Assembly (NCBI GenBank): GCA_013140455.1
Contig: JABFSU010000037.1
Coordinates: forward strand, 62,001-126,000
Reading direction: 5' to 3'
DNA length: 64,000 nucleotides
Source of the DNA: Nitrospira sp.
GTDB lineage: Bacteria > Nitrospirota > Nitrospiria > Nitrospirales > Nitrospiraceae
In this document: in pieces, positions 1 through 64,000 of the stretch
How the letters are laid out: each line of letters begins with the position of its first letter
Numbering within the stretch: position 1 is the first letter of the stretch
Notes under the pieces: model-generated
The model's database searches: none
Told to the model about the DNA's origin: nothing
The model's input: only the letters and a program-made list of their open reading frames with translations
Made by a program: the position numbers and the translations under genes

Positions 1-1
1 C

Positions 2-89
2 GGCCAGCGGCGTTCTCGGTTCGAAATAATCCTCAACGTACCCCAGAGGGTACGCCTCCGGTTATTTCTCTCCTCCGGCCTTGCTGGCC
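2..89. repeat. Long imperfect palindromic (REP-like) element, probably continuing left of the window
   Basis: Nested inverted repeats share one centre (paired coordinates sum to 91): GGCCAGC(2-8)/GCTGGCC(83-89), GAAATAA(23-29)/TTATTTC(62-68), CGTACCC(37-43)/GGGTACG(48-54). Confidence 0.7.
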
Positions 90-176
90 ATCCCGTTTGA
101 GCAACCTGTAAGACGTCTTCTCTTTAAGAACAGAATTTTCGTTGAACAATTCCTTCGGATTTCGCACAGTGGGGCC

Positions 177-1286
177 ATGAGTCCGATTGCGAAGATCCAA
201 TCTCTCCTTGCCAAGCCCTTCATGCCGGCGGTGTTTTTCCTCTCCGGCGTTTCGTACGATACCCTCACGCTCACGCGTATCGACCGGTTGCAGGATAATC
301 TCCTGCTGTTGATCTATTTGCTGTTGCTCGGTGTGCTCATTGTGCTGACCGGCCGGTTGGGGATCGAGCCGGCGCCGGAGGGGGAGCATCTCGCGTCATT
401 TTCCCCGTTCGCGCGGTGGATGCTCAAAGCCCGGTCCTATTATCCGATGGCGGTGCAGTTTCTACTGGGCGGGCTCTTCAGCGCCTATGCGATCTTCTAT
501 TCCCGGAGCGCGACCCTGACGAGCAGCGCGATCTTTTTTGCTCTGTTGATCCTGCTGCTGGTCGGGAACGAGTTTCTGCGTGACCGGCTGTCCAGCCTGC
601 GTCTCTTGATCAGCCTCTATGCGCTGGTGTGCTTCGCTTTTTTCACGTTCTTTCTCCCGGTGATGACCGGGCTAATGAACATGGCCGTTTTCCTCGCGGG
701 AGCCGGATTGACCGCGATGGTCACGCTCCGGGTTGTGCACTTGATCTATCGCAATAATCCGGATCGCTCCAAACGTGAAGCCGTCGGCGTCACCGCTCCG
801 GCGTTCGGGCTTATTGCGCTGCTGGTCGGGTTTTATTTTCTGAACTGGATTCCACCGGTGCCGCTCTCGATGAAGTTCGGCGGCATCTATCGCGAGGTGC
901 AGCGGCAGGGAGATCAGTTTCTCCTGACCTACGATCGCAAATGGTACGAAGTCTGGAAACGCTCCGAGAATCCGTTCCCTGCCGATGAGCCGATCTATTG
1001 CTTCACTGCCGTCTTTGCCCCGGTGGCACTGGATGCGACGGTGTATCATCATTGGTATTTCCGCCCCAACAGCAGCAAGCTCTTTACCCATGCCGACAAG
1101 ATTCCCATCAAGATCTCCGGCGGCCGCGAGGGCGGCTATCGGGCATATTCCTTCAAGCAGCGCCTCGATCCCGGCGACTGGCGTGTGGACGTCGAAACAG
1201 AAGATGGCCGCATCGTCGGGCGGGTGTCGGTCCGAGTCGAACAGCGGAATGATCAACCGACCGCACTGAAGACACTGTCCTACTGA
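177..1286 (+). CDS. Multi-pass membrane protein with C-terminal DUF2914-like domain
   Basis: Hydrophobic N-terminal two thirds; C-terminus ...YHHWYFRPNS..GGYRAYSFKQRLDPGDWRVDVETEDGRIVGRVSVRVE resembles DUF2914. The listed start at 81 is a TTG inside the repeat; ATG at 177 is more plausible. Confidence 0.7.
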   Translation: MSPIAKIQSLLAKPFMPAVFFLSGVSYDTLTLTRIDRLQDNLLLLIYLLLLGVLIVLTGRLGIEPAPEGEHLASFSPFARWMLKARSYYPMAVQFLLGGLFSAYAIFYSRSATLTSSAIFFALLILLLVGNEFLRDRLSSLRLLISLYALVCFAFFTFFLPVMTGLMNMAVFLAGAGLTAMVTLRVVHLIYRNNPDRSKREAVGVTAPAFGLIALLVGFYFLNWIPPVPLSMKFGGIYREVQRQGDQFLLTYDRKWYEVWKRSENPFPADEPIYCFTAVFAPVALDATVYHHWYFRPNSSKLFTHADKIPIKISGGREGGYRAYSFKQRLDPGDWRVDVETEDGRIVGRVSVRVEQRNDQPTALKTLSY

Positions 1287-1505
1287 TGAAACGCCTCAAC
1301 GCGATGGTTCTTGGGCAGTGCCAAGCCATCGCCGGTATCGAGCAAGCGCTGCCGGGCGTGAAAACCGGCACAATTGCACCGTCCGCATCAGTCCCCATCT
1401 GGTCTATTGAGAGAGGGATGTCTAGGATGTAGTTCCTCCGAATGCTGCGCGTATCGTCGAGATCTGGTTGCGAGAGATTTCTCAAGAGCGTAGAGTCGGC
1501 ATGTC

Positions 1506-1868
1506 ATGAGTATTCGAATCCTTCCTCCCTGCCCCTCCAGTCCTAACTGCGCTTCTACCCAGGCAACAGACGAAGGCCATGCCATTGCGCCGTTCCGCTA
1601 TCGCAAGTCGCGGGCGGAGGCGAAGGAGGCGTTGAAGGACATCGTTCGGACCATGCCTCGCACCAGGCTTGTCGAGGAAGACGAGTCCTATCTGCATTAC
1701 GAATTCACGAGCTTGCTGCTCCGCTTTGTCGATGACGTGGAGTTTCTCCTCGACGACGAGAACAAGACGATTCACTTCCGTTCCGCCTCACGCACCGGCT
1801 ACGGTGATCTCGGGGTGAACCGGAAGCGAATGGAAGAGATCCGGTCGCTTGCCGGCGACAAGCTCTAG
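1506..1868 (+). CDS. DUF1499 domain-containing protein
   Basis: LPPCPSSPNCASTQA...SRTGYGDLGVNRKRMEEI matches the DUF1499 pattern. Confidence 0.8.
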   Translation: MSIRILPPCPSSPNCASTQATDEGHAIAPFRYRKSRAEAKEALKDIVRTMPRTRLVEEDESYLHYEFTSLLLRFVDDVEFLLDDENKTIHFRSASRTGYGDLGVNRKRMEEIRSLAGDKL

Positions 1869-1938
1869 CGCTATTCGGTAATTTTCTTGGGAGTTGTCCG
1901 GCTGCTTGTTATGCTTCCAACCCAGGAGGCCGGATTCT

Positions 1939-2262
1939 ATGGGGTTCAAACGAAAAGGCTCGCGTGTCGATGTCAGCCGTGCCGGCCGTTTGCAGCGGGG
2001 TGCCCTCTCGGCGCCGTGCAAAGTTCTGGATGTCAGCGAGACCGGCGTCAAGATTGAGAGCCGCCTCTTCGTGAAGAGTGGTGACGTACTTCAACTGGTG
2101 ATCGACCTTGAACAGGGACGAACGGTGACGTGCGGGTTGCAGGTCGTCCATGTGCGATCCCCGAAGTTCGGCGCGACGATTTCGTCGATCAGTCCGGAGG
2201 ATCGTGAGCGACTGACCCATATCCTCGACGACCATGTGCAGAATAGTTTTTCCCGCCGCTAG
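1939..2262 (+). CDS. PilZ domain protein
   Basis: RKGSR (RxxxR) and DVSETG (D/NxSxxG) motifs. ATG at 1939 (MGFKRKGSR) preferred over 1894. Confidence 0.75.
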   Translation: MGFKRKGSRVDVSRAGRLQRGALSAPCKVLDVSETGVKIESRLFVKSGDVLQLVIDLEQGRTVTCGLQVVHVRSPKFGATISSISPEDRERLTHILDDHVQNSFSRR

Positions 2263-2272
2263 CGGCTGAACT

Positions 2273-4252
2273 CTACAACTTGCGGCAGGTCGCCGTGGGG
2301 GCGAGTTCCGTTTCTGACAATTCCAGCTTCGAGAGATAGGCCCAGCCCATCAGGTAGCCCAGCTGCCGGTAGGCTTCGAATTCCTCCAGCTCATACCACT
2401 GAAACACCGTACTTGTCTGAGGGAACTCCTTTCCCTCCGGCGCCTCGACGATCTTCGTCACCTTCTTGATGGCCAGTTGTGCCCATTCGCGGGCCTGGTC
2501 GTCGCTGATCATCGCGAGCAGCCGGTTGGCATCCAGATGGGTCGGGTTCGTGGGCGGACTGGCCAGCGGCGCTTCGGCCAACGGGCGGCCGCTTTCCGGA
2601 TCGGCGCTGACGAAGATCTTGCCGGGCGCGGTCAATGCCGGGTTTTTTTTGAAGAGCGTCGGGTTGTAGGCGTAGGGCTTCAGGTAGTGAATGACGGTTG
2701 GGGTGCCGTCTGGTCGCAGGACCCAGAAGCGGCGGTACCAGACGATCTCATGCTGTTCCGGGATTTCTCCACACCACTGCACTTCCTCGCCGAAATAGCT
2801 TTTAATTCTAGCTTGGAGATGGTGGAGGTAGTCGTATTGCCAGGTGGTGTCGAGCGTGGCATCGCCCACGATGATATGGCTGACCTGGCGGCGCAAGAGC
2901 GTCTGGACGCCCAGGTTGTCGTAGAATGAGCCGTCGGTGATCTCGATCCACCGGCTTTTCGTATCCGGCCAGATCCGCTGGATGGTCATCATCAGAAAGT
3001 AATCCCAGACGGTGGTGACGGGGGTATTGAACCGGCGGGCGTAGTTCCAGGTCTGATATTCGTTGTTGATGTTGAAGGGCGCCGTGCTGAACCGGAACAA
3101 CAGGCGCGCGATGTCATTTCGGTACCATTCCTCGACCAGGCTATCCAGATCCAGCCCCGCGCCTGAGGCGGTCATGGCCTGGGAGAGGCGCACGCAGGCA
3201 CCGGCGCGGATGCGTTCAGCCCGTGGCTTGTGGCAGGTGCCTTCGGTCAGGTCTTCGACGACGACTTTCCGCGGGTTGAACCAGGCCGGCTTGCCGTCTT
3301 CGGTCTGGGCTTCGACCACGGGTAAGCCGAACCCGGCACTCTGGATGTAGCCGAGGCCGTCGGAGCCGGTGTAGTCGCGGGTGAACTCGAAGTTGTAATT
3401 GTCGCGATAGGGACGGTTCGTCTCGGTTTCGAAGGCGCGGGGTCTGCCGCGGTTCACCAGATTGCCGTTGATGATTAGGTAGGGTGCATCGGCGTCCTTC
3501 CGGTTCAACCGGACCAGCGGGCTTTCCTGTTTCCCGCGCAGGTAGGTGAGCTGGATGCGATCTTCATAGGGCGTGAATAAGTGCAGCTCGTTCCCGATCT
3601 CCGGCGGCGTCTTGATGTGCAGGATCAGATCCCACATGTAATAGGGCAGAAGCCGCCAGGCATAGCCCCACATGAGCTTCGGCCCTTCCCAGAACCCGCC
3701 TTCCTTGATAAAGCCAGAATGGTGCCGCAAATGGGCGATGAAGTCCTGATGGGGATCGAGCAGCTTGCCTTGATCCATGGTCTGGACGAGGTTGCCGTAG
3801 GCGTCATCCTGCTCTTGACCCAAGTGGGCGAGCATCCAGCCTGCGATATAGGACCCGCCTGAGACGGTGCTGAGGTAGTCGATATCAGGCAGTCGCTGCA
3901 TGTCATGGAGCGATTGCAGGACACCCAGGTGGAAGGTGGCGGAGCGGATGCCGCCGCCGGAGAAGGCCAGGCCGGTCAGGCTCGGCGGAACGCTGGTCGT
4001 AGCCAGGGGATGAGCCGACACGCCATTCGACTGCCCGTTGGCAACGGTGGAGCGGCGTTCCTGGATATAGGCGTATTCCTCCTGGTAGTCCCGCACGAGC
4101 GAAGCCGGCTGATAGGTGAAGGCTCGCTGGCGGATGTCATAGGTCTTGGTCGGAACCGTCTGGCAGGCGGAAAGGGTAAGGCTGAGGAGGAGGCTTGCCC
4201 AGAGCCAGCGGGAGCGGCGTTGATAGTGCGTAGGGCCAATCACAGGCGGCAC
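2273..4252 (-). CDS. Patatin-like phospholipase family lipoprotein
   Basis: LSLTLSACQ lipobox; oxyanion loop FSGGGIRSATFHLGVLQ; nucleophile elbow STVSGGSYIAGW; late DG motif (EITDGSFYDNLG). Confidence 0.85.
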   Translation of the reverse strand: MPPVIGPTHYQRRSRWLWASLLLSLTLSACQTVPTKTYDIRQRAFTYQPASLVRDYQEEYAYIQERRSTVANGQSNGVSAHPLATTSVPPSLTGLAFSGGGIRSATFHLGVLQSLHDMQRLPDIDYLSTVSGGSYIAGWMLAHLGQEQDDAYGNLVQTMDQGKLLDPHQDFIAHLRHHSGFIKEGGFWEGPKLMWGYAWRLLPYYMWDLILHIKTPPEIGNELHLFTPYEDRIQLTYLRGKQESPLVRLNRKDADAPYLIINGNLVNRGRPRAFETETNRPYRDNYNFEFTRDYTGSDGLGYIQSAGFGLPVVEAQTEDGKPAWFNPRKVVVEDLTEGTCHKPRAERIRAGACVRLSQAMTASGAGLDLDSLVEEWYRNDIARLLFRFSTAPFNINNEYQTWNYARRFNTPVTTVWDYFLMMTIQRIWPDTKSRWIEITDGSFYDNLGVQTLLRRQVSHIIVGDATLDTTWQYDYLHHLQARIKSYFGEEVQWCGEIPEQHEIVWYRRFWVLRPDGTPTVIHYLKPYAYNPTLFKKNPALTAPGKIFVSADPESGRPLAEAPLASPPTNPTHLDANRLLAMISDDQAREWAQLAIKKVTKIVEAPEGKEFPQTSTVFQWYELEEFEAYRQLGYLMGWAYLSKLELSETELAPTATCRKL

Positions 4253-4331
4253 TGTAGCGGAATCCCGGAAGTGAAGAAAGAGGGGCGAGTGATTCCACTT
4301 AAGCTTTGGGGGGTAGCGACCGAGAGGGAGT

Positions 4332-4535
4332 CTAGTGCTTGGGCGTCTGGAGCTTCGGGCCCAATCGGGTCGTATGCTGGAAGACGCACTTCGGGCAGGT
4401 GTAATGAACGAATTGCGCGCCGCCGACCAATCGTTTCTTCATCGGCACCTTGCACCAGGTGCAGAGTCGGTCGGGAAGCGTGGCTGCGGATACGGTCGGA
4501 GTCGATGGGTTGCTCATAGTGGGGCGCATTGTCAC
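4332..4535 (-). CDS. Small zinc-ribbon-like protein
   Basis: LCTWCKVPMKKR...YTCPKCVFQH: two CxxC knuckles in 67 aa. Confidence 0.5.
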   Translation of the reverse strand: MTMRPTMSNPSTPTVSAATLPDRLCTWCKVPMKKRLVGGAQFVHYTCPKCVFQHTTRLGPKLQTPKH

Positions 4536-4693
4536 CGAGGGGTGTGAACCTTGTCAACCGACTTGGAGGGCACCGGGTGGCCCGAGCTGAAAAAAGTTTT
4601 CGCGCCGCGTCTCACCGAAAATTCTTCATGGTATAGTGCGATCCAGATGTCCTGTACGCGTGCCTTCACATTCTCACTGAAAGGTGATCACCT

Positions 4694-5134
4694 ATGAGTA
4701 TCTCGGCTGGTTCCGAGTCGTCAATCTTACCAACCGGCACCCCTGCCGCCGCTTCCCTGCCTGTTCAAGACATGGTAGGAACCGGCAAAGCATGGGGCCT
4801 CTGCACCGCTGTCGATCTTCAAGATTGCAATCCCGACCTCATCCGTGATGCTGACCACATCAAGCGCTATGTCGTGGAGCTCTGCGAGCTCATCGGGATG
4901 AAGCGCTTTGGCGAGTGCCAGGTCGTGAATTTCGGCGAAGGTCGTGTGGCCGGCTACTCCATGGTGCAGCTGATCTCGACGTCGTTGATCAGCGGCCATT
5001 TTGCCAACGACACCAACAACGCGTACCTCGATATTTTCAGCTGCAAGGGTTACGACCCTGCGGTCGTCGAAGCCTTCTCCAAGGAGTTCTTCGGCGCGCG
5101 CCGGAGCATGGCGACAGCCACACTCCGTTATTAG
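4694..5134 (+). CDS. S-adenosylmethionine decarboxylase-family (SpeD/SpeH-like) pyruvoyl enzyme
   Basis: KAWGLCTAVDLQDCNPDLIRD...IGMKRFGE...ISTSLISGHFANDTNNAYLDIFSCK; Ser, His and Cys at the spacing expected for class 1B AdoMetDC. Confidence 0.75.
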   Translation: MSISAGSESSILPTGTPAAASLPVQDMVGTGKAWGLCTAVDLQDCNPDLIRDADHIKRYVVELCELIGMKRFGECQVVNFGEGRVAGYSMVQLISTSLISGHFANDTNNAYLDIFSCKGYDPAVVEAFSKEFFGARRSMATATLRY

Positions 5135-5217
5135 TCGCTCGCTGAATGGCCTGCGCGTGGGGGCCGCAGAACTGTGGCCCCCATTGCCGCCACCTACGAA
5201 CCTCTTTCTATCGATTC

Positions 5218-5553
5218 ATGAAACCCACGACCATCGCCGAGTTTTTCCAGTTGCTGCCGGTCTCGCTCGATCGGGATGCTGCCGAGGATGTCACGGTTGT
5301 CTATCAATTCGATCTAAGCGGCGCCCAGGGCGGGCAGTATTCAGTGCAAGTGAAGGATGGAGCCTGTACCGTGCAAGCGGGAGTGCATGCCGATCCGCAG
5401 GTGACGATCTCCATGGCGGGTGATGACTGTCTGAAGCTGCTCAATGGCAAGCTCAATATTCCGGCCAGCGTGATGACCGGCCGCCTCCGCGTGAGCGGAG
5501 ATATGGGTCTGGCCATGCAGCTCAAATCGCTGTTTCCCACCCTCGGGGCCTGA
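5218..5553 (+). CDS. SCP2 sterol-binding domain protein
   Basis: QFDLSGAQGGQYSVQVKDGACTVQAGVHADPQVTISMAGDDCLKLLNGKLNIPASVMTGRLRVSGDM is typical of SCP2. Confidence 0.8.
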   Translation: MKPTTIAEFFQLLPVSLDRDAAEDVTVVYQFDLSGAQGGQYSVQVKDGACTVQAGVHADPQVTISMAGDDCLKLLNGKLNIPASVMTGRLRVSGDMGLAMQLKSLFPTLGA

Positions 5554-5678
5554 TTTCCCTTCAGCTGTTCATCGCGCCTTGCAGTGACCGACCGGACGCG
5601 CGGGTGGTGCGCTTGACGGCTCTTGTCCCTCTCTGCGAGGCTGTGAACCTGTCCTGTTGCTTAGAAAGACGATTCGCG

Positions 5679-6548
5679 ATGTCGATCCAGTGGTTTCCCG
5701 GTCACATGAATGCGGCCCGTAAAGAAGCGGCCAAGACGATGGAGGCGATCGATGTCATCGTCGAGGTCCTGGATGCACGTGTTCCTCAGGCCAGTTGCAA
5801 TCCATTGATCGAAGAACTGCGTCTACCCCGGCAACGCCCTTGCCTGAAAGTGCTCAACAAAGCGGATCTTGCCGACCCGGCTGTGACGAAGGCCTGGCTC
5901 GAACGGTATAACCGGCAGGCCGGTGTCACGGCCGTGGCTTTGTCGTGCAAGGGTGCGGGCGATGCTGCCAAGATCCCTCGCCTGTGCCAGCAGATCGCTC
6001 CCCATCGCAACAGCAATGTGAAGCCGCTGCGCATGTTGATCATGGGAGTCCCCAATGTCGGTAAGTCGACCCTGATGAACGCACTCCTCAAGCGGCGCAT
6101 CGCTCGTGTGGGTGATGAACCGGCTGTGACCAAAGTCCAACAGCGACACAAGCTGAATGACCATATGGCCATCATCGACTCGCCCGGATTGCTCTGGGGG
6201 ACAATCAAAGATCCGCAGGTGGGCTTGCTGCTTGCGACGATCAACGCGGTCGGGCACACGGTCGTGGATGATGAAACCGTGGCGGAGTTTCTTGCCGGGA
6301 AGCTGCTCGAACGGTATCCAGCCAGACTGACCGCCCGGTACGGTTGCGCGGTGGAGGGACTGACGAGTGCGGGAGTGATTGAAGCCATCGCCAGAAAACG
6401 CGGCTGTCTGCTGGCCGGAAGCGGCGGGGCGTTGGATCGGGACAAGGCTGCGAGGATTCTCTTGGCCGACTACCGCGACGGCACGCTGGGCCGCGCCAGT
6501 TTGGAGATGCCGGAAACAGAGGAAGCGGCGCAGGCTGAACCAGCCTAA
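5679..6548 (+). CDS. rbgA: Ribosome biogenesis GTPase, YlqF/RbgA family
   Basis: N-terminal QWFPGHMNAARKEA; circularly permuted G motifs NKADL (G4), GVPNVGKST (G1), DSPGLLW (G3). Confidence 0.88.
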   Translation: MSIQWFPGHMNAARKEAAKTMEAIDVIVEVLDARVPQASCNPLIEELRLPRQRPCLKVLNKADLADPAVTKAWLERYNRQAGVTAVALSCKGAGDAAKIPRLCQQIAPHRNSNVKPLRMLIMGVPNVGKSTLMNALLKRRIARVGDEPAVTKVQQRHKLNDHMAIIDSPGLLWGTIKDPQVGLLLATINAVGHTVVDDETVAEFLAGKLLERYPARLTARYGCAVEGLTSAGVIEAIARKRGCLLAGSGGALDRDKAARILLADYRDGTLGRASLEMPETEEAAQAEPA

Positions 6549-6564
6549 AAAGGTTTGCCGGAGG

Positions 6565-9500
6565 CTACTCCATTGCCGGAAGCGGGCTGGTCGGTGCTAA
6601 AGGTGCAGCGGCCTGCTGTTCCTTCTCGAACTTCCTCGGGAACCATTCTTCAAAAATCATATACATAGTCGGCACGAGGAAGAGGGTTAGCAACGTCGAG
6701 ACACTGAGCCCTCCGACGACTGACCGCGCGAGCGGCGCGTTGGTTTCTCCGCCGGTGCCCCAGCCGATGGCCATCGGGAGCAGGCCGAAGACCGTGGCGA
6801 GCGAGGTCATCAGAATCGGGCGCAACCGCGTGCGCGAAGCCGTAATGACCGCATCCGCCAGCGAATGGCCTCTGCGGCGCAGGACGTTGGTATAGTCGAC
6901 GAGCAGCACGCCGTTCGAGACGACGATGCCGAGCATCATGATGATGCCCATCATCGAAGTGGTCGACAGAGTCGTATTGGTCAGGAAGAGGATCAGAATC
7001 ACACCGGGGAAACCCATCGGCACCGAGAACATGATGATGAAAGGATCGATCAGCGATTTGAACTGCGCCGCCATCACCATATAGACCAGCGCCAATGCGA
7101 GAACGGTGGCGAACTGCAGGCCCTGAAAGGTCTCCCGCTGTTGCTGGATTTGTCCCGCCAGCTTGATCGTGAATCCGGTCGGCAGTTGGAAGGCGGCAAA
7201 GGCCGCTTCCAGGTCTTCCGCAATGGCGCCCAACGGGCGCGTGGTGGGGTTGGCGGTAATATGGACGACGCGCTGGAAATACTTCCGGTCGATCTTCACC
7301 GGTCCGGCGTTCAGCTTCAGCGAGGCCACGTTCTTGAGCAACACCGGCTCTCCGGCCTTCGTCGTGAGTAGAATGTTGTCCAGGTCGGTCAGGTCCTTGC
7401 GGTGCTCTTCGGCCAGCCAGGCGCTGATGTAATACTCGTTGCCGTTCTGCGGATCAGTGTAGATGATCGGGTCGGTCTGCCCGTTTCCGTTGAGGGAGAA
7501 CAGCACGGCGTTGGCCACGTCGGTTTCGCTGATACCGAGCAGCGCGGCCTTTTCCCGGTCCACCACCACGTTGATCTCCGGGTAGTTCTCTTCCCGGCTC
7601 ACTTCGATGTCGGCGATCCCCGGGATCTTGTGCATGGCGTCTTCGACCTGGCGGATCACGCCGCGCGCTTTTTCAAAATCATAACCGTAAATCTCGACGT
7701 CGATCGATTTCTGCGAGCCGAAGCTGGTCACCCGCTTTACGAGTCCACCCGGATCGAAGAACATGGCGACGCCGGGGAAGAGCTTGATGATCTTGGGGCG
7801 CACGTCGTTCATGACCTGCACCTGGTTCCGTTTCCGTTTGTCCGGCGGGGTGAGGTAGACGGAGATGACGGAGGTGTGCGGGCCGGTATTGGGATTGAAG
7901 AGCGACGAGCGGCCCTGGGCGAGGACGCCGGTGCTGGAGACCATCGTTTCCAGTTCATCGGGCGGAATATTTTCTCTGAGCACCCGTTCCACCTCGGCAA
8001 CCTGCTGCTCGGTTTTCTCCACGCGCTGGCCGACCGGGGCGCGCAGGACAATGCGGAACTGGCTTTCGTCCGAGACCGGCAGAAACTCCGTGCCGATCAT
8101 CGGGAGCAGCATGAGGGAGCCGATAAAGAGCAGCACGATTGTGGTGATGAACAGACGGCGGTGCGCGAGTACCCAGCGCAGCGAGTCTTCGTAGCTGCGG
8201 TCCAGAGATTCGTAGCGGTCCCGGCTCCAGTCCATGAGGCGCACGAACCAGGCCGGCATCGACCGGTGTGCTTCCTGTTCGGGCTTCAGAAACTTGTAGC
8301 AGAGCGCCGGCGTGACCGTTCGCGAGATGAAGAAGGACGTGAAGAGGGCGATGGCGATAGTGACGGTCAACGGAATCAGTAACAAGCGCGCGATGCCGAC
8401 GACGAAGAACATGGGTAGAAAGACGACCACCGTCGTGACGGTCGAGGCAAAGATCGGCATGGCGACTTCGCGGGCGGCCTCCAGGATGGCGTCCCAGCGG
8501 CGTGGCGTCGTATTGAGGTGCCGCTGAATGTTTTCCAGTTCGACGATTGAGTCGTCCACGAGCCGGCCGATACCCAGGGCCAGCCCTCCCAGCGTAAAGA
8601 CGTTCAGTGTCTGACCGGTGAAGTAGAGCACGATGAAGGTCACCAGGATCGATAGTGGAATCGAGACGGAAATGATGAGGGTGCTCGTCAGGTTGCGCAG
8701 AAAAATGAGGATGACAGCGGCGGCGAGCAGGGATCCGTGCAAGGCCTGCTCGATCAGATTCTGAATGGACTGGCGGATGTACACGGATTGATCGAAGGAG
8801 ATGCCGAGTTTTACGCCGGGCGGAATGCCGATCATCTTGGGGAGTGCCGTGCGCAGGGCATCCACGACTTCGACGGTATTGGCGATGGGTTGTTTGTTGA
8901 CGCGGAGGTATACGGCCCTGGTGCCGTCGGTGCGGACGATGTTCGTCTGGATGTCGGAGGAGTCGGTCACGGTTCCGACATCGCGGACGCGGACTGGGTT
9001 GCCCTGCTGATTCACTTTGACGATGACGTCCTGGATCGGATCGACGGTTTTGAATTGATTGTTCGTGAAGACGTTGTAGTCGAGATTGCCCGCTTTCAAA
9101 TCGCCGGATGGGAGAATCAGATTGGCCGCTTTGACGGACTTCACGACATCGAGAATCGAGAGCCCGCGCGCATTGAGCAGGGCCGGGTCCAGATTGATAT
9201 TGATCTGGCGGATCTTGCCGCCCTCTACCGTCGCGGCGGCGACGTTGGCGATCTGCTCGATCTGCGGCGCGATCGTGTTGTACGCGAGGTCGTAGAGCGC
9301 CCGCTCGTCCAGATCGTCGCTGGAGACGGTGACGAACGACACCGGGATATTGGAGACGTCGAACTTGACGATAAAGGGTTGCAAGATGCCGGGCGGCAGA
9401 CTGTTCAGGATCTGGGTAATGCGCTGCATCACCTCCATCTGGCCGACGTTGATGTCGGCGCCCCAGTTGAACCAGATCTGGACCGCGCCGATGCCTTGTT

Positions 9501-9753
9501 TGGAAAAAGACTCGACGTGCTCCACATTGGAGGCGGAGCTCACGGCTTTTTCGATGGGATAGACGACGCTTTGTTCGATGTCGAGCGGCGGCGCGCCCTT
9601 ATAGATCACCCCCACGAACGCGACAGGTACCTGGATGTTGGGGAACAGATCGACGGGGAGCCGTTCCAGCGAGGTGACGCCCAGCACCACCATCGCAAGC
9701 GAGAGCATCAGGATGCCGATGCGATTCCTGAGTGCCAGGAGCGTCAGCCACAT
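6565..9753 (-). CDS. RND efflux transporter permease, HAE1/AcrB-like family
   Basis: 1062 aa; LALRNRIGILMLSLAMVVLG N-terminus, GGLALGIGRLVDDSIVELENI, MGIIMMLGIVVSNGVLLVDY. Confidence 0.93.
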   Translation of the reverse strand: MWLTLLALRNRIGILMLSLAMVVLGVTSLERLPVDLFPNIQVPVAFVGVIYKGAPPLDIEQSVVYPIEKAVSSASNVEHVESFSKQGIGAVQIWFNWGADINVGQMEVMQRITQILNSLPPGILQPFIVKFDVSNIPVSFVTVSSDDLDERALYDLAYNTIAPQIEQIANVAAATVEGGKIRQININLDPALLNARGLSILDVVKSVKAANLILPSGDLKAGNLDYNVFTNNQFKTVDPIQDVIVKVNQQGNPVRVRDVGTVTDSSDIQTNIVRTDGTRAVYLRVNKQPIANTVEVVDALRTALPKMIGIPPGVKLGISFDQSVYIRQSIQNLIEQALHGSLLAAAVILIFLRNLTSTLIISVSIPLSILVTFIVLYFTGQTLNVFTLGGLALGIGRLVDDSIVELENIQRHLNTTPRRWDAILEAAREVAMPIFASTVTTVVVFLPMFFVVGIARLLLIPLTVTIAIALFTSFFISRTVTPALCYKFLKPEQEAHRSMPAWFVRLMDWSRDRYESLDRSYEDSLRWVLAHRRLFITTIVLLFIGSLMLLPMIGTEFLPVSDESQFRIVLRAPVGQRVEKTEQQVAEVERVLRENIPPDELETMVSSTGVLAQGRSSLFNPNTGPHTSVISVYLTPPDKRKRNQVQVMNDVRPKIIKLFPGVAMFFDPGGLVKRVTSFGSQKSIDVEIYGYDFEKARGVIRQVEDAMHKIPGIADIEVSREENYPEINVVVDREKAALLGISETDVANAVLFSLNGNGQTDPIIYTDPQNGNEYYISAWLAEEHRKDLTDLDNILLTTKAGEPVLLKNVASLKLNAGPVKIDRKYFQRVVHITANPTTRPLGAIAEDLEAAFAAFQLPTGFTIKLAGQIQQQRETFQGLQFATVLALALVYMVMAAQFKSLIDPFIIMFSVPMGFPGVILILFLTNTTLSTTSMMGIIMMLGIVVSNGVLLVDYTNVLRRRGHSLADAVITASRTRLRPILMTSLATVFGLLPMAIGWGTGGETNAPLARSVVGGLSVSTLLTLFLVPTMYMIFEEWFPRKFEKEQQAAAPLAPTSPLPAME

Positions 9754-9761
9754 ATCCGGAT

Positions 9762-10991
9762 CTATCCTTTGGCGGGGGTGAGTGAAGCTGGTGTTGGCAT
9801 CGGGGATTCGGTCGGCGCATTGGGCGCGAGTGATTGTGCCTGGACGGGGGTGCCGTCGTGTACGAGGTCTTTCCCCGACACGATGACCTGCTCGCTGCCG
9901 TTCAAGCCTTGGGTTATTTCGACCCGATTGCCCTCGCGGGCGCCGATCTCGACATTGACGCGTTGGGCTTTGCCGTCCCGCACGATGTAGACATACTGCA
10001 CATCTTCCAATCGGCTGACGGCGTCGATTGGGATTTGCACCGCCTGTTGGTGAGTGCCCACCAAGGCTTCGACACGTGCGAACATTCCGCCCTTCAGCGC
10101 CCGGTCTTTATTGGGTAGATCGATTTCGACGGTCATGGTGCGAGTGGCGCGATTGAGTGCTTGGACGATGCGCGTGACGGTTCCGTCGAATACCCGGTCC
10201 GGATAGGCTTCGGCGCGGACCTCCGCTTTCTGTCCGATATGCACGAGAGGAATATCTTTCTCGACGACTTCGATCAAAATCCGCACGGTTTCAATTTCGT
10301 GCAGGCTCATAATGCCGCGGGAACTGGTCGAGGTGCTGGCCGTGGCGTTGGTGACGTAGGCGCCGGGATCGAGGTTGCGCTCGGCGACATAACCGGCAAA
10401 GGGTGCGCGGATATAGGAGTAGGCCAGGTTCGTCTCCGCTTGAGCGAGCGCGACCTCCATCTGCTTGACCTGGGCCTGCAAGGATTCCAGGGCGGCGGCG
10501 GCGCCGTCGAAGTTGACTTGTGCGTTGTCCAAATCCTGCTGCGACACAAACTGGTCCTTAATGAGTGCCTGCATCCGGTCGAGCGTCAGGGTTGCATTGC
10601 GGACGGCCGCTTGCTGCTGGGCGACTTTGGCTTTGGCCGCCGCGAGGTTGGCCTTGGCCTGATTGACGGCATGTTGATAGTCCGTGTGGTCGATTTCGAC
10701 CAGCAGTTGATTTGCTTTGACGTGATCCCCCTTGTCCACGTGAATCTTGGCGATGTAGCCGTCGACTCGTGAAAACAGATTCACCACCTGGTTGGGAATA
10801 ATGTCGGCTGTGTAGGCCAGGCGGATGGGGAGATCCTGTTTCAACGGAGTGGTCGTTCCCACGGTGATGACGCGGGTCTTCTTGTTGTCGGTTTTGGCGC
10901 CGCCGCTCAAACGAAATACCACCAGAGCTGTGACGGCGAAGAAAATGATCACGCCGAGAATGACGAACGGGTGTTGCTTTAATGACCTCAT
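9762..10991 (-). CDS. RND efflux periplasmic adaptor subunit
   Basis: HlyD/MFP-like: VDGYIAKIHVDKGDHVKANQLLVEID, coiled coil, YIRAPFAGYVAERNLDPGAYV; directly upstream of the permease. Confidence 0.92.
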   Translation of the reverse strand: MRSLKQHPFVILGVIIFFAVTALVVFRLSGGAKTDNKKTRVITVGTTTPLKQDLPIRLAYTADIIPNQVVNLFSRVDGYIAKIHVDKGDHVKANQLLVEIDHTDYQHAVNQAKANLAAAKAKVAQQQAAVRNATLTLDRMQALIKDQFVSQQDLDNAQVNFDGAAAALESLQAQVKQMEVALAQAETNLAYSYIRAPFAGYVAERNLDPGAYVTNATASTSTSSRGIMSLHEIETVRILIEVVEKDIPLVHIGQKAEVRAEAYPDRVFDGTVTRIVQALNRATRTMTVEIDLPNKDRALKGGMFARVEALVGTHQQAVQIPIDAVSRLEDVQYVYIVRDGKAQRVNVEIGAREGNRVEITQGLNGSEQVIVSGKDLVHDGTPVQAQSLAPNAPTESPMPTPASLTPAKG

Positions 10992-11638
10992 ATTCGGGTC
11001 CTTCGCTTCCTGGCGCGGCCGGTCGGTGGCGCTTCCACGAGCCCGTGGAGAAATACATCGACATAGGTCGAGACGGTATCGTCGTAAGAGCGGTCCATCG
11101 GTACGCCGAAGATTTCGTGCAACAGGCGATGGTGCACGACCATGCCGATGAAGGCCCGGGCGGCCAGGAGCGGATCGACCCGGCGGAAGGCCCCGTCCTC
11201 AACCCGCGTTTGAATATAGGTCGCCAGATGGTCGTAGAATATTTTGTGGTGTTTGCTGAAAAACATATCGGACAGTTCGTGGCCTTCGAGAGCGCTGAAG
11301 AGCAAGAGCCGCAACAAGGTCGGGTCTACGCCGGGACGAATTCGGTAGCTGGCGATCAAGGTGAACACGCGCCGGTCGTCTCTCTTTTTGGCGGATTCTT
11401 CGATGGCGCTGAGGAGTTCGCTGATCGTGACTTTTTCCGCAAGGATGGCGGCATAGAGCGCGCGTTTGGTCGGAAAGTGTTTGAAGACCAGCGCTTCACT
11501 GATGCCGGCCGTTTTCGCGATCTCTTTGGTGGTCGTGCCGTTGAAGCCTTTTTGGGCAAATAGTGTCGTGGCGGCCTGGATCAGGCTCGCCTGGCGTTCC
11601 TGGCTGGATTGTCTGGATGGTCGGGGTGTCCGTGTCAT
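10988..11638 (-). CDS. TetR/AcrR family transcriptional regulator
   Basis: QASLIQAATTLFAQKGFNGTTTKEIAKTAGISEALVFKHFPTKRALYAAIL HTH; stop/start overlap with the RND adaptor. Confidence 0.92.
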   Translation of the reverse strand: MTRTPRPSRQSSQERQASLIQAATTLFAQKGFNGTTTKEIAKTAGISEALVFKHFPTKRALYAAILAEKVTISELLSAIEESAKKRDDRRVFTLIASYRIRPGVDPTLLRLLLFSALEGHELSDMFFSKHHKIFYDHLATYIQTRVEDGAFRRVDPLLAARAFIGMVVHHRLLHEIFGVPMDRSYDDTVSTYVDVFLHGLVEAPPTGRARKRRTRI

Positions 11639-11724
11639 GATCCGGTGAGTGAGTGGTTACTCACCAAAAGTTAGCATGGGAGGCCGGTGGAAGACAAGCA
11701 ATGGAGTGAACCGGTGGTGTCTGG

Positions 11725-12156
11725 TTACTGCAGCATCTGCGGACGTCTCTGCGAATGGTGTGGCTCTTCGACCATGGCAAAGAGCGGGAGGAGATCGCTC
11801 ATGGCGGCATCGGGGAGATGTTTCCAAAGAAATCGGCGAAGGCGTGAACGTTCGAGCGGGCTCACGCGTGCAAAGCTCAACCCGTACCGGGACCCGTCGA
11901 TCCACACGACCTGTGCATCCGTAATCAACACCGTCTGTGGAAGCTCAAGGACCAGGGCCAGTCTCTCCCCCACAATGAGACCGCTTTTGCTTTCGAGGCT
12001 GCAGCCGGCGTCGGAGAGATCCAGCAGGAGAGCCTTGCCGATCCGGCTTGTCGTATGCCGCTGCGCAAACTGCAGGCGCCTGGTCACGGTGATGCGATAG
12101 GTCCGTCGCTGGTCTGCTCGTGATTGATGATTCTGTTGGGCGGTGGCTGAAGACAT
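11725..12156 (-). CDS. PilZ domain protein
   Basis: RRTYR and DLSDAGCSLES motifs; start MSSATAQ at 12156. Confidence 0.8.
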   Translation of the reverse strand: MSSATAQQNHQSRADQRRTYRITVTRRLQFAQRHTTSRIGKALLLDLSDAGCSLESKSGLIVGERLALVLELPQTVLITDAQVVWIDGSRYGLSFARVSPLERSRLRRFLWKHLPDAAMSDLLPLFAMVEEPHHSQRRPQMLQ

Positions 12157-12170
12157 CGTGGGTGCTCCTG

Positions 12171-12566
12171 TTAAGCGTTCCCGCTGGTGCGCGTTGTGTG
12201 AAAGAATGACCTGAGAAACCGCTGTAGCCGGCGTTCTGACGTGGCCGGACTCTGTTGGGGTCTCAGCCCAAACCGGTGCTCGTTGACCCACGCGACCTGA
12301 GCCTGAATGACGAAGAGCGGATCGTTCTTGTCGGGCAGAGACAGAAACAGAGTGAGATCCATGTCGACCGTGACCGGTTGGTTGCCCCGGACGCCCAATC
12401 CTCCCCGCGACATGTCGACGACCGTGCCATTACCCATAATGACGTCGGTTTCATTCACCCCCGAATATATCAGGCCAAACGAGAGGGGGGTGCGGTCGAT
12501 CCCGCGTCGTTCAGTCATGGGGCTGTTAAGAAATCCTGGTGTCTTCAGGACAGGTGGCAGCTTCAT
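12171..12566 (-). CDS. PilZ domain protein
   Basis: RRGIDR and DMSRGGLGVRG motifs. Confidence 0.8.
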   Translation of the reverse strand: MKLPPVLKTPGFLNSPMTERRGIDRTPLSFGLIYSGVNETDVIMGNGTVVDMSRGGLGVRGNQPVTVDMDLTLFLSLPDKNDPLFVIQAQVAWVNEHRFGLRPQQSPATSERRLQRFLRSFFHTTRTSGNA

Positions 12567-12602
12567 AACCGGATCCTTTCCCGCCGTGACAGGCGTTGTG
12601 AC

Positions 12603-12971
12603 CTAGTGACAGTCGACGAGCGCATCCATCCACTCCATTGTTCCGATCTTTTGCTGTGGGAGCTGCATGCCGCACCGGTTCCCATTTACCCAGAGCACCC
12701 GAACTTGGGGAATGCAGAGTGGACGTTCAGAGCCTGGCACCTCGAGAAATAACGCGAGTTCCATCCCTTGTTTGAGTCCCCTGGTACCTGTGAGGCCGAA
12801 TCCGTGTCGGCTCAGGTCGACGAGGGTGGCGTGCCCTATCACGATCTTCTGATCGTCCGAGCCCGAATAGCGCACCTTAAATATTCCACCGATGCGCGGT
12901 TCCCGGCGCCGTTCCGCTCCGGCATCGAGGACTGCTACGGAGGATTTCGATTCTGTTTTCCACCAGCTCAT
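12603..12971 (-). CDS. PilZ domain protein
   Basis: RRREPR and DLSRHGFGLTG motifs. Confidence 0.8.
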   Translation of the reverse strand: MSWWKTESKSSVAVLDAGAERRREPRIGGIFKVRYSGSDDQKIVIGHATLVDLSRHGFGLTGTRGLKQGMELALFLEVPGSERPLCIPQVRVLWVNGNRCGMQLPQQKIGTMEWMDALVDCH

Positions 12972-13298
12972 TGTTCGAATGCTCCCTCTCTGTATCCGGT
13001 AGAAGCCTGGAGTAGGTTCTTGTTAACGGTGCGTCGCCTGATGGTTTGAAGGTACCGCAGGACCGGTAGTTTGACAGCCCCCTAGGCGGGGGATCAGACC
13101 ACCCTGCTGAAGAGGGGGCCCAGACGGTCGAAGCGCCGGTGCCTGTTCAAAAGTGGGCGGAAACGGACTTTGTCGCGGAATCCGCTACGAGACTGGTTTC
13201 TGGAGGTTGCTTGTGAAAGGAACGTTAGACTGGATGCGGGAGTTCGAGCGAAGAGACTGAGCCTGACTTGAGGAGAGATGATCTGCTCAAGCTGTGAA

Positions 13299-13326
13299 CA
13301 GGGATTCGGCTGTACAGCTATCCCTG
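13299..13326 (-). terminator. Strong hairpin directly after the PilZ stop codon
   Basis: CAGGGAT(13299-13305)...ATCCCTG(13320-13326) enclosing the palindrome GCTGTACAGC; adjacent to the minus-strand stop at 13327. No U tract seen. Confidence 0.4.
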
Positions 13327-13749
13327 CTACACCAGCCGGAATCGAGTCCGTTGGTTCTGAACCGTGTCGTGTGTAATGTTTTTCCAGAGGAAGGCTTGAA
13401 TGCGTTTGCGGTCGGTCTGGCTGAGTTGCATGAAACGAACGGAGAAATGACAGCCCGATACCCAGACGACATGGGCCGATGTGAGTCTCAACGGATCTTC
13501 TCCGTCTGGCAGCGCAATCGTCAATGATAACAAGGTTCCGCGGGTGACGGGGCGCTCACTGATCATCTTGCAGCCGGAGAGCGAGATATCTTTCGTGACC
13601 CCTTCGCCCTTGTGCGGCTGCGTCGGGACTTCTCCTGCGTAGCGCACCGGGCAGGTGACCGCCACCCGCTCGGAGTAGCGCTTGTCCAAGCTGGAATAGG
13701 CTGATTGGAAAGATTTCACCGCAGTTGATATCGGCCGTTTCATGAGCAC
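13327..13749 (-). CDS. PilZ domain protein
   Basis: RYSER and DISLSGCKMIS motifs. Confidence 0.8.
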   Translation of the reverse strand: MLMKRPISTAVKSFQSAYSSLDKRYSERVAVTCPVRYAGEVPTQPHKGEGVTKDISLSGCKMISERPVTRGTLLSLTIALPDGEDPLRLTSAHVVWVSGCHFSVRFMQLSQTDRKRIQAFLWKNITHDTVQNQRTRFRLV

Positions 13750-13973
13750 CTCCAGAAACCGGTATACAGGTCTTGTCGGTCGTGACGTTGTTGCACTGTA
13801 CTTCAGCTCTCTGTCACTAAGAATCCCCTAATAGGGCGGGATCAATCCCCCTGGAAGAAGGGGGGAGCCTCGCTGTCCGGGAAGTAGAGTGACGCAACAC
13901 AGGACAGTATGTTGCAGAGGAGGGGGAATTGCCAGGTATAGGCAAATCCTTGCGTTGGCCTGCAAGGGGTGCG

Positions 13974-14489
13974 CTAAAACACCGTGCCGGAGTTTCCCTC
14001 TGAGAGTTTTTCGCGCAGGATGCGGCTTTCAAAGAAAATGACGCCACGTTCGATTCGCGACTCGTACCGGAGCGTGATTTCCGTATCGAACCCATGCCAG
14101 GCATAGACGCGGATCGGGCCGACTGAAATCTGTCCCGGCGTGCGATCGAGCGGACCATATTGGGTTTGCAGGTAGGCCAGGATCTGTTCGTGGGTATCTT
14201 TGCTCTGGTAGCGGACCAGCACGCGGCCGAATTTTCCATCGAACGTGGTGAAGCGCAAGACCTCAACCGGAATTGTGCCGAGCATCGGTTGCCCGGCCTT
14301 CAACTCATAGGACAGCAGCCGCCCCGCCTCTTCGACTTTCTTATACTGAGTGTCCTCCATCAGCGTCGATTCCCAGGGCAGGCCTTCAAACCCGTTTGGA
14401 TCGTTGAGAATTGGCACGGCCAGCGCCAGAGCTGACGGGAGCAGAAGTCCGAGAAGCATGGTGGCTACGCGCAATGGGAAGCGGTGCAT
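13974..14489 (-). CDS. Secreted hypothetical protein, paralog A
   Basis: Signal peptide (MLLGLLLPSALALAVP) then VPILNDPNGFEGLPW...YGPLDRTPGQ, similar to the next gene. Confidence 0.65.
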   Translation of the reverse strand: MHRFPLRVATMLLGLLLPSALALAVPILNDPNGFEGLPWESTLMEDTQYKKVEEAGRLLSYELKAGQPMLGTIPVEVLRFTTFDGKFGRVLVRYQSKDTHEQILAYLQTQYGPLDRTPGQISVGPIRVYAWHGFDTEITLRYESRIERGVIFFESRILREKLSEGNSGTVF

Positions 14490-14505
14490 GGTGTTTCAGG
14501 TTCCC

Positions 14506-15030
14506 TTACTCGGCGGAATCCGTAATGTGATCGTTGAATCGCGGTGCCAGCGTGCGGCTGTCGATGAAGATAAATCCGCGTTCGGTGTTGGCTTGATACG
14601 TCACATTGATCTCGGTTTCAGGTCCACGCCAATTATATTGCTGATTCAGTCCCCGTGCCATCTGCCCGGGGATGCGTTCCAACGGTCCGAATTGTGTTTC
14701 GAGGTATCGCATGACCTGGGCATGGGTCTGTTCGCCCTGGTAGCGAATGGTGACGCGGGCGAATTGATCATCGACCGAGAGGAGGAGGATGCTGGTCATC
14801 TCAGCTCCAGCGAAGGTCGCAGGGCCGGTCGTGGAGCGATATTCGGTAATATGAGGGCCGGTTCTCGACGGGACCACATCGGTGCGCCCGGCCAGCGCGG
14901 CGCCCCATCCGATACTCTGAAACCCTTTCGGGTCGTTGATCATCGGGACAGCAGAGACCGGCAACGTGTGCAGCACGCTGGAAACACAGACAAGCCCGAG
15001 GAGGAGATGGCGGAGCAGATGGTTAATCAT
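14506..15030 (-). CDS. Secreted hypothetical protein, paralog B
   Basis: MINHLLRHLLLGLVCVSSVLHTLPVSAVPMINDPKGFQSIGWG...QFGPLERIPGQ; start 15030 chosen because the signal peptide begins there. Confidence 0.65.
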   Translation of the reverse strand: MINHLLRHLLLGLVCVSSVLHTLPVSAVPMINDPKGFQSIGWGAALAGRTDVVPSRTGPHITEYRSTTGPATFAGAEMTSILLLSVDDQFARVTIRYQGEQTHAQVMRYLETQFGPLERIPGQMARGLNQQYNWRGPETEINVTYQANTERGFIFIDSRTLAPRFNDHITDSAE

Positions 15031-15108
15031 GGTGTCGCGGTCTATTCGAAAAGCGGTCCATCGTGGCACGCTACCATGGCGTCGAGACCGGCGCAACCGG
15101 ATGTTTTG

Positions 15109-15138
15109 TTGAGAATGCGCGCAGCCCTGTCTTATAAT
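15109..15138 (+). promoter_or_regulatory. Sigma70-like promoter for the phosphonate-type operon
   Basis: TTGAGA (15109-15114), 18-bp spacer, TATAAT (15133-15138), about 75 bp before ATG at 15213. Confidence 0.5.
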
Positions 15139-15212
15139 GCGCCGGCTTTTGGAACCAGTCCGCGTACGGGCGGGCTTATGCACAGTGGCACCGGCAAACG
15201 ATCGGGAGTGAG

Positions 15213-15710
15213 ATGATTGAAAGCGATGCATTTGTTCAGGCGCTCCAGGATATGGGGGGCGACTTCTTTACCGGAGTCCCCGACTCGATCCTGGGCGGCA
15301 TTATTGCGGAACTGATGGTGCGGCGGCTCTATACGCCGGCGGTGCGCGAAGACGAAGCGGTGGGGATGGCAGCCGGCGCCTACATGGCGGGGAAGATCCC
15401 TGCTGTGTTGATGCAGAATTCCGGGCTCGGCACCTCCCTCAATACACTCATCTCGCTGAACATGATTTACCGGCAGCCCTGCATTCTGATCGTGTCCTGG
15501 CGGGGCCAAGGGGGCAAGGATGCGCCGGAGCATCTGGTGATGGGCGAGGTGATGCCGCAATTCCTCGACACCATGAAGATTCCGCATCGGACGTTGACCG
15601 AGAAAACCGCCGTCGAAGATTTCAAGTGGGTCGCCGAGACCTTTATGAAGCAGCGCATTCCCGTTGCGCTGGTGATTACCAAGGGTGTCGTGAAAGGGTT
15701 GCATCCATGA
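15213..15710 (+). CDS. Phosphonopyruvate/sulfopyruvate decarboxylase, alpha (N-terminal TPP-enzyme) subunit
   Basis: FFTGVPDSILGGIIAEL, REDEAVGMAAGAYMAGKIPAVLMQNSGLGTSLN, ILIVSWRGQGGKDAPEHLVMG. Confidence 0.8.
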   Translation: MIESDAFVQALQDMGGDFFTGVPDSILGGIIAELMVRRLYTPAVREDEAVGMAAGAYMAGKIPAVLMQNSGLGTSLNTLISLNMIYRQPCILIVSWRGQGGKDAPEHLVMGEVMPQFLDTMKIPHRTLTEKTAVEDFKWVAETFMKQRIPVALVITKGVVKGLHP

Positions 15711-16285
15711 GACCTGAAGAAGGAACCCTGATCAGCCGGGCGCAGGCATTGGCCGCGCTCCTGGAATTACTGACCGACCAGCCGGTGATCATCTGCAACG
15801 GCTTCCCGTCGCGTGAGGCGCACAAGATTGCGGATCGTCCCACGCACTTTTACATGATCGGTTCCATGGGGAATGCTCCGGCGATCGCGCTGGGTGTGGC
15901 CCTGGCCAAGCCGAACAAGCAGGTCATCACCTTCGACGGCGACGGCAACGTGCTGATGGGGATGGGGACTCTCGCGACGGTCGGCGCATTGAAACCGAAA
16001 AATTTCATTCACGTGGTGTTCGATAACGAAGTGTATGGCACCACCGGCAACCAGCCGACTATTTCAAACGTGGTGCCGCTGGAGAAGGTCGCCAAGGCGG
16101 CCGGCTACGTCAATGTGGAGCGCGTGCTCGATCGCGAGGATCTCGTCTATGAGTTCAAAGATATGCTGAAGAAAGACGGGCCGAGCATGTTGCTGATCAA
16201 GGTCAACGAGTTCGCCGAAGATGCCGGGCGGGTGCTCCATGAGCCGCCGGACATTACGAAACGGTTCATGAAAGCAATTGAGTGA
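15707..16285 (+). CDS. Phosphonopyruvate/sulfopyruvate decarboxylase, beta (C-terminal TPP-binding) subunit
   Basis: FDGDGNVLMGMGTLATVGALKPKNFIHVVFDNEVYGTTGNQPT TPP-binding motif; start overlaps the alpha-subunit stop. Confidence 0.82.
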   Translation: MRPEEGTLISRAQALAALLELLTDQPVIICNGFPSREAHKIADRPTHFYMIGSMGNAPAIALGVALAKPNKQVITFDGDGNVLMGMGTLATVGALKPKNFIHVVFDNEVYGTTGNQPTISNVVPLEKVAKAAGYVNVERVLDREDLVYEFKDMLKKDGPSMLLIKVNEFAEDAGRVLHEPPDITKRFMKAIE

Positions 16286-16406
16286 TTAGGGAGCGCGAGA
16301 GACTCCTCTTGTGCTCGCTGACCGCGCACGATCAGAATATGCTCGGTCAATGCTCCGCAATGAAGAGGAGCCTCCCGCGCTCCCATGGAAAGAGGAAGGG
16401 ACAGAC

Positions 16407-17489
16407 GTGATTTTATTGAATCCAGGCCCCGTCAATGTGTCAGAGCGTGTGCGGCAGGCGTTGTTGCGGCCGGATATCTGCCATCGCGAATCCGAGTTCA
16501 CCGAGTTGCTGTTCCGGATTCAGGACAAGTTACTGAAGGCCTTTGTGCCGGGGGCGGAAGCCGACTATGCTGCGGTGCTCATCACAGGCTCCGGCACCGC
16601 GGCGGTTGAATCCGCCTTGATGTCGGCGATCCCCCACGGCAAGCGGGCGCTGGTGTTGAATAACGGCGTGTACGGTGAGCGCTTGTCCCAGATGGTCGGC
16701 TTGCACCGGTTGGGTGTCTCCGAACTCAAGTATGAGTGGACCACCCGGCCGGATCCTGAGCGTCTCCGGCTGGCTCTCCGGCAGCATCCTGAAATCCATG
16801 CGGTGGCCATGGTCCATCATGAAACCACCACCGGCCTGATTAATCCGGTGAAAGAGATTGCCGATGTGGTCGATAGTCAGAACCGCGCGTTCATTCTCGA
16901 TGCCGTCAGCGGGCTTGGCGGAGAAACCATCGATATTGCCGGGTCGCACATCTATATGGTGGCGGGCACGGCCGGCAAATGCATCCAAGGATTTCCCGGC
17001 GTGTCCTTCGTGCTGGTGCGCAAGGGGTTCCTCGAGCGGATGCGCCAGTATCCCAAACGGTCGTGGTATCTCCACCTCACGCATTATGTGGACGATCAAG
17101 GCCGTGGCACGATTCCCTTCACGCCGGCGGTGCAGGCGTTTTACGGGTTTGATGAAGCCTTGAGCGAATTGTTGGAAGAGGGTGTGGCGAACCGGATTCA
17201 ACGCTATAAAAAGGCGTCGACCTTGATTCGCGCGCGGATGGCGAAGCTGGGAATCAAGCCGATACTGACGCCCGAGCGTCAGTCGAACACCATTACCGCC
17301 TATTCGCTCCCTGACGGTGTGACGTATGACCGGTTACACGATCGCCTCAAGGCGCAGGGCTATGTCATCTATGCGGGGCAGGGACAATTGGAAAGCAAGA
17401 TTTTCCGTGTGGCCAATATGGGCGCGTTGACCGAGGCGCAGTTGACCGGATTTCTCGACGCCTTCGAACAGGCATGTAAACCGGCATGA
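16407..17489 (+). CDS. phnW: 2-aminoethylphosphonate:pyruvate transaminase-like class V aminotransferase
   Basis: (M)ILLNPGPVNVSERVRQALLRPDICHRESEF...GSGTAAVESAL...HHETTTGLINPVKEIADVV...TAGKCIQGFPGVSFVLVRK. In-frame GTG at 16407 gives the canonical N-terminus. Confidence 0.8.
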   Translation: MILLNPGPVNVSERVRQALLRPDICHRESEFTELLFRIQDKLLKAFVPGAEADYAAVLITGSGTAAVESALMSAIPHGKRALVLNNGVYGERLSQMVGLHRLGVSELKYEWTTRPDPERLRLALRQHPEIHAVAMVHHETTTGLINPVKEIADVVDSQNRAFILDAVSGLGGETIDIAGSHIYMVAGTAGKCIQGFPGVSFVLVRKGFLERMRQYPKRSWYLHLTHYVDDQGRGTIPFTPAVQAFYGFDEALSELLEEGVANRIQRYKKASTLIRARMAKLGIKPILTPERQSNTITAYSLPDGVTYDRLHDRLKAQGYVIYAGQGQLESKIFRVANMGALTEAQLTGFLDAFEQACKPA

Positions 17490-18205
17490 AGGCGATCATT
17501 CTGGCCGCGGGAGTCGGCAAGCGACTCTGGCCCGTGACGCAGCATCACCCGAAGTGTCTCATCAAGATCGGGGGCCAGACCCTACTGCATCGCTATCTGA
17601 CCTTGTTGGCCAGCGTGGGGGTCCGTCAGGCCGACATCGTCGTGGGGTACAAGCAGGAGATGATTCGTGCCGCCGTCGAATCCGACGATTGCGGGGTGCG
17701 GGTCAATTTCCTGGTGAACGAGCAGTTTCATCGGGGCAGTATCTCGTCCTTGTGGATCGCCAGGACTGCGTTCACCGAGGACACGATTGTCATGGATGCG
17801 GACGTGCTCTTTCATCGGGAAATCTTGCAGCGGCTGGTAAGTTCGTCTTACGAGAATGCACTGCTGATGGATGAGTCGGTGAAGCAGACCGGCGAAGAAT
17901 GTATGGTTGTGGTCGAAGGCGGGCGAGTGATCGCGCTGACGAAAACCATGCCGCCGCGGTATGAGTATGCAGGGGAAGGCGTGGGGTTTCTCAAGGTGCG
18001 GCATGCCGATTCGCCGCATGTCGTCGCCTCGCTCCGGAAGTTTATTGACCGGGAAGCCTGGCAGATGGAGTATGAAGACGCGCTGATTGACTTCTTCCTC
18101 GCTGTGAAGGTCGGTCATGAAAAAATAGGCGGGTTGCCGTGGACCGAGATCGATTTCCCGGAAGATGTGACGAAGGCTGAGCGTGAGATCCTACCAAGGC
18201 TCTAG
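17486..18205 (+). CDS. NTP transferase, LicC/PntC-like sugar- or phosphonate-nucleotidyltransferase
   Basis: MKAIILAAGVGKRLWPVTQHHPKCLIKIGGQTLL; NEQFHRGSISSLWIA; C-terminal WTEIDFPEDVTKAEREI; overlaps the previous stop. Confidence 0.78.
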   Translation: MKAIILAAGVGKRLWPVTQHHPKCLIKIGGQTLLHRYLTLLASVGVRQADIVVGYKQEMIRAAVESDDCGVRVNFLVNEQFHRGSISSLWIARTAFTEDTIVMDADVLFHREILQRLVSSSYENALLMDESVKQTGEECMVVVEGGRVIALTKTMPPRYEYAGEGVGFLKVRHADSPHVVASLRKFIDREAWQMEYEDALIDFFLAVKVGHEKIGGLPWTEIDFPEDVTKAEREILPRL

Positions 18206-18271
18206 GACGTGATGTGTCCGTGACGTTCCATCGGTTCTGCACGTGACGAGCAGCGAACCCCGGGTTATCCA

Positions 18272-19696
18272 ATGAGTGAAAGTCTCATCCAGCATCGCGC
18301 GGAAGTTCAGGGACTAGCGACCGCCATTCTCTTACCCTCGGTCAGTGTCTTTGGCGAATCCTTTGATCGTGTGCCGGGCAGTGCCGGTCCTCTGACGCAG
18401 GTCGTGGGGATCGGGCTGTTTCAACGTGCCGTGCTCACGCTGCAACGGGCCGGCATTCGGCAATTGATCGTGCTCGCCGGTCCGGAAGAAGACCAACTCA
18501 AGCAGGCGTTGGGCCGTGGGCCGCGCGTCACCATTCCCGTGCGGTGGATGCCGATCCGGGAGTTCCCGCTCGATGATCCGCGCACCTGGGAGGCGATGGC
18601 GGCGGAAGTCCCTGGATTCTGCCTGGTCGCGAGCGTGCGAGGCGTGTTCTCGCGTGGCCTGATCGAAAGTCTGCGCCGTGAAGTGCAGGAGGGACAGGCC
18701 ATTCTGGTGGCGCAGCCGGCGGTACGGCGGGTGGCGGGAGATCGACGGGTTGCGGTCAAAGTGCAGGCCGAGCGGCTGTTGGCGCTCGGAACGTCCCGAG
18801 GTGAAGATGCGACACTGGTTGCGGCGGACTTGCTGGTCCTGCCGGCCGGCCTCATGGCCGCGGCACAGGATACTCAAACACCTCCCGGAGCCATGCCGAT
18901 CCGACGATGGATTGAGCGGGCAGCGATCGATGGGCGGGTACGGGTGTTGCGGACGGACGAGCATCCCTCGCAGTGGTATCAGGATGTGCGGACGCAAGCT
19001 GAGGTCCCAGCCGCCGAACGGAAGCTGTTCTCCTCGCTCAAGGGCGAGTTCGAGGGATTCGTCGATCGCTATTTCAATCGCAAGGTATCCCGCTGGTTCA
19101 CCCGGCTCTTTCTGGCGTTGGGGGCGTCCCCCAACGCCATTACGATGGTGGCCACAGTCGTGGGGCTCCTGGCTGCCGTGGGATTTGGAGTCGGGACCTA
19201 TGAGGCGGCCATTGTGGCGGCGGTTCTGTTTCAATTTGCGGCGGTGATTGATTGTTGCGACGGCGAAGTGGCCCGGCTCACGTTTACGGAGTCTCCGTTC
19301 GGCGCCTGGCTTGATATCGCGATGGATAATGTCGTGCATATGGCTATCTTTGCCGGAATTGCCGTGGGGGCCTACCAACAGACGGCCGGGCAGGCCGGGG
19401 CCTGGATTCCGCTCGCGTTGGGTGCGGTTGCCGTGCTCGGAAACGCCTTCTCGTTTCTGTTGGTCAATCGGGCGCAGAAGATCAACGCGGCCAGCGGCTG
19501 GAAGACGTCGGTCCATGCGGCCTGGTCCGAGTTCATGCTGAAGAATGTCGCCAGCCGTGATTTTTCCGTGATCGTCCTGATCGCGGCATTGGCGAGCAAG
19601 CTGGATTGGTTTCTCTGGATGGCCTCAGCCGGCTCTTTGGTGTTCACTGCGCTGATGCTGTGGGTTGTTCGTCCGTCAGCCAGATCTCGTGCTTAG
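18272..19696 (+). CDS. CDP-alcohol phosphatidyltransferase with degenerate N-terminal nucleotidyltransferase-like domain
   Basis: DCCDGEVARLTFTESPFGAWLDIAMD fits D-x2-DG-x2-AR-x8-G-x3-D-x3-D exactly; the N-terminal ~230 aa is soluble. Confidence 0.82.
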   Translation: MSESLIQHRAEVQGLATAILLPSVSVFGESFDRVPGSAGPLTQVVGIGLFQRAVLTLQRAGIRQLIVLAGPEEDQLKQALGRGPRVTIPVRWMPIREFPLDDPRTWEAMAAEVPGFCLVASVRGVFSRGLIESLRREVQEGQAILVAQPAVRRVAGDRRVAVKVQAERLLALGTSRGEDATLVAADLLVLPAGLMAAAQDTQTPPGAMPIRRWIERAAIDGRVRVLRTDEHPSQWYQDVRTQAEVPAAERKLFSSLKGEFEGFVDRYFNRKVSRWFTRLFLALGASPNAITMVATVVGLLAAVGFGVGTYEAAIVAAVLFQFAAVIDCCDGEVARLTFTESPFGAWLDIAMDNVVHMAIFAGIAVGAYQQTAGQAGAWIPLALGAVAVLGNAFSFLLVNRAQKINAASGWKTSVHAAWSEFMLKNVASRDFSVIVLIAALASKLDWFLWMASAGSLVFTALMLWVVRPSARSRA

Positions 19697-20699
19697 ACTC
19701 CTGCTACTGCTCGTCGGCTGTCTCACGCTCGGTCTCATTGTTTGGCATATCGGTCCCGTGAATATCTATGAGGCCGCGACCAGACTCGGCCCTGTGGCCC
19801 TGGGCGTCATCCTCATTCCCTCCTTCGTCATGTATGCCGTCGAGGCCTATGGCTGGAAGGTCACGCTTGGTCCGGCCGGCCGCTCGGTCTCATTCCTGCG
19901 GGTCTTTGCCGTTCGCACCGCCGGCGAAGTGGTGAACATGACTACGCCGACGGCCTATGTCGGCGGCGAACCGCTTAAAGCGTATCTACTGCAGAAATCC
20001 GGCGTGCCGATGGTGGAAGGGTTGGCTTCCGTCGTCATCGCCAAGACGACTATGACTATCGCGCAGGTGCTGTTCATTCTTCTGGGGATCGGGTTGGGGT
20101 TCTGGGTTCTGGGCGCGCAGGGTTCGTCGGGGCAAATCGTGGCGGCAGGGTTGCTGAGCATCGGGCTATTGGCCTTCGGGACCATGGCGTTTGTCTTCGT
20201 CCAGCGGCGCGGTCTTTTTACCTGGATCCTGGAGACGCTACGGAGGCTCGGCATCCGGATCGGCTTTCTCGAAGCGCGGGAGGACAAGCTGCGTGAGCTT
20301 GATCGGACGATTCTGAATTTCTATACCCGACATCAGGCGGCGTTCTATGCATCTACCGGCCTGTACTTTCTGGGGTGGCTGGCTGAGGCGCTGGAAGTGT
20401 TCGTGATTATCTCCTATCTTGGAGGCCCGGCCGATCTATGGTCGGCGATCTCGATCGGGGCCCTTTCCGTCTTCATCAAAGGCGGGACGTTCTTCATTCC
20501 CGGCAGCCTCGGCGCGCAGGACGGCGGCAATCTGCTGTTGCTCCAGGCCTTCGGCTATTCGGATGTCACCGGAATTACCTTCGCGCTGCTGCGGCGATTC
20601 CGTGAGTTGGTCTGGATCGGGATCGGGTTGGTGTGTCTCTCGCTGATGGGCAATCAAACAGGCGTTGCTCAGAAAGGTTCTCCCAAGTACGATTTGTGA
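19689..20699 (+). CDS. Flippase-like / lysylphosphatidylglycerol synthase TM-region protein
   Basis: TAGEVVNMTTPTAYVGGEPLKAYLLQKSGV...SVVIAKTTMTIAQVLFILLG; GTG start at 19689 overlapping the upstream stop. Confidence 0.75.
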   Translation: MLRLLLLLVGCLTLGLIVWHIGPVNIYEAATRLGPVALGVILIPSFVMYAVEAYGWKVTLGPAGRSVSFLRVFAVRTAGEVVNMTTPTAYVGGEPLKAYLLQKSGVPMVEGLASVVIAKTTMTIAQVLFILLGIGLGFWVLGAQGSSGQIVAAGLLSIGLLAFGTMAFVFVQRRGLFTWILETLRRLGIRIGFLEAREDKLRELDRTILNFYTRHQAAFYASTGLYFLGWLAEALEVFVIISYLGGPADLWSAISIGALSVFIKGGTFFIPGSLGAQDGGNLLLLQAFGYSDVTGITFALLRRFRELVWIGIGLVCLSLMGNQTGVAQKGSPKYDL

Positions 20700-20945
20700 G
20701 GGAACTGACGTGAGAACGGTAAGTAACTAATTGTATTCCGGCCCTTCCCCCTCTTCACAACCTGAAGGGCCTTCCAAGGGAGCTAGCTCCTCCAGTACCG
20801 AAGGTGGGGTTGTTGTCCGAGCCTTCTTCCTCTACGCTTCGAACTAACTTCTTAACGGGGCCTCTGGCTGGCGGGAGAGTGAACCCCTGCAGTGTGTCAC
20901 TGCGCGTGTATCCCTGCGGACTGAGCCTAAGGGGCTACCAGAAAA

Positions 20946-22022
20946 ATGAGTACCGGGATACCCTCTTCGCTGTTAACCGTCGCGGTCATCGTTCCTGTCT
21001 ACAACGGGGGCGAGCGATTTCGCGCGAGCTTGGGATCGATCAGGCAGACGGTGCCTCCGCCGGATGAAGTCATCGTAATCGGCGATGGCGATACGGACGG
21101 TTCTTCGCAGTACGCAGAGGCGGCTGGTGTGACCGTGTATCGCTTTCCCCATCCGGGAGGGCCCGGTCGCGCCAGGAACCTTGGCGCGACGAAGGCGACA
21201 TCGGATCTGCTCTTCTTCATCGATGCCGATGTGACCGTTCCTGAGAATGTGATCGAGCAGGCAAGAGACGTCTTTGCTCGGGATGCTGATGTGGCTGCGA
21301 TTATCGGGTCATATGACGATCAGCCGGGGGAATCGAACTTTCTCTCTCAGTACCGCAATCTGCTCCATCACTATGTCCATCAGAATGCCCGGGAGGAGGC
21401 CTCAACGTTTTGGGGCGCCTGCGGGGCGATCCGGCGGGAGGTCTTTCTCGCGATGGGCGGATTCGATGAAACATATCGCAGGCCTTCCATCGAGGATATT
21501 GAATTGGGCTACCGTCTTAAACGAGCCGGTCATAGGATTCGACTTTGTAAATCGCTTCAGGTCACACATTGGAAGCGGTGGACCATTGCATCAATGCTCC
21601 AGGCCGACTTTTTTCAACGGGCTGTGCCATGGACGCAGCTGATCCATCGTCATCGGGGCTTTGTGAACGATTTGAATATCGGCATCTCCGGGCGCGTGAG
21701 CGTCATGCTGGTATGCGGCTTACTTGGGGCGGTATTGCTGGCTCCCTGGCAGCCGAATATTTTGGTCGCGGCGGTTGTCATGGGGCTGATACTCTTCAGT
21801 CTCAATGTCCGGCTCTACCGGTTCTTCCTGGAGAAGCGGGGCTTTCGATTCGCGGCTCAGTCCATCCCGTGGCACTGGCTTTATTTTCTGTATAGCGGAG
21901 TCGCCTTCGCCGTTGGAACGGCGCGCTATCTTGTCGACCGCCATCGTGGTGGCGAGAAGCCTGCAGCGTTCCTTCCGTCTGAATCGCTACAACCAGAATC
22001 ACGAGTGGAGAAACGCGAATGA
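20946..22022 (+). CDS. Glycosyltransferase family 2
   Basis: [21 protein letters not shown]...[10 protein letters not shown]...[36 protein letters not shown]. Confidence 0.9.
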
Positions 22023-23851
22023 GCCGAGAATCTTCTATCATCATCGGCGCGGGACCGGCAGGGCTTACGACCGCGTATGAGTTAGGCAAGCGCGGTATGA
22101 CATCCACCGTGCTCGAGGCGAGCGATCAGGTCGGGGGTATCTCAAAGACCGTCAACTATCGCGGGTATCGGTTTGATATCGGCGGGCATCGATTCTTTTC
22201 CAAGGTTCCTCTCATCAATGCATTGTGGCACGAGATTCTCGGAGAAGAGTTTCTGCTTCGTCCGCGCATCTATTACAATCAACATTTTTTTGACTACCCC
22301 CTCAAGCCATTGAATGCGCTGGCCGGTCTCGGTCCGCTGGAATCATTTCTGATCGGCCTCAGTTACATCAAAGCCAAGTTCTTCCACATCCAGGATGAAA
22401 AAACATTCGAGCAGTGGGTCTCCAACCGATTCGGGTATCGGCTCTACAGCATTTTCTTCAAGACCTACACGGAGAAGGTCTGGGGAATTCCGTGTGACGA
22501 GATCTCGGCGGACTGGGCAGCGCAACGCATCAAGAACCTTTCGTTGAAGCAAGCTGTGCGGAATGCGCTCTTTGGCGCCAAGCAGGGAATGGACGGGTCG
22601 ACACTGACCTCGCTGATCGAGCAATTTCACTATCCCCGCTTTGGTCCGGGGTTGATGTGGGAACGATGCCGAGGCTTGATCGAAAATCAGGGCTCTCAGA
22701 CGATCCAAGGGGTGAAAGTGGAGCGTGTCCGGCATCGTCACGGCCTGGTTGATTGCGTTCAGGGCCGAGGCGCAGCCGGTGAGCCGCTGGAGTACGACGG
22801 CCGGCATTTTGTGTCGACCATGCCGCTGCGTGAACTGGTGCAGGCCCTGGATCCGTTGCCGCCGGAGGATGTGCTCAAGGCTGCGCACGCCCTCCGTTAT
22901 CGGGACTATCTGACCGTGGTGCTGGTCATCGATCGCGAGTCGGTCTTTCCCGATAACTGGCTCTATGTCCATTCACCGGAGGTCAAGCTCGGGCGGATTC
23001 AGAACTACAAAAATTGGAGTCCCTATATGGTGCCGGACTCCTCACGGACCTCACTGGGATTGGAATATTTCTTGTGGGATACGGATGAGATGTGGACGTG
23101 GTCGGATGAGCGCCTCATTGAGCTGGGCATTCGAGAATGCGCCCAAATCGGCCTCATCGATCCGCGGGAAGTCAAAGACGGAACGGTCGTGCGGATGGAG
23201 AAGGCCTATCCGGTCTACGACCAGACGTATCAAGAGAGTGTTGCCACCATCCGGCGCTATCTGGAGACCTTCTCGAATCTGCAGACTATCGGGCGAAACG
23301 GATTGCATCGCTATAACAATCAAGACCACTCCATGCTGACCGGTGTGTATGCGGCCGGGAATATCCTTGGAGACAGGCGCGATGTCTGGTCTGTCAACAC
23401 GGAGAAAGAATATCATGAAGAGGGCCAGACGACTCAGCCGAACGCCGGGGATCGACTCGTGCCGACACGAGTCACTGTTTCGGTCGATGCGGCGGTTGAG
23501 GAAACTGAAGACGTCCTCATCGAATCCGCGTTCGCGAAGATAGACCCAGTCGCGTTAGGAGTTGCTGTCGGTGTAGTGAGTGGTCTCGGGATATTCGTGG
23601 CCTCGGCGGTCTTGTTGCTCAGAGGCGGGCCTGCGCCTGGGCCAACATTGTCATTGCTCGGGAACTATTTATCCGGGTTTGAAGTCACCTGGGGGGGAGC
23701 GGTAATCGGTTTAATCGAAGGCGGGCTATTGGGGTGTGCGGTGGGGGTATTTGCGGCCGGACTCAGAAACTGGACGCTTATGGGCTACGCAAAATTCGTT
23801 CGGTGGCGCGCAGAGCGGGACGACCGGCGCCATTTGCTCGACAAGATGTAA
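22019..23851 (+). CDS. NAD(P)/FAD-dependent oxidoreductase (UDP-galactopyranose mutase/protoporphyrinogen oxidase-like) with C-terminal 2-TM domain
   Basis: [38 protein letters not shown]...[11 protein letters not shown]; extra hydrophobic C-terminal domain. Confidence 0.85.
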
Positions 23852-23879
23852 TTCACTTGTCAGAAAGGCGGTGACTGCG

Positions 23880-24188
23880 ATGAAGCCGCAGGCGAAGCAG
23901 ACAGAGGAAGTCAGTCGAACTCTTGCAAGGATCAAGGCGGACGCGTTGGCGCTTGTCTGCGGGCTGATCGGAGGATTGGGCCTCTTTGTGATGACGGTAT
24001 GGCTGGTTCTGAAAGGCGGTCCGCAGCCGGGGCAGCACTTACAGCTGCTCTCCCAGTATTTCATCGGCTACACCGTCACGTGGCCCGGGGCATTTGTCGG
24101 ATTGCTGTATGGAATCGTGGCCGGTGGGACCATTGGATGGGCGATTGGCATGATTTACAACAAGCTTGTCAACATTCGGAAGAGTTAA
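23880..24188 (+). CDS. Small 2-TM membrane protein homologous to the C-terminal domain of the preceding oxidoreductase
   Basis: LVCGLIGGLGLFVMTVWLVLKGGPQPGQHLQLLSQYFIGYTVTWPGAFVGLLYGIVAGGTIGWAIGMIYN; ATG at 23880 preceded by AAAGGCGG. Confidence 0.7.
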   Translation: MKPQAKQTEEVSRTLARIKADALALVCGLIGGLGLFVMTVWLVLKGGPQPGQHLQLLSQYFIGYTVTWPGAFVGLLYGIVAGGTIGWAIGMIYNKLVNIRKS

Positions 24189-24201
24189 AGGCTGGGCAGT
24201 C

Positions 24202-25518
24202 ATGAGAGTTGCCGGGATGACGTCGCTGGGGGGAAGATTTCAGCAAGCCTTGTTGTCCGTCACTCTATTTTGTTTGGTGTACGGCAGCTTTGAAGGCCTC
24301 TGTTACCTCGGTTTGAATGCTCTCCGTGCGAAGGGTGTCGATTACGGCCCGCTGGCGTCATCTCTATCGCAGGAACAAAAGACTCTCCTTGCCGCTCGAC
24401 TCGACGAGCAGCCTCCCTTACGTGGCCATGATCCTATCTTGGGCTGGGCACCCAAGGCCAATTCGCTCACAAAAGACGTGAAGGTGAACTCCCAGGGCAT
24501 CCGGTCGACACACGACTACTCTCGCAGTGTAGATCCCAAGCTTGTGCGAGTGTCGGCGTTTGGGGACTCATTCACGTTCGGAAGCGAGGTCGATAACACC
24601 GCCACATGGGAATATCAACTTGAAGAACGCGATGCTCGATTCGAAGTCCTTAATTTCGGCGTGGGAGCGTACGGATTGGATCAGGCCTACTTGCGGTATG
24701 TTCAGGACGGAATCGATTTTCAGCCGGACATCGTAGTGATTGGGTTCATGTCCGAAAATATCTATCGCAATCTGAACGTGTTTCGCCCGTTCTATAACTC
24801 GATGTATGCGAAGAACATCTACACCAAGCCAAGATTTACTGTGGACAACGGTCGTCTTTCGTTGGTCAAGAACCCATTAACAACGGTGGATGACTACAAG
24901 CGCTTTGCAACCAACGGTGAAGCAGTCCTCCGAGAAATCGGGCGCAAGGATTATTTCTATCAAACCGGATACCTCGCCGGACCACTGGATGGATTGCCGT
25001 CTGTTCGATTGCTCAAGATGGCCATGCGAAGCATAAAAGAAAGGCTGAACCCAGTAGTGACGAGGGAGGGTTCCTATGCTGTCGGTGCAGACGCCTTCAC
25101 GCTCACGACGATGCTGCTTGGAGAATTTCGCTGCGCGGCGCTTCGTCACGATTCCTTGCCCGTGATCGTGATCTATCCGGACCTCGGAGACTTTGATCGA
25201 TATCACAGCCATCAAGTGAGACGGTACGAACCGTTGCTCGTACATCTACAGCAGAGTGGTGCTCGGTATCTAGATATGTTGGATGCCTTTATCGCGCAAG
25301 ATCCTCAAGTGAGAGTCGATCAACTCACTGTCGGAACATGGGGGCACTACTCGCGGCTCGGTAACGAGATTGTTGCGCGGCATGTCCAGCGGTATTTGGA
25401 TGACCAAGGGCTGGGTAACCGAGACATGATCAAAGCATTGGTGCGCGATGCCCGGAAGCGGGAAGGCTGCCGCTTGAACACGGCGCTAGAAACAACAGCG
25501 GGAGCAGGGGGCTCGTAA
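24202..25518 (+). CDS. SGNH/GDSL hydrolase-like protein
   Basis: VSAFGDSFTFGSEV block I; FGVGAYGLDQAYL; C-terminal GTWGHYSRLGNEIVA. Confidence 0.7.
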   Translation: MRVAGMTSLGGRFQQALLSVTLFCLVYGSFEGLCYLGLNALRAKGVDYGPLASSLSQEQKTLLAARLDEQPPLRGHDPILGWAPKANSLTKDVKVNSQGIRSTHDYSRSVDPKLVRVSAFGDSFTFGSEVDNTATWEYQLEERDARFEVLNFGVGAYGLDQAYLRYVQDGIDFQPDIVVIGFMSENIYRNLNVFRPFYNSMYAKNIYTKPRFTVDNGRLSLVKNPLTTVDDYKRFATNGEAVLREIGRKDYFYQTGYLAGPLDGLPSVRLLKMAMRSIKERLNPVVTREGSYAVGADAFTLTTMLLGEFRCAALRHDSLPVIVIYPDLGDFDRYHSHQVRRYEPLLVHLQQSGARYLDMLDAFIAQDPQVRVDQLTVGTWGHYSRLGNEIVARHVQRYLDDQGLGNRDMIKALVRDARKREGCRLNTALETTAGAGGS

Positions 25519-25577
25519 AGGGGGGAGTTGACCATGGAGTTATCTCAACCCGCGCACGCATCGGTTCCACCAAGGCT

Positions 25578-27044
25578 ATGGCACTACTAACTACGACAAC
25601 TGGACGTCGCATGATGGACGGGACCGCCCGAATATTTCTGGCGGAGCTGCTGTTCCCGCTCACGGCCCTTATCACGACGGGTTTCTTGACGAGACAGCTT
25701 GGGCCGCAAGGCTATGGGTTGCTGGCCCTGACGCTGACCACGATCATTTGGATCGAAAGTGCGATCAACTCATTTTTCACGAAGGCGACGATCAAGTTTG
25801 TCGGTGAAACGAACGATTGGAAACCGGTCGGTGCCATGGTCATTCGCCTCAGTCTGAAGATTGGGATTGTGGCGATGGTCCTTGTCTGGATTCTTGCCGC
25901 ACCGCTCAGCGCGCTGTTCAAAGAGCCGGATTTGGCATTCTATCTCCGCGTGTGCGCGCTCGATATTCCCCTGTTATGTGTCGGACAAGCCTATCGAAAC
26001 GTGTTGATTGGAATGGGCAATTACCGGGCTGGAGCAGCTGCCAGGGCTGGCCGCTGGCTAGTCAGGATGGGGCTCGTGGTGGTGCTTGTGCAGGCAGGCT
26101 TCTCCATCACGGGGGCATTGCTCGGTGTGATCGGTGCGTCGCTGACAGAGCTTCTGCTCAGCCGCTGGTATCTCGGAGAAGGGATGTTCAGCAAGCAAGT
26201 TCCGGTGCCTCTCCCGATTCAACGATACGGTGCGCTGCTGTTTCTCTCCTCGATCTGTCTCATCTTTTTCAACGGGATGGATCTGTTCATGCTCAAGATC
26301 CTCGGCGGGACGGCCACACAGGCCGGTATCTATAGTGCCGCTCAAAGCCTCTCACTCTTGCCCGGACTGTTTTCATGGACATTTTCATCGCTTCTTCTCG
26401 CCACGTTGAGCCGCCAGCTGGCGGACCGCCAACGGGACCGGGCGAGAGAACTCGCGCGCGATGCGATGCGTGTCACGATGTTTCTCATTCCGGTCGCGGC
26501 GATTATTGCGGGTGCGGCGCCGGAGATCGTGCAAGTCGTGTTCGGCGCCGCGTTTCTCCCCGCCGGCCCGCTGTTGGCGTTGTTGATTGTCGGAGCGGTC
26601 TCGAATGTGATGTTGATGGTGTCGATCACCATTATGACCGCGGCTGGTCTTCCGGCAAGAACGGTGACGTTTACGGCTCCGTTGGTTCTCTTGGCGTTGG
26701 TGGGACATCTTGTCCTGATTCCCCGGTTGGGACAGCAGGGTGCCGCGCTGGTGACTGTCGTGGTCTCCTCTCTTGGGGCGCTGGCTGCAGGGGCCGGTGT
26801 GTATACCTTGTGGACGGTGTGGCCACCGGTCGGAACCGTGATCCGTAGTCTGGCGGTCGGACTCGTTGTTGGGACAGCCTCACTGTGGTGGTCGACCCCC
26901 GGGGTACTCGTGTTTGCCAAGCTGGTATTGCTCGGGGTCATCAGTGTGCTCGGCTATTGGTGGATCGGGGAGTTCCGCCACGGGGAAATTGTCGCAGTGC
27001 GGTCGTTCTTAGGTCGAAAGGCACAGCCCATCCAGGTTGGATAA
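25578..27044 (+). CDS. Oligosaccharide flippase (Wzx/polysaccharide biosynthesis family)
   Basis: MMDGTARIFLAELLFPLTALITTGFLTRQLGPQGYGLLALTLTT; multi-TM MATE/Wzx-like. Confidence 0.88.
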   Translation: MALLTTTTGRRMMDGTARIFLAELLFPLTALITTGFLTRQLGPQGYGLLALTLTTIIWIESAINSFFTKATIKFVGETNDWKPVGAMVIRLSLKIGIVAMVLVWILAAPLSALFKEPDLAFYLRVCALDIPLLCVGQAYRNVLIGMGNYRAGAAARAGRWLVRMGLVVVLVQAGFSITGALLGVIGASLTELLLSRWYLGEGMFSKQVPVPLPIQRYGALLFLSSICLIFFNGMDLFMLKILGGTATQAGIYSAAQSLSLLPGLFSWTFSSLLLATLSRQLADRQRDRARELARDAMRVTMFLIPVAAIIAGAAPEIVQVVFGAAFLPAGPLLALLIVGAVSNVMLMVSITIMTAAGLPARTVTFTAPLVLLALVGHLVLIPRLGQQGAALVTVVVSSLGALAAGAGVYTLWTVWPPVGTVIRSLAVGLVVGTASLWWSTPGVLVFAKLVLLGVISVLGYWWIGEFRHGEIVAVRSFLGRKAQPIQVG

Positions 27045-27137
27045 GGCAAAAGGAAGAGAAGCAATTCCCCTGACAGATCTGCTGATACCAGAGGAGATAG
27101 TGTGCTGTGGAGCGATTGATGGTTCAGCTGGAACGAT

Positions 27138-27159
27138 GCTCTTGCCGACCGGCAAGAGC
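27138..27159. repeat. Perfect 10-bp inverted repeat (hairpin) between operon segments
   Basis: GCTCTTGCCG-AC-CGGCAAGAGC. Confidence 0.6.
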
Positions 27160-27239
27160 TGCACGGAAGAGGTGGTGCTCAGTTGAAGGAAGGCGTCAGG
27201 CCTCCCGGAGTCGGCATTGGATAGAGGGTGCGCACACTG

Positions 27240-28454
27240 ATGACTAGTGCAAAGATTCTCATTGCCTCGCTGGTTGACCCTGTCACGCACCCGGGTGGCG
27301 CAGGGGCCTATACCCGTGGCCTCGTTGCAGCGCTACGAAGTGGGAAAGACCAGTTTGATGTGGAATTAGTGGGGCCCCGGCATGCGCCACCGGGTTCGTG
27401 GTATCGCGTCCGGCAAGCCGTGTCGTTGGCTCAATCTTGTATTTCGAAGCTGCCGGCGAAAGTCTTGTTTGCGCGCCGGCATGAGTTGCGCGTAAGAGTT
27501 CGGGAAGCCGTCTCCTCTCGCCGGTTTGACGCGGTGCTCATTAATGGAGGCGACATGTTATGGGTCCGTGAAGAACTTCCGCCTCACTTGCCCACGGTGG
27601 TCGTTGCTCATAACCTGGAGCATCAGCTGCTGGACCAGCAACTCGCCGCCTGCCGTATCCTTTCGCCTCTGCTCAGCCGCGAGGTTGCCAAGCACCAGCG
27701 TTTTGAAATCAATGGCTTCCGCCGTGCCGGAGGAGTTGTTTTCGTGTCGGCAAGGGAAATGGCGTGGGCCAGAGCTTGCGTGTCTGGGCTGCGGGCGATA
27801 CATGTGCCGCCGCTCTTTTCAACGTGCCCGTCCTCCCGTGCTCCCCGGGCTGCTGGCCCGTTGCGTCTTGGGTATCTTGCGGATTTTTCCTGGTGGCCCA
27901 ATCGGCAAAACTGGTCGTGGTTGATCGAGGACGTTCTTCCTCGTGTGCGGCGTCCGTTGGAGATTCACGTATTTGGAAGAGGGAGCGAGCGGATACCGGT
28001 TCGTGAAGGCGTGGTCTGTCATGGAATGGTGCGCGATCTGGCCACGGTATGGAGGCATGCCGACATCATGGTCTGTCCGACTCATGCGGGCGCCGGTGTC
28101 AATATCAAGCTTGCCGAGAGTCTGCACAATCGAATGCCGGTGCTGGCTACGACGCAAGCCGTGGGCGGTTTTGCCTGTGCATCAGGACCGGGCCTCGTGG
28201 TTATCGATGGCGCAGAGAACTGGGCCGCCTTTTTGGATTCGCCTGGCGCAGAGCAATTGGCTGATCAGATACCCTCAGAGGAGTTGTGCGAGCAATTTAG
28301 CGTTGATCAGCATTCCGGGGCATTGCAACAGTTTGTTCGGGATACCATGCGAGAGGCCGGTTCCCGCAACGCGTACGCCGGACTTCCAGCACCGACTGCA
28401 TCGTCATCGTTGAGCGTGGCGTCCGTCGGCTCGTTCAACGCACCGTTGGACTGA
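27240..28454 (+). CDS. Glycosyltransferase family 4-like
   Basis: DPVTHPGGAGAYTRGLVAALRSG...HADIMVCPTHAGAGVNIKLAESLHNRMPVLATTQAVGG. Start uncertain (27228 listed; ATG near 27240). Confidence 0.82.
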   Translation: MTSAKILIASLVDPVTHPGGAGAYTRGLVAALRSGKDQFDVELVGPRHAPPGSWYRVRQAVSLAQSCISKLPAKVLFARRHELRVRVREAVSSRRFDAVLINGGDMLWVREELPPHLPTVVVAHNLEHQLLDQQLAACRILSPLLSREVAKHQRFEINGFRRAGGVVFVSAREMAWARACVSGLRAIHVPPLFSTCPSSRAPRAAGPLRLGYLADFSWWPNRQNWSWLIEDVLPRVRRPLEIHVFGRGSERIPVREGVVCHGMVRDLATVWRHADIMVCPTHAGAGVNIKLAESLHNRMPVLATTQAVGGFACASGPGLVVIDGAENWAAFLDSPGAEQLADQIPSEELCEQFSVDQHSGALQQFVRDTMREAGSRNAYAGLPAPTASSSLSVASVGSFNAPLD

Positions 28455-28534
28455 GCGTCCGGAGAGGGCATACGAAGCCTGTCCCTGAGAGAGGCCGTAC
28501 GAAAAGATTCGAGCTATTCTGAGGAGGCTATTGC

Positions 28535-29491
28535 ATGGCACGACAGACAACGGACGCAACGATAGCGAAGCTTTCCGTCATTGTTGTCTCCGACTACGCG
28601 GCAGGCGAAGAAAAATCATGGGAGGACCTCCGGCGTGCGTTACGGGCATGGGCGGAGCAAGAGGGCGCGCCAGCCGAGGAGCTCATCCTTGTCGAGTCGT
28701 CGCGATTCCAAGGCCGGATTCCAAGCGACGTAGTAGGGATGGTCTCTAATATGAAGGTGTTCTATGTCGATGCCGAGTCTTCGTATGAATTGAAGAACCG
28801 GGCAGTGGAAGCAGCCTCCGGCGACTGGGTCGCCATTGTCGATGCCGACTGCATCCCACACCGGTCGTGGCTGCGGGTGCTCCGCGCAGCCATTGCCGAG
28901 CATCCTGACGCCACGGCCGTCAGCGCCAGGACCGTCTACCCGGGCCGGTCGCGCATGGAGCGGATACTGGGTCTGTTGTCGCGGTCGTACCTTGATCCGG
29001 GACGTCGTGGTCCGACCCGCTTTATTTCCGGCAATGCAGCGGCGTTCCGACGCGAAGTCTATCGTCGCCATCCCCTTCCTGTCGGCATGGGAGCCTTTGC
29101 GTCCCGGATACAGTCGGAGGCTTTCCTGCGAGACAGCGAGACTCTATGGTTCGACCCGGAGCTGGTAGTCGTACACGATTTTGAAGGGTGGCCGATGGAG
29201 TGGGACATCCGGCGCAATCTTGGTTATGGCACCGTCATCACTCGGCTGCGCGATGACCGCTTGCCGTATGCCCGGCTCATTCGTGCCGGCGTCATGGCCA
29301 TTCCGTTGATCGTGGCCGGCAAAACTTTCGACGGCATTCGCGATTGTCTTCGGTGCTTTCGCCACTACGACGTGAGGCTGCACGAGTTACCGCTGGCCCT
29401 GGCACTGACCGTGGTGACGCACGTTGCCGAAATCCCTGGGATGCTGGCTGCCTACCGCGGTCAGGCGATTGCGGGGAGCCAGTATCGGTAG
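28535..29491 (+). CDS. Glycosyltransferase family 2
   Basis: DWVAIVDADCIPHRSWLRVLRAAIAEHPDATAVSARTVY; ISGNAAAFRREVYRRHPLP. Confidence 0.85.
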   Translation: MARQTTDATIAKLSVIVVSDYAAGEEKSWEDLRRALRAWAEQEGAPAEELILVESSRFQGRIPSDVVGMVSNMKVFYVDAESSYELKNRAVEAASGDWVAIVDADCIPHRSWLRVLRAAIAEHPDATAVSARTVYPGRSRMERILGLLSRSYLDPGRRGPTRFISGNAAAFRREVYRRHPLPVGMGAFASRIQSEAFLRDSETLWFDPELVVVHDFEGWPMEWDIRRNLGYGTVITRLRDDRLPYARLIRAGVMAIPLIVAGKTFDGIRDCLRCFRHYDVRLHELPLALALTVVTHVAEIPGMLAAYRGQAIAGSQYR

Positions 29492-29513
29492 GTACGGGGA
29501 GGCAGGTTCACGG

Positions 29514-30653
29514 ATGAGAATCGCGATCGATTTTACAGCGTTCATTCCTCAGATGACGGGGATAGATACGTACATGAAACAGTTGGTGTCGAACCTCGCG
29601 AAGGTCGATCGAACCAATCAGTACAGGATCTACCATAATCATGAGGATCGCCGTATTTTTGCCGACAACCTTCCCGGGAATTTTTCACACAGATCCCTCA
29701 GTGCACGACCTCGACTGCTCCGCCTCATCTCTCAGCAGGGAATGTTGCCTGTCGCGGCCTCCGGCTGGAAGGCGGACGTTGTGCATTCCCCATCATTCAT
29801 CATGCCCTATCTACGAGGGGCGGCACGACATGTGCTGACGGTTCATGACATGACGTCGTTCTCGCATCCGCATTGTCACATTGCATTGCGTCGAAGCTGG
29901 CTGTACCGGCGAATGGTGCTGGCGAGTATCAGGAGGGCGGATGTGGTGGTGGTTCCTTCGCAGGCCACACGACAAGCGATGTTTGAATTTCTCCCCGACC
30001 TCGAACCTGATCGCATTCATGTGACCGTGCCGGGGATAGGCGACGAGTTCCGACCCTGTGACCCTGCCTCTGTCCGGGACGTCGTGACGCGACGGATGCT
30101 CCCAGAGCCCTACATCCTCTATGTCGGCACCCTTGAGCCGCGAAAGAATATTCCGGCGTTGGTCGAAGCGTATCGGCGGCTTGTCGAGGCAGGAGCCATC
30201 AAAGAGTATCTGGTGCTTGCCGGCAAACTGGGCTGGGGGTATGAGGCGTTGCTGAAACAGATCAGTGTGCCGGCTTTGCGCGGGAAAGTGCACCTCGCCG
30301 GCTATGTGGATCAGAAGGATCTTCCCGCTGTGTATGCGGGTGCCAGACTTTTTGTCTATCCCTCCCTCCACGAAGGCTTCGGGTTTCCCCCGCTGGAGGC
30401 CATGGCGTGCGGCGTGCCGGTGATCAGCTCCAGATCTTCATCGCTGGCCGAGAATCTCGAGGGGGCGGCTGAACTCGTTGCACCGGACGACATCGCGGGG
30501 TTGGCCGATGCGATGCAGCGTCTGCTGACAGACGATACGCTGCGGGCCAAACGGCAAGGACAGGGATTAGAACAGGCCCGCCAATACCGGTGGGAGCAGA
30601 CCGCGAGGGAGACGGTGAAGAGCTATCAAGCGGCCATGGAAATGGCGCGGTGA
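29514..30653 (+). CDS. Glycosyltransferase family 4
   Basis: MRIAIDFTAFIPQMTGIDTYMKQLV...YILYVGTLEPRKNIPALVEAY...FVYPSLHEGFGFPPLEAMACGVPVISS. Confidence 0.92.
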   Translation: MRIAIDFTAFIPQMTGIDTYMKQLVSNLAKVDRTNQYRIYHNHEDRRIFADNLPGNFSHRSLSARPRLLRLISQQGMLPVAASGWKADVVHSPSFIMPYLRGAARHVLTVHDMTSFSHPHCHIALRRSWLYRRMVLASIRRADVVVVPSQATRQAMFEFLPDLEPDRIHVTVPGIGDEFRPCDPASVRDVVTRRMLPEPYILYVGTLEPRKNIPALVEAYRRLVEAGAIKEYLVLAGKLGWGYEALLKQISVPALRGKVHLAGYVDQKDLPAVYAGARLFVYPSLHEGFGFPPLEAMACGVPVISSRSSSLAENLEGAAELVAPDDIAGLADAMQRLLTDDTLRAKRQGQGLEQARQYRWEQTARETVKSYQAAMEMAR

Positions 30654-31615
30654 TGAGGCCACGGATGAGTGCGGCGACTGACCGAACAGCAGGCATGCGG
30701 ACGACAGGAAGGGATCGTGGCGCCAGGGTCCCTCTGTCCGTGGTCATCGCGACAACCAAGGCCTGGCCGGAGATCAAACCGTGCCTCGATTCGCTTCACG
30801 ACCAGGCTCAAGCGGTCGGGGCCGAAGTGTTGGTAGGCGATGGGCATGGCGAGGGATTGCCACCCGATGTGGCTAGGCGTTATCCGGAAGTGAAGTGGAT
30901 CACATGGCCCGGCGGGTCGGTATTCTCCTTGCGCGAACTCGCAATGATCCAAGCCTGTGGTGAGGTGGTGGCGGTAACGGAGGATCATTGCACGGTCGGG
31001 TCAGGGTGGTGCGAGCGCATGTTGAAGGCGCATCGAAATCATCCTGAAGCTGCAGCGGTCGGCGGTGTCGTTGAAAATGGGGCGACCGCCCGACTCATTG
31101 ACTGGGCCAATTTTCTGATCGTATTCGGACCGTTCACCGCGCCGATTGAGAACGGCGAACAACCGGTCATTTCACTGCAGGCCAACATCTCGTACAAGCG
31201 GCGGGTTGTTCCGCGGGAGATGTCTCGACTCGGCATGATGGAATTCTTATTCAATCGCCAATTGCACGAACAGGGGGAAATCCTTATCGCAGACGATCAA
31301 CTCATTGTCTCGCATAACCAGACATGGGGATTCTGGGGAACATTTGCGGCCCATTTCCACAATGGCCGTTCGATTGCGGGATTTCGCCTGCAACGGATGT
31401 CCTGGATGGAGCGGCTCATGCGACTCGGAGGCTGCGCCATTTTGCCGGTCTATCTATTGTGGGTGACTCAGGGCCCGGTGATGCGAAAGCGTCGACTGTT
31501 GAAGCCCGCGTTGGCAAGTTTGCCCCTGACGGCGCTGGTGGTGACCTGCCACGCCGTCGGCGAGTTCGTCGGCTATATCTTCGGCCCGGGCAACAGCCCG
31601 CAGCAGCTTGTCTAG
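30653..31615 (+). CDS. GT2-like glycosyltransferase, EDH subfamily
   Basis: LSVVIATTKAWPEIKPCLDSL...EVVAVTEDHCTVGSGWCERMLKAHR; ATG overlaps the upstream TGA. Confidence 0.75.
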   Translation: MRPRMSAATDRTAGMRTTGRDRGARVPLSVVIATTKAWPEIKPCLDSLHDQAQAVGAEVLVGDGHGEGLPPDVARRYPEVKWITWPGGSVFSLRELAMIQACGEVVAVTEDHCTVGSGWCERMLKAHRNHPEAAAVGGVVENGATARLIDWANFLIVFGPFTAPIENGEQPVISLQANISYKRRVVPREMSRLGMMEFLFNRQLHEQGEILIADDQLIVSHNQTWGFWGTFAAHFHNGRSIAGFRLQRMSWMERLMRLGGCAILPVYLLWVTQGPVMRKRRLLKPALASLPLTALVVTCHAVGEFVGYIFGPGNSPQQLV

Positions 31616-31631
31616 AGGAGTCCCGTCGTAT

Positions 31632-32699
31632 ATGCGAAACCCGCTTAGAGTTGGCGTCATCGGCTGCGGCTGGTTTGCGCAGGCCGTGCATCTGCCGATC
31701 CTGAGGCGTTTGTCCGGGGTGGAACTCATCGCGCTCGCGGAGCCTGATTCCGATCGGCGGCAAGCGGCCAGTCGATGGGTGCCGACGGCACTGGCCCATG
31801 CTGATTATCGTGACCTGCTGAACATGCGGGACCTCGACGCGGTCATCGTGAGCGTGCCGACCGCGTCCCATGCTGAGGTAGCGATCGCAGCCATGCAACA
31901 GGGGAAACACGTCTATCTCGAAAAACCGATCGCGACAAGTGTGGCCGAAGCCGACCAAGTCATCAAGGCATGGAAGGAAGCCGGAGTTGTGGGAATGGTC
32001 GGGTTCAATTATCGCTTCAATGCGCTCCATGAGGCCGCGCGGCGTCACCTGTATGCGGGCCGCCTCGGACGACTGGTCGAAGTCCGTTCGGTGTTCTCAA
32101 CTCCGCCTCGCGACATGCCCGCTTGGAAACAGCACCGTTCAACCGGCGGGGGCGTCTTGCTTGACCTCGCTTCCCATCATATCGATCTCATTCGGTTCCT
32201 GTTTCAGCAGGAAATTCAAGCGGTACAGGCGGACATTGATTCCTGCCGAACGGACCAGGATACGGCCAGCCTTGATCTTCAACTGATCGACGGGCTGAAG
32301 GTGCGATCCTGTTTTTCTCTCTGCGCGCGAGATGAGGATCGATTCGAGATCGACGGACAGATGGGGAGCGTAACAGTCGATCGATATCGGTCTTTGAGCG
32401 CCGAAATTGCGGCACGAAACCATCAGCCGACTCGTATCGGTCGCATCGCAAACATCCTGACGTCACCCGCTCAAATATCCTACTTATGGCAAAAATGGCG
32501 ATCGCCCTGGCATGAGCCGTCGTACCGGCGCTCGTTGCAGGCCTTCGTCTCCGCTGTTCGAGGCCGTCAGGTCGCGTCTCCCGACCTGACGGACGGCTAC
32601 CGCTGCTTAGAGGTGATTTGCGCGGCGGAACAATCAGCCCGAACCGGGCGGCCGGTTTCGGTGGCGCGTTCGGCAGAGGGCTCACAAAAAGGCGCATGA
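31632..32699 (+). CDS. Gfo/Idh/MocA family oxidoreductase
   Basis: LRVGVIGCGWFAQAVHLPILRRL...QGKHVYLEKPIATSVAEAD...ASHHIDLIRFL. Confidence 0.9.
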   Translation: MRNPLRVGVIGCGWFAQAVHLPILRRLSGVELIALAEPDSDRRQAASRWVPTALAHADYRDLLNMRDLDAVIVSVPTASHAEVAIAAMQQGKHVYLEKPIATSVAEADQVIKAWKEAGVVGMVGFNYRFNALHEAARRHLYAGRLGRLVEVRSVFSTPPRDMPAWKQHRSTGGGVLLDLASHHIDLIRFLFQQEIQAVQADIDSCRTDQDTASLDLQLIDGLKVRSCFSLCARDEDRFEIDGQMGSVTVDRYRSLSAEIAARNHQPTRIGRIANILTSPAQISYLWQKWRSPWHEPSYRRSLQAFVSAVRGRQVASPDLTDGYRCLEVICAAEQSARTGRPVSVARSAEGSQKGA

Positions 32700-32715
32700 A
32701 ATGCGGGAGGTACCG

Positions 32716-33699
32716 ATGATTCAAAGGCTCGAACCTGCCATGTCGGTCGTCATGGTGTCGCTCGACAGTTATGAGCGAATTCGTCGCACGATGACCGCTC
32801 TGAAGACCCAGACGGCAAAAAGTCGGCTAGAGATCGTCATTGTTGCCCCATCGAGAGCCGTGCTGAATCCTGACGAAGCCGATCTCCGAGAGTTCCTCTG
32901 CTACCAGGTCGTTGAAGTTGGTCCGATTCGATCGACAGGGGGAGCCATCGCGGCCGGTTTCCAACGGGCGCGCGCGCCCGTGGTCGGCTATGCCGAGGAA
33001 CACTCCTACCCTTTCCCGACCTGGGCCGAAGCGCTGTTGCTCGCGCATGAAAAGCCGTGGGCCGCCGTCGGCGCGGCAATCGTAAACGCCAACCCCGGCA
33101 CCATGATCAGCTGGGCCAATCTCTTTACCGACTTTGGCCCGTCAGTTCACCCAGCCATCGCAGGTGTCATCTCCCACTTGGCCTGGCATCACGGCAGTTA
33201 CAAGCGCGAGCTGCTTTCGGGCTATGACGCGGAACAGCTCCAGCGTTTCTTGGAAACAGAAGGGTTCCTCCATCAGGCTCTCCAGGAGAGGGGGTACGAG
33301 CTGTACTTTGAGCCGGCGGCGAAGTCCAACCATGTGAACGTGTCCACCCTTGGTTCTCTCATACGATGCGAGTTTGTGGGCGGCCGGTTGTTTGGGGCGG
33401 CCCGCGTGCGCCACAACCAATGGTCGATGGCCCGGCGGCTCCTCTATATTTTCGGAAGCCCACTGATTCCGGTCTTGCGTTTACGGCGGACCTTGCAAGA
33501 GGTTCGACGGGCCGGACAGTTCGACAAACTCTTTCCCAGGATCCTGCCGGGGATAGTCACGGCGCTGGTGGCACACTGTTTTGGAGAGATTGCCGGGTAC
33601 GCTCTTGGAGCAGGAGATGCCGCTTGGCAGCGCGTTCCGTGCGAGCTGAATCGCTGCGAATTCCTGAGAGCGTCCGAGAGAAACGGAGCAAGCGGTTAA
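32716..33699 (+). CDS. GT2-like glycosyltransferase, EDH/EEH subfamily
   Basis: MSVVMVSLDSYERIRRTMTALKTQT...VVGYAEEHSYPFPTWAEALLLAHEKPWAAVGAAIVNANP...GEIAGYALGAGDAAWQR. Confidence 0.78.
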   Translation: MIQRLEPAMSVVMVSLDSYERIRRTMTALKTQTAKSRLEIVIVAPSRAVLNPDEADLREFLCYQVVEVGPIRSTGGAIAAGFQRARAPVVGYAEEHSYPFPTWAEALLLAHEKPWAAVGAAIVNANPGTMISWANLFTDFGPSVHPAIAGVISHLAWHHGSYKRELLSGYDAEQLQRFLETEGFLHQALQERGYELYFEPAAKSNHVNVSTLGSLIRCEFVGGRLFGAARVRHNQWSMARRLLYIFGSPLIPVLRLRRTLQEVRRAGQFDKLFPRILPGIVTALVAHCFGEIAGYALGAGDAAWQRVPCELNRCEFLRASERNGASG

Positions 33700-33825
33700 G
33701 GCGGGTGTGAAGGTTGCGGTCAGATGAATCCTCGTTAGGGCACAGAAGAGCCGGGGGGACTAAAGTCATGTTGCACACCGATGGTTAGGCCGGAGCCACC
33801 CGGCTGTGAAACGAGAATAGGCTTT

Positions 33826-34887
33826 ATGAAATCTTCAACTCGACCGGTCGGCCAGAAGCCGGCGATCACGTTCTGTTATCGAGGGTTTGCCGCGAATTTC
33901 GGGATACGCCATGTGGTGGCGTCGATCCTTGAACAGGCCGGATACGATGTGAAGCAGATTAAAGATGGACCGGCCGATTTCTCCACGGAGAGCGTGGTGT
34001 GGATCTGGGGAAATACCAATTGGTATCCGGGTCTTTATGCACAACTCACGGCCATGCCTCGAGTGCATCGGCCTCTGGTCGTGCTGTGGCATACGGAACC
34101 TCTCCCGCCTCCCAGGGCCGCCGGATTGCCCTGGCCGCGACTGAATTGGTGGGAAGCGGCAAAGCTTCTGCTTCGCGATTCCAATGCAACGGATGTCTAC
34201 ACGAACTATCTCGTCTTGCGTCGCTGGGTCAAGCAGGGGATTCCAGATGTGCTCGTGGCTCCTACGTTGGGGCGCTGCGGGTTTCTCTCCGAGCGAGGCA
34301 TTAGGGCTGACTGGGTGCCGTTAGGGTACGAGCCTTCATGTGGTCGCGATTTGGGGTCGGACAGGGATATCGAGGTGTTGTTTCTTGGCGCCCAGGATGT
34401 GCCCCGCCGGAATCGACTCTTGCGAGGTCTGCGCAAGAAAGGAATTCGGATACAGGCGGCAGGCAGTTACGTTGATCCGGGCTGTTGGGGAGAAGAACGG
34501 ACGAAATTGTTGAACCGGACGAAGATCCTGCTCAATCTGGCCAGGACCCCGGGGGAGTTTCCCGACCTCCGGTTGATCCTGGGGATGGCGAACAAGGCGC
34601 TGGTCCTATCCGAGCCGATCTACCGACCAGACCCGTTTGTGTCCGGACGGCATTTTGTCAGTTCCCCGATAGGCGAGATGCCCGGAATAATTCGGTACTA
34701 CCTGGCTCACGATGCGGAGCGAGCTGCCATCAGCGAACGGGCGCATCGACTGATTACCCAGGACGTCACCATGGAGGCATCGGTACGCCGCATTCTTGAT
34801 CTCATTTCAACGCGCGCAAATCAGCGCGCAGCGGTCGAATCGGCCGTGCGAATCAAGCGCCCCTTGAGACACCATGAAGTTGACTGA
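33826..34887 (+). CDS. Glycosyltransferase (CgeB-like/GT4-like), tentative
   Basis: ITFCYRGFAANFGIRHVVASILEQAGYDV...RTKILLNLARTPGEFPDLRLILGMANKALVLSE. Start could be 33781. Confidence 0.6.
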   Translation: MKSSTRPVGQKPAITFCYRGFAANFGIRHVVASILEQAGYDVKQIKDGPADFSTESVVWIWGNTNWYPGLYAQLTAMPRVHRPLVVLWHTEPLPPPRAAGLPWPRLNWWEAAKLLLRDSNATDVYTNYLVLRRWVKQGIPDVLVAPTLGRCGFLSERGIRADWVPLGYEPSCGRDLGSDRDIEVLFLGAQDVPRRNRLLRGLRKKGIRIQAAGSYVDPGCWGEERTKLLNRTKILLNLARTPGEFPDLRLILGMANKALVLSEPIYRPDPFVSGRHFVSSPIGEMPGIIRYYLAHDAERAAISERAHRLITQDVTMEASVRRILDLISTRANQRAAVESAVRIKRPLRHHEVD

Positions 34888-35773
34888 GGCTCCAAGATTC
34901 TCGATCGTGATTCCGACCTATAATCGGCCGGAGCAGCTAGCCGTCTGCCTGCAGGCCTGCGCTCGCCTCGACTATCCGCGTGACCGCTTTGAAGTGATTG
35001 TGGTGGATGACGGAGGGGCCACGCCATTGGCCGAGGTTGTCGCGCGTTTCCACGGAGCGCTCACGCTCACGCTGTTACAGCAGGAGAACGCGGGCCCGGC
35101 GGCGGCCCGCAATAGAGGAGCCTCTGAGGCCGCAGGCGAATTCCTCGCCTTCACGGACGACGACTGTGCGCCGGCTTCGGACTGGCTCAAAGCCTTGGGA
35201 AGGGAATGCGTTGCATTCCCTGATTGTGCCGTTGGAGGGCGAACGGTCAACGCGCTCACGCACAATCCTTACTCCGCGGCGAGCCAACTGCTGATCTCCT
35301 ATCTGTTTTCTTTCTACAACGCGAGTCCGTACAACGCGCGATTTTTTCCGTCGAGCAATCTGGCGTTCCCGGCCAAACAGTTTCATGCCGTCGGAGGATT
35401 TGATGTGACGTATCCGCGGGCTGCCGCTGAAGATCGCGAACTGTGCGACCGCTGGCTGCACCTCGGGCATCGAATGATCTCTGCCCCAGAGGCTGTGGTG
35501 TACCATGCCCATGCCCTGACGTTTCGAACCTTTCTGCGGCAGCATTTTTACTATGGACAGGGCGCGTTCTGCTTTCATCGGGTCCGTGCCAGACGGCTCC
35601 AGGATCGAGTCAAGGTTGAGCCGCTCACGTTTTATGTCAACATGCTTCGCTACCCGTTTGTCAGCGCGCAGGGGGGACAAGCTCCCCTCTTGATGCTGCT
35701 GCTCGTGGTGACGCAAGTGGCCAACGCGGCAGGATTTTTCTGGCAGCGTGTAAAGGGTGCCGCAAGAAAGTGA
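34874..35773 (+). CDS. Glycosyltransferase family 2 (paralog of the 53104 gene)
   Basis: FSIVIPTYNRPEQLAVCLQACARLDYPRDRFEVIVVDDGG...AFTDDDCAPASDWLKAL. Confidence 0.92.
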   Translation: MKLTEAPRFSIVIPTYNRPEQLAVCLQACARLDYPRDRFEVIVVDDGGATPLAEVVARFHGALTLTLLQQENAGPAAARNRGASEAAGEFLAFTDDDCAPASDWLKALGRECVAFPDCAVGGRTVNALTHNPYSAASQLLISYLFSFYNASPYNARFFPSSNLAFPAKQFHAVGGFDVTYPRAAAEDRELCDRWLHLGHRMISAPEAVVYHAHALTFRTFLRQHFYYGQGAFCFHRVRARRLQDRVKVEPLTFYVNMLRYPFVSAQGGQAPLLMLLLVVTQVANAAGFFWQRVKGAARK

Positions 35774-35797
35774 GCCCACCAAGGAGAGGAGTTCAGC

Positions 35798-36775
35798 ATG
35801 GCAGTTCAACAAGTTCCTGGGATGTCGGTCATAGTGATCTCCCCTGACTCTTACGGCACGGTCAGGAAGACGATACGTCGGCTTCGGGCCCAGGGCGTCT
35901 GTCACGAATTGGAAATTGTGTTGGTTGTGCCTTCGGCGCAAGCCGCAAACATCGATCATACAGAGCTCGACAGCTTCTGCGGGATCCACATCGTCGAAAT
36001 CGGCGATATGACGTCGACTGCCCGGGCTCGAGCGGCCGGCGTCCGGCGCGCCACCGCCCCGGTGGTCGCCTTTGTGGAAGATCACTCATTTCCCGCCAAG
36101 GGATGGGCCGAAGCCCTCATCCTGGCGCATCGGAAACCCTGGGCTGCAGTCGGTCCTATGATGGCCAATGCCAACCCCAACAGCCTGGTCAGTTGGACCA
36201 ATCTGATTATCGAGTATGCCGAATGGATGGAACCGGTTTCCGCAGGGGTGAGGGAGCACTTGCCCGGGCATAACGGAACGTATAAACGGGATTTGCTCCT
36301 GGAGTATGGCGATCGTCTGGAAGCGATGTTGGAGGCCGAGAGTATCCTCCAATGGGATCTACAGGCGAAAGGGCACCAATTGTATCTCGAACCGGCTGCG
36401 AAGACCTATCACCAGAATTTTTCGGCCCCTTTTTCCTGGATTCCATTACGTGTAGACGGCGGCCGGCTGTTTGCGGCTTCCCGCGCGAGAACATGGTCCC
36501 CATTCCGACGTGTGCTGTATGCCTTCAGCGCGCCCCTCATTCCGTTCGTGCGGTTTCGGCGCATCGTCGGGGAACTGCGCCGACCTGGGCGGGCGAGGCA
36601 TCTGCTCCCCCGAGTGTTGCCCTTGCTGTTTGCGGGGCTGGTCGCGGACGGCACCGGCGAGATGATCGGATATGCCTGTGGGGGCGGCAATGCCATGAAA
36701 AGGTTGTCCGACATGGAGTTCCATCGTGAGCGATACCTGACAAAGCACGACCGGTCGGCTGAGGTGGACGCATGA
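35798..36775 (+). CDS. GT2-like glycosyltransferase, EDH subfamily
   Basis: MSVIVISPDSYGTVRKTIRRLRAQG...VVAFVEDHSFPAKGWAEALILAHRKPWAAVGPMMANANP...GEMIGYACGGGNAMKRLSDMEFHR. Confidence 0.78.
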   Translation: MAVQQVPGMSVIVISPDSYGTVRKTIRRLRAQGVCHELEIVLVVPSAQAANIDHTELDSFCGIHIVEIGDMTSTARARAAGVRRATAPVVAFVEDHSFPAKGWAEALILAHRKPWAAVGPMMANANPNSLVSWTNLIIEYAEWMEPVSAGVREHLPGHNGTYKRDLLLEYGDRLEAMLEAESILQWDLQAKGHQLYLEPAAKTYHQNFSAPFSWIPLRVDGGRLFAASRARTWSPFRRVLYAFSAPLIPFVRFRRIVGELRRPGRARHLLPRVLPLLFAGLVADGTGEMIGYACGGGNAMKRLSDMEFHRERYLTKHDRSAEVDA

Positions 36776-36833
36776 TCGTGATCGCACATAGGCCTTTTGT
36801 CTGTAACCGGCCTTTACTGGAAGGACTGTCTTC

Positions 36834-38051
36834 ATGCATTTTTGCATGGTGACCACATTCTATCCTCCCTATCATTTTGGCGGGGATGCCACGTTTGTGC
36901 AGGCACTGGCTCGCGCATTGGTCTCTGAAGGACATCATGTTGAAGTCGTGCACTGCGAAGATGCCTACCGCCTGCGAGGCAGAGAGCAGCCGGCTGTGCG
37001 GGCCGAGCAGGACGGGGTGGTGGTGCATCGCCTGCGCAACCCCTTCGGCATACTGTCCCCGCTGATCACCCAGCAAACAGGCCGGCCGGGAGTAAAGGCA
37101 GCACAGCTGCGAGCGGTGCTCGACCGTGATTTCGACGTCGTGAATTTCCACAACATCTCGTTGATCGGGGGGCCCGGAATCTTACGGATGAGCCGCGCAC
37201 CGGTGACGCTGTATACCCTGCACGAACACTGGCTGCTTTGTCCGACCCATATCTTTTGGAAGAATCACGCGCAAGCCTGCGATCGCCCGGAGTGTTTTGC
37301 TTGTTGCATTCGGTCAGGGGTTCCTCCTCAAATGTGGCGGTATACGAACTTGGTTCAGCGCAGCGTGGCCCATGTTGACGTACTCTTAGCTCCAAGTGAA
37401 TTCACGGCACAGCAGCACCGCGCCGCGGGGCTGACCACACCCATCGAAGTCTTACCGACGTTCTCTAGCCTGGAGCCGGGATCTTTTGGGCGATCTGCGG
37501 ATGGAGGAAGGCCTCGCTTTCTGTTTGTCGGCAGAGTCACAGCCTCGAAGGGGATTGGTATTCTTCTAGAGGAGTTCTCTCGATTGCCGGAATTCGATCT
37601 GCATGTCATTGGAGATGGAGACCTGCGGCAACCACTTGAAGAACAGTACTCCGGGCACCGCCATATTCGTTTCCTGGGCTCGGTTCCTCAGTATCAACTG
37701 GTCAGCGCATATCAAAGTGCAACGGCTCTGATTCTCCCGTCGCTCGCGCCGGAAGTCTTTCCGCTGACCGTGCTCGAAGCGCTGGCCTGCGGTACGCCGG
37801 CTGTGGTGCATGACGCCGGTGGAAATCGGGAAGCGGTCGAAAAAACCGGTGGGGGATTCGTATATCGATCTAGAAAAGAACTTCGGCAGATTCTCTCCGT
37901 GCTTGCGCAGGACGCTAGATTACGCGAGGCCCTCTCGCAGCGGGCGCAATCTGGGTACGAGCAATTCTATACGCGAGCGCAATACCTGACTCGCTATCTT
38001 CGTGTGATCGGTACCATTGGAAAAATGAAGGGTGTGACGATCGGGGCCTGA
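36834..38051 (+). CDS. Glycosyltransferase family 4
   Basis: MHFCMVTTFYPPYHFGGDATFVQALARALVSEGHHVEVVH...ALILPSLAPEVFPLTVLEALACGTPAVVHDAGGNREAVE. Confidence 0.92.
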   Translation: MHFCMVTTFYPPYHFGGDATFVQALARALVSEGHHVEVVHCEDAYRLRGREQPAVRAEQDGVVVHRLRNPFGILSPLITQQTGRPGVKAAQLRAVLDRDFDVVNFHNISLIGGPGILRMSRAPVTLYTLHEHWLLCPTHIFWKNHAQACDRPECFACCIRSGVPPQMWRYTNLVQRSVAHVDVLLAPSEFTAQQHRAAGLTTPIEVLPTFSSLEPGSFGRSADGGRPRFLFVGRVTASKGIGILLEEFSRLPEFDLHVIGDGDLRQPLEEQYSGHRHIRFLGSVPQYQLVSAYQSATALILPSLAPEVFPLTVLEALACGTPAVVHDAGGNREAVEKTGGGFVYRSRKELRQILSVLAQDARLREALSQRAQSGYEQFYTRAQYLTRYLRVIGTIGKMKGVTIGA

Positions 38052-38067
38052 AGGGGGCGTTATCCGT

Positions 38068-39423
38068 ATGCGCGACAGTAGCAAGACGAGGTCTATCGCT
38101 CGAGGACCGGCGGGATATCCGCTGGTGGGAAATCTGCCAGAGTTTTTGTACGACAAGCTTGGCTTTCTCTCGCGCTGTGCAGCCACGTATGGGGATGTGA
38201 TCAAGTTGAGGATCGGAGAGCCGACCTTCCTCCTGAATAATCCGGACGACATCAAACATGTGTTGGTGCTCAATCCTGACAACTACGGCAAATCACCTCG
38301 CATGACCAGCGCGAGGGGGAAGAAGTTGTCGGGGGCGGGCCTGCTCACCAGCGTAGGACCGGAGCATCTGAGGCAGCGGAGGATGATGCAGCCGGTGTTT
38401 TATCGGAAGACGGTGGAATCCTTCTCTCGCATCATTACCGAAGGGGTAGGGGAGATGCTGGCCCGGTGGGTCGAGGGGATGGAACTGGACCTCGGATGCG
38501 AGATGATGGGGCTGGTCCAACGGAACATCGTCAAGACCTTGTTGGGGGCGGATGCTGACAATGACATGCCGGCGTTGCTCGATGCCATCACGATCCGGCG
38601 GCTATACATGGAACATGTGTTTTTTTCTCCCTTCCCTGAATGGATGCCCAGCCGGATTGGTTGGCGGTACCGGCAAGCCATGCACTGTATTGAGACCATC
38701 GTGACTCGAGCGATTCAGACACGACGTGCGCGTTCCACGGACACGAGGGACCTGCTCTCTCTGCTGCTTTGCGCGAAATATGACGATGGGACAGCCATGA
38801 CGGACCAACAGGTTCGCGATGAAGTCGTGACGCTCTTGGTTACAGGCTATGAAACGATCGGGGAGGCGTTGACCTGGACCTCCTACCTCTTATCCCAACA
38901 TCCGGCGATCGCCGCCAAATTCTTTGCGGAGGTAGACGAAGTCATCGGTGCCCGCCCTCCCGGCGTGGAGGACCTACCAAAGCTACCGTATCTGGGGATG
39001 GTGCTTGCCGAATCAATGCGGTTGTATCCGCCCACATGGATTTTTATCCGGATCGCACAGGCGGAGGACACGCTGCCGAGCGGTGCGACAATCCCTGCGG
39101 GATCAAAAATCTATCTGTGCCAATATGTGATGCAACGCCATCCTCGGTATTTCCCGGATCCTGAGAGATTCGACCCTGAACGATTTACAGAAACCGCAAA
39201 AAAAGAACGCCCGCAGTTTGCCTATTTCCCGTTCGGCGGCGGAGCACGCGTCTGTATCGGGGAGCATTTTGCCAAGATGGAAGCCACGTTAGTGCTGGCC
39301 TCGATCGCGCAGCGATTCAGATTGTCATTGGTGCCCGGGCAGACCATCGTGCCTGAGCCCAAGATGACCTTGCGACCGAGAGGAGGAGTTAGGGTGCAAG
39401 TATTCCGGCGAAGGCAGGGGTAG
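38068..39423 (+). CDS. Cytochrome P450
   Basis: Heme-Cys motif [34 protein letters not shown] (ExxR); I-helix [15 protein letters not shown]. Confidence 0.93.
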
Positions 39424-39432
39424 GAGACATCC

Positions 39433-40377
39433 GTGGTAACCAGTCAACCAATCGTGTCGGTCGTCATCCCGACTCTGAACAGGCCACGCTTGGTTGTGCG
39501 AGCGGTACGGAGTGCGTTGGCTCAGACCCTGGATGCGATCGAAGTCATCATCGTCGTAGACGGTCCCGATGAGGCAACCGTACAGGCTCTTCGCCAAATC
39601 GATGACGACAGGGTGAGAACCAAACCGTTACCTCTCCATGTGGGACTCGGAGAGGCTCGCAATGCTGGAGTCGGGGAAGCTCGGAGCCAATGGGTGGCTT
39701 TCCTGGATGATGACGATGAATGGTTCCCTCGGAAACTTGAGGTCCAACTCCAGACGGCGCAGCAGTCGGTTTATCGGCATCCAATTGTGTCGTGCCGTCT
39801 GATTGTACGCAGTGAAATAGGCGATGTTGTTTGGCCAATGAGGGGTCCAAGACCAGACGAATCCATGAGTGAATATCTCTTCTGCCGAACGAAGGTCTTC
39901 TCCGGAGAGGGAATGATAGGGGCCAATACGATCTTCGCGACGAAAGAACTCTTGCTGACGGTACCCTTTAGAGGTGAGTTGCAGAGACATGAGGATCTGG
40001 ATTGGCTTCTGCGGGCCAGCACACTAGGTGGTGTGGGTGTCCAATTTGTGCCCATGCATGAACCGTTAGTCATTTGGCATAGGGAGGAGACACACAACTC
40101 AATAAGCCGGAGAACGGATTGGCGATATTCCCTTGCATGGATCAATAACATCAAGCACCTGATCACACCGAGGGCCTACGCCTCCTTCCTCCTGACCTGG
40201 CTCAGTGCAAATGCAGTTCGAGAAGGAGATTGGAAGGCTTTTTTGCCGCTCTTACGAGATGCCTTCCAATACGGCAGACCGAGCTCCCTCGATGTGGGGT
40301 TGTATTTTGGGATTTGGCTGATACCTCAAAGGATTCGGAGCAGGATTCGAATTGGCTTTCAGAGATGTGATCGGTAG
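39433..40377 (+). CDS. Glycosyltransferase family 2
   Basis: VSVVIPTLNRPRLVVRAVRSALAQTLDAIEVIIVVDGPDEATV...WVAFLDDDDEWFPRKLEVQ. Confidence 0.9.
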   Translation: MVTSQPIVSVVIPTLNRPRLVVRAVRSALAQTLDAIEVIIVVDGPDEATVQALRQIDDDRVRTKPLPLHVGLGEARNAGVGEARSQWVAFLDDDDEWFPRKLEVQLQTAQQSVYRHPIVSCRLIVRSEIGDVVWPMRGPRPDESMSEYLFCRTKVFSGEGMIGANTIFATKELLLTVPFRGELQRHEDLDWLLRASTLGGVGVQFVPMHEPLVIWHREETHNSISRRTDWRYSLAWINNIKHLITPRAYASFLLTWLSANAVREGDWKAFLPLLRDAFQYGRPSSLDVGLYFGIWLIPQRIRSRIRIGFQRCDR

Positions 40378-40548
40378 AACTGTTTGTTAGGGATTCCGTA
40401 GTCGGAGTAGCGACCAGGACGATGAGCTCCAGGCAGACGGGTGAGCACTGGAACGTTGCTCGGTATCTTGTGATCTCTCTTGATCGAGGAAGACAATGAA
40501 GCGAGGAAGGATTCTGGTCAGGACATCTTTCCCGCATTGTACAGGAAC

Positions 40549-42777
40549 ATGAAAAGCTTAAAGATTGTTTTTGTGATTGACAGTTTAGGCACGGGAGGTG
40601 CCGAAAGGTATCTTGCCGAGCAATTGCCGCAACTCGGCCGTTTCAATATCACCCCTATCGTGGTGAGCCTGCGACAACGTGAGGAGGGGGTGCAGGCAGA
40701 CCTTCAACGCCGTGGATTCGATGTGCGAATCCTCCGTGCGTCGGGACTTATCGGGCGCGTGGCGGCGTTGCGTGCGATCATTCAGGCCGAACAACCGGAT
40801 GTGGTTCAGACTGTGCTGTTTCATTCCGATCTCGTCGGACGTCTGGCTGCGGTCGGACTTCCCGCGAAGGTCGTCAGCCGGCTCGTCAATACCGATTACG
40901 ATGAGGCGCGACTCAGCGATCCGAACATCAAACCCCTCAGGTTTTGGTTGGCACGGATGATCGACGGGTGGACAGCCCGCCATCTAACCCATCAGGTCTA
41001 TGCCAACTCCAACGCCGTCAAGACTGCGGCCATGAGAGATCTGAATATTCCTTTCGACAAGATCACTGTGATCGAAGAGAGCCGGAATGCAGCCAGGCTG
41101 GGCCATCCCAGTCCTCAGAGGAGAAAGCTGGCTCGCAGCCGGCTCGGGCTTGGGGAGCATCACGAGGTGCTCGTCAATATCGGCCGACAGGACTATCAGA
41201 AGGGTCAGCGATATTTGCTTGAAGCGATGGCCAGGCTCGTTTCGGTCCGTCCTCAGCTTGTCCTGCTCATTGCCGGCCGGTCCGGGGATGTCTCGGAAGA
41301 GCTTGCCCATTTGCGTAATCGCCTGGGCTTGGAAGAGCAGGTTCAATTTCTTGGTCATCGGGAAGATGTTCCTGACATCCTGGCTGCTGCGGACCTGTTT
41401 GTCTTTCCGTCTCTTTACGAAGGGCTTCCCGGTGCAGTGCTTGAAGCAATGGCGCTGGGTTTACCCGTCGTGAGTTCGGATATTGAGCCTGTTCGGGAGA
41501 CAGTGGAAGTCGGTCGGAGTGCCGTTCTGGTGACGCCGGCTTCGTCCGAGGAGCTTGCGTTGGCTATCGAACAGTTGTTGGAAGATCCCGGGACCGCTCA
41601 GACACTCGGAAGACGGGGACGGGACATTTTTGACGCTCGGTTTACTCTTGAGCAGGGTATGGCGCGCATACGGGCGTTCTATCAAAAAGTTGTGTTGCCG
41701 AACGGGCCCACGCCGTTAGAAGTTGAACGTGCGCGAACAGAGCATTCCGGGGGCATGGCGGCGGGCGTGATTGATATTGAACTGCCGACGGCAACAAAAC
41801 CCTGCCGGCCGCTCATGTCCGTGATTCTCGCAACCCCCGATTGCTATGAGACGATTCGAAAGACAATACGGCATCTCCGCACGCAGACAGTCAAACACCA
41901 ACTGGAACTCATCATCGTGGCACCATCGGTAGATCGGCTGGCTCCCGATGAATCGGAGTTGCGAGAGTTTTGCCGGGTCCGTGTCGTGGAAGTGGGAAAA
42001 GTGATGTCGATCGGTTCGGCAAACGCCAAGGGTGTCAGGCACGCTCGCGCCCCGATCGTCGCATTGGCGGAGGATCATGCTTTCCCGGCGCCGGGATGGG
42101 CGGAAGCGTTGATTGCCGCTCATCGCCACCCTTGGGCGGCTGTCGGCGCCGTAATCCGCCACCCGAATGATCCTAAGAACGTCATCGCGTGGGCTGATGT
42201 CCTGATCGGTTTTGGCGAGTACCTCGCTCCCGTCGCATCAGGGGTGGTCCAGCGGTTGCCCGGTAACAACAGCAGCTATAAGCGAGACCTGCTGCTCGAG
42301 TATGGTTCCGACCTGGAAACATTGATGGAAGCCGAATCTCTTATTCACACTGATCTGGGGGAAAAAGGACATCAGCTGTATCTGGAATCCGGGGCTCAGG
42401 TCTCCCACCTAAACTTTGAACGGATGTCGTCGTTTCTGTGCATCAAGTACCTCAGCGGGCGCATCTTCGGGGCGGCCCGCGCACGGGGTTACTCTCTGCC
42501 GTATCGTCTGTTGTTCGCGTGCGGCACCCCGCTGATCCCTTTCGTTCGATACGGCCGATTAAGAAAGCGCTGGGAGGTTCTCCGCCAAACCAGAAGGTTG
42601 CCGTGGGGAGTCATGCCCATGGCTTGGTGCGGATTGCTGGTCAGCGCCACAGGGGAAATGATCGGCTGTTGTATGGGGGCAGGCCAGGCGGTCGAAAAGA
42701 GAGCGAAATTTGAGTTCCATCGTGTTCCGCATCTTGCCAAGGTCTATCAATCTAAGCGGACTACGGTGTCGGCATGA
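40549..42777 (+). CDS. Fusion: N-terminal GT4 glycosyltransferase plus C-terminal EDH-subfamily GT2
   Basis: N-term: KIVFVIDSLGTGGAERYLAEQLPQL...FVFPSLYEGLPGAVLEAMALGLPVVSSD. C-term: MSVILATPDCYETIRKTIRHLRTQT...LAEDHAFPAPGWAEALIAAH...GEMIGCCMGAGQAVEKRAKFEFHR. Confidence 0.85.
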   Translation: MKSLKIVFVIDSLGTGGAERYLAEQLPQLGRFNITPIVVSLRQREEGVQADLQRRGFDVRILRASGLIGRVAALRAIIQAEQPDVVQTVLFHSDLVGRLAAVGLPAKVVSRLVNTDYDEARLSDPNIKPLRFWLARMIDGWTARHLTHQVYANSNAVKTAAMRDLNIPFDKITVIEESRNAARLGHPSPQRRKLARSRLGLGEHHEVLVNIGRQDYQKGQRYLLEAMARLVSVRPQLVLLIAGRSGDVSEELAHLRNRLGLEEQVQFLGHREDVPDILAAADLFVFPSLYEGLPGAVLEAMALGLPVVSSDIEPVRETVEVGRSAVLVTPASSEELALAIEQLLEDPGTAQTLGRRGRDIFDARFTLEQGMARIRAFYQKVVLPNGPTPLEVERARTEHSGGMAAGVIDIELPTATKPCRPLMSVILATPDCYETIRKTIRHLRTQTVKHQLELIIVAPSVDRLAPDESELREFCRVRVVEVGKVMSIGSANAKGVRHARAPIVALAEDHAFPAPGWAEALIAAHRHPWAAVGAVIRHPNDPKNVIAWADVLIGFGEYLAPVASGVVQRLPGNNSSYKRDLLLEYGSDLETLMEAESLIHTDLGEKGHQLYLESGAQVSHLNFERMSSFLCIKYLSGRIFGAARARGYSLPYRLLFACGTPLIPFVRYGRLRKRWEVLRQTRRLPWGVMPMAWCGLLVSATGEMIGCCMGAGQAVEKRAKFEFHRVPHLAKVYQSKRTTVSA

Positions 42778-43075
42778 AGATCCGGGCCGCGCTCGATTCA
42801 GGGAGGATGAGCTCCGGTGCGTGCCTCGCCGGAGCGAGTCAGGACCAGGTGGGCCCGATGAGGCACCGGTGTAAGGACGTGCTGCACCGGAAGATTCGAG
42901 CAGGCGTGTGGGGCACTTCCGTGCGCAGCGCACAAGGGCTGGCTGTGGTTGGTAGAGAGGCGGCCAAGTCGCACAACCTCAATGGACGTGTTTCCCGACG
43001 ATGATGACGAATAGTTTCTCAGTAAGCTCGACACCGGGCTGGATCGACCACAAGCGAATCTGAGAAAGGCGGCCT

Positions 43076-44635
43076 GTGAGGTTTCGTCAATATATACAGA
43101 GGAGTGCCCCGGCTGACATCAAAGAGCCTTCTCGTTTCGAGGCTTTGATCAAGGGGCTTTGGTTTTTAACCTGCACCAACGTCCTCGTCTTGTTTTTCGT
43201 TCAGGGAGGGTACGACATTGAAGTCGGGCCTGTTCATCTGCACGCCTCTTCCCTGAGAAACTGGCTGGCTCTCTGCTTGGCTCTCTCGTTAGGCAAGGCC
43301 TGGTTGGAAGAGAGGCGCGGCGCCAGATCGGTGCAAGAAGGATTGCAGTCTCCGCTGCTGCTCTTCATTGGGGCGTTGACTGTGTATTACTCCAATGGAC
43401 ATACCTTCGAAACAGGCGATACGTTGCCTGCGCGTTTTCTTCCGGTCAGCCTTCTCATCGATCATGACTTTTATCTCGATGAGTGGGCCTCGACCATCGA
43501 GGCCTATGATGACCCGTATTTTGCGCGGTCCCTCAATGGCCATCTGATATCAACCTATCCTCCGTGGGGGGCCGTCCTTTCACTCCCGGTGTATGTTATT
43601 CCCGTTCTCAAAGTGGGGACGAGGCTTACGGCTGAGATGCTCTTCGACTTGGAAAAGCGGGCAAGTATGCTTACGGTAGCGTTGTCGGTGCTTACGGTAT
43701 TCATCGGGTTACGGCGCGTCGCGCCGCCGCGGGTGGCGTGGTGTATTGCCTTCGTCTATGCTTTTGGAACAAGCAGTTTGAGCCTTGTTAGTCAAGCCTC
43801 GTGGCAACATGGCCCGAGCCAACTCTTTCTCTCGCTCACTCTGTACTGCTTGGTAAGGAGCAGAGAAATCCCCACCTATATTGCATGGGCCGGGTTGGCG
43901 CTTGGTTGGGCGGTTATCTGTCGTCCATTGAACCTCGTCATGGCGCTTCCAATTGCACTGTATGTTCTCCACAAGCATCGAGGTCAATGTATTGAGTTCT
44001 TGCTTGCCGGTGTTCCTCCTCTGCTGTTGTTTCTGTGGTACAACAACGCGTACTTCGGTTCGCCTGTCCAGACAGGATTTGGGGCGACCGTTGTCACTCC
44101 GGCTTCCCTCGTGGGGCGTCATCTTTCCTGGTTCAATACACCATTTTTCGAAGGGCTTGCGGGCATATTGTTTTCCCCGGCGCGTGGACTGTTCATCTAC
44201 TCCCCGATTTTCCTCTGTGCGCTGGCCGGCATGGTGGTGGTATGGAGAGAGCCGGGACAGGTACTTCTAAGATATCTCAGTATGGCGCCGTTGTTGTTGA
44301 TTGTTCCGGCCGCGACGCTTGGAAGCTGGTGGGGAGGACATGGTTATGGTCCGAGGCTTTTGGCGGATAGCGCCCCGTTCCTTTGTTACTTGATGGTGCC
44401 CGCCCTGGAGCAAATTCATCAGAGACGCTGGTTGAAATATATGGTCGCAGGGTTGGTGGGAGTTTCAGTCGGGATGCATGTCATTGGGTTTGCCTATTCC
44501 GGCGATTGGGGATCGACCCTGCTTGACTTCGATACGTATCCCGAACGGGTATGGTACTGGCGGGAAAGCCCTCCGGTCTTGTTCGGCACACAACTTCTGG
44601 AGCAGGCGTGGCAAAAGGTTGCCATGCGGTTCTGA
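43076..44635 (+). CDS. Large multi-pass membrane protein, possible GT-C/ArnT-like glycosyltransferase
   Basis: 519 aa with about 10 or more hydrophobic segments; GTG start; HDFYLDEWASTIEAY...YFARSLNGHLISTYPPWGAVLSLPVYV; lies inside the glycan locus. Confidence 0.6.
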   Translation: MRFRQYIQRSAPADIKEPSRFEALIKGLWFLTCTNVLVLFFVQGGYDIEVGPVHLHASSLRNWLALCLALSLGKAWLEERRGARSVQEGLQSPLLLFIGALTVYYSNGHTFETGDTLPARFLPVSLLIDHDFYLDEWASTIEAYDDPYFARSLNGHLISTYPPWGAVLSLPVYVIPVLKVGTRLTAEMLFDLEKRASMLTVALSVLTVFIGLRRVAPPRVAWCIAFVYAFGTSSLSLVSQASWQHGPSQLFLSLTLYCLVRSREIPTYIAWAGLALGWAVICRPLNLVMALPIALYVLHKHRGQCIEFLLAGVPPLLLFLWYNNAYFGSPVQTGFGATVVTPASLVGRHLSWFNTPFFEGLAGILFSPARGLFIYSPIFLCALAGMVVVWREPGQVLLRYLSMAPLLLIVPAATLGSWWGGHGYGPRLLADSAPFLCYLMVPALEQIHQRRWLKYMVAGLVGVSVGMHVIGFAYSGDWGSTLLDFDTYPERVWYWRESPPVLFGTQLLEQAWQKVAMRF

Positions 44636-44724
44636 CGTGTTGCAGGTGCGGCTGGGGTATGTAACGAACCACCTGCTCGTCCACGACAAAGCAGGAAGGA
44701 GACGAAGTCGAAGACCAATAGTAT

Positions 44725-45084
44725 CTAGCGCTGCTGCTTGATGGTCTGAAGTCGCTCGACCATCAGGTCCCATACAAACCCGTGGAGCCGCAGATTGGCG
44801 GCACGCTCTAGCTTGTTGAACTGCACTCCAATCCGTCGCTCATCGATCCACCGCACTTCCGCTTCTTCAATCGGGAGTGACTCCTTCTGATCCGGCAAAA
44901 TCAGCCGGAGCAAGAGGTTTGTTGCATGGGGCGGGACCATCGCGCATTCGATCGTGCAGCCGAGCACCGACAGATTCGTGAGCGTGCCCTCGCCGATCGC
45001 GGAGGTGCCGGCAAACATCACAGGATAGGCCGTCGGTAGGGGCAAGCGGTAATGCGCGCGCTGATAGGGTTTCGTCTGTTCCAT
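44725..45084 (-). CDS. PilZ domain protein
   Basis: RAHYR and NLSVLGCTIEC motifs. Confidence 0.78.
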   Translation of the reverse strand: MEQTKPYQRAHYRLPLPTAYPVMFAGTSAIGEGTLTNLSVLGCTIECAMVPPHATNLLLRLILPDQKESLPIEEAEVRWIDERRIGVQFNKLERAANLRLHGFVWDLMVERLQTIKQQR

Positions 45085-45125
45085 GGCAGGTGGCAGTGTA
45101 GCGTGGAGAGAGACGGCAAAAGTAT

Positions 45126-45139
45126 CCCTCCTAGGAGGG
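45126..45139. promoter_or_regulatory. Perfect 14-bp palindrome upstream of PilZ gene
   Basis: CCCTCCTAGGAGGG, about 42 bp upstream of the PilZ start at 45084. Confidence 0.45.
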
Positions 45140-45172
45140 GCTGCAAACGCCAGCAGGGGGAAATCGGCGCGG

Positions 45173-45496
45173 TTAGTGGCTGTTGTGGGTGGTCACGCTT
45201 TGCCGACCCAGAAAATCCATCAAGCGCCGATGATGCTCGGGTGTGATGTCGATAAGGCGGCCACCGGCGTGCCTACCTGCGGCATGGGTCAGCTTGAGGG
45301 CGCAGTGAATCCGGCTTTCGGCTTCAAGCTGACACTCGATCTCGATCCGGTCTCCGGCCAGCAGCGGGAGATCGGCAGAAATCTGGAGGCCTTGCGAGGT
45401 GAGATCTACGAGGGTGCAGAGGCTGGTGGCTCCGTTGCGATGCATGAGGCCTCGCCGGTTGACGGGGATGCGAAAGTGGTGGCGTGGATCAGACAT
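45173..45496 (-). CDS. PilZ domain protein
   Basis: RHHFR and DLTSQGLQIS motifs; start MSDPRHHF at 45496 preceded by GAGAGG. Confidence 0.78.
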   Translation of the reverse strand: MSDPRHHFRIPVNRRGLMHRNGATSLCTLVDLTSQGLQISADLPLLAGDRIEIECQLEAESRIHCALKLTHAAGRHAGGRLIDITPEHHRRLMDFLGRQSVTTHNSH

Positions 45497-45527
45497 GGAC
45501 GGCCTCTCATTCGTGATTATGCAGGTC

Positions 45528-45668
45528 CTACTCGGGAATGCTGAGTGTGAGGCGGCGGACGCGAGAAGGTGTCCGACGGTCATTTCGAATGTGCTCAAGT
45601 GTCAGTGCGCCGGCCAGCAGGGGGAGGATGAGGAGTGTCGAGAGCATGATCACTATCTGAACTGACAT
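45528..45668 (-). CDS. 46-aa small single-TM protein, not in the supplied ORF track
   Basis: MSVQIVIMLSTLLILPLLAGALTLEHIRNDRRTPSRVRRLTLSIPE*; preceded by AAAGGAGTCCCAC (strong Shine-Dalgarno); just upstream of the PilZ gene on the same strand. Confidence 0.55.
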   Translation of the reverse strand: MSVQIVIMLSTLLILPLLAGALTLEHIRNDRRTPSRVRRLTLSIPE

Positions 45669-45725
45669 GTGGGACTCCTTTCAATGAGATGCCGATGTCT
45701 GCCTTAGTGCAAGGTGAAGACCAAG

Positions 45726-45753
45726 ATACTCAGTCTGAATACTCAGTCTGAGT
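45726..45753. promoter_or_regulatory. Tandem direct repeat with embedded inverted repeats (operator-like)
   Basis: ATACTCAGTCTGA x2 (45726-45738, 45739-45751); second copy contains ACTCAG-T-CTGAGT (45741-45753). Confidence 0.5.
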
Positions 45754-46053
45754 ACACAGCCGGAGGATGTTGGGCTTTGCTCATGATTTAAGGTGTGCGA
45801 TCTCAAGCCTGGGTTGTGGCATGAGCGCGACGGCGCCGGGCCTATAGGAAAAGGGCGGCAAAACGGCGTCCTGCAGCAGGAATTTCCTCCACCTTTCGAG
45901 GGGGGAGCGTAGTCATCCCCTCATAATGTGGGTTGTGGTCCTGCGCCGGTCTCCGTAGGATGAAGGCACGGATTGCGGCCTTCGTGCGGTCCCGTCACGG
46001 AGGCATGTTGTGACCACGACGATGTGTGATGGACCGTCAGAGCGTCGAGGGAT

Positions 46054-47295
46054 ATGAAGATTCTTCTCATCAATGATTATGGATCGCCGATCGGCGGGGC
46101 AGAGGTCCTGACGTTTGCGCTGCGAGACGAGTTGCGGAGACTGGGACACGACGTGCGGCTGTTCGCCAGCTCCGCCGGCGCCTCGCCGGCCTCACCGGAG
46201 GCCGACTACCTCTGTTACGGTACGCTCTCCCGGTTCCGGACGCTGTTGCAGACGCTGAATCCGTGGGCCTTTGTCCGATTGCGCCGCGTGTTGCAAGAGT
46301 TTCAGCCGGACGTCGTGCATGTCCGAATGTTTTTCACACAACTCTCTCCGCTGATCCTTCCGCTCCTTCGTCGGGTTCCCGCCCTCTATCATGTGGTGTG
46401 GTATCGGCCTGTCTGTCAGACGGGCACAAAACTCTTGCCGACGGGATCGCCTTGTCAGAACCCTGCCGGACTCGCCTGTTACCGGAACGCCTGTGTGCCA
46501 TTACGGGACTGGCTCCCTTTGCAATTTCAAATGTGGCTCTGGAGAACGTGGCGCCATGTCTTTAGACGAATCGTCGCGAATAGTCGCGCGGTGCAAGAAT
46601 GCCTGATCGCCGACGGGATCGAACCGGTTGAGGTGATTCACAATGGGGTGGCGGTTGAATCTCTCACCCGAGCGTTGTCCTCCAAGCCCGTTGTCGTGTT
46701 TGCCGGTCGATTGGTTCCCGAGAAGGGCGTCGACGTGTTGCTCCGTGCATTTGCCATAGTCGCACGCGATCTTCCTGAGGCCCGACTCATCCTCGCTGGC
46801 GACGGGCCTGAACGCGCCCCGCTCGCAGCGTTGGCTGAGAGGTTGGAAATAGCCGCGCAGGTGACGTTTCTCGGTCATCTTTCCAAAGGAGACATGGAGC
46901 GCAAGTTTGCCCAGGCATGGGTGCAGGCGGTGCCGTCTCGATGGGCAGAGCCGTTCGGGTTGGTGGCCGTTGAAGCCATGATGCGAGGAACCGCGGTCGT
47001 CGCCAGTTCGACGGGCGGGTTAGGCGAGATTGTGCAAGACGGAGCCACGGGGTTTTTGGTTCCGCCGAACGATCCGCACGCGTTGGCTGAGAAACTGAAA
47101 GAAATACTGAGTGATCGAGCAAAGGCGGAAGCGATGGGAAAGTCGGGACGGGATCTTGCCGTGGCACGGTTTAGTTTGACTCGTCAATGCGAGCAATTCG
47201 TGTCCATATATCAGCAGATGGCGTCTGGAACGCCGGTCGCCGTTTCTGCCAAGGTGGGAACGACGCTGCCGACGTTGAGGAGAAGGGGGATATGA
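46054..47295 (+). CDS. Glycosyltransferase family 4
   Basis: MKILLINDYGSPIGGAEVLTFALRDELRRLGHDVRLFASS...VFAGRLVPEKGVDVLLRAF...PSRWAEPFGLVAVEAMMRGTAVVASSTGGLGEIV. Confidence 0.93.
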   Translation: MKILLINDYGSPIGGAEVLTFALRDELRRLGHDVRLFASSAGASPASPEADYLCYGTLSRFRTLLQTLNPWAFVRLRRVLQEFQPDVVHVRMFFTQLSPLILPLLRRVPALYHVVWYRPVCQTGTKLLPTGSPCQNPAGLACYRNACVPLRDWLPLQFQMWLWRTWRHVFRRIVANSRAVQECLIADGIEPVEVIHNGVAVESLTRALSSKPVVVFAGRLVPEKGVDVLLRAFAIVARDLPEARLILAGDGPERAPLAALAERLEIAAQVTFLGHLSKGDMERKFAQAWVQAVPSRWAEPFGLVAVEAMMRGTAVVASSTGGLGEIVQDGATGFLVPPNDPHALAEKLKEILSDRAKAEAMGKSGRDLAVARFSLTRQCEQFVSIYQQMASGTPVAVSAKVGTTLPTLRRRGI

Positions 47296-48293
47296 GCGCA
47301 CCACCGCGAGATAAACCGGTCGTCTCCATTATTGTGGAGGGGTATAACGAATCCCGAGAGCTTGGGGAAGCGGTCAACACGATTGAGGCGTTACGACGGC
47401 AAGATTTTCCTCTCGAACAGGTTGAGATCATCTTGATGGGAAGCGCCGTCCAGGTGAAAGCATGGAATGCCCTCTATGCGCAGAACACGCCGTTTTGGAG
47501 AATTCACGCTGTCGAAGCCGAGGGGCTTTCGTATTTGCAACTCAAGAACCGCGGGGCGCAGTTTGCGTCCGCAGAGATTCTCGCCTTTACCGACTCCGAC
47601 GTGTATCCGCACCGAACCTGGCTGTCGTCGTTGGTGGAAGGGATCCGCGGGGGCGGCGATGTATCGATCGGTCTCAGTCTATTTAAGAGTGCCACGAGTT
47701 GGGAATGGAACCGTGCCACCCGATTGGCTGCGGCGTCGATCACGTGGGGTTGGGTGGTCGGCAAAGCCATCGATCCTCAGCGCAGCCTGCCGATGCCTGT
47801 CGGATTTATGGACCACAATTTCGGCCTCCGCATCGAGACCTTCCGCCGGCACCAGTACAATACGAAATTTGGCCGGCTGTGCGGCGCACCCCTGCTCACG
47901 CAGTCGTTCCTGGATGGCGGGGAGAGACTTGTGCTCCAGCCGCATCAAAGGGTCACGCATTATTTCTCGTGGTTCTATTGGTTGAAGTGCCTGCACTTTC
48001 GGTACGGGTATGAGGTCTTCATGCTGCGGCGCATGAACGATCACTATCCGGATCAATGGATTGCGCGAACGAAGTTTCTAGAACCTGTGATCACCATGAT
48101 GTGGCATATCCTGTTGGACGTTCCCCGGTGGTTCAGGGTCAGCCGGTTGCTGGACGTTCACCCGCTTCGACGGGTCATGCTGCTGCCTCTGGTCGTTGCC
48201 ATGTCCTGTGCGGCGCGTACGGCGGAAATGGCAGGGATGTATTGCACGATGGTATCTCCAGAAGCCATGCGGCGGTGGGCGGAGTCAGTCTGA
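47292..48293 (+). CDS. Glycosyltransferase family 2
   Basis: PVVSIIVEGYNESRELGEAVNTIEALRRQDFPLEQVEIILMG...ILAFTDSDVYPHRTWLSSLVEGI. Confidence 0.85.
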   Translation: MSAPPRDKPVVSIIVEGYNESRELGEAVNTIEALRRQDFPLEQVEIILMGSAVQVKAWNALYAQNTPFWRIHAVEAEGLSYLQLKNRGAQFASAEILAFTDSDVYPHRTWLSSLVEGIRGGGDVSIGLSLFKSATSWEWNRATRLAAASITWGWVVGKAIDPQRSLPMPVGFMDHNFGLRIETFRRHQYNTKFGRLCGAPLLTQSFLDGGERLVLQPHQRVTHYFSWFYWLKCLHFRYGYEVFMLRRMNDHYPDQWIARTKFLEPVITMMWHILLDVPRWFRVSRLLDVHPLRRVMLLPLVVAMSCAARTAEMAGMYCTMVSPEAMRRWAESV

Positions 48294-48340
48294 CAACGCA
48301 TAGACGTTGAGCGGACAGGGTAAAGGGAAGAGATACTGAG

Positions 48341-49336
48341 ATGACCATCCTCGTTACTGGGGCGACAGGGTTCATCGGCCGCCATCTGGTTGAGCGGCTG
48401 ATTACGACGGGAGCGCATGTGAAGGCATTGGTGCGGCCGGCTGCGCAGGCCGCGTGGCTCGATGCTCTCGGTGCCGAGATCGTGCGAGGCGACATCGGTG
48501 ACGCGGATGCCGTAGAGCGAGCTGCGGATAAGTGCAGGGTCGTGTTTCATTTGGCTGCGACAACCGAGTCCGCCGGGCTGTTGTCGAGGCGCGATGTGCA
48601 GGTGGCGAATATTCAGGGGGCTGAGAATGTGACGCGTGCGGCTCTGCGGGCGGATATTGAACGATTGGTGTTCTGCAGCAGCGTAGCCGTGTACGGACGC
48701 ATTGCCAGACATCGGCTGATCGATGAGACCACAGAGACCGATCCGGATTCTCCCTACGGCGAGTCTAAGGTGCTCGGTGAGCAAGTCGTCCTGTCTGCTC
48801 GGCAGCGTCACAGCTTGCCGGTCGTCGTGGCCCGTATATCGACGGTATGGGGTCCGGGAACGACAAGCTGGTTGGGCCTGTTTCAAAGTATCGCGGCAGG
48901 GCATTTTCGTCTGATCGGCAAGGGGACCAACTATCATCATATTGCCGATGTCTCCGATGTCGTCGAAGGGTTGCTTCTTTGCGGTGCTGTGAATGGAGTA
49001 GAGGGACGGACCTACAATCTCGCAGGAAGCGAGTCGGTGCAACTGAAAAGGCTGGTTGAAATGATCGGGGAGGAAGTGGGAACGGCAGGTTTCCCGGCAA
49101 ACCTTCCGGCCGCTCCGTTGCATGTGTACAGGGCCCTCGACAGGATGGCCGTCGCCTTGATCGGACGCAAACTGCCCCGCGCCGACCGTCTTGCGCTGTT
49201 CATTGGCGATAGGACGTTTGATATATCTCGAGCGCGGCAGGAGCTTGGTTATGTTCCGAGGATCGTCGTGAAGGACACGATTCATCGCATGGCTGAGTGG
49301 TTTCGAACGCAGGGTCATCTTCCTCGGCTTGGCTGA
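48341..49336 (+). CDS. NAD-dependent epimerase/dehydratase (extended SDR), paralog 1
   Basis: MTILVTGATGFIGRHLVERL; SPYGESKVLGEQ (YxxxK). Confidence 0.9.
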   Translation: MTILVTGATGFIGRHLVERLITTGAHVKALVRPAAQAAWLDALGAEIVRGDIGDADAVERAADKCRVVFHLAATTESAGLLSRRDVQVANIQGAENVTRAALRADIERLVFCSSVAVYGRIARHRLIDETTETDPDSPYGESKVLGEQVVLSARQRHSLPVVVARISTVWGPGTTSWLGLFQSIAAGHFRLIGKGTNYHHIADVSDVVEGLLLCGAVNGVEGRTYNLAGSESVQLKRLVEMIGEEVGTAGFPANLPAAPLHVYRALDRMAVALIGRKLPRADRLALFIGDRTFDISRARQELGYVPRIVVKDTIHRMAEWFRTQGHLPRLG

Positions 49337-49366
49337 GGGCTGCGCCATAGGGCAGGAGCGTGAATC

Positions 49367-50446
49367 ATGAACACGAGGAATAGCCCGGTGAAGCTGGGAA
49401 TTATCGGTTGCGGTTGGGTGACAGAGACGTTGCACCTGCCGGCTCTCCGTGGAGTAAAGAACGCGGAAGTCGTCGCGGTATCCGACGGAGACCCCGAGCG
49501 GTTGAAGCGGGTCGGAGATCTCTTTCAGATTCGACGGCAGCATGCCGACTCGCGTGCGATTCTTGACGATCCCGCGATAGAGGCGGTCGGAGTCTGGCTG
49601 CCGGCCGACCGTCAGGTCGAGGTGGCACAGGCCGTCCTCGCCGCAGGAAAGCATCTGTTCATCGACAAGCCTCTGGTGTTCGACCTGAAGGTCTGGGACA
49701 GGATGATCGAGCAAGCCGCGCAGGCCGACCGGCACATCATGGTGGTGGGATTGCCGCGCCGCTGGCATCGTCTCATCGGCCGCGCGCGAGAAGTGCTTCG
49801 GCAGGGGAGCCTAGGAAAGATTGAGCTGATCCGTACAGTCTTGAGCGGCAGGAATCCGGAGCGTCGGAGTTTTCACGAAGAAGGCGACCGTCATGCGGTG
49901 AAGGGAATTCTCTACCAGTTTGGTGTGCACCACTTCGATGTGTTGCACGCGTTACTCCGAAGTGACGTCAATGAAATCCTTGCCGCGAGCAACGCCGACG
50001 AATCGACGGTGATTGTGACCGCACGATTAGCTAACGGCGCGCTTGCTTCTTCCACCTTCTCGGAAGGCGAGAGCAGGAACGATGAGATCGAGATTTATGG
50101 GCAGACCGGCCGTCTGAAAGTTTCCTGTTACCGCTTCGATGGCTTCGAGTATTTCCCGCCGGAAGTCCATCCTGGGGATATGAAAACTCGTCTGCACCTC
50201 GCTGCCCAGACGTTGAAGGAATTGCCTCAAGGGCTGTTGCGGATGCGCCAAGGCGGTGATTTCATCGATTCCTATCGAGTGGGATGGCAGCATTGCATGG
50301 ACGCAATCCGTCACGGTACGAGACCGGACTGCACGTTGGAGGAGGGCCGGCGCGCCCTGCAGGTAGTGCTTGCCGCCAAGGAGTCATTGGCTCTCGGGCG
50401 ACCGGTGAACGTCGGTCAGCAGTCTCACGACCGTATCGTATCGTGA
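49367..50446 (+). CDS. Gfo/Idh/MocA family oxidoreductase
   Basis: VKLGIIGCGWVTETLHLPALRGVKNAEVVAVSDGDPERLK...AAGKHLFIDKPLVFD. Confidence 0.9.
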   Translation: MNTRNSPVKLGIIGCGWVTETLHLPALRGVKNAEVVAVSDGDPERLKRVGDLFQIRRQHADSRAILDDPAIEAVGVWLPADRQVEVAQAVLAAGKHLFIDKPLVFDLKVWDRMIEQAAQADRHIMVVGLPRRWHRLIGRAREVLRQGSLGKIELIRTVLSGRNPERRSFHEEGDRHAVKGILYQFGVHHFDVLHALLRSDVNEILAASNADESTVIVTARLANGALASSTFSEGESRNDEIEIYGQTGRLKVSCYRFDGFEYFPPEVHPGDMKTRLHLAAQTLKELPQGLLRMRQGGDFIDSYRVGWQHCMDAIRHGTRPDCTLEEGRRALQVVLAAKESLALGRPVNVGQQSHDRIVS

Positions 50447-50503
50447 GCGTCGAAGGGGAACTCATACATTGACTCAGTGCACTCGGGAGAAGGAGAGCAT
50501 GGG

Positions 50504-51484
50504 ATGACCGTTCTCGTTACTGGTGCCACGGGTTTCATCGGTCGCCATCTCATAGAGCGGTTGACCGCCGAGAAGGTTCACGTTCGCGTCCTCGCCTTGC
50601 CTGAAGAGGATACGTCTGCCCTCGGCCACCGTGGAGTCGAGATTGTTCGCGGGGATGTACTCGATTACCAAAGCGTGCAACAAGCCGCCTCGAATTGCCA
50701 ACGGATCTTTCATCTTGCAGCAAGAACTGAAGCCTCCGGACCGTCCAAAAAAGATTTAGAAGAGGTCAATGTTCAAGGAACCGCGAACGTGGCGCGAGCC
50801 GCCCTGTTTGCCGGAGCCGGTCGGCTCGTCTTCTGCACCAGTGGAGCGGTCTTTGGCCGTGCGATCAAGAACCGTTCGATCAGTGAAGCCACCGTGCCTA
50901 TTCCGGATTCACCTTATGGCCAATCTAAATTCGCGGCCGAACAGGTTCTTCTGTCTTACCACCAGCGCAACGGCTTGCCTGTCGTGCTGGCACGGACTTC
51001 TGCCGTACTGGGCCCGGGAGCCATGAGCTGGTTGAACTTGTTTAGAACCATTGCGGCCGGACAGTTCCGCTTGATCGGCGATGGCCATAACCATCACCAC
51101 GTCGCAGATATCGGGGATATCGTGGACGGCTTGGTTCTCTGTGGATCTGTCACCGGTATTGAAGGACGAACGTATATCCTTGCCGGGGCGGAATCCGTAC
51201 GTCTGCGGGATCTCGTCCACACAATTGGGGAGGCGGTTGGAGCGCCTGAATTGCCGGCTAATCTTCCGGCAGGGCCATTCCGACTGTACGAGACCGCGAG
51301 CCGTTATCTGTATGCATGGATCGGTTGCCGGCTTCCGCGTGCGGACCGTATCGACCTCTATCTCGGAGACCGGGCGTTCGACCTTTCCCAAAGCCGCCGC
51401 GAACTCGGCTACAGCCCGAAGGTAAATACAAAAGAGGCGGTGCATCGTACGGCTGCGTGGTTCAAGGAACATGGCTGTATTTAG
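50504..51484 (+). CDS. NAD-dependent epimerase/dehydratase (extended SDR), paralog 2
   Basis: MTVLVTGATGFIGRHLIERL; SPYGQSKFAAEQVLL; clear similarity to the 48341 gene. Confidence 0.9.
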   Translation: MTVLVTGATGFIGRHLIERLTAEKVHVRVLALPEEDTSALGHRGVEIVRGDVLDYQSVQQAASNCQRIFHLAARTEASGPSKKDLEEVNVQGTANVARAALFAGAGRLVFCTSGAVFGRAIKNRSISEATVPIPDSPYGQSKFAAEQVLLSYHQRNGLPVVLARTSAVLGPGAMSWLNLFRTIAAGQFRLIGDGHNHHHVADIGDIVDGLVLCGSVTGIEGRTYILAGAESVRLRDLVHTIGEAVGAPELPANLPAGPFRLYETASRYLYAWIGCRLPRADRIDLYLGDRAFDLSQSRRELGYSPKVNTKEAVHRTAAWFKEHGCI

Positions 51485-51504
51485 ATTTTCCGAAAGATCA
51501 TCAT

Positions 51505-53097
51505 ATGGCTAAGGATAAAAACACTCCGCCGCTGGTTGTATTTGGGCTGGATGGGGGCGATGCCGGATTCATCCGGCAGTGGGCTCAAGAAGGATATTTG
51601 CCGACTCTCGCGTCAATCATGCAACGGGGTTGCAGCGGGCACATCGGCGGTCCGGAGCTGATGTCTACGCAAGGCGCCTGGCTGTCCCTCTTCAGCGGCG
51701 TCTCGCGGAGCGAGCACGGGTATTATTTTAACCGTCAGTTGATGCCCGGGACATATGATCTTCGAAATGTGACCGCGCGCGATGCTCACGCCTTGCCGTT
51801 CTGGTCTCATTTGCGGGGCGGATCGAAAAAGGTCGCGATTATTGATGCACCCGAGGCGGAACTCCTTCCCGGCCTGTCAGGTCTTCAACTTGCCAATTGG
51901 GCGGTCCAACAGCAGTACAACACGGCGATCGTTCCTCCGTCTGCCGAACCTGCAAGTCTGTTGAGCGATATTCGCCGCCACGTCGGCCCGCCAATCCACA
52001 TCGAGGTGTTCAATCCCGATAGCTCTTTCCACGAGGATGCGGCCGCATACCGTCTCATACTCAAGCGTATAGAGGAGAAAGGTGCACTGTGCCGCCGCGT
52101 TCTGGCGCAGGATCGATATGATTTGGCGGTGACTACGTTTGTGGAGGCACACACGGCGGCCCATCGGCTCTGGGACTATCGCCCCGGAGGGAGTCGACAC
52201 ACCGAAGAGATGAGCGAAAAGAGCGGCTTGGGCACGGCCATTCGAGATGTCTATCAAGCCATCGACCGTGAACTGGGTTTGCTGTTGAGACAATTGCCCG
52301 AGGAGACTAATATTTTCATCATTTCACTTTTCGGGATGAAGGATCTCTATCCCACAACAGGCCTGATCGAGGCGTTTTGCCGGCAACTGGAGTATCAGGT
52401 TCCCTCACAGGGAGCGCTCCGCAGCCATCTGAACCCGCTCACGCTGGTGCGCCGGACCATCCGACCGGACCTACGTGCGCGGATAAGCCGGATACTTCCT
52501 CGACGCTGGCAGATGCGGTTTGAGACCGACCGATTCAGGGATGAGACAAATTGGGCTAAGACCAAGGCGTTCTCCATCCCGGCCCTCAATACCAGCTTCG
52601 TGCGTGTGAATCTTCGCGGGCGCGAACCGCAGGGCATTGTCGAGCCGGGCTCTGAGTACGAATGCCTTCTAAACCAGATCGAGGCCGACCTCAAACAGTT
52701 GGTGGATGTGCGCAGCGGCACACCGGCTGTGGAGCGAGTGATCAGAACAGCCGAGGCCTTTCGTTGCGGCCCCCACTCGGTCCTTCCTGATCTGTCCGTT
52801 GAGTGGAAGAGCACCCCGTACTTTATGGACCGAGTGAAGCACCCGAAGGTCGAGCTTGTTCAGGTCAGGCCTCAATATAATCGGAGCAGTTATCATACAT
52901 TCGGCGGTTTCGTCGCGGCCGCCGGTCCTTCCATCCGGGCGGGCGGTGACTGTGGTGAAGTGTCACCGTTGGATTTCGCCCCGGTGTTTCTCTCGCTCAT
53001 GGATGAGCCATTTCTCCGGCGATCGACTGAGCGGTTGATGAATCAGATGATCCACCAGCCGGCACATACAACCAGAACGTCGGCAATGGCCGGTTGA
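51505..53097 (+). CDS. Alkaline phosphatase superfamily (type I phosphodiesterase/nucleotide pyrophosphatase-like) protein
   Basis: LVVFGLDGGDAGFIRQWAQEGYLPTLASIMQRGCSGHIGGPELMSTQGAWLSLFSGVSRSEHG; later EAHTAAHRLWDY. Confidence 0.8.
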   Translation: MAKDKNTPPLVVFGLDGGDAGFIRQWAQEGYLPTLASIMQRGCSGHIGGPELMSTQGAWLSLFSGVSRSEHGYYFNRQLMPGTYDLRNVTARDAHALPFWSHLRGGSKKVAIIDAPEAELLPGLSGLQLANWAVQQQYNTAIVPPSAEPASLLSDIRRHVGPPIHIEVFNPDSSFHEDAAAYRLILKRIEEKGALCRRVLAQDRYDLAVTTFVEAHTAAHRLWDYRPGGSRHTEEMSEKSGLGTAIRDVYQAIDRELGLLLRQLPEETNIFIISLFGMKDLYPTTGLIEAFCRQLEYQVPSQGALRSHLNPLTLVRRTIRPDLRARISRILPRRWQMRFETDRFRDETNWAKTKAFSIPALNTSFVRVNLRGREPQGIVEPGSEYECLLNQIEADLKQLVDVRSGTPAVERVIRTAEAFRCGPHSVLPDLSVEWKSTPYFMDRVKHPKVELVQVRPQYNRSSYHTFGGFVAAAGPSIRAGGDCGEVSPLDFAPVFLSLMDEPFLRRSTERLMNQMIHQPAHTTRTSAMAG

Positions 53098-53103
53098 GAG
53101 TGT

Positions 53104-54024
53104 ATGAAGCAGGCGCGTCCATTCGTGTCGATCGTGATTCCGACCTACAATCGGCCGGACCAGCTCACGATCTGTCTTCGCGCCTGTAGTCGCCTCGACT
53201 ACCCGCGTGATCGTTTTGAGGTGATCGTGATCGACGACGGGGGAGTCATGCCGTTGGATGACGTGGTCGACCGGTTCCACGGGCTGCTCTCGCTCACGCT
53301 CCTGCGACAAGACAACGCCGGTCCGGCGACGGCACGCAATAGGGGGGCGGTTGAGGCCGGAGGCGAATTCATTGCGTTTACCGATGACGACTGCGCGCCT
53401 GCGCCTGACTGGCTGGAGGGTTTGGCGGCACAATTTGTCGCATCGCCGGATTGTGCAGTCGGCGGGGAAACGGCCAACGCGCTCACACAGAATCTCTACT
53501 CGACAGCGAGTCAACTGCTCGTCTCATACCTGCTCACGTACTACAACGGCGCTCCTGAGAGGGTACGGTTCTTTCCCTCCTGTAACCTGGCGTTTCCGAC
53601 CAAGCAGTTTCTCGACGCAGGAGGATTCAATGTATCGTTCCCTCGATCTGCAGGCGAAGATCGCGAGTTGTGCGATCGCTGGCAGCACCGGGGCTATCGG
53701 ATGAGTCACGCGCCGGAAGCGGTGGTCTACCACGCGCATCACCTGACGGCGAAGACGTTTTTTCGTCAGCATTTTCATTATGGGTGCGGGGCCTATTATT
53801 ACCATCTCTTTCGAGCCCGCCAGCGGCAGCAACCGATGACAGTCGAGTCGCCTGCGTTCTACGTCAACATGCTTGCCTATCCGTTTGGGAAGATCCCGTT
53901 CGGTAAGGCCATTTGGATTGTGCCATTGCTCGTCGTCGCCCAAGCCGTCAATGCGGTGGGTTTCCTTTGGGAATGCGCAAAGAGCAAGAGGGGCATGACC
54001 GGTTTACAGTATCCGGCCATATGA
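53104..54024 (+). CDS. Glycosyltransferase family 2 (paralog of the 34874 gene)
   Basis: VSIVIPTYNRPDQLTICLRACSRLDYPRDRFEVIVIDDGG...AFTDDDCAPAPDWLEGL. Confidence 0.92.
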   Translation: MKQARPFVSIVIPTYNRPDQLTICLRACSRLDYPRDRFEVIVIDDGGVMPLDDVVDRFHGLLSLTLLRQDNAGPATARNRGAVEAGGEFIAFTDDDCAPAPDWLEGLAAQFVASPDCAVGGETANALTQNLYSTASQLLVSYLLTYYNGAPERVRFFPSCNLAFPTKQFLDAGGFNVSFPRSAGEDRELCDRWQHRGYRMSHAPEAVVYHAHHLTAKTFFRQHFHYGCGAYYYHLFRARQRQQPMTVESPAFYVNMLAYPFGKIPFGKAIWIVPLLVVAQAVNAVGFLWECAKSKRGMTGLQYPAI

Positions 54025-55043
54025 GCGGAAGCCCTATCATGACGAGACAACCGCTCCGCAGGCTGCTTGGCGCCGCGTCCATCCTGCTCATCACCCTGAT
54101 CATGCTCGAAGTCGCGGTCAGGATGTGGGGGTACGCGCAACCGCACATATACGATCCTATTTACAGGCCGTATGATCGCACCGCAGATATTCCCTATATT
54201 CATAAGGCCAACCTCACAGAAGCGCGGGCGCGCGGCCTTGCGGTGATCAATACCGATAGTTTGGGCCTCCGGGCGAAGATCGCCGGGGCATCGTATGGAG
54301 CCAAACAGCCGAACGAATACCGGATCGCCCTGATCGGAGACTCCTATACGTTCGGCGAGGGGGTCACGCGAACAGAGGATACGTACGCTCAGGTGTTGGA
54401 AGACACGCTCAATCAGCGACAACAGGCTGTGGCGGTCAAGACATTTAACTTCGGCGCATCGGCCTATAGCGTGAAAGAGATGGTCGCCACGCTTCAGTAC
54501 CGCACGCCGGATATCCAGCCGGATTTTGTCGCGATGGCCATCATCACCTCGGATTTCAATCTGGCTCGAACCCCTCGGATTGATGAGGAGGGCTATTTAG
54601 TCGATCAGAAATTACATCGCTTCAGCCCGCCCGGTTCGATGATCAGACGGGCGCTGCGCCACATTCACCTGATTTATGTTCTTCGAGAAATCGGTGTACG
54701 CTGGGCCTTCCCCTCCCCGGACATCGGCGAGATGATTGTACGAGGCGAAACTCCGGAAACATACGAGTATGTCCGGCAATTCAAAAAGCTGGCAGAAGAA
54801 CGCGGGCTTCCCTACGTGATGGTGCTGCTTCCCCGGATGCGGACGAAAGATTGGGGGGCTGTGTCGGATCAACTCACACGCGACCGCATCCCGTATCTTG
54901 ATCTGTCGAGTTTGAAGAGTGAGTTTACGGAGGAGCAGTACCGGGCCAGCCGATTCGACCCGCATCCATCCGCCGCAGTCCATCGTCGCATCGGGGAAGC
55001 GCTGGCGGACTACGTGCGACACCAACCGGGATTTGTCCGGTGA
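54021..55043 (+). CDS. SGNH/GDSL hydrolase-like membrane-anchored protein
   Basis: N-terminal TM; IALIGDSYTFGEGVTRTEDTYAQVLEDTL; C-terminal RFDPHPSAAVHRRIGEALADYV; ATGA overlap with the upstream gene. Confidence 0.78.
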   Translation: MSGSPIMTRQPLRRLLGAASILLITLIMLEVAVRMWGYAQPHIYDPIYRPYDRTADIPYIHKANLTEARARGLAVINTDSLGLRAKIAGASYGAKQPNEYRIALIGDSYTFGEGVTRTEDTYAQVLEDTLNQRQQAVAVKTFNFGASAYSVKEMVATLQYRTPDIQPDFVAMAIITSDFNLARTPRIDEEGYLVDQKLHRFSPPGSMIRRALRHIHLIYVLREIGVRWAFPSPDIGEMIVRGETPETYEYVRQFKKLAEERGLPYVMVLLPRMRTKDWGAVSDQLTRDRIPYLDLSSLKSEFTEEQYRASRFDPHPSAAVHRRIGEALADYVRHQPGFVR

Positions 55044-56515
55044 GTCCGTTGTCGTCGCAACACGGACGCCATCTGTTGGATGGAACGGCGCGCATCTTTC
55101 TGGCGGGCCTCCTCCTGCCTCTAACCGGCCTCGTCACCGCCGCGTTTCTCACCAGACGACTGGGGACCGATGGATACGGATTGCTGGTCCTGGCGGCGAC
55201 GCTGTTCGGGTGGTTCGAGTTCACCATCAATTCGTTTTTTTCCCGCGCGACGATTAAGTTCGTCGGGGAGGCGAAAGACTGGCGCCCTGTCGGTGCGACC
55301 GTGATCCGGCTGCACGCACTGGCCGGGGTCGGCGGGGGATTGTTGTTGGGACTGCTGTCCCTTCCCTTGTCGTGGCTGTTCCACGAACCGCAGCTCGCGC
55401 TCTACCTGGCTCTCTATGCGTTTCATCTCCCGATCAGCAGCCTTTCCCAAGGACACCAGAACATTCTCATCGGCATCGGCAACTTTCACCAAAAAGCCGT
55501 GAGCAACGCCGGCCGCTGGATCGCCAGGCTGGTCTTGATTCTGTGCTTGGTCGAATTGGGTTTATCCGTTCCCGGCGCCATCCTCGGGTCCCTCGGCGCG
55601 GCCGCCGTGGAACTTGCCGTCACCCGGCGGTACATCCTGCCTCCCCTGCTCGGCCGCATCGCCGTGCCGACGCGCCCCTTCTGCGACCTCGGTATCGTGC
55701 TGGGACTGTCCGCCATGTTGCTTCAGATGTTTTCCGGCCTGGGCCTGGTCATGTTGAAAACGCTCGGCGGGACGATCGAGGAAGTGGGCTTGTACGGGGC
55801 CGCGCAAAATCTGGCGATTCTCCCGGCGCTCTTCGGGACCGCCTTTACCCCGTTGCTGCTCTCGACAGTCAGTCGTCTGCTTGCCGAGGGAAAACCCGAG
55901 CAGGCTAAAGATCTCGGCCTGGGCGCTATGAGAATTCTGACCGGGTTGTTTCCGTTTGGGGCGCTCGGTGCGGGAGCCTCCCCGGAAATCGTCACGTGGG
56001 TGTTCGGCCGGGCCTTCGAACCTGCCGCCCCGATTCTGGCGATTTTGATCGTCGGCGCCATTGCGTTTGTGATGGTCTCGGTAGCCGCCGTCATTGCCAC
56101 GGCATCGGGAGTTCCTCGGTTCACCCTGTATGTGAGCGCGCCGCTGGTGCTGTGTCTGGCGATTGGAAACTACGTCTTGATTCCCGCATTCGGCGCCTCC
56201 GGTGCAGCCATGGCGACGGTGCTGTGCCAGGCTATCGGCGCCGTGGCGGCCATCGGCGTGATCTACCGTCTCTGGTCGATTGTCCCGCCGGTCGGGACGG
56301 TGTGGCGGAGCGTGGTAATCAGCGGACTGGCCTATACGCTGGCAGTGATGTGGCCCGCCGCCGGTGTCTTGCTGTTGGTCAAATTGGCATGCATCGGCGT
56401 GGTGATCCTTCTGGCGTATCTGGCGCTGCGCGAATTCAGCGCCGAAGAAATTGCTCAGGTCCGTTCGTTCCTGTCGTGGAGAGCCCTGCCCGTGACGCAA
56501 CACCAGAAACTGTGA
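55040..56515 (+). CDS. Oligosaccharide flippase (Wzx family), paralog of the 25578 gene
   Basis: LLDGTARIFLAGLLLPLTGLVTAAFLTRRLGTDGYGLLVLAATLFGWFEFTINSFFSRATIKFVGEAKDWRPVGA; GTG start overlapping the SGNH stop. Confidence 0.88.
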   Translation: MSPLSSQHGRHLLDGTARIFLAGLLLPLTGLVTAAFLTRRLGTDGYGLLVLAATLFGWFEFTINSFFSRATIKFVGEAKDWRPVGATVIRLHALAGVGGGLLLGLLSLPLSWLFHEPQLALYLALYAFHLPISSLSQGHQNILIGIGNFHQKAVSNAGRWIARLVLILCLVELGLSVPGAILGSLGAAAVELAVTRRYILPPLLGRIAVPTRPFCDLGIVLGLSAMLLQMFSGLGLVMLKTLGGTIEEVGLYGAAQNLAILPALFGTAFTPLLLSTVSRLLAEGKPEQAKDLGLGAMRILTGLFPFGALGAGASPEIVTWVFGRAFEPAAPILAILIVGAIAFVMVSVAAVIATASGVPRFTLYVSAPLVLCLAIGNYVLIPAFGASGAAMATVLCQAIGAVAAIGVIYRLWSIVPPVGTVWRSVVISGLAYTLAVMWPAAGVLLLVKLACIGVVILLAYLALREFSAEEIAQVRSFLSWRALPVTQHQKL

Positions 56516-56655
56516 GCCGGTCTGGCACAGCCAAGAGACTGTTCGGAATTTGGAGTAGAAGGATTCGGGAGTTTCTGCCCAGGCGAGAGGCGTCGGTGTG
56601 TCTGTCATCGCTCGCCGGACGGATCGTTCAAATCTGAAAAGTATTGGGAGAGGCG

Positions 56656-56814
56656 ATGAGTCCTTCCACCAGGGGCATCATCTACATTGTGACCGGCCAG
56701 AAGTTCGTGGAGGAGGCCTGTTGCTCGGCTGCCGGCGTCAACCGATCCATGCCGGACATCTCGATCACGATGCTTTCAGACGTGTCTGGATCTTTCCTCT
56801 CGGGGTGGCAGTAA
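56656..56814 (+). pseudogene. Truncated N-terminal fragment of a nucleotide-diphospho-sugar transferase-like gene
   Basis: MSPSTRGIIYIVTGQKFVEEACCSAAGVNRSMPDISITMLSDVSGSFLSGWQ*; good SD (GGGAGAGG) but only 52 codons. Confidence 0.45.
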
Positions 56815-56841
56815 GTGGAGCCTGCGAGGGTTGTGAGGGAG

Positions 56842-58773
56842 CTATGAAGCGGTGGCGTGGGTACGCAGGACGTTGGATTGCGGGATGGCGTTAAGGGTGT
56901 TGATCCACCGGTGCTTCATCAGCTGGTCCGCGATGAGGATGTAGGTGTCTTCCGGGAGCATCAGCGCCGTGCGGAGCTTCTCCAGGAGAGTCTGATTGCT
57001 GCCCTCCGTGTCCAACTCGTACCAGGCGCGGTGCGGAATGATGACCAGCGCATAGCAGGGGACGCTGGTCAGGACCTGCACCTTCTTGCGGACCAGATAG
57101 GCCGCCTGGACGTCGGGCTTCGACGCCAGTTGTCCGGCGATGCCGTCAATAATCTCAGCGGACAGTCCGTGCGGTTCGAACGAGTCCCCGGGTGTGATCG
57201 TGCTGCGTTCGGCTTCGGCATCGAGGAGCTGTTGTCGTTGTCGTTGTGCTTTCACGCGGTAACGCATGGATTCTTTGTGGTTGCCCCGGCGTTCCAGATA
57301 ATTAGAGGCCAGTTGGCAGGCCGGAACCACCGCCTCGCGGTCCGCGGCTATGGCGTTTTCCAGATACTGCAATCCCTTCTGATCATCCTGTCCCAGCAAG
57401 AGGCGGCCCATTGCCAGGTTCGCTTCCGCATGAGTCGGTGCTTTCGTGAGCAATTGTTGCAGCAACGGCAGCGCTGCACGGTCGCTTTCGAGGGCTTCCA
57501 TTTGGCACGCATATTCCCACAGCTCCTCGATCGAGAGCCCGCCGGTCGCGGACTTGTCGCTTAAGGCCTGGCAGCGTGCCCGCGCGGCCGCCATTTCTTG
57601 GTGCTTCTGCCGCCACTCGTCCGCCACGGACTCCGCCCAGCTGCGGTCGAGGGCTGCGCGTGTCGCGGTCGCATGCGCGTCCAGATAATAGTTCGCCGCC
57701 GTGGTCTCGTGAGGGTCGCGTAAACGGGGAAAGTCGGCCGGCGGTTCCGGCGCATTGGGTTTCTCAGGGATCTGGTCCAACGCGGCCAGCCGATCGGCCA
57801 AGGCCGGATGGGTATCGGCATAGTCGGTCGTCTGTTGCATCGCCTCGTGCAGCCACTTCTGAATGCGGTCCTGCGGCGTGTCGCGCTGCAAGACCGTGAT
57901 GAGTTCATCGAGATGCGAGGCGGGCGGTGTGGGATTCGTGATGGTCCGGCGGTTCAATGCGGGCCAATAGAGTTCGTTCATGAGGCGCGCGATGACCTGG
58001 AGCGATGCCAGGGCATCCTTCATCGCGTGCGGGCCGATCAGCCGGGCAGCCTGACGATCGGCTTCGTATTCCTGCGCGCGGGCCAGCACAAACGAGTAGG
58101 CGTTGAAGAACGGGGCATACCAATCCAGAAACTTGGTGAAGAGCCACGACCCCCAGTGATCGCGGGCGCGCAGTTCTTCCAGCAGCCGCGACCAGACGAT
58201 GCGCGTGCGATAGATCCATCCGGAGAAGCGTCCGTGGTGGCGGCCGAGATGGCCGAATTCATGTGCCAGCACGGCGCGGAACTGGCCCGGCGTCATCGCC
58301 AGCATGAGCGGCAGGCCGAGCAGCAGAGAGTTCCGATACCATCCGAAAATGCCGAGGCGCGGCCGTTGTGCGACGGCGGCGTTCAGATCGTTCACGATGA
58401 GCACATGGTGAAACGGGGGCGTACCCAAGGCACTCGTGAGTTTGTCGATGAGGAGAAAGAGGCGCGGCACGTCTTCCCGATAGACCTCATAGCCCGTCGG
58501 CGGGGTGAAGCGCACCCAGAAGGCGCGGAAAATGATCGCCGCCAGAACTCCAAGGCCGAACAGCAGCTTGATGGAGCTGAGATGGCTTGATTCTCCGTCT
58601 TTCAGCGAGAGAATCAGCCAGGCGCCGACGGCCAATGTCAGGCCCAGGACGACCACCATATAGGCATAACCGAGAGCGGCGACCAGAGCGACCTTCAGCT
58701 TGTACTGTGTCGGATGGTTCTGGGCGTACGCCTCGAGACGGCGCACCAATTGCTCGAACTGTGTATCGGACAT
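56842..58773 (-). CDS. M48 family metalloprotease with C-terminal TPR-like region
   Basis: AVLAHEFGHLGRHHGRFSG (HExxH), EYEADRQAARLIG, N-terminal TM segments, C-terminal repeats. Confidence 0.88.
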   Translation of the reverse strand: MSDTQFEQLVRRLEAYAQNHPTQYKLKVALVAALGYAYMVVVLGLTLAVGAWLILSLKDGESSHLSSIKLLFGLGVLAAIIFRAFWVRFTPPTGYEVYREDVPRLFLLIDKLTSALGTPPFHHVLIVNDLNAAVAQRPRLGIFGWYRNSLLLGLPLMLAMTPGQFRAVLAHEFGHLGRHHGRFSGWIYRTRIVWSRLLEELRARDHWGSWLFTKFLDWYAPFFNAYSFVLARAQEYEADRQAARLIGPHAMKDALASLQVIARLMNELYWPALNRRTITNPTPPASHLDELITVLQRDTPQDRIQKWLHEAMQQTTDYADTHPALADRLAALDQIPEKPNAPEPPADFPRLRDPHETTAANYYLDAHATATRAALDRSWAESVADEWRQKHQEMAAARARCQALSDKSATGGLSIEELWEYACQMEALESDRAALPLLQQLLTKAPTHAEANLAMGRLLLGQDDQKGLQYLENAIAADREAVVPACQLASNYLERRGNHKESMRYRVKAQRQRQQLLDAEAERSTITPGDSFEPHGLSAEIIDGIAGQLASKPDVQAAYLVRKKVQVLTSVPCYALVIIPHRAWYELDTEGSNQTLLEKLRTALMLPEDTYILIADQLMKHRWINTLNAIPQSNVLRTHATAS

Positions 58774-59008
58774 CGTAGTCGGTATTCCTCCCTAGAGTCG
58801 CAACCAGTCTATGAGAAGGTCGCGCGATCGCCAAGGAGTTTGTCATTTATTGATGGCGGCCAAGAAATTCACCGTACGGGGCGTGTCTATCCATTCGGCA
58901 CGGGGCGGGCTGTCGAAGGATCGTTTACCCGCGCTGCGAGGCAGCGGAATCATCACATACGAAGGGATGTGTGCCTTGGTCCGAGTGCCGCGAGGAGGTC
59001 GCCCTGGG

Positions 59009-59407
59009 TCATGCGGAATAGTGTGCCTGGAGGTGGTCCCGTTGAAACCGGATAATGTGTCTGATCAACACTTCCCGCTCCTGTGTGGTCATCCTGACGA
59101 AGCGGGCGTGGAGGCGATAGGTCCCTCCGGGATAGGGGATGGGATCGAGCCGCAACACTTCGGCGAAGGATGTGAAGAGGCCATGGTCGGGAAGGCGCAA
59201 CGTGACCGAGAGGATGTCGTTGGGTTGATAGACTGCCGTGACCGTCACGCCGAAGCCGCCGCCGCTGATGTTGACGGATTGCTCGATGAGCGCACCCTCC
59301 GTCGTGTCGGTCTCGGGCTGGATGCGGATGGGCAGAGCGACGGTGATCCGATAATATTCGCGGCGATCTTTCCCGGACGGCTGCGAAGCCGGTGCATCTG
59401 ATGACAT
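59009..59407 (-). CDS. PilZ domain protein
   Basis: RREYYR and NISGGGFGVT motifs; start at 59407 (MSSDAPAS). Confidence 0.8.
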   Translation of the reverse strand: MSSDAPASQPSGKDRREYYRITVALPIRIQPETDTTEGALIEQSVNISGGGFGVTVTAVYQPNDILSVTLRLPDHGLFTSFAEVLRLDPIPYPGGTYRLHARFVRMTTQEREVLIRHIIRFQRDHLQAHYSA

Positions 59408-59496
59408 GATGCAGGGGAGTATAGCAAAGTCGGCAGACACGAGGGTGTCAAAATGCAGGTTGCCGTTCCCGATCACTGCGAGGCCATCGGATTGAA

Positions 59497-60537
59497 TTAC
59501 CTCTGGGGTTGAGGGTGTGTTTTGGAGGCGATCATTTCTTGGATGGCCTCGATGATGAGTTCAGGCTGATCGAAGTTGATGAAGTGGCTGCTGCGATCGG
59601 CGAAGACTTGGCGGCTGTTGGTGGAGAGTTTGGTGAGATCGGATTGGAATTTGAGCCACATCTTTCGAAAGCGCGTCGGATTGACGTTTGCCGGCATGTC
59701 GGGCCACCAGATCGGTCCGGTCGCGGTGATCACGATCAAGGGCAGGTTCCCGAGCGAACCGGCCATCCCGGTTTGCCCGGCGGTGTCCTCCAGTGCCGCG
59801 CCTTCGTATGCCATCGTCTTGAAATAGCGCGATTGCATCCATCCGGCGCGGAGGAGCGGGCGGATATCGGCAGGTACAGCGGCTTCCTGCGTGGCGAAGA
59901 ACGACGGGGCAAGATCCCGCGACATCAACAGCCGGGTCAGGCCCAGCGCCGTCATCGCGCGAACGATCGGGAACAGGGTCTTCCCGGGCGCCGCAAACTT
60001 TCGGAACTCCATTTGCTCGAATTGCCGCTCATGTCCCGCATCGACCAACACGATGCCGACCACATCGTTCGGATGGGCCTGGCGATACAGCCGCGCGACG
60101 AACCCGCCGAGTGAATGGCCGACGAGCACATAGGGGCCGGAGATGCCGCCGTTCGTCAGCAGTTGGTGGAGCTCACCGGCCATCCGTCTGCCGATGCGTG
60201 GCAGGCGGCCCGCATCGCTCCAACCGAATCCTGCCCGATCATAGGAGCAGACCCGTGTGACCTTGGCGATCTCCGGTTGGACTTGCGACCAATAGACCGA
60301 CCAGCCAGGCCCCATGGCATCCAGGATCACGGTCGGGCTGCCCTCGCCGGTGCAGTAGAGGTGCAGTTTATATCCGCCGACGTCGATAAGCTGTCCGGGC
60401 GGGGGGTGCTGCTTTCGGTCCTGCACCATGCCGACGATCTGATATCCCACGCCGATCAGCGCGAGCAGCAGCAAGCCGATTGTAAGGTGAAGCAGCTTGC
60501 GCAGGGGGCGGAAGCGGTGCCGGCGTTTAGTTGGCAT
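59497..60537 (-). CDS. Alpha/beta hydrolase
   Basis: VILDAMGPGWSVYWSQVQPEIAKVTRVCSYDRAGFGWSD; nucleophile elbow LVGHSLGGFVARLY. Confidence 0.88.
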   Translation of the reverse strand: MPTKRRHRFRPLRKLLHLTIGLLLLALIGVGYQIVGMVQDRKQHPPPGQLIDVGGYKLHLYCTGEGSPTVILDAMGPGWSVYWSQVQPEIAKVTRVCSYDRAGFGWSDAGRLPRIGRRMAGELHQLLTNGGISGPYVLVGHSLGGFVARLYRQAHPNDVVGIVLVDAGHERQFEQMEFRKFAAPGKTLFPIVRAMTALGLTRLLMSRDLAPSFFATQEAAVPADIRPLLRAGWMQSRYFKTMAYEGAALEDTAGQTGMAGSLGNLPLIVITATGPIWWPDMPANVNPTRFRKMWLKFQSDLTKLSTNSRQVFADRSSHFINFDQPELIIEAIQEMIASKTHPQPQR

Positions 60538-61174
60538 GTGTCATGGCGCGGTGCCAGCGGCGCAGGTGTTTCAAGGAGGGGAGCTTGGTTTTGCCGTTGA
60601 AGAGATAGTTTTCGAGCACCCCATAGAGGTTGTAGTCGACGAATAAGGGGCGGTCGGCAAGCAGAAAAGGCGACGATGCCAGCATATCGTCGATCGGCTG
60701 GAGCAGCTCCGCAAGCTGGCTGTTGAGGTTTTTTCGATGGCTGGTCCATGCTGCGACGCAGCCTTTGCCGAACTTCCGTTCCTTATGCCGGACCATCATG
60801 ACCCGCTCCACGAGCGGGCGTTTCGGGATCACGTAGGTATCGTTCCCCTTGAATCCTACCGACTCCAATTCGTTTTCAATGTAACGGGAGAGGATGAGCT
60901 GAATACCCTCGAACTCTTTCGGGAACAGGTCGAGCGTGAACCGCTGATCGACGTACCGCGCGACCTCCTGTCCGAGATCGGTGGTGTCGCAGAGAGCACG
61001 TTTCCCATCGATGAGGCAGGGGACGGTGTAACCGGCTCCCTTCGTCGCGGTGATGATCGGCGCGCGATCATGAAAGGCGATGTTGTGCAGCTTGAAGGGA
61101 ATGTGATGGCGTTTCAGGATGTGCCGGATCGTGATGCAGAACGGCGACCAGGGAAACTGAATCAGCGTGAGCAT
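60527..61174 (-). CDS. Glutathione S-transferase family protein
   Basis: LIQFPWSPFCITIRHILKRHHIPFKLHNIAF...GYTVPCLIDGKRALCDTTDLGQEVARY; FLLADRPLFVDYNLYGVL. Confidence 0.82.
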   Translation of the reverse strand: MLTLIQFPWSPFCITIRHILKRHHIPFKLHNIAFHDRAPIITATKGAGYTVPCLIDGKRALCDTTDLGQEVARYVDQRFTLDLFPKEFEGIQLILSRYIENELESVGFKGNDTYVIPKRPLVERVMMVRHKERKFGKGCVAAWTSHRKNLNSQLAELLQPIDDMLASSPFLLADRPLFVDYNLYGVLENYLFNGKTKLPSLKHLRRWHRAMTHAN

Positions 61175-61330
61175 GTCGGTTATATGAATGAAGGGGGCAA
61201 AAACTTCAAGGTCGGGAGGGGGGTGGCCTCACGCGGGCGAGTCAAATCAGGTATTGCTCGGTGGGATATTTTTACTCGAACGAGATAATAAGCCTGGTTA
61301 GTTAGCAGGAGAGGATAAGTTCCGTCTGTG

Positions 61331-62263
61331 TCACATTGTGCGGCGAGCACCACTTATTCCGGACTGCATCGCCCCGCTTAGCGGGGGAATTTCGAGATCA
61401 TCACAGAAGAACATTATCTCTCGCCCTGCTCGGGTTTCCCTCGCGCTATAGCCAATCTTATAGGCAAGAGAACGATAGCTCGAATATAATTCACGCACTG
61501 GTTTCGTGTCGTCGTATGACACCATCCATTTCTGTCGACGAATCTTTTTGGTGATTGTACTAGCCACTTGCTCGTGGTCACTGTGTGAATAGTAATCGAG
61601 GTAGAGGTCCTTTCCTTTTCGGTAATACGGTGGGTCAAGGTATATTAATGTGCTGTTCGGCCATTTGCCTCTATTTGAGCTAAGAAAGACTAGTGCATCC
61701 ATCTTAGATAAATGGATTCTTTTTCGAAGCTTTGCAATTGATTCTATTCGAAAGCTTAGCTCGCGCTTGTTGTAGCGCGCGTCGATCTTCCAGGGGCCAG
61801 TCTGGTCTCGTCCTCCTATGATGCCCCCGTTCAGGATTCCAGATCGGTTTGTACGGTTGAGGAAGAACATTGCGAATCCAAGGGAAAGGTCGTCATGTTC
61901 GGCCTGATGGGTTAGGACTTGTTTCTGCTTATCCCACGTTCGGACTGTGAGGGGGGTATCATGGATGGATCGAAGAAGTTCGTCAGTGTGATCGAGCGTA
62001 CTTTTCCAGAATGCATAGATAGGTCGACTAATGTCGTTAATGTAAATTTCAGAAACGTACTCATGAAATAGCAATTCCAGTGCGATTGCTGCTCCACCAG
62101 CATAAGGTTCGACATAGGTCCCATCATTAAGGCGGTTATTCTCTATTACTTGTTTTGCAAAACTAGCAAGCTTTGCTTTTCCTCCGGGATAACGTAGCGG
62201 AGTGTAATGAATGAGCCGACTAGGTGGAGGTAGGTCTGGTGCTTGGGGCCGACTCATGCCCAA
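61331..62263 (-). CDS. DNA adenine N6-methyltransferase, D12/Dam class
   Basis: LRYPGGKAKLASFAKQVI (SAM-binding FxGGK-like motif), VEPYAGGAAIALELL, STLIYLDPPYYRKG (DPPY). Confidence 0.9.
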   Translation of the reverse strand: MGMSRPQAPDLPPPSRLIHYTPLRYPGGKAKLASFAKQVIENNRLNDGTYVEPYAGGAAIALELLFHEYVSEIYINDISRPIYAFWKSTLDHTDELLRSIHDTPLTVRTWDKQKQVLTHQAEHDDLSLGFAMFFLNRTNRSGILNGGIIGGRDQTGPWKIDARYNKRELSFRIESIAKLRKRIHLSKMDALVFLSSNRGKWPNSTLIYLDPPYYRKGKDLYLDYYSHSDHEQVASTITKKIRRQKWMVSYDDTKPVRELYSSYRSLAYKIGYSARETRAGREIMFFCDDLEIPPLSGAMQSGISGARRTM

Positions 62264-63599
62264 ACCTGCTCGAAGAATGGTTGGGCGTCATTCCATGCCT
62301 CAATTAGGGATTGTGGCTGGGGAGTTACGAAACGGTTATGCACGTAATCATGTAGTAGGTCGATGCTGAAAGGGCTATGTGTGACGTTAAGTCCACGAGA
62401 AACACTCTTGAAGTTTTTCCTCTCGCACCCCTTTTCATCTACTAAATGATTTACAACTTCTTCGACTTTGACCTGTAGCGTCTTATCGCGGAACTGGCCG
62501 CCCTTATCTTTGAATTTACGCTGTATTCTATTCGCTTCCATGTATGCATCGACAGAAAGCTCTAGAAAGACGCGGAGCAGGACCGCGCAAGCGTTTCGAG
62601 ATTCAGGCCCTTTAGCTCCTTAAAAATCATCGCTACCTTTGGGTCTAGTACGTTCAGTCTCAATTTGGACGGTATTACTGTTTTCCTGTCAGAAGGGTCT
62701 GAGAGCTTTCGCTTAGTCTGTCGTGTTGTTCCCGGCTTCTGTTTGAAGTCTCCCTCTCGGATATTCTCGATAGGGATCGCTTGGCCCTTCTTTGAAAAGT
62801 CCGGCCTGTCAACGCTGTCGAAGTTTTGAACATACTCAGTCTGTGCAGCTTTATTTTTGAGTTTAGTGACATTGAATTTCTTTTCAACCAGGTCTAGTAC
62901 CATCCGCTTTAGAGGCTTAATGATTTCGTCAGCGGGGAGCTCCGTGGATAATTTCTTGTCGACTATTTCTACCCCGATCAACTTTCTGACTTCGCGTGTC
63001 GAAAGCAACCGCTCGAGCGTCGTGATTGGGAATGAATGTATTAATAGATGTTTTTGGTTATCTGATAGGTTGCCATAATTGCGCACAAACTCAAGAGCCT
63101 GCAATGCCGGATCTCCTCCTCTGAAACGAGAAGCTGCAAGCCCAGACCATCCGACTACTCCACGACCTTCGTTTTCGCCTGTATGTCTAAGTAAGATCCA
63201 TCGGTTGCCTTCTTCGCGGTCTACGACTTCGAAGCAAGCAATGGGTTCAATTTCTTTTCGGACGAATCTCTTGCTTAATACCTCGAACCGTTTTTGGAGT
63301 GATGGCTTTACATGGAGACTGGTTAATACAGTCGGATTTGAAAGGATCTTCAGAGCAGCAAGCCGTCGATTGCCCTCTAATACAATGAATTTTTCAGAAT
63401 CCTTTTTCTCACGAAGAACCAACATGCGGTCCATAGGGCTCAAGCCTGCTTCAACTATGTCTTCCGCAAGTACAAAGAGCTTTTCCTCTTGGTCATCCAA
63501 GACCTTTTGAAGTGCATCTCTTTGACTGGCGGCGCTTTCGTTTCTTGGGTTTTCTGAATCAAGTAAGAGTTGGTCAATGGAGCAATCTATAGCGCCCAT
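62254..63599 (-). pseudogene. ParB/Srx-like protein, apparently split by one frameshift into the 62562-63599 and 62254-62541 ORFs
   Basis: N-term IDCSIDQLLLDSENPRN...FIVLEGNRRLAALKIL (ParB-like GNRR). Reading across 62580-62588 in the other frame gives VLLRVFLELSVDAYMEANRIQRKFKDK..., which continues directly into the 95-aa ORF. Confidence 0.7.
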
Positions 63600-63883
63600 A
63601 TTAGCCCCCCAAGACAGATCAGATGCTCAAAGCTGCGACAGGCTACTGTGGTCAAGTAACTGTGTCAATCGTGCTGCTTTCTATAACGATATTGCTCCTA
63701 GTTCATATCAGCGTCGCTCGAGTTACTTGAGGTTCCTTTTGCGGTCGCTCTGTCCATATCGGTGTGTGTCCAGCAGCACCTGCCAAATAGCTCTTACTTA
63801 TTAGACAAACTCCGCCTAATTCTATTGGACTCAATGCTGCGACACGGGGTGCCCATTCGCCATTTTGTGTTAGGATGCGCCCC

Positions 63884-64000
63884 ATGAAAGCGGCTGTAAA
63901 TCTGCTCTGGGCGCTATTATCTCTACTTGGCGCACTCGCTCTTGCCCATGTTGTCGGTGTCGTCAATCCCCACGAAAAAGTGAACGGGCTCTGGCTGGTC
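63884..64000 (+). CDS. cstA: Carbon starvation protein A (CstA) N-terminus, truncated by the window edge
   Basis: MKAAVNLLWALLSLLGALALAHVVGVVNPHEKVNGLWLV... resembles the CstA N-terminus. Confidence 0.6.
   Translation, partial: MKAAVNLLWALLSLLGALALAHVVGVVNPHEKVNGLWLV

Follow-up and report, generated by a model that had tools for sequence, protein, structure and literature searches.

A conserved Nitrospira operon that probably encodes the downstream part of an aminoethylphosphonate-lipid pathway, and two exchangeable PEP mutase-like proteins of its relatives

We analyzed a stretch of 64,000 nucleotides from Nitrospira sp. (the window; contig JABFSU010000037.1, positions 62,001 to 126,000). 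Six of its genes probably form the downstream part of a phosphonolipid pathway with 2-aminoethylphosphonate (AEP) as the headgroup. The less expected part of the result concerns the first step of such a pathway, as relatives of this organism carry two swappable forms of the mutase.

The six genes lie contiguously on the plus strand at 15213–20699, overlapping or closely spaced (Table 1). The original prediction of an operon containing a split decarboxylase, a PhnW-like transaminase, a PntC/LicC-like NTP transferase, a CDP-alcohol transferase and a flippase-like protein is borne out: all open reading frames were located, and the families were assigned with Pfam and NCBIfam and backed by the best solved relatives. 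The operon occurs in nearly every genome of Nitrospira, a major nitrite-oxidizing genus. Essentially all Nitrospira genomes examined share the gene order PpdA-PpdB-PhnW-NTPT-CDP-AP-HpnL, and the catalytic residues do not vary among some 55 homologues, so the arrangement is far beyond chance.

Table 1. Features of the operon and its upstream flank (positions in the window)
Feature	Position	Strand	Predicted product or nature	Remarks
upA	13974..14489	-	probable upB paralogue	
upB	14506..15030	-	predicted secreted protein	conserved, divergently transcribed; adjoins the operon in nearly all relatives
promoter	15109..15138	+	sigma-70-like promoter TTGAGA-N18-TATAAT	candidate, consensus match only (11/12 positions)
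ppdA	15213..15710	+	phosphonopyruvate decarboxylase alpha (pyrimidine-binding) subunit	PF02776
ppdB	15704..16285	+	phosphonopyruvate decarboxylase beta (TPP-binding) subunit	PF02775
phnW/AEPT	16311..17489	+	2-aminoethylphosphonate transaminase	TIGR03301; likely start GTG 16404
pntC (NTPT)	17486..18205	+	stand-alone LicC/PntC-type cytidylyltransferase	predicted CTP + AEP -> CMP-AEP
CDP-AP	18272..19696	+	CDP-alcohol phosphotransferase with degenerate N-terminal nucleotidyltransferase-like domain	PF01066
hpnL-like	19665..20699	+	HpnL-like / LPG_synthase_TM integral membrane protein, candidate flippase	PF03706, 105.7 bits

The divergent reading frame upstream (14506-15231) probably starts only at 15030, and the divergent intergenic region that this opens up holds the promoter-like site about 75 nt 5′ of ppdA. 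The upB product has no match in a Pfam search, and its N terminus, MINHLLRHLLLGLVCVSSVLHTLPVSA, resembles a signal peptide. Both upB and its probable paralogue upA have NDPxGF after the leader.

In the proposed route, an unlinked PepM–PntC fusion would convert PEP to phosphonopyruvate, PpdA/PpdB would turn this into phosphonoacetaldehyde and the PhnW-like enzyme would produce AEP, which the stand-alone PntC would activate to CMP-AEP. CDP-AP would then take the AEP phosphonate from CMP and join it to an alcohol in the membrane, of which diacylglycerol or some other lipid is the most likely; the resulting AEP-lipid would be flipped by the HpnL-like protein. In the roughly 40% of Nitrospira genomes that have a divergent PepM-like–PntC fusion beside the operon, this protein would perform the mutase step. 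Every gene fits the AEP-headgroup route as originally proposed, and a PEP mutase is present; the synthesis of AEP and its activation to CMP-AEP are well supported. The acceptor (lipid or polyol; we infer a lipid), the flipping step and each of the individual substrates stand as likely assignments. A role as a replacement for PE was rejected, since the genome has a PS decarboxylase and PE can therefore probably still be made.

The TPP motif of PpdB (GDG...N) is invariant in 54 homologues, and K223 of the transaminase is conserved in all 55 homologues that cover this position. The best solved relatives of the transaminase are 1M32 and the AEPT domain of 6PD1. Its translation probably begins at the GTG codon, where homologues also start and which has an SD-like GGAAGG ahead of it. 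With 348.2 bits on TIGR03301, however, it falls 12.6 bits short of the equivalog cut-off of 360.8, which counts against the phosphonolipid reading.

The NTPT is nearer to the Treponema denticola enzyme Tde-PntC than to LicC. Tde-PntC is its best solved relative (6PD1; full length, E 2.2e-13), residues R13, K23, K153 and E197 are invariant across homologues, and R15, K25, K153 and E196 of Tde-PntC are kept. The PntC signature GXG(T/S)R...PK is present as GVGKR...PK23, in which Lys replaces T/S. In the AEP pocket, Glu196 is kept, whereas residue 104 is Asp, as in LicC, rather than the Glu104 of Tde-PntC. With this one LicC-like selectivity residue, the enzyme cannot be taken as proven to prefer AEP to phosphocholine. 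The genome encodes two cytidylyltransferase-like domains, one stand-alone and one fused to PepM, which also counts against the phosphonolipid reading. A search of plasmids returned LicC-like matches only, all distant.

The CDP-AP motif D327xxDGxxAR...GxxxDxxxD is invariant in 58 homologues. Enzymes of this family also join CDP-diacylglycerol to polar alcohols, so the sequence does not settle which substrate is donor and which is acceptor. The candidate flippase scores 151.6 on the HpnL subfamily model TIGR03476, short of the cut-off of 195.65. The NTPT, CDP-AP and HpnL genes do occur together in one cluster.

A search for PEP mutase, suggested along with the original prediction, found a single gene in this genome, on another contig (G000:C91:22344-23156) rather than inside the operon cluster; the absence of this enzyme, which the prediction named as a ground for refutation, is therefore not the case here. 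The gene encodes a canonical PepM that carries EDK(X)5NS, the diagnostic motif, as EDKLFPKTNS, has every listed active-site residue, scores 379-382 bits against the TIGR02320 cut-off of 319.55, and is a PepM–PntC fusion unlinked to the operon. This canonical fusion (type A) occurs in 34 genomes, including this one. The divergent fusion (type B) occurs in 23, about 40% of Nitrospira genomes, where it adjoins the operon, lying just across upA/upB wherever the contig reaches. No genome has both. The two types were swapped 3–6 times, reciprocally, and at least five type-A genomes retain a decayed type-B copy. Almost every genome that has the full operon also has a PepM, present or adjacent; in three (assemblies 90-95% complete) none was found, which again counts against the phosphonolipid reading.

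Type B could be a lyase or phosphonopyruvate hydrolase rather than a PEP mutase, although we regard this as unlikely. All type-B proteins checked have EDN[VI][YF]PKRCS, in which Cys replaces Asn122 as in lyases of the isocitrate lyase family, and they score 258-293 bits, below the PEP mutase cut-off. Relative to the PEP mutase of Mytilus edulis (1PYM) and TIGR02320, type B differs by K116N, T121R, N122C and L48F. Phosphonopyruvate hydrolase (2DUA) likewise departs from PEP mutase at position 122 and has Phe at 48, but its residue 122 is Thr and it keeps K116; type B reaches 260 bits on the hydrolase profile, for which the cut-off is 374.4. Against this reading, lyases carry Y/H44, G123, H124 and E190, but type B has the mutase-type W44, S123, F124 and H190. 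The metal- and substrate-binding residues D58, D85, D87, E114, K120, S123, R159 and H190 are invariant in 19 sequences, and the structural model of type B is closest to PEP mutase. The strict alternation with canonical PepM, the reciprocal exchanges and the decayed copies argue in the same direction. Moreover, type B is fused to a PntC-like domain of the same sort, and in MAGs from three further phyla it takes the place of PepM as the first gene of Ppd-PhnW-NTPT operons. In a PepM tree calculated without the motif columns, type B forms a basal grade, while a single type-B clade is compatible with the data (p-AU 0.40). The tree, the residues and the operon slot speak against an ordinary lyase, and this reading was rejected.

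Type B appears to work like a PEP mutase, but it lacks EDK(X)5NS, falls below the cut-off and so is not filed as a member. On balance, we favor the view that type B functions as a PEP mutase and represents a deep-branching class, filtered out until now, whose active-site loop is lyase-like (N122C, K116N).

As to the product, an improbable alternative is that the same AEP and CMP-AEP chemistry serves a glycan or glycan-lipid intermediate, in phosphonoglycan or exopolysaccharide tailoring. PntC systems frequently decorate glycans (PMC6697681), and a large glycosyltransferase/polysaccharide region lies directly 3′ in the window, from 20946. However, it is CDP-AP and HpnL, not those glycan genes, that relatives conserve with the operon; the link to the downstream cluster was therefore rejected, and a lipid is favored over a particular glycan. 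CDP-AP enzymes are integral membrane proteins that act mostly on lipids or small polyols, which also argues against a glycan acceptor, as does the lack of any LicD-type glycan phosphotransferase in the operon by Pfam.

It is very doubtful that sulfonates are the substrates of the TPP enzyme and the transaminase, which would then lead from sulfopyruvate through sulfoacetaldehyde to taurine, with NTPT and CDP-AP as a separate neighboring activity. The beta subunit does score slightly higher on sulfopyruvate decarboxylase beta than on its own half of Ppd (186.1 versus 174.6). In addition, Ppd-PhnW is kept without any PepM in five near-complete genomes from genera g17, g20 and g27 of the same family, so this pair can serve something else, which also counts against the phosphonolipid reading; the four of these loci that were fetched also lack NTPT, CDP-AP and HpnL. 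By contrast, the alpha subunit prefers Ppd (TIGR03297, 130.8 bits) to sulfopyruvate alpha (TIGR03845, 108.4), PpdB is closest, among solved structures, to a "putative Ppd beta subunit" (9IZ3, E 1.4e-27), and the transaminase matches AEP transaminases first. Both subunits fail the ComDE cut-offs TIGR03845 and TIGR03846 (108.4 versus 147.95; 186.1 versus 221.5). The near-constant presence of PepM with the full operon also opposes this reading. ComA was not found in this genome, so a CoM-type sulfopyruvate route was rejected.

Least credible is an IPCT/DIPPS-like system in which NTPT would supply a CDP-polyol and CDP-AP would form a di-polyol phosphate osmolyte or archaetidylinositol-like lipid: IPCT-DIPPS is near in family to both proteins, and the AlphaFold model of CDP-AP best matches IPCT-DIPPS (4MND; Foldseek E 2.6e-15) and AF2299, but the N-terminal domain lacks GxGxR...PK, the contiguous Ppd-AEPT pair is left unexplained, and this genome has no match to inositol-1-phosphate synthase (PF01658), which led us to reject the route.

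If the AEP-lipid pathway is correct, Nitrospira, which are abundant in soils and wastewater, would be near-universal makers of a C–P headgroup, which would give the phosphorus redox cycle a further source and provide a lipid trait to seek. No paper describing such a pathway for Nitrospira was found in the open-access literature, coverage of which is incomplete. Surveys have used the EDK(X)5NS motif (PMC6697681, PMC8931226) and trusted cut-offs (PMC8931226), and would miss type B on account of its motif and score. If type B is functional, phosphonate production would be undercounted in Nitrospirota, as well as in Acidobacteria, Planctomycetota and Proteobacteria at least sporadically, and an extant intermediate would bridge C–P mutase and C–C lyase chemistry.

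The original prediction considered a complete headgroup pathway notable, but this kind of cluster is already known, as Nostoc and Burkholderia carry the same gene set, for which a role in making phosphonolipids has been proposed (PMC5987646 Fig. 7, after Yu et al. 2013). That lichen-associated cluster has the same six functions (CDP-alcohol phosphatidyltransferase, NTP transferase, pepM, ppd, AEP transaminase and hpnL), while here pepM is on another contig as a PepM–PntC fusion, and upA/upB are added. Burkholderia, Pandoraea, Udaeobacter and Desulfobacca also have the set of PepM, Ppd, AEPT, NTPT, CDP-AP and HpnL. Most Burkholderia matches cover only the CDP-AP part of our protein, which additionally has the degenerate N-terminal domain. 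A cytosolic nucleotidyltransferase-like domain is likewise fused to the CDP-AP membrane domain in Archaeoglobus IPCT-DIPPS and in AF2299 (4O6M), but the one here lacks the nucleotide-binding signature. The Pnt pathway of Treponema denticola and Atopobium rimae (PMC6697681) resembles our system in having a stand-alone LicC-like cytidylyltransferase beside Ppd/AEPT, together with a PepM-fused NTPT domain, and its catalytic R15/K25/K153 are common to the NTPT of the window. In contrast to the Pnt pathway, the transfer step here involves CDP-AP instead of LicD or a glycosyltransferase, E104 is Asp, and the PepM-fused domains lack an arginine at the R15 position.

Inspection of the window confirmed the six plus-strand open reading frames (15213-20699) that the original prediction had read as a candidate phosphonolipid operon, with short overlaps at the ppdA/ppdB, phnW/pntC and cdp-ap/hpnL junctions. 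The gene families it had claimed were borne out by family scans and solved relatives. By the scans, ppdA and ppdB are the N and C halves of a TPP enzyme, the transaminase is a class V aminotransferase closest to PhnW/AepZ, and the remaining genes encode an NTP transferase (NTPT), a CDP-alcohol phosphotransferase (CDP-AP) and an LPG_synthase_TM/HpnL protein. Solved relatives agree for ppdB (Ppd beta subunit, 9IZ3), phnW (AEP transaminase, 1M32) and the NTPT (Tde-PntC, 6PD1). The probable start of the divergent neighbor upB leaves room for a TTGAGA-N18-TATAAT site.

Coordinates of features in the window and of PEP mutase genes elsewhere
Feature	Location	Strand	Remarks
PilZ-like row	11725-13749	-	small paralogues, upstream of operon
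upA/upB	13974-15030	-	predicted secreted paralogues; no Pfam match
upB start (probable)	15030	-	
TTGAGA-N18-TATAAT site	15109–15138		
Transaminase start (probable)	16404	+	GTG
Polysaccharide region	20946-58000		large, after operon; glycosyltransferase, GDSL and flippase genes
PepM of the window's genome	C91:22344–23156		motif EDKLFPKTNS
Extra PepM, another Nitrospira genome	L210 6057-6902 (G036:C5)		motif EDKKGLKRNS

Lack of a PEP mutase (PepM) in the genome would have counted against the original prediction; exactly one is encoded there. It is part of a 544-aa PepM–PntC-like fusion and scores above the TIGR02320 cut-off. Its two immediate same-strand neighbors lack any NCBIfam match and no Ppd lies next to it, so the predicted pathway is complete in this genome, but divided between two loci.

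PepM occurs in nearly all relatives in the order, in two kinds. Type A is canonical (~390 bits) and distal from the operon. In many Nitrospirota a second Ppd follows it (L032-L035, L037, L043, L044, L110, L111, L123), unlike in the window's genome. Type B (~270 bits) is separated from the operon only by upA/upB; this position of upA/upB is conserved, and they possibly belong to the system. The PilZ-like row is conserved close to the operon in many relatives. The polysaccharide region is not conserved with it in most. The operon's gene order is constant throughout Nitrospira, and 96 of 99 relatives in an order-level sample have a CDP-AP match.

Among the genomes counted, the two types never occur together. 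Within the genus, 34 genomes have type A and 23 type B, with no co-occurrence versus 13 expected under independence (ancestry ignored); a sample of 396 genomes from the phylum contains 96 with type A and 41 with type B, likewise without overlap. Mapped onto a phylogeny from the concatenated sequences of five operon proteins, the mutase type changes six times, at least three times on strongly supported branches. These changes are always reciprocal, with too few independent exchanges for a significant sign test. At least five type-A genomes retain type-B fragments beside the operon (G007, G019, G038, G041, G054). Exclusion, reciprocal exchange and remnants are the pattern expected if both types share one job.

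All type-B sequences checked have the loop EDN[VI][YF]PKRCS rather than EDK(X)5NS. In Mytilus numbering, they retain W44, G47, D58, D85, D87, E114, K120, S123, R159 and H190 and differ by K116N, T121R, N122C and L48F; lyases instead have Y/H44, Q116, C122, G123, H124 and E190. In a PepM-family tree computed without the motif columns, a long branch with full support puts type B (clade or grade) on the side of the mutases, where it is basal to every canonical PepM and to phosphonopyruvate hydrolase. The closest match of its structural model is the PEP mutase 5UNC. In MAGs of Acidobacteria (L141) and Planctomycetota (L142), a Ppd–PhnW–NTPT operon begins with type B, and in a Proteobacteria MAG (L140) type B lies upstream of Ppd, at a contig end; canonical PepM occupies this slot elsewhere. 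Type B is outside the formal definition of PEP mutase, and we therefore say only that it probably works like one.

The window's NTPT keeps the equivalents of Tde-PntC catalytic R15, K25 and K153, plus E196, and has Asp at E104, as in LicC (mutation data in PMC6697681). The R15-position arginine is missing from the NTPT domains of both fusion kinds, which makes the stand-alone NTPT the likelier AEP cytidylyltransferase. The PntCs studied in PMC6697681 are likewise encoded apart from the PepM-fused domain. Across many phyla (L003, L026-L044, L049-L133, L159-L200), the C-terminal NTPT domains fused to PepM mostly have AASRG or AAGFEK versus GxG(T/S)R. The extra PepM in G036 is fused to an N-terminal CTP_transf_like-type domain, a Fom1-like arrangement, suggesting a second, different phosphonate pathway there.

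The CDP-AP model resembles IPCT-DIPPS/AF2299; its CDP-AP motif is invariant and its N-terminal domain degenerate. Inositol-1-phosphate synthase was not found in the window's genome. From the enzyme class and the HpnL-like partner, we infer a lipid acceptor.

Three genera of the family (g17, g20, g27) keep Ppd–PhnW without PepM, so Ppd–PhnW on its own is no proof of phosphonate synthesis. All four loci fetched (L233, L234, L235 and L236, from G154, G353, G226 and G344) have PpdA-PpdB-PhnW and upB, two also upA, and lack NTPT, CDP-AP and HpnL as well; a CstA (pyruvate symporter family) gene lies downstream in L233 and L234. This joint loss supports linkage of the missing genes. In G282, G299 and G405 (assemblies 90–95% complete), the operon is present and PepM was not found.

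In the literature searched, we found no description of near-universal operon presence in Nitrospira or of an exchangeable mutase without EDK(X)5NS, a motif demanded by two surveys (PMC6697681; PMC8931226, which also used trusted cut-offs). Related clusters are widespread, and in Nostoc and Burkholderia the same functions form one cluster, depicted as phosphonolipid synthesis (PMC5987646). The window operon is thus a variation on an already known cluster type.
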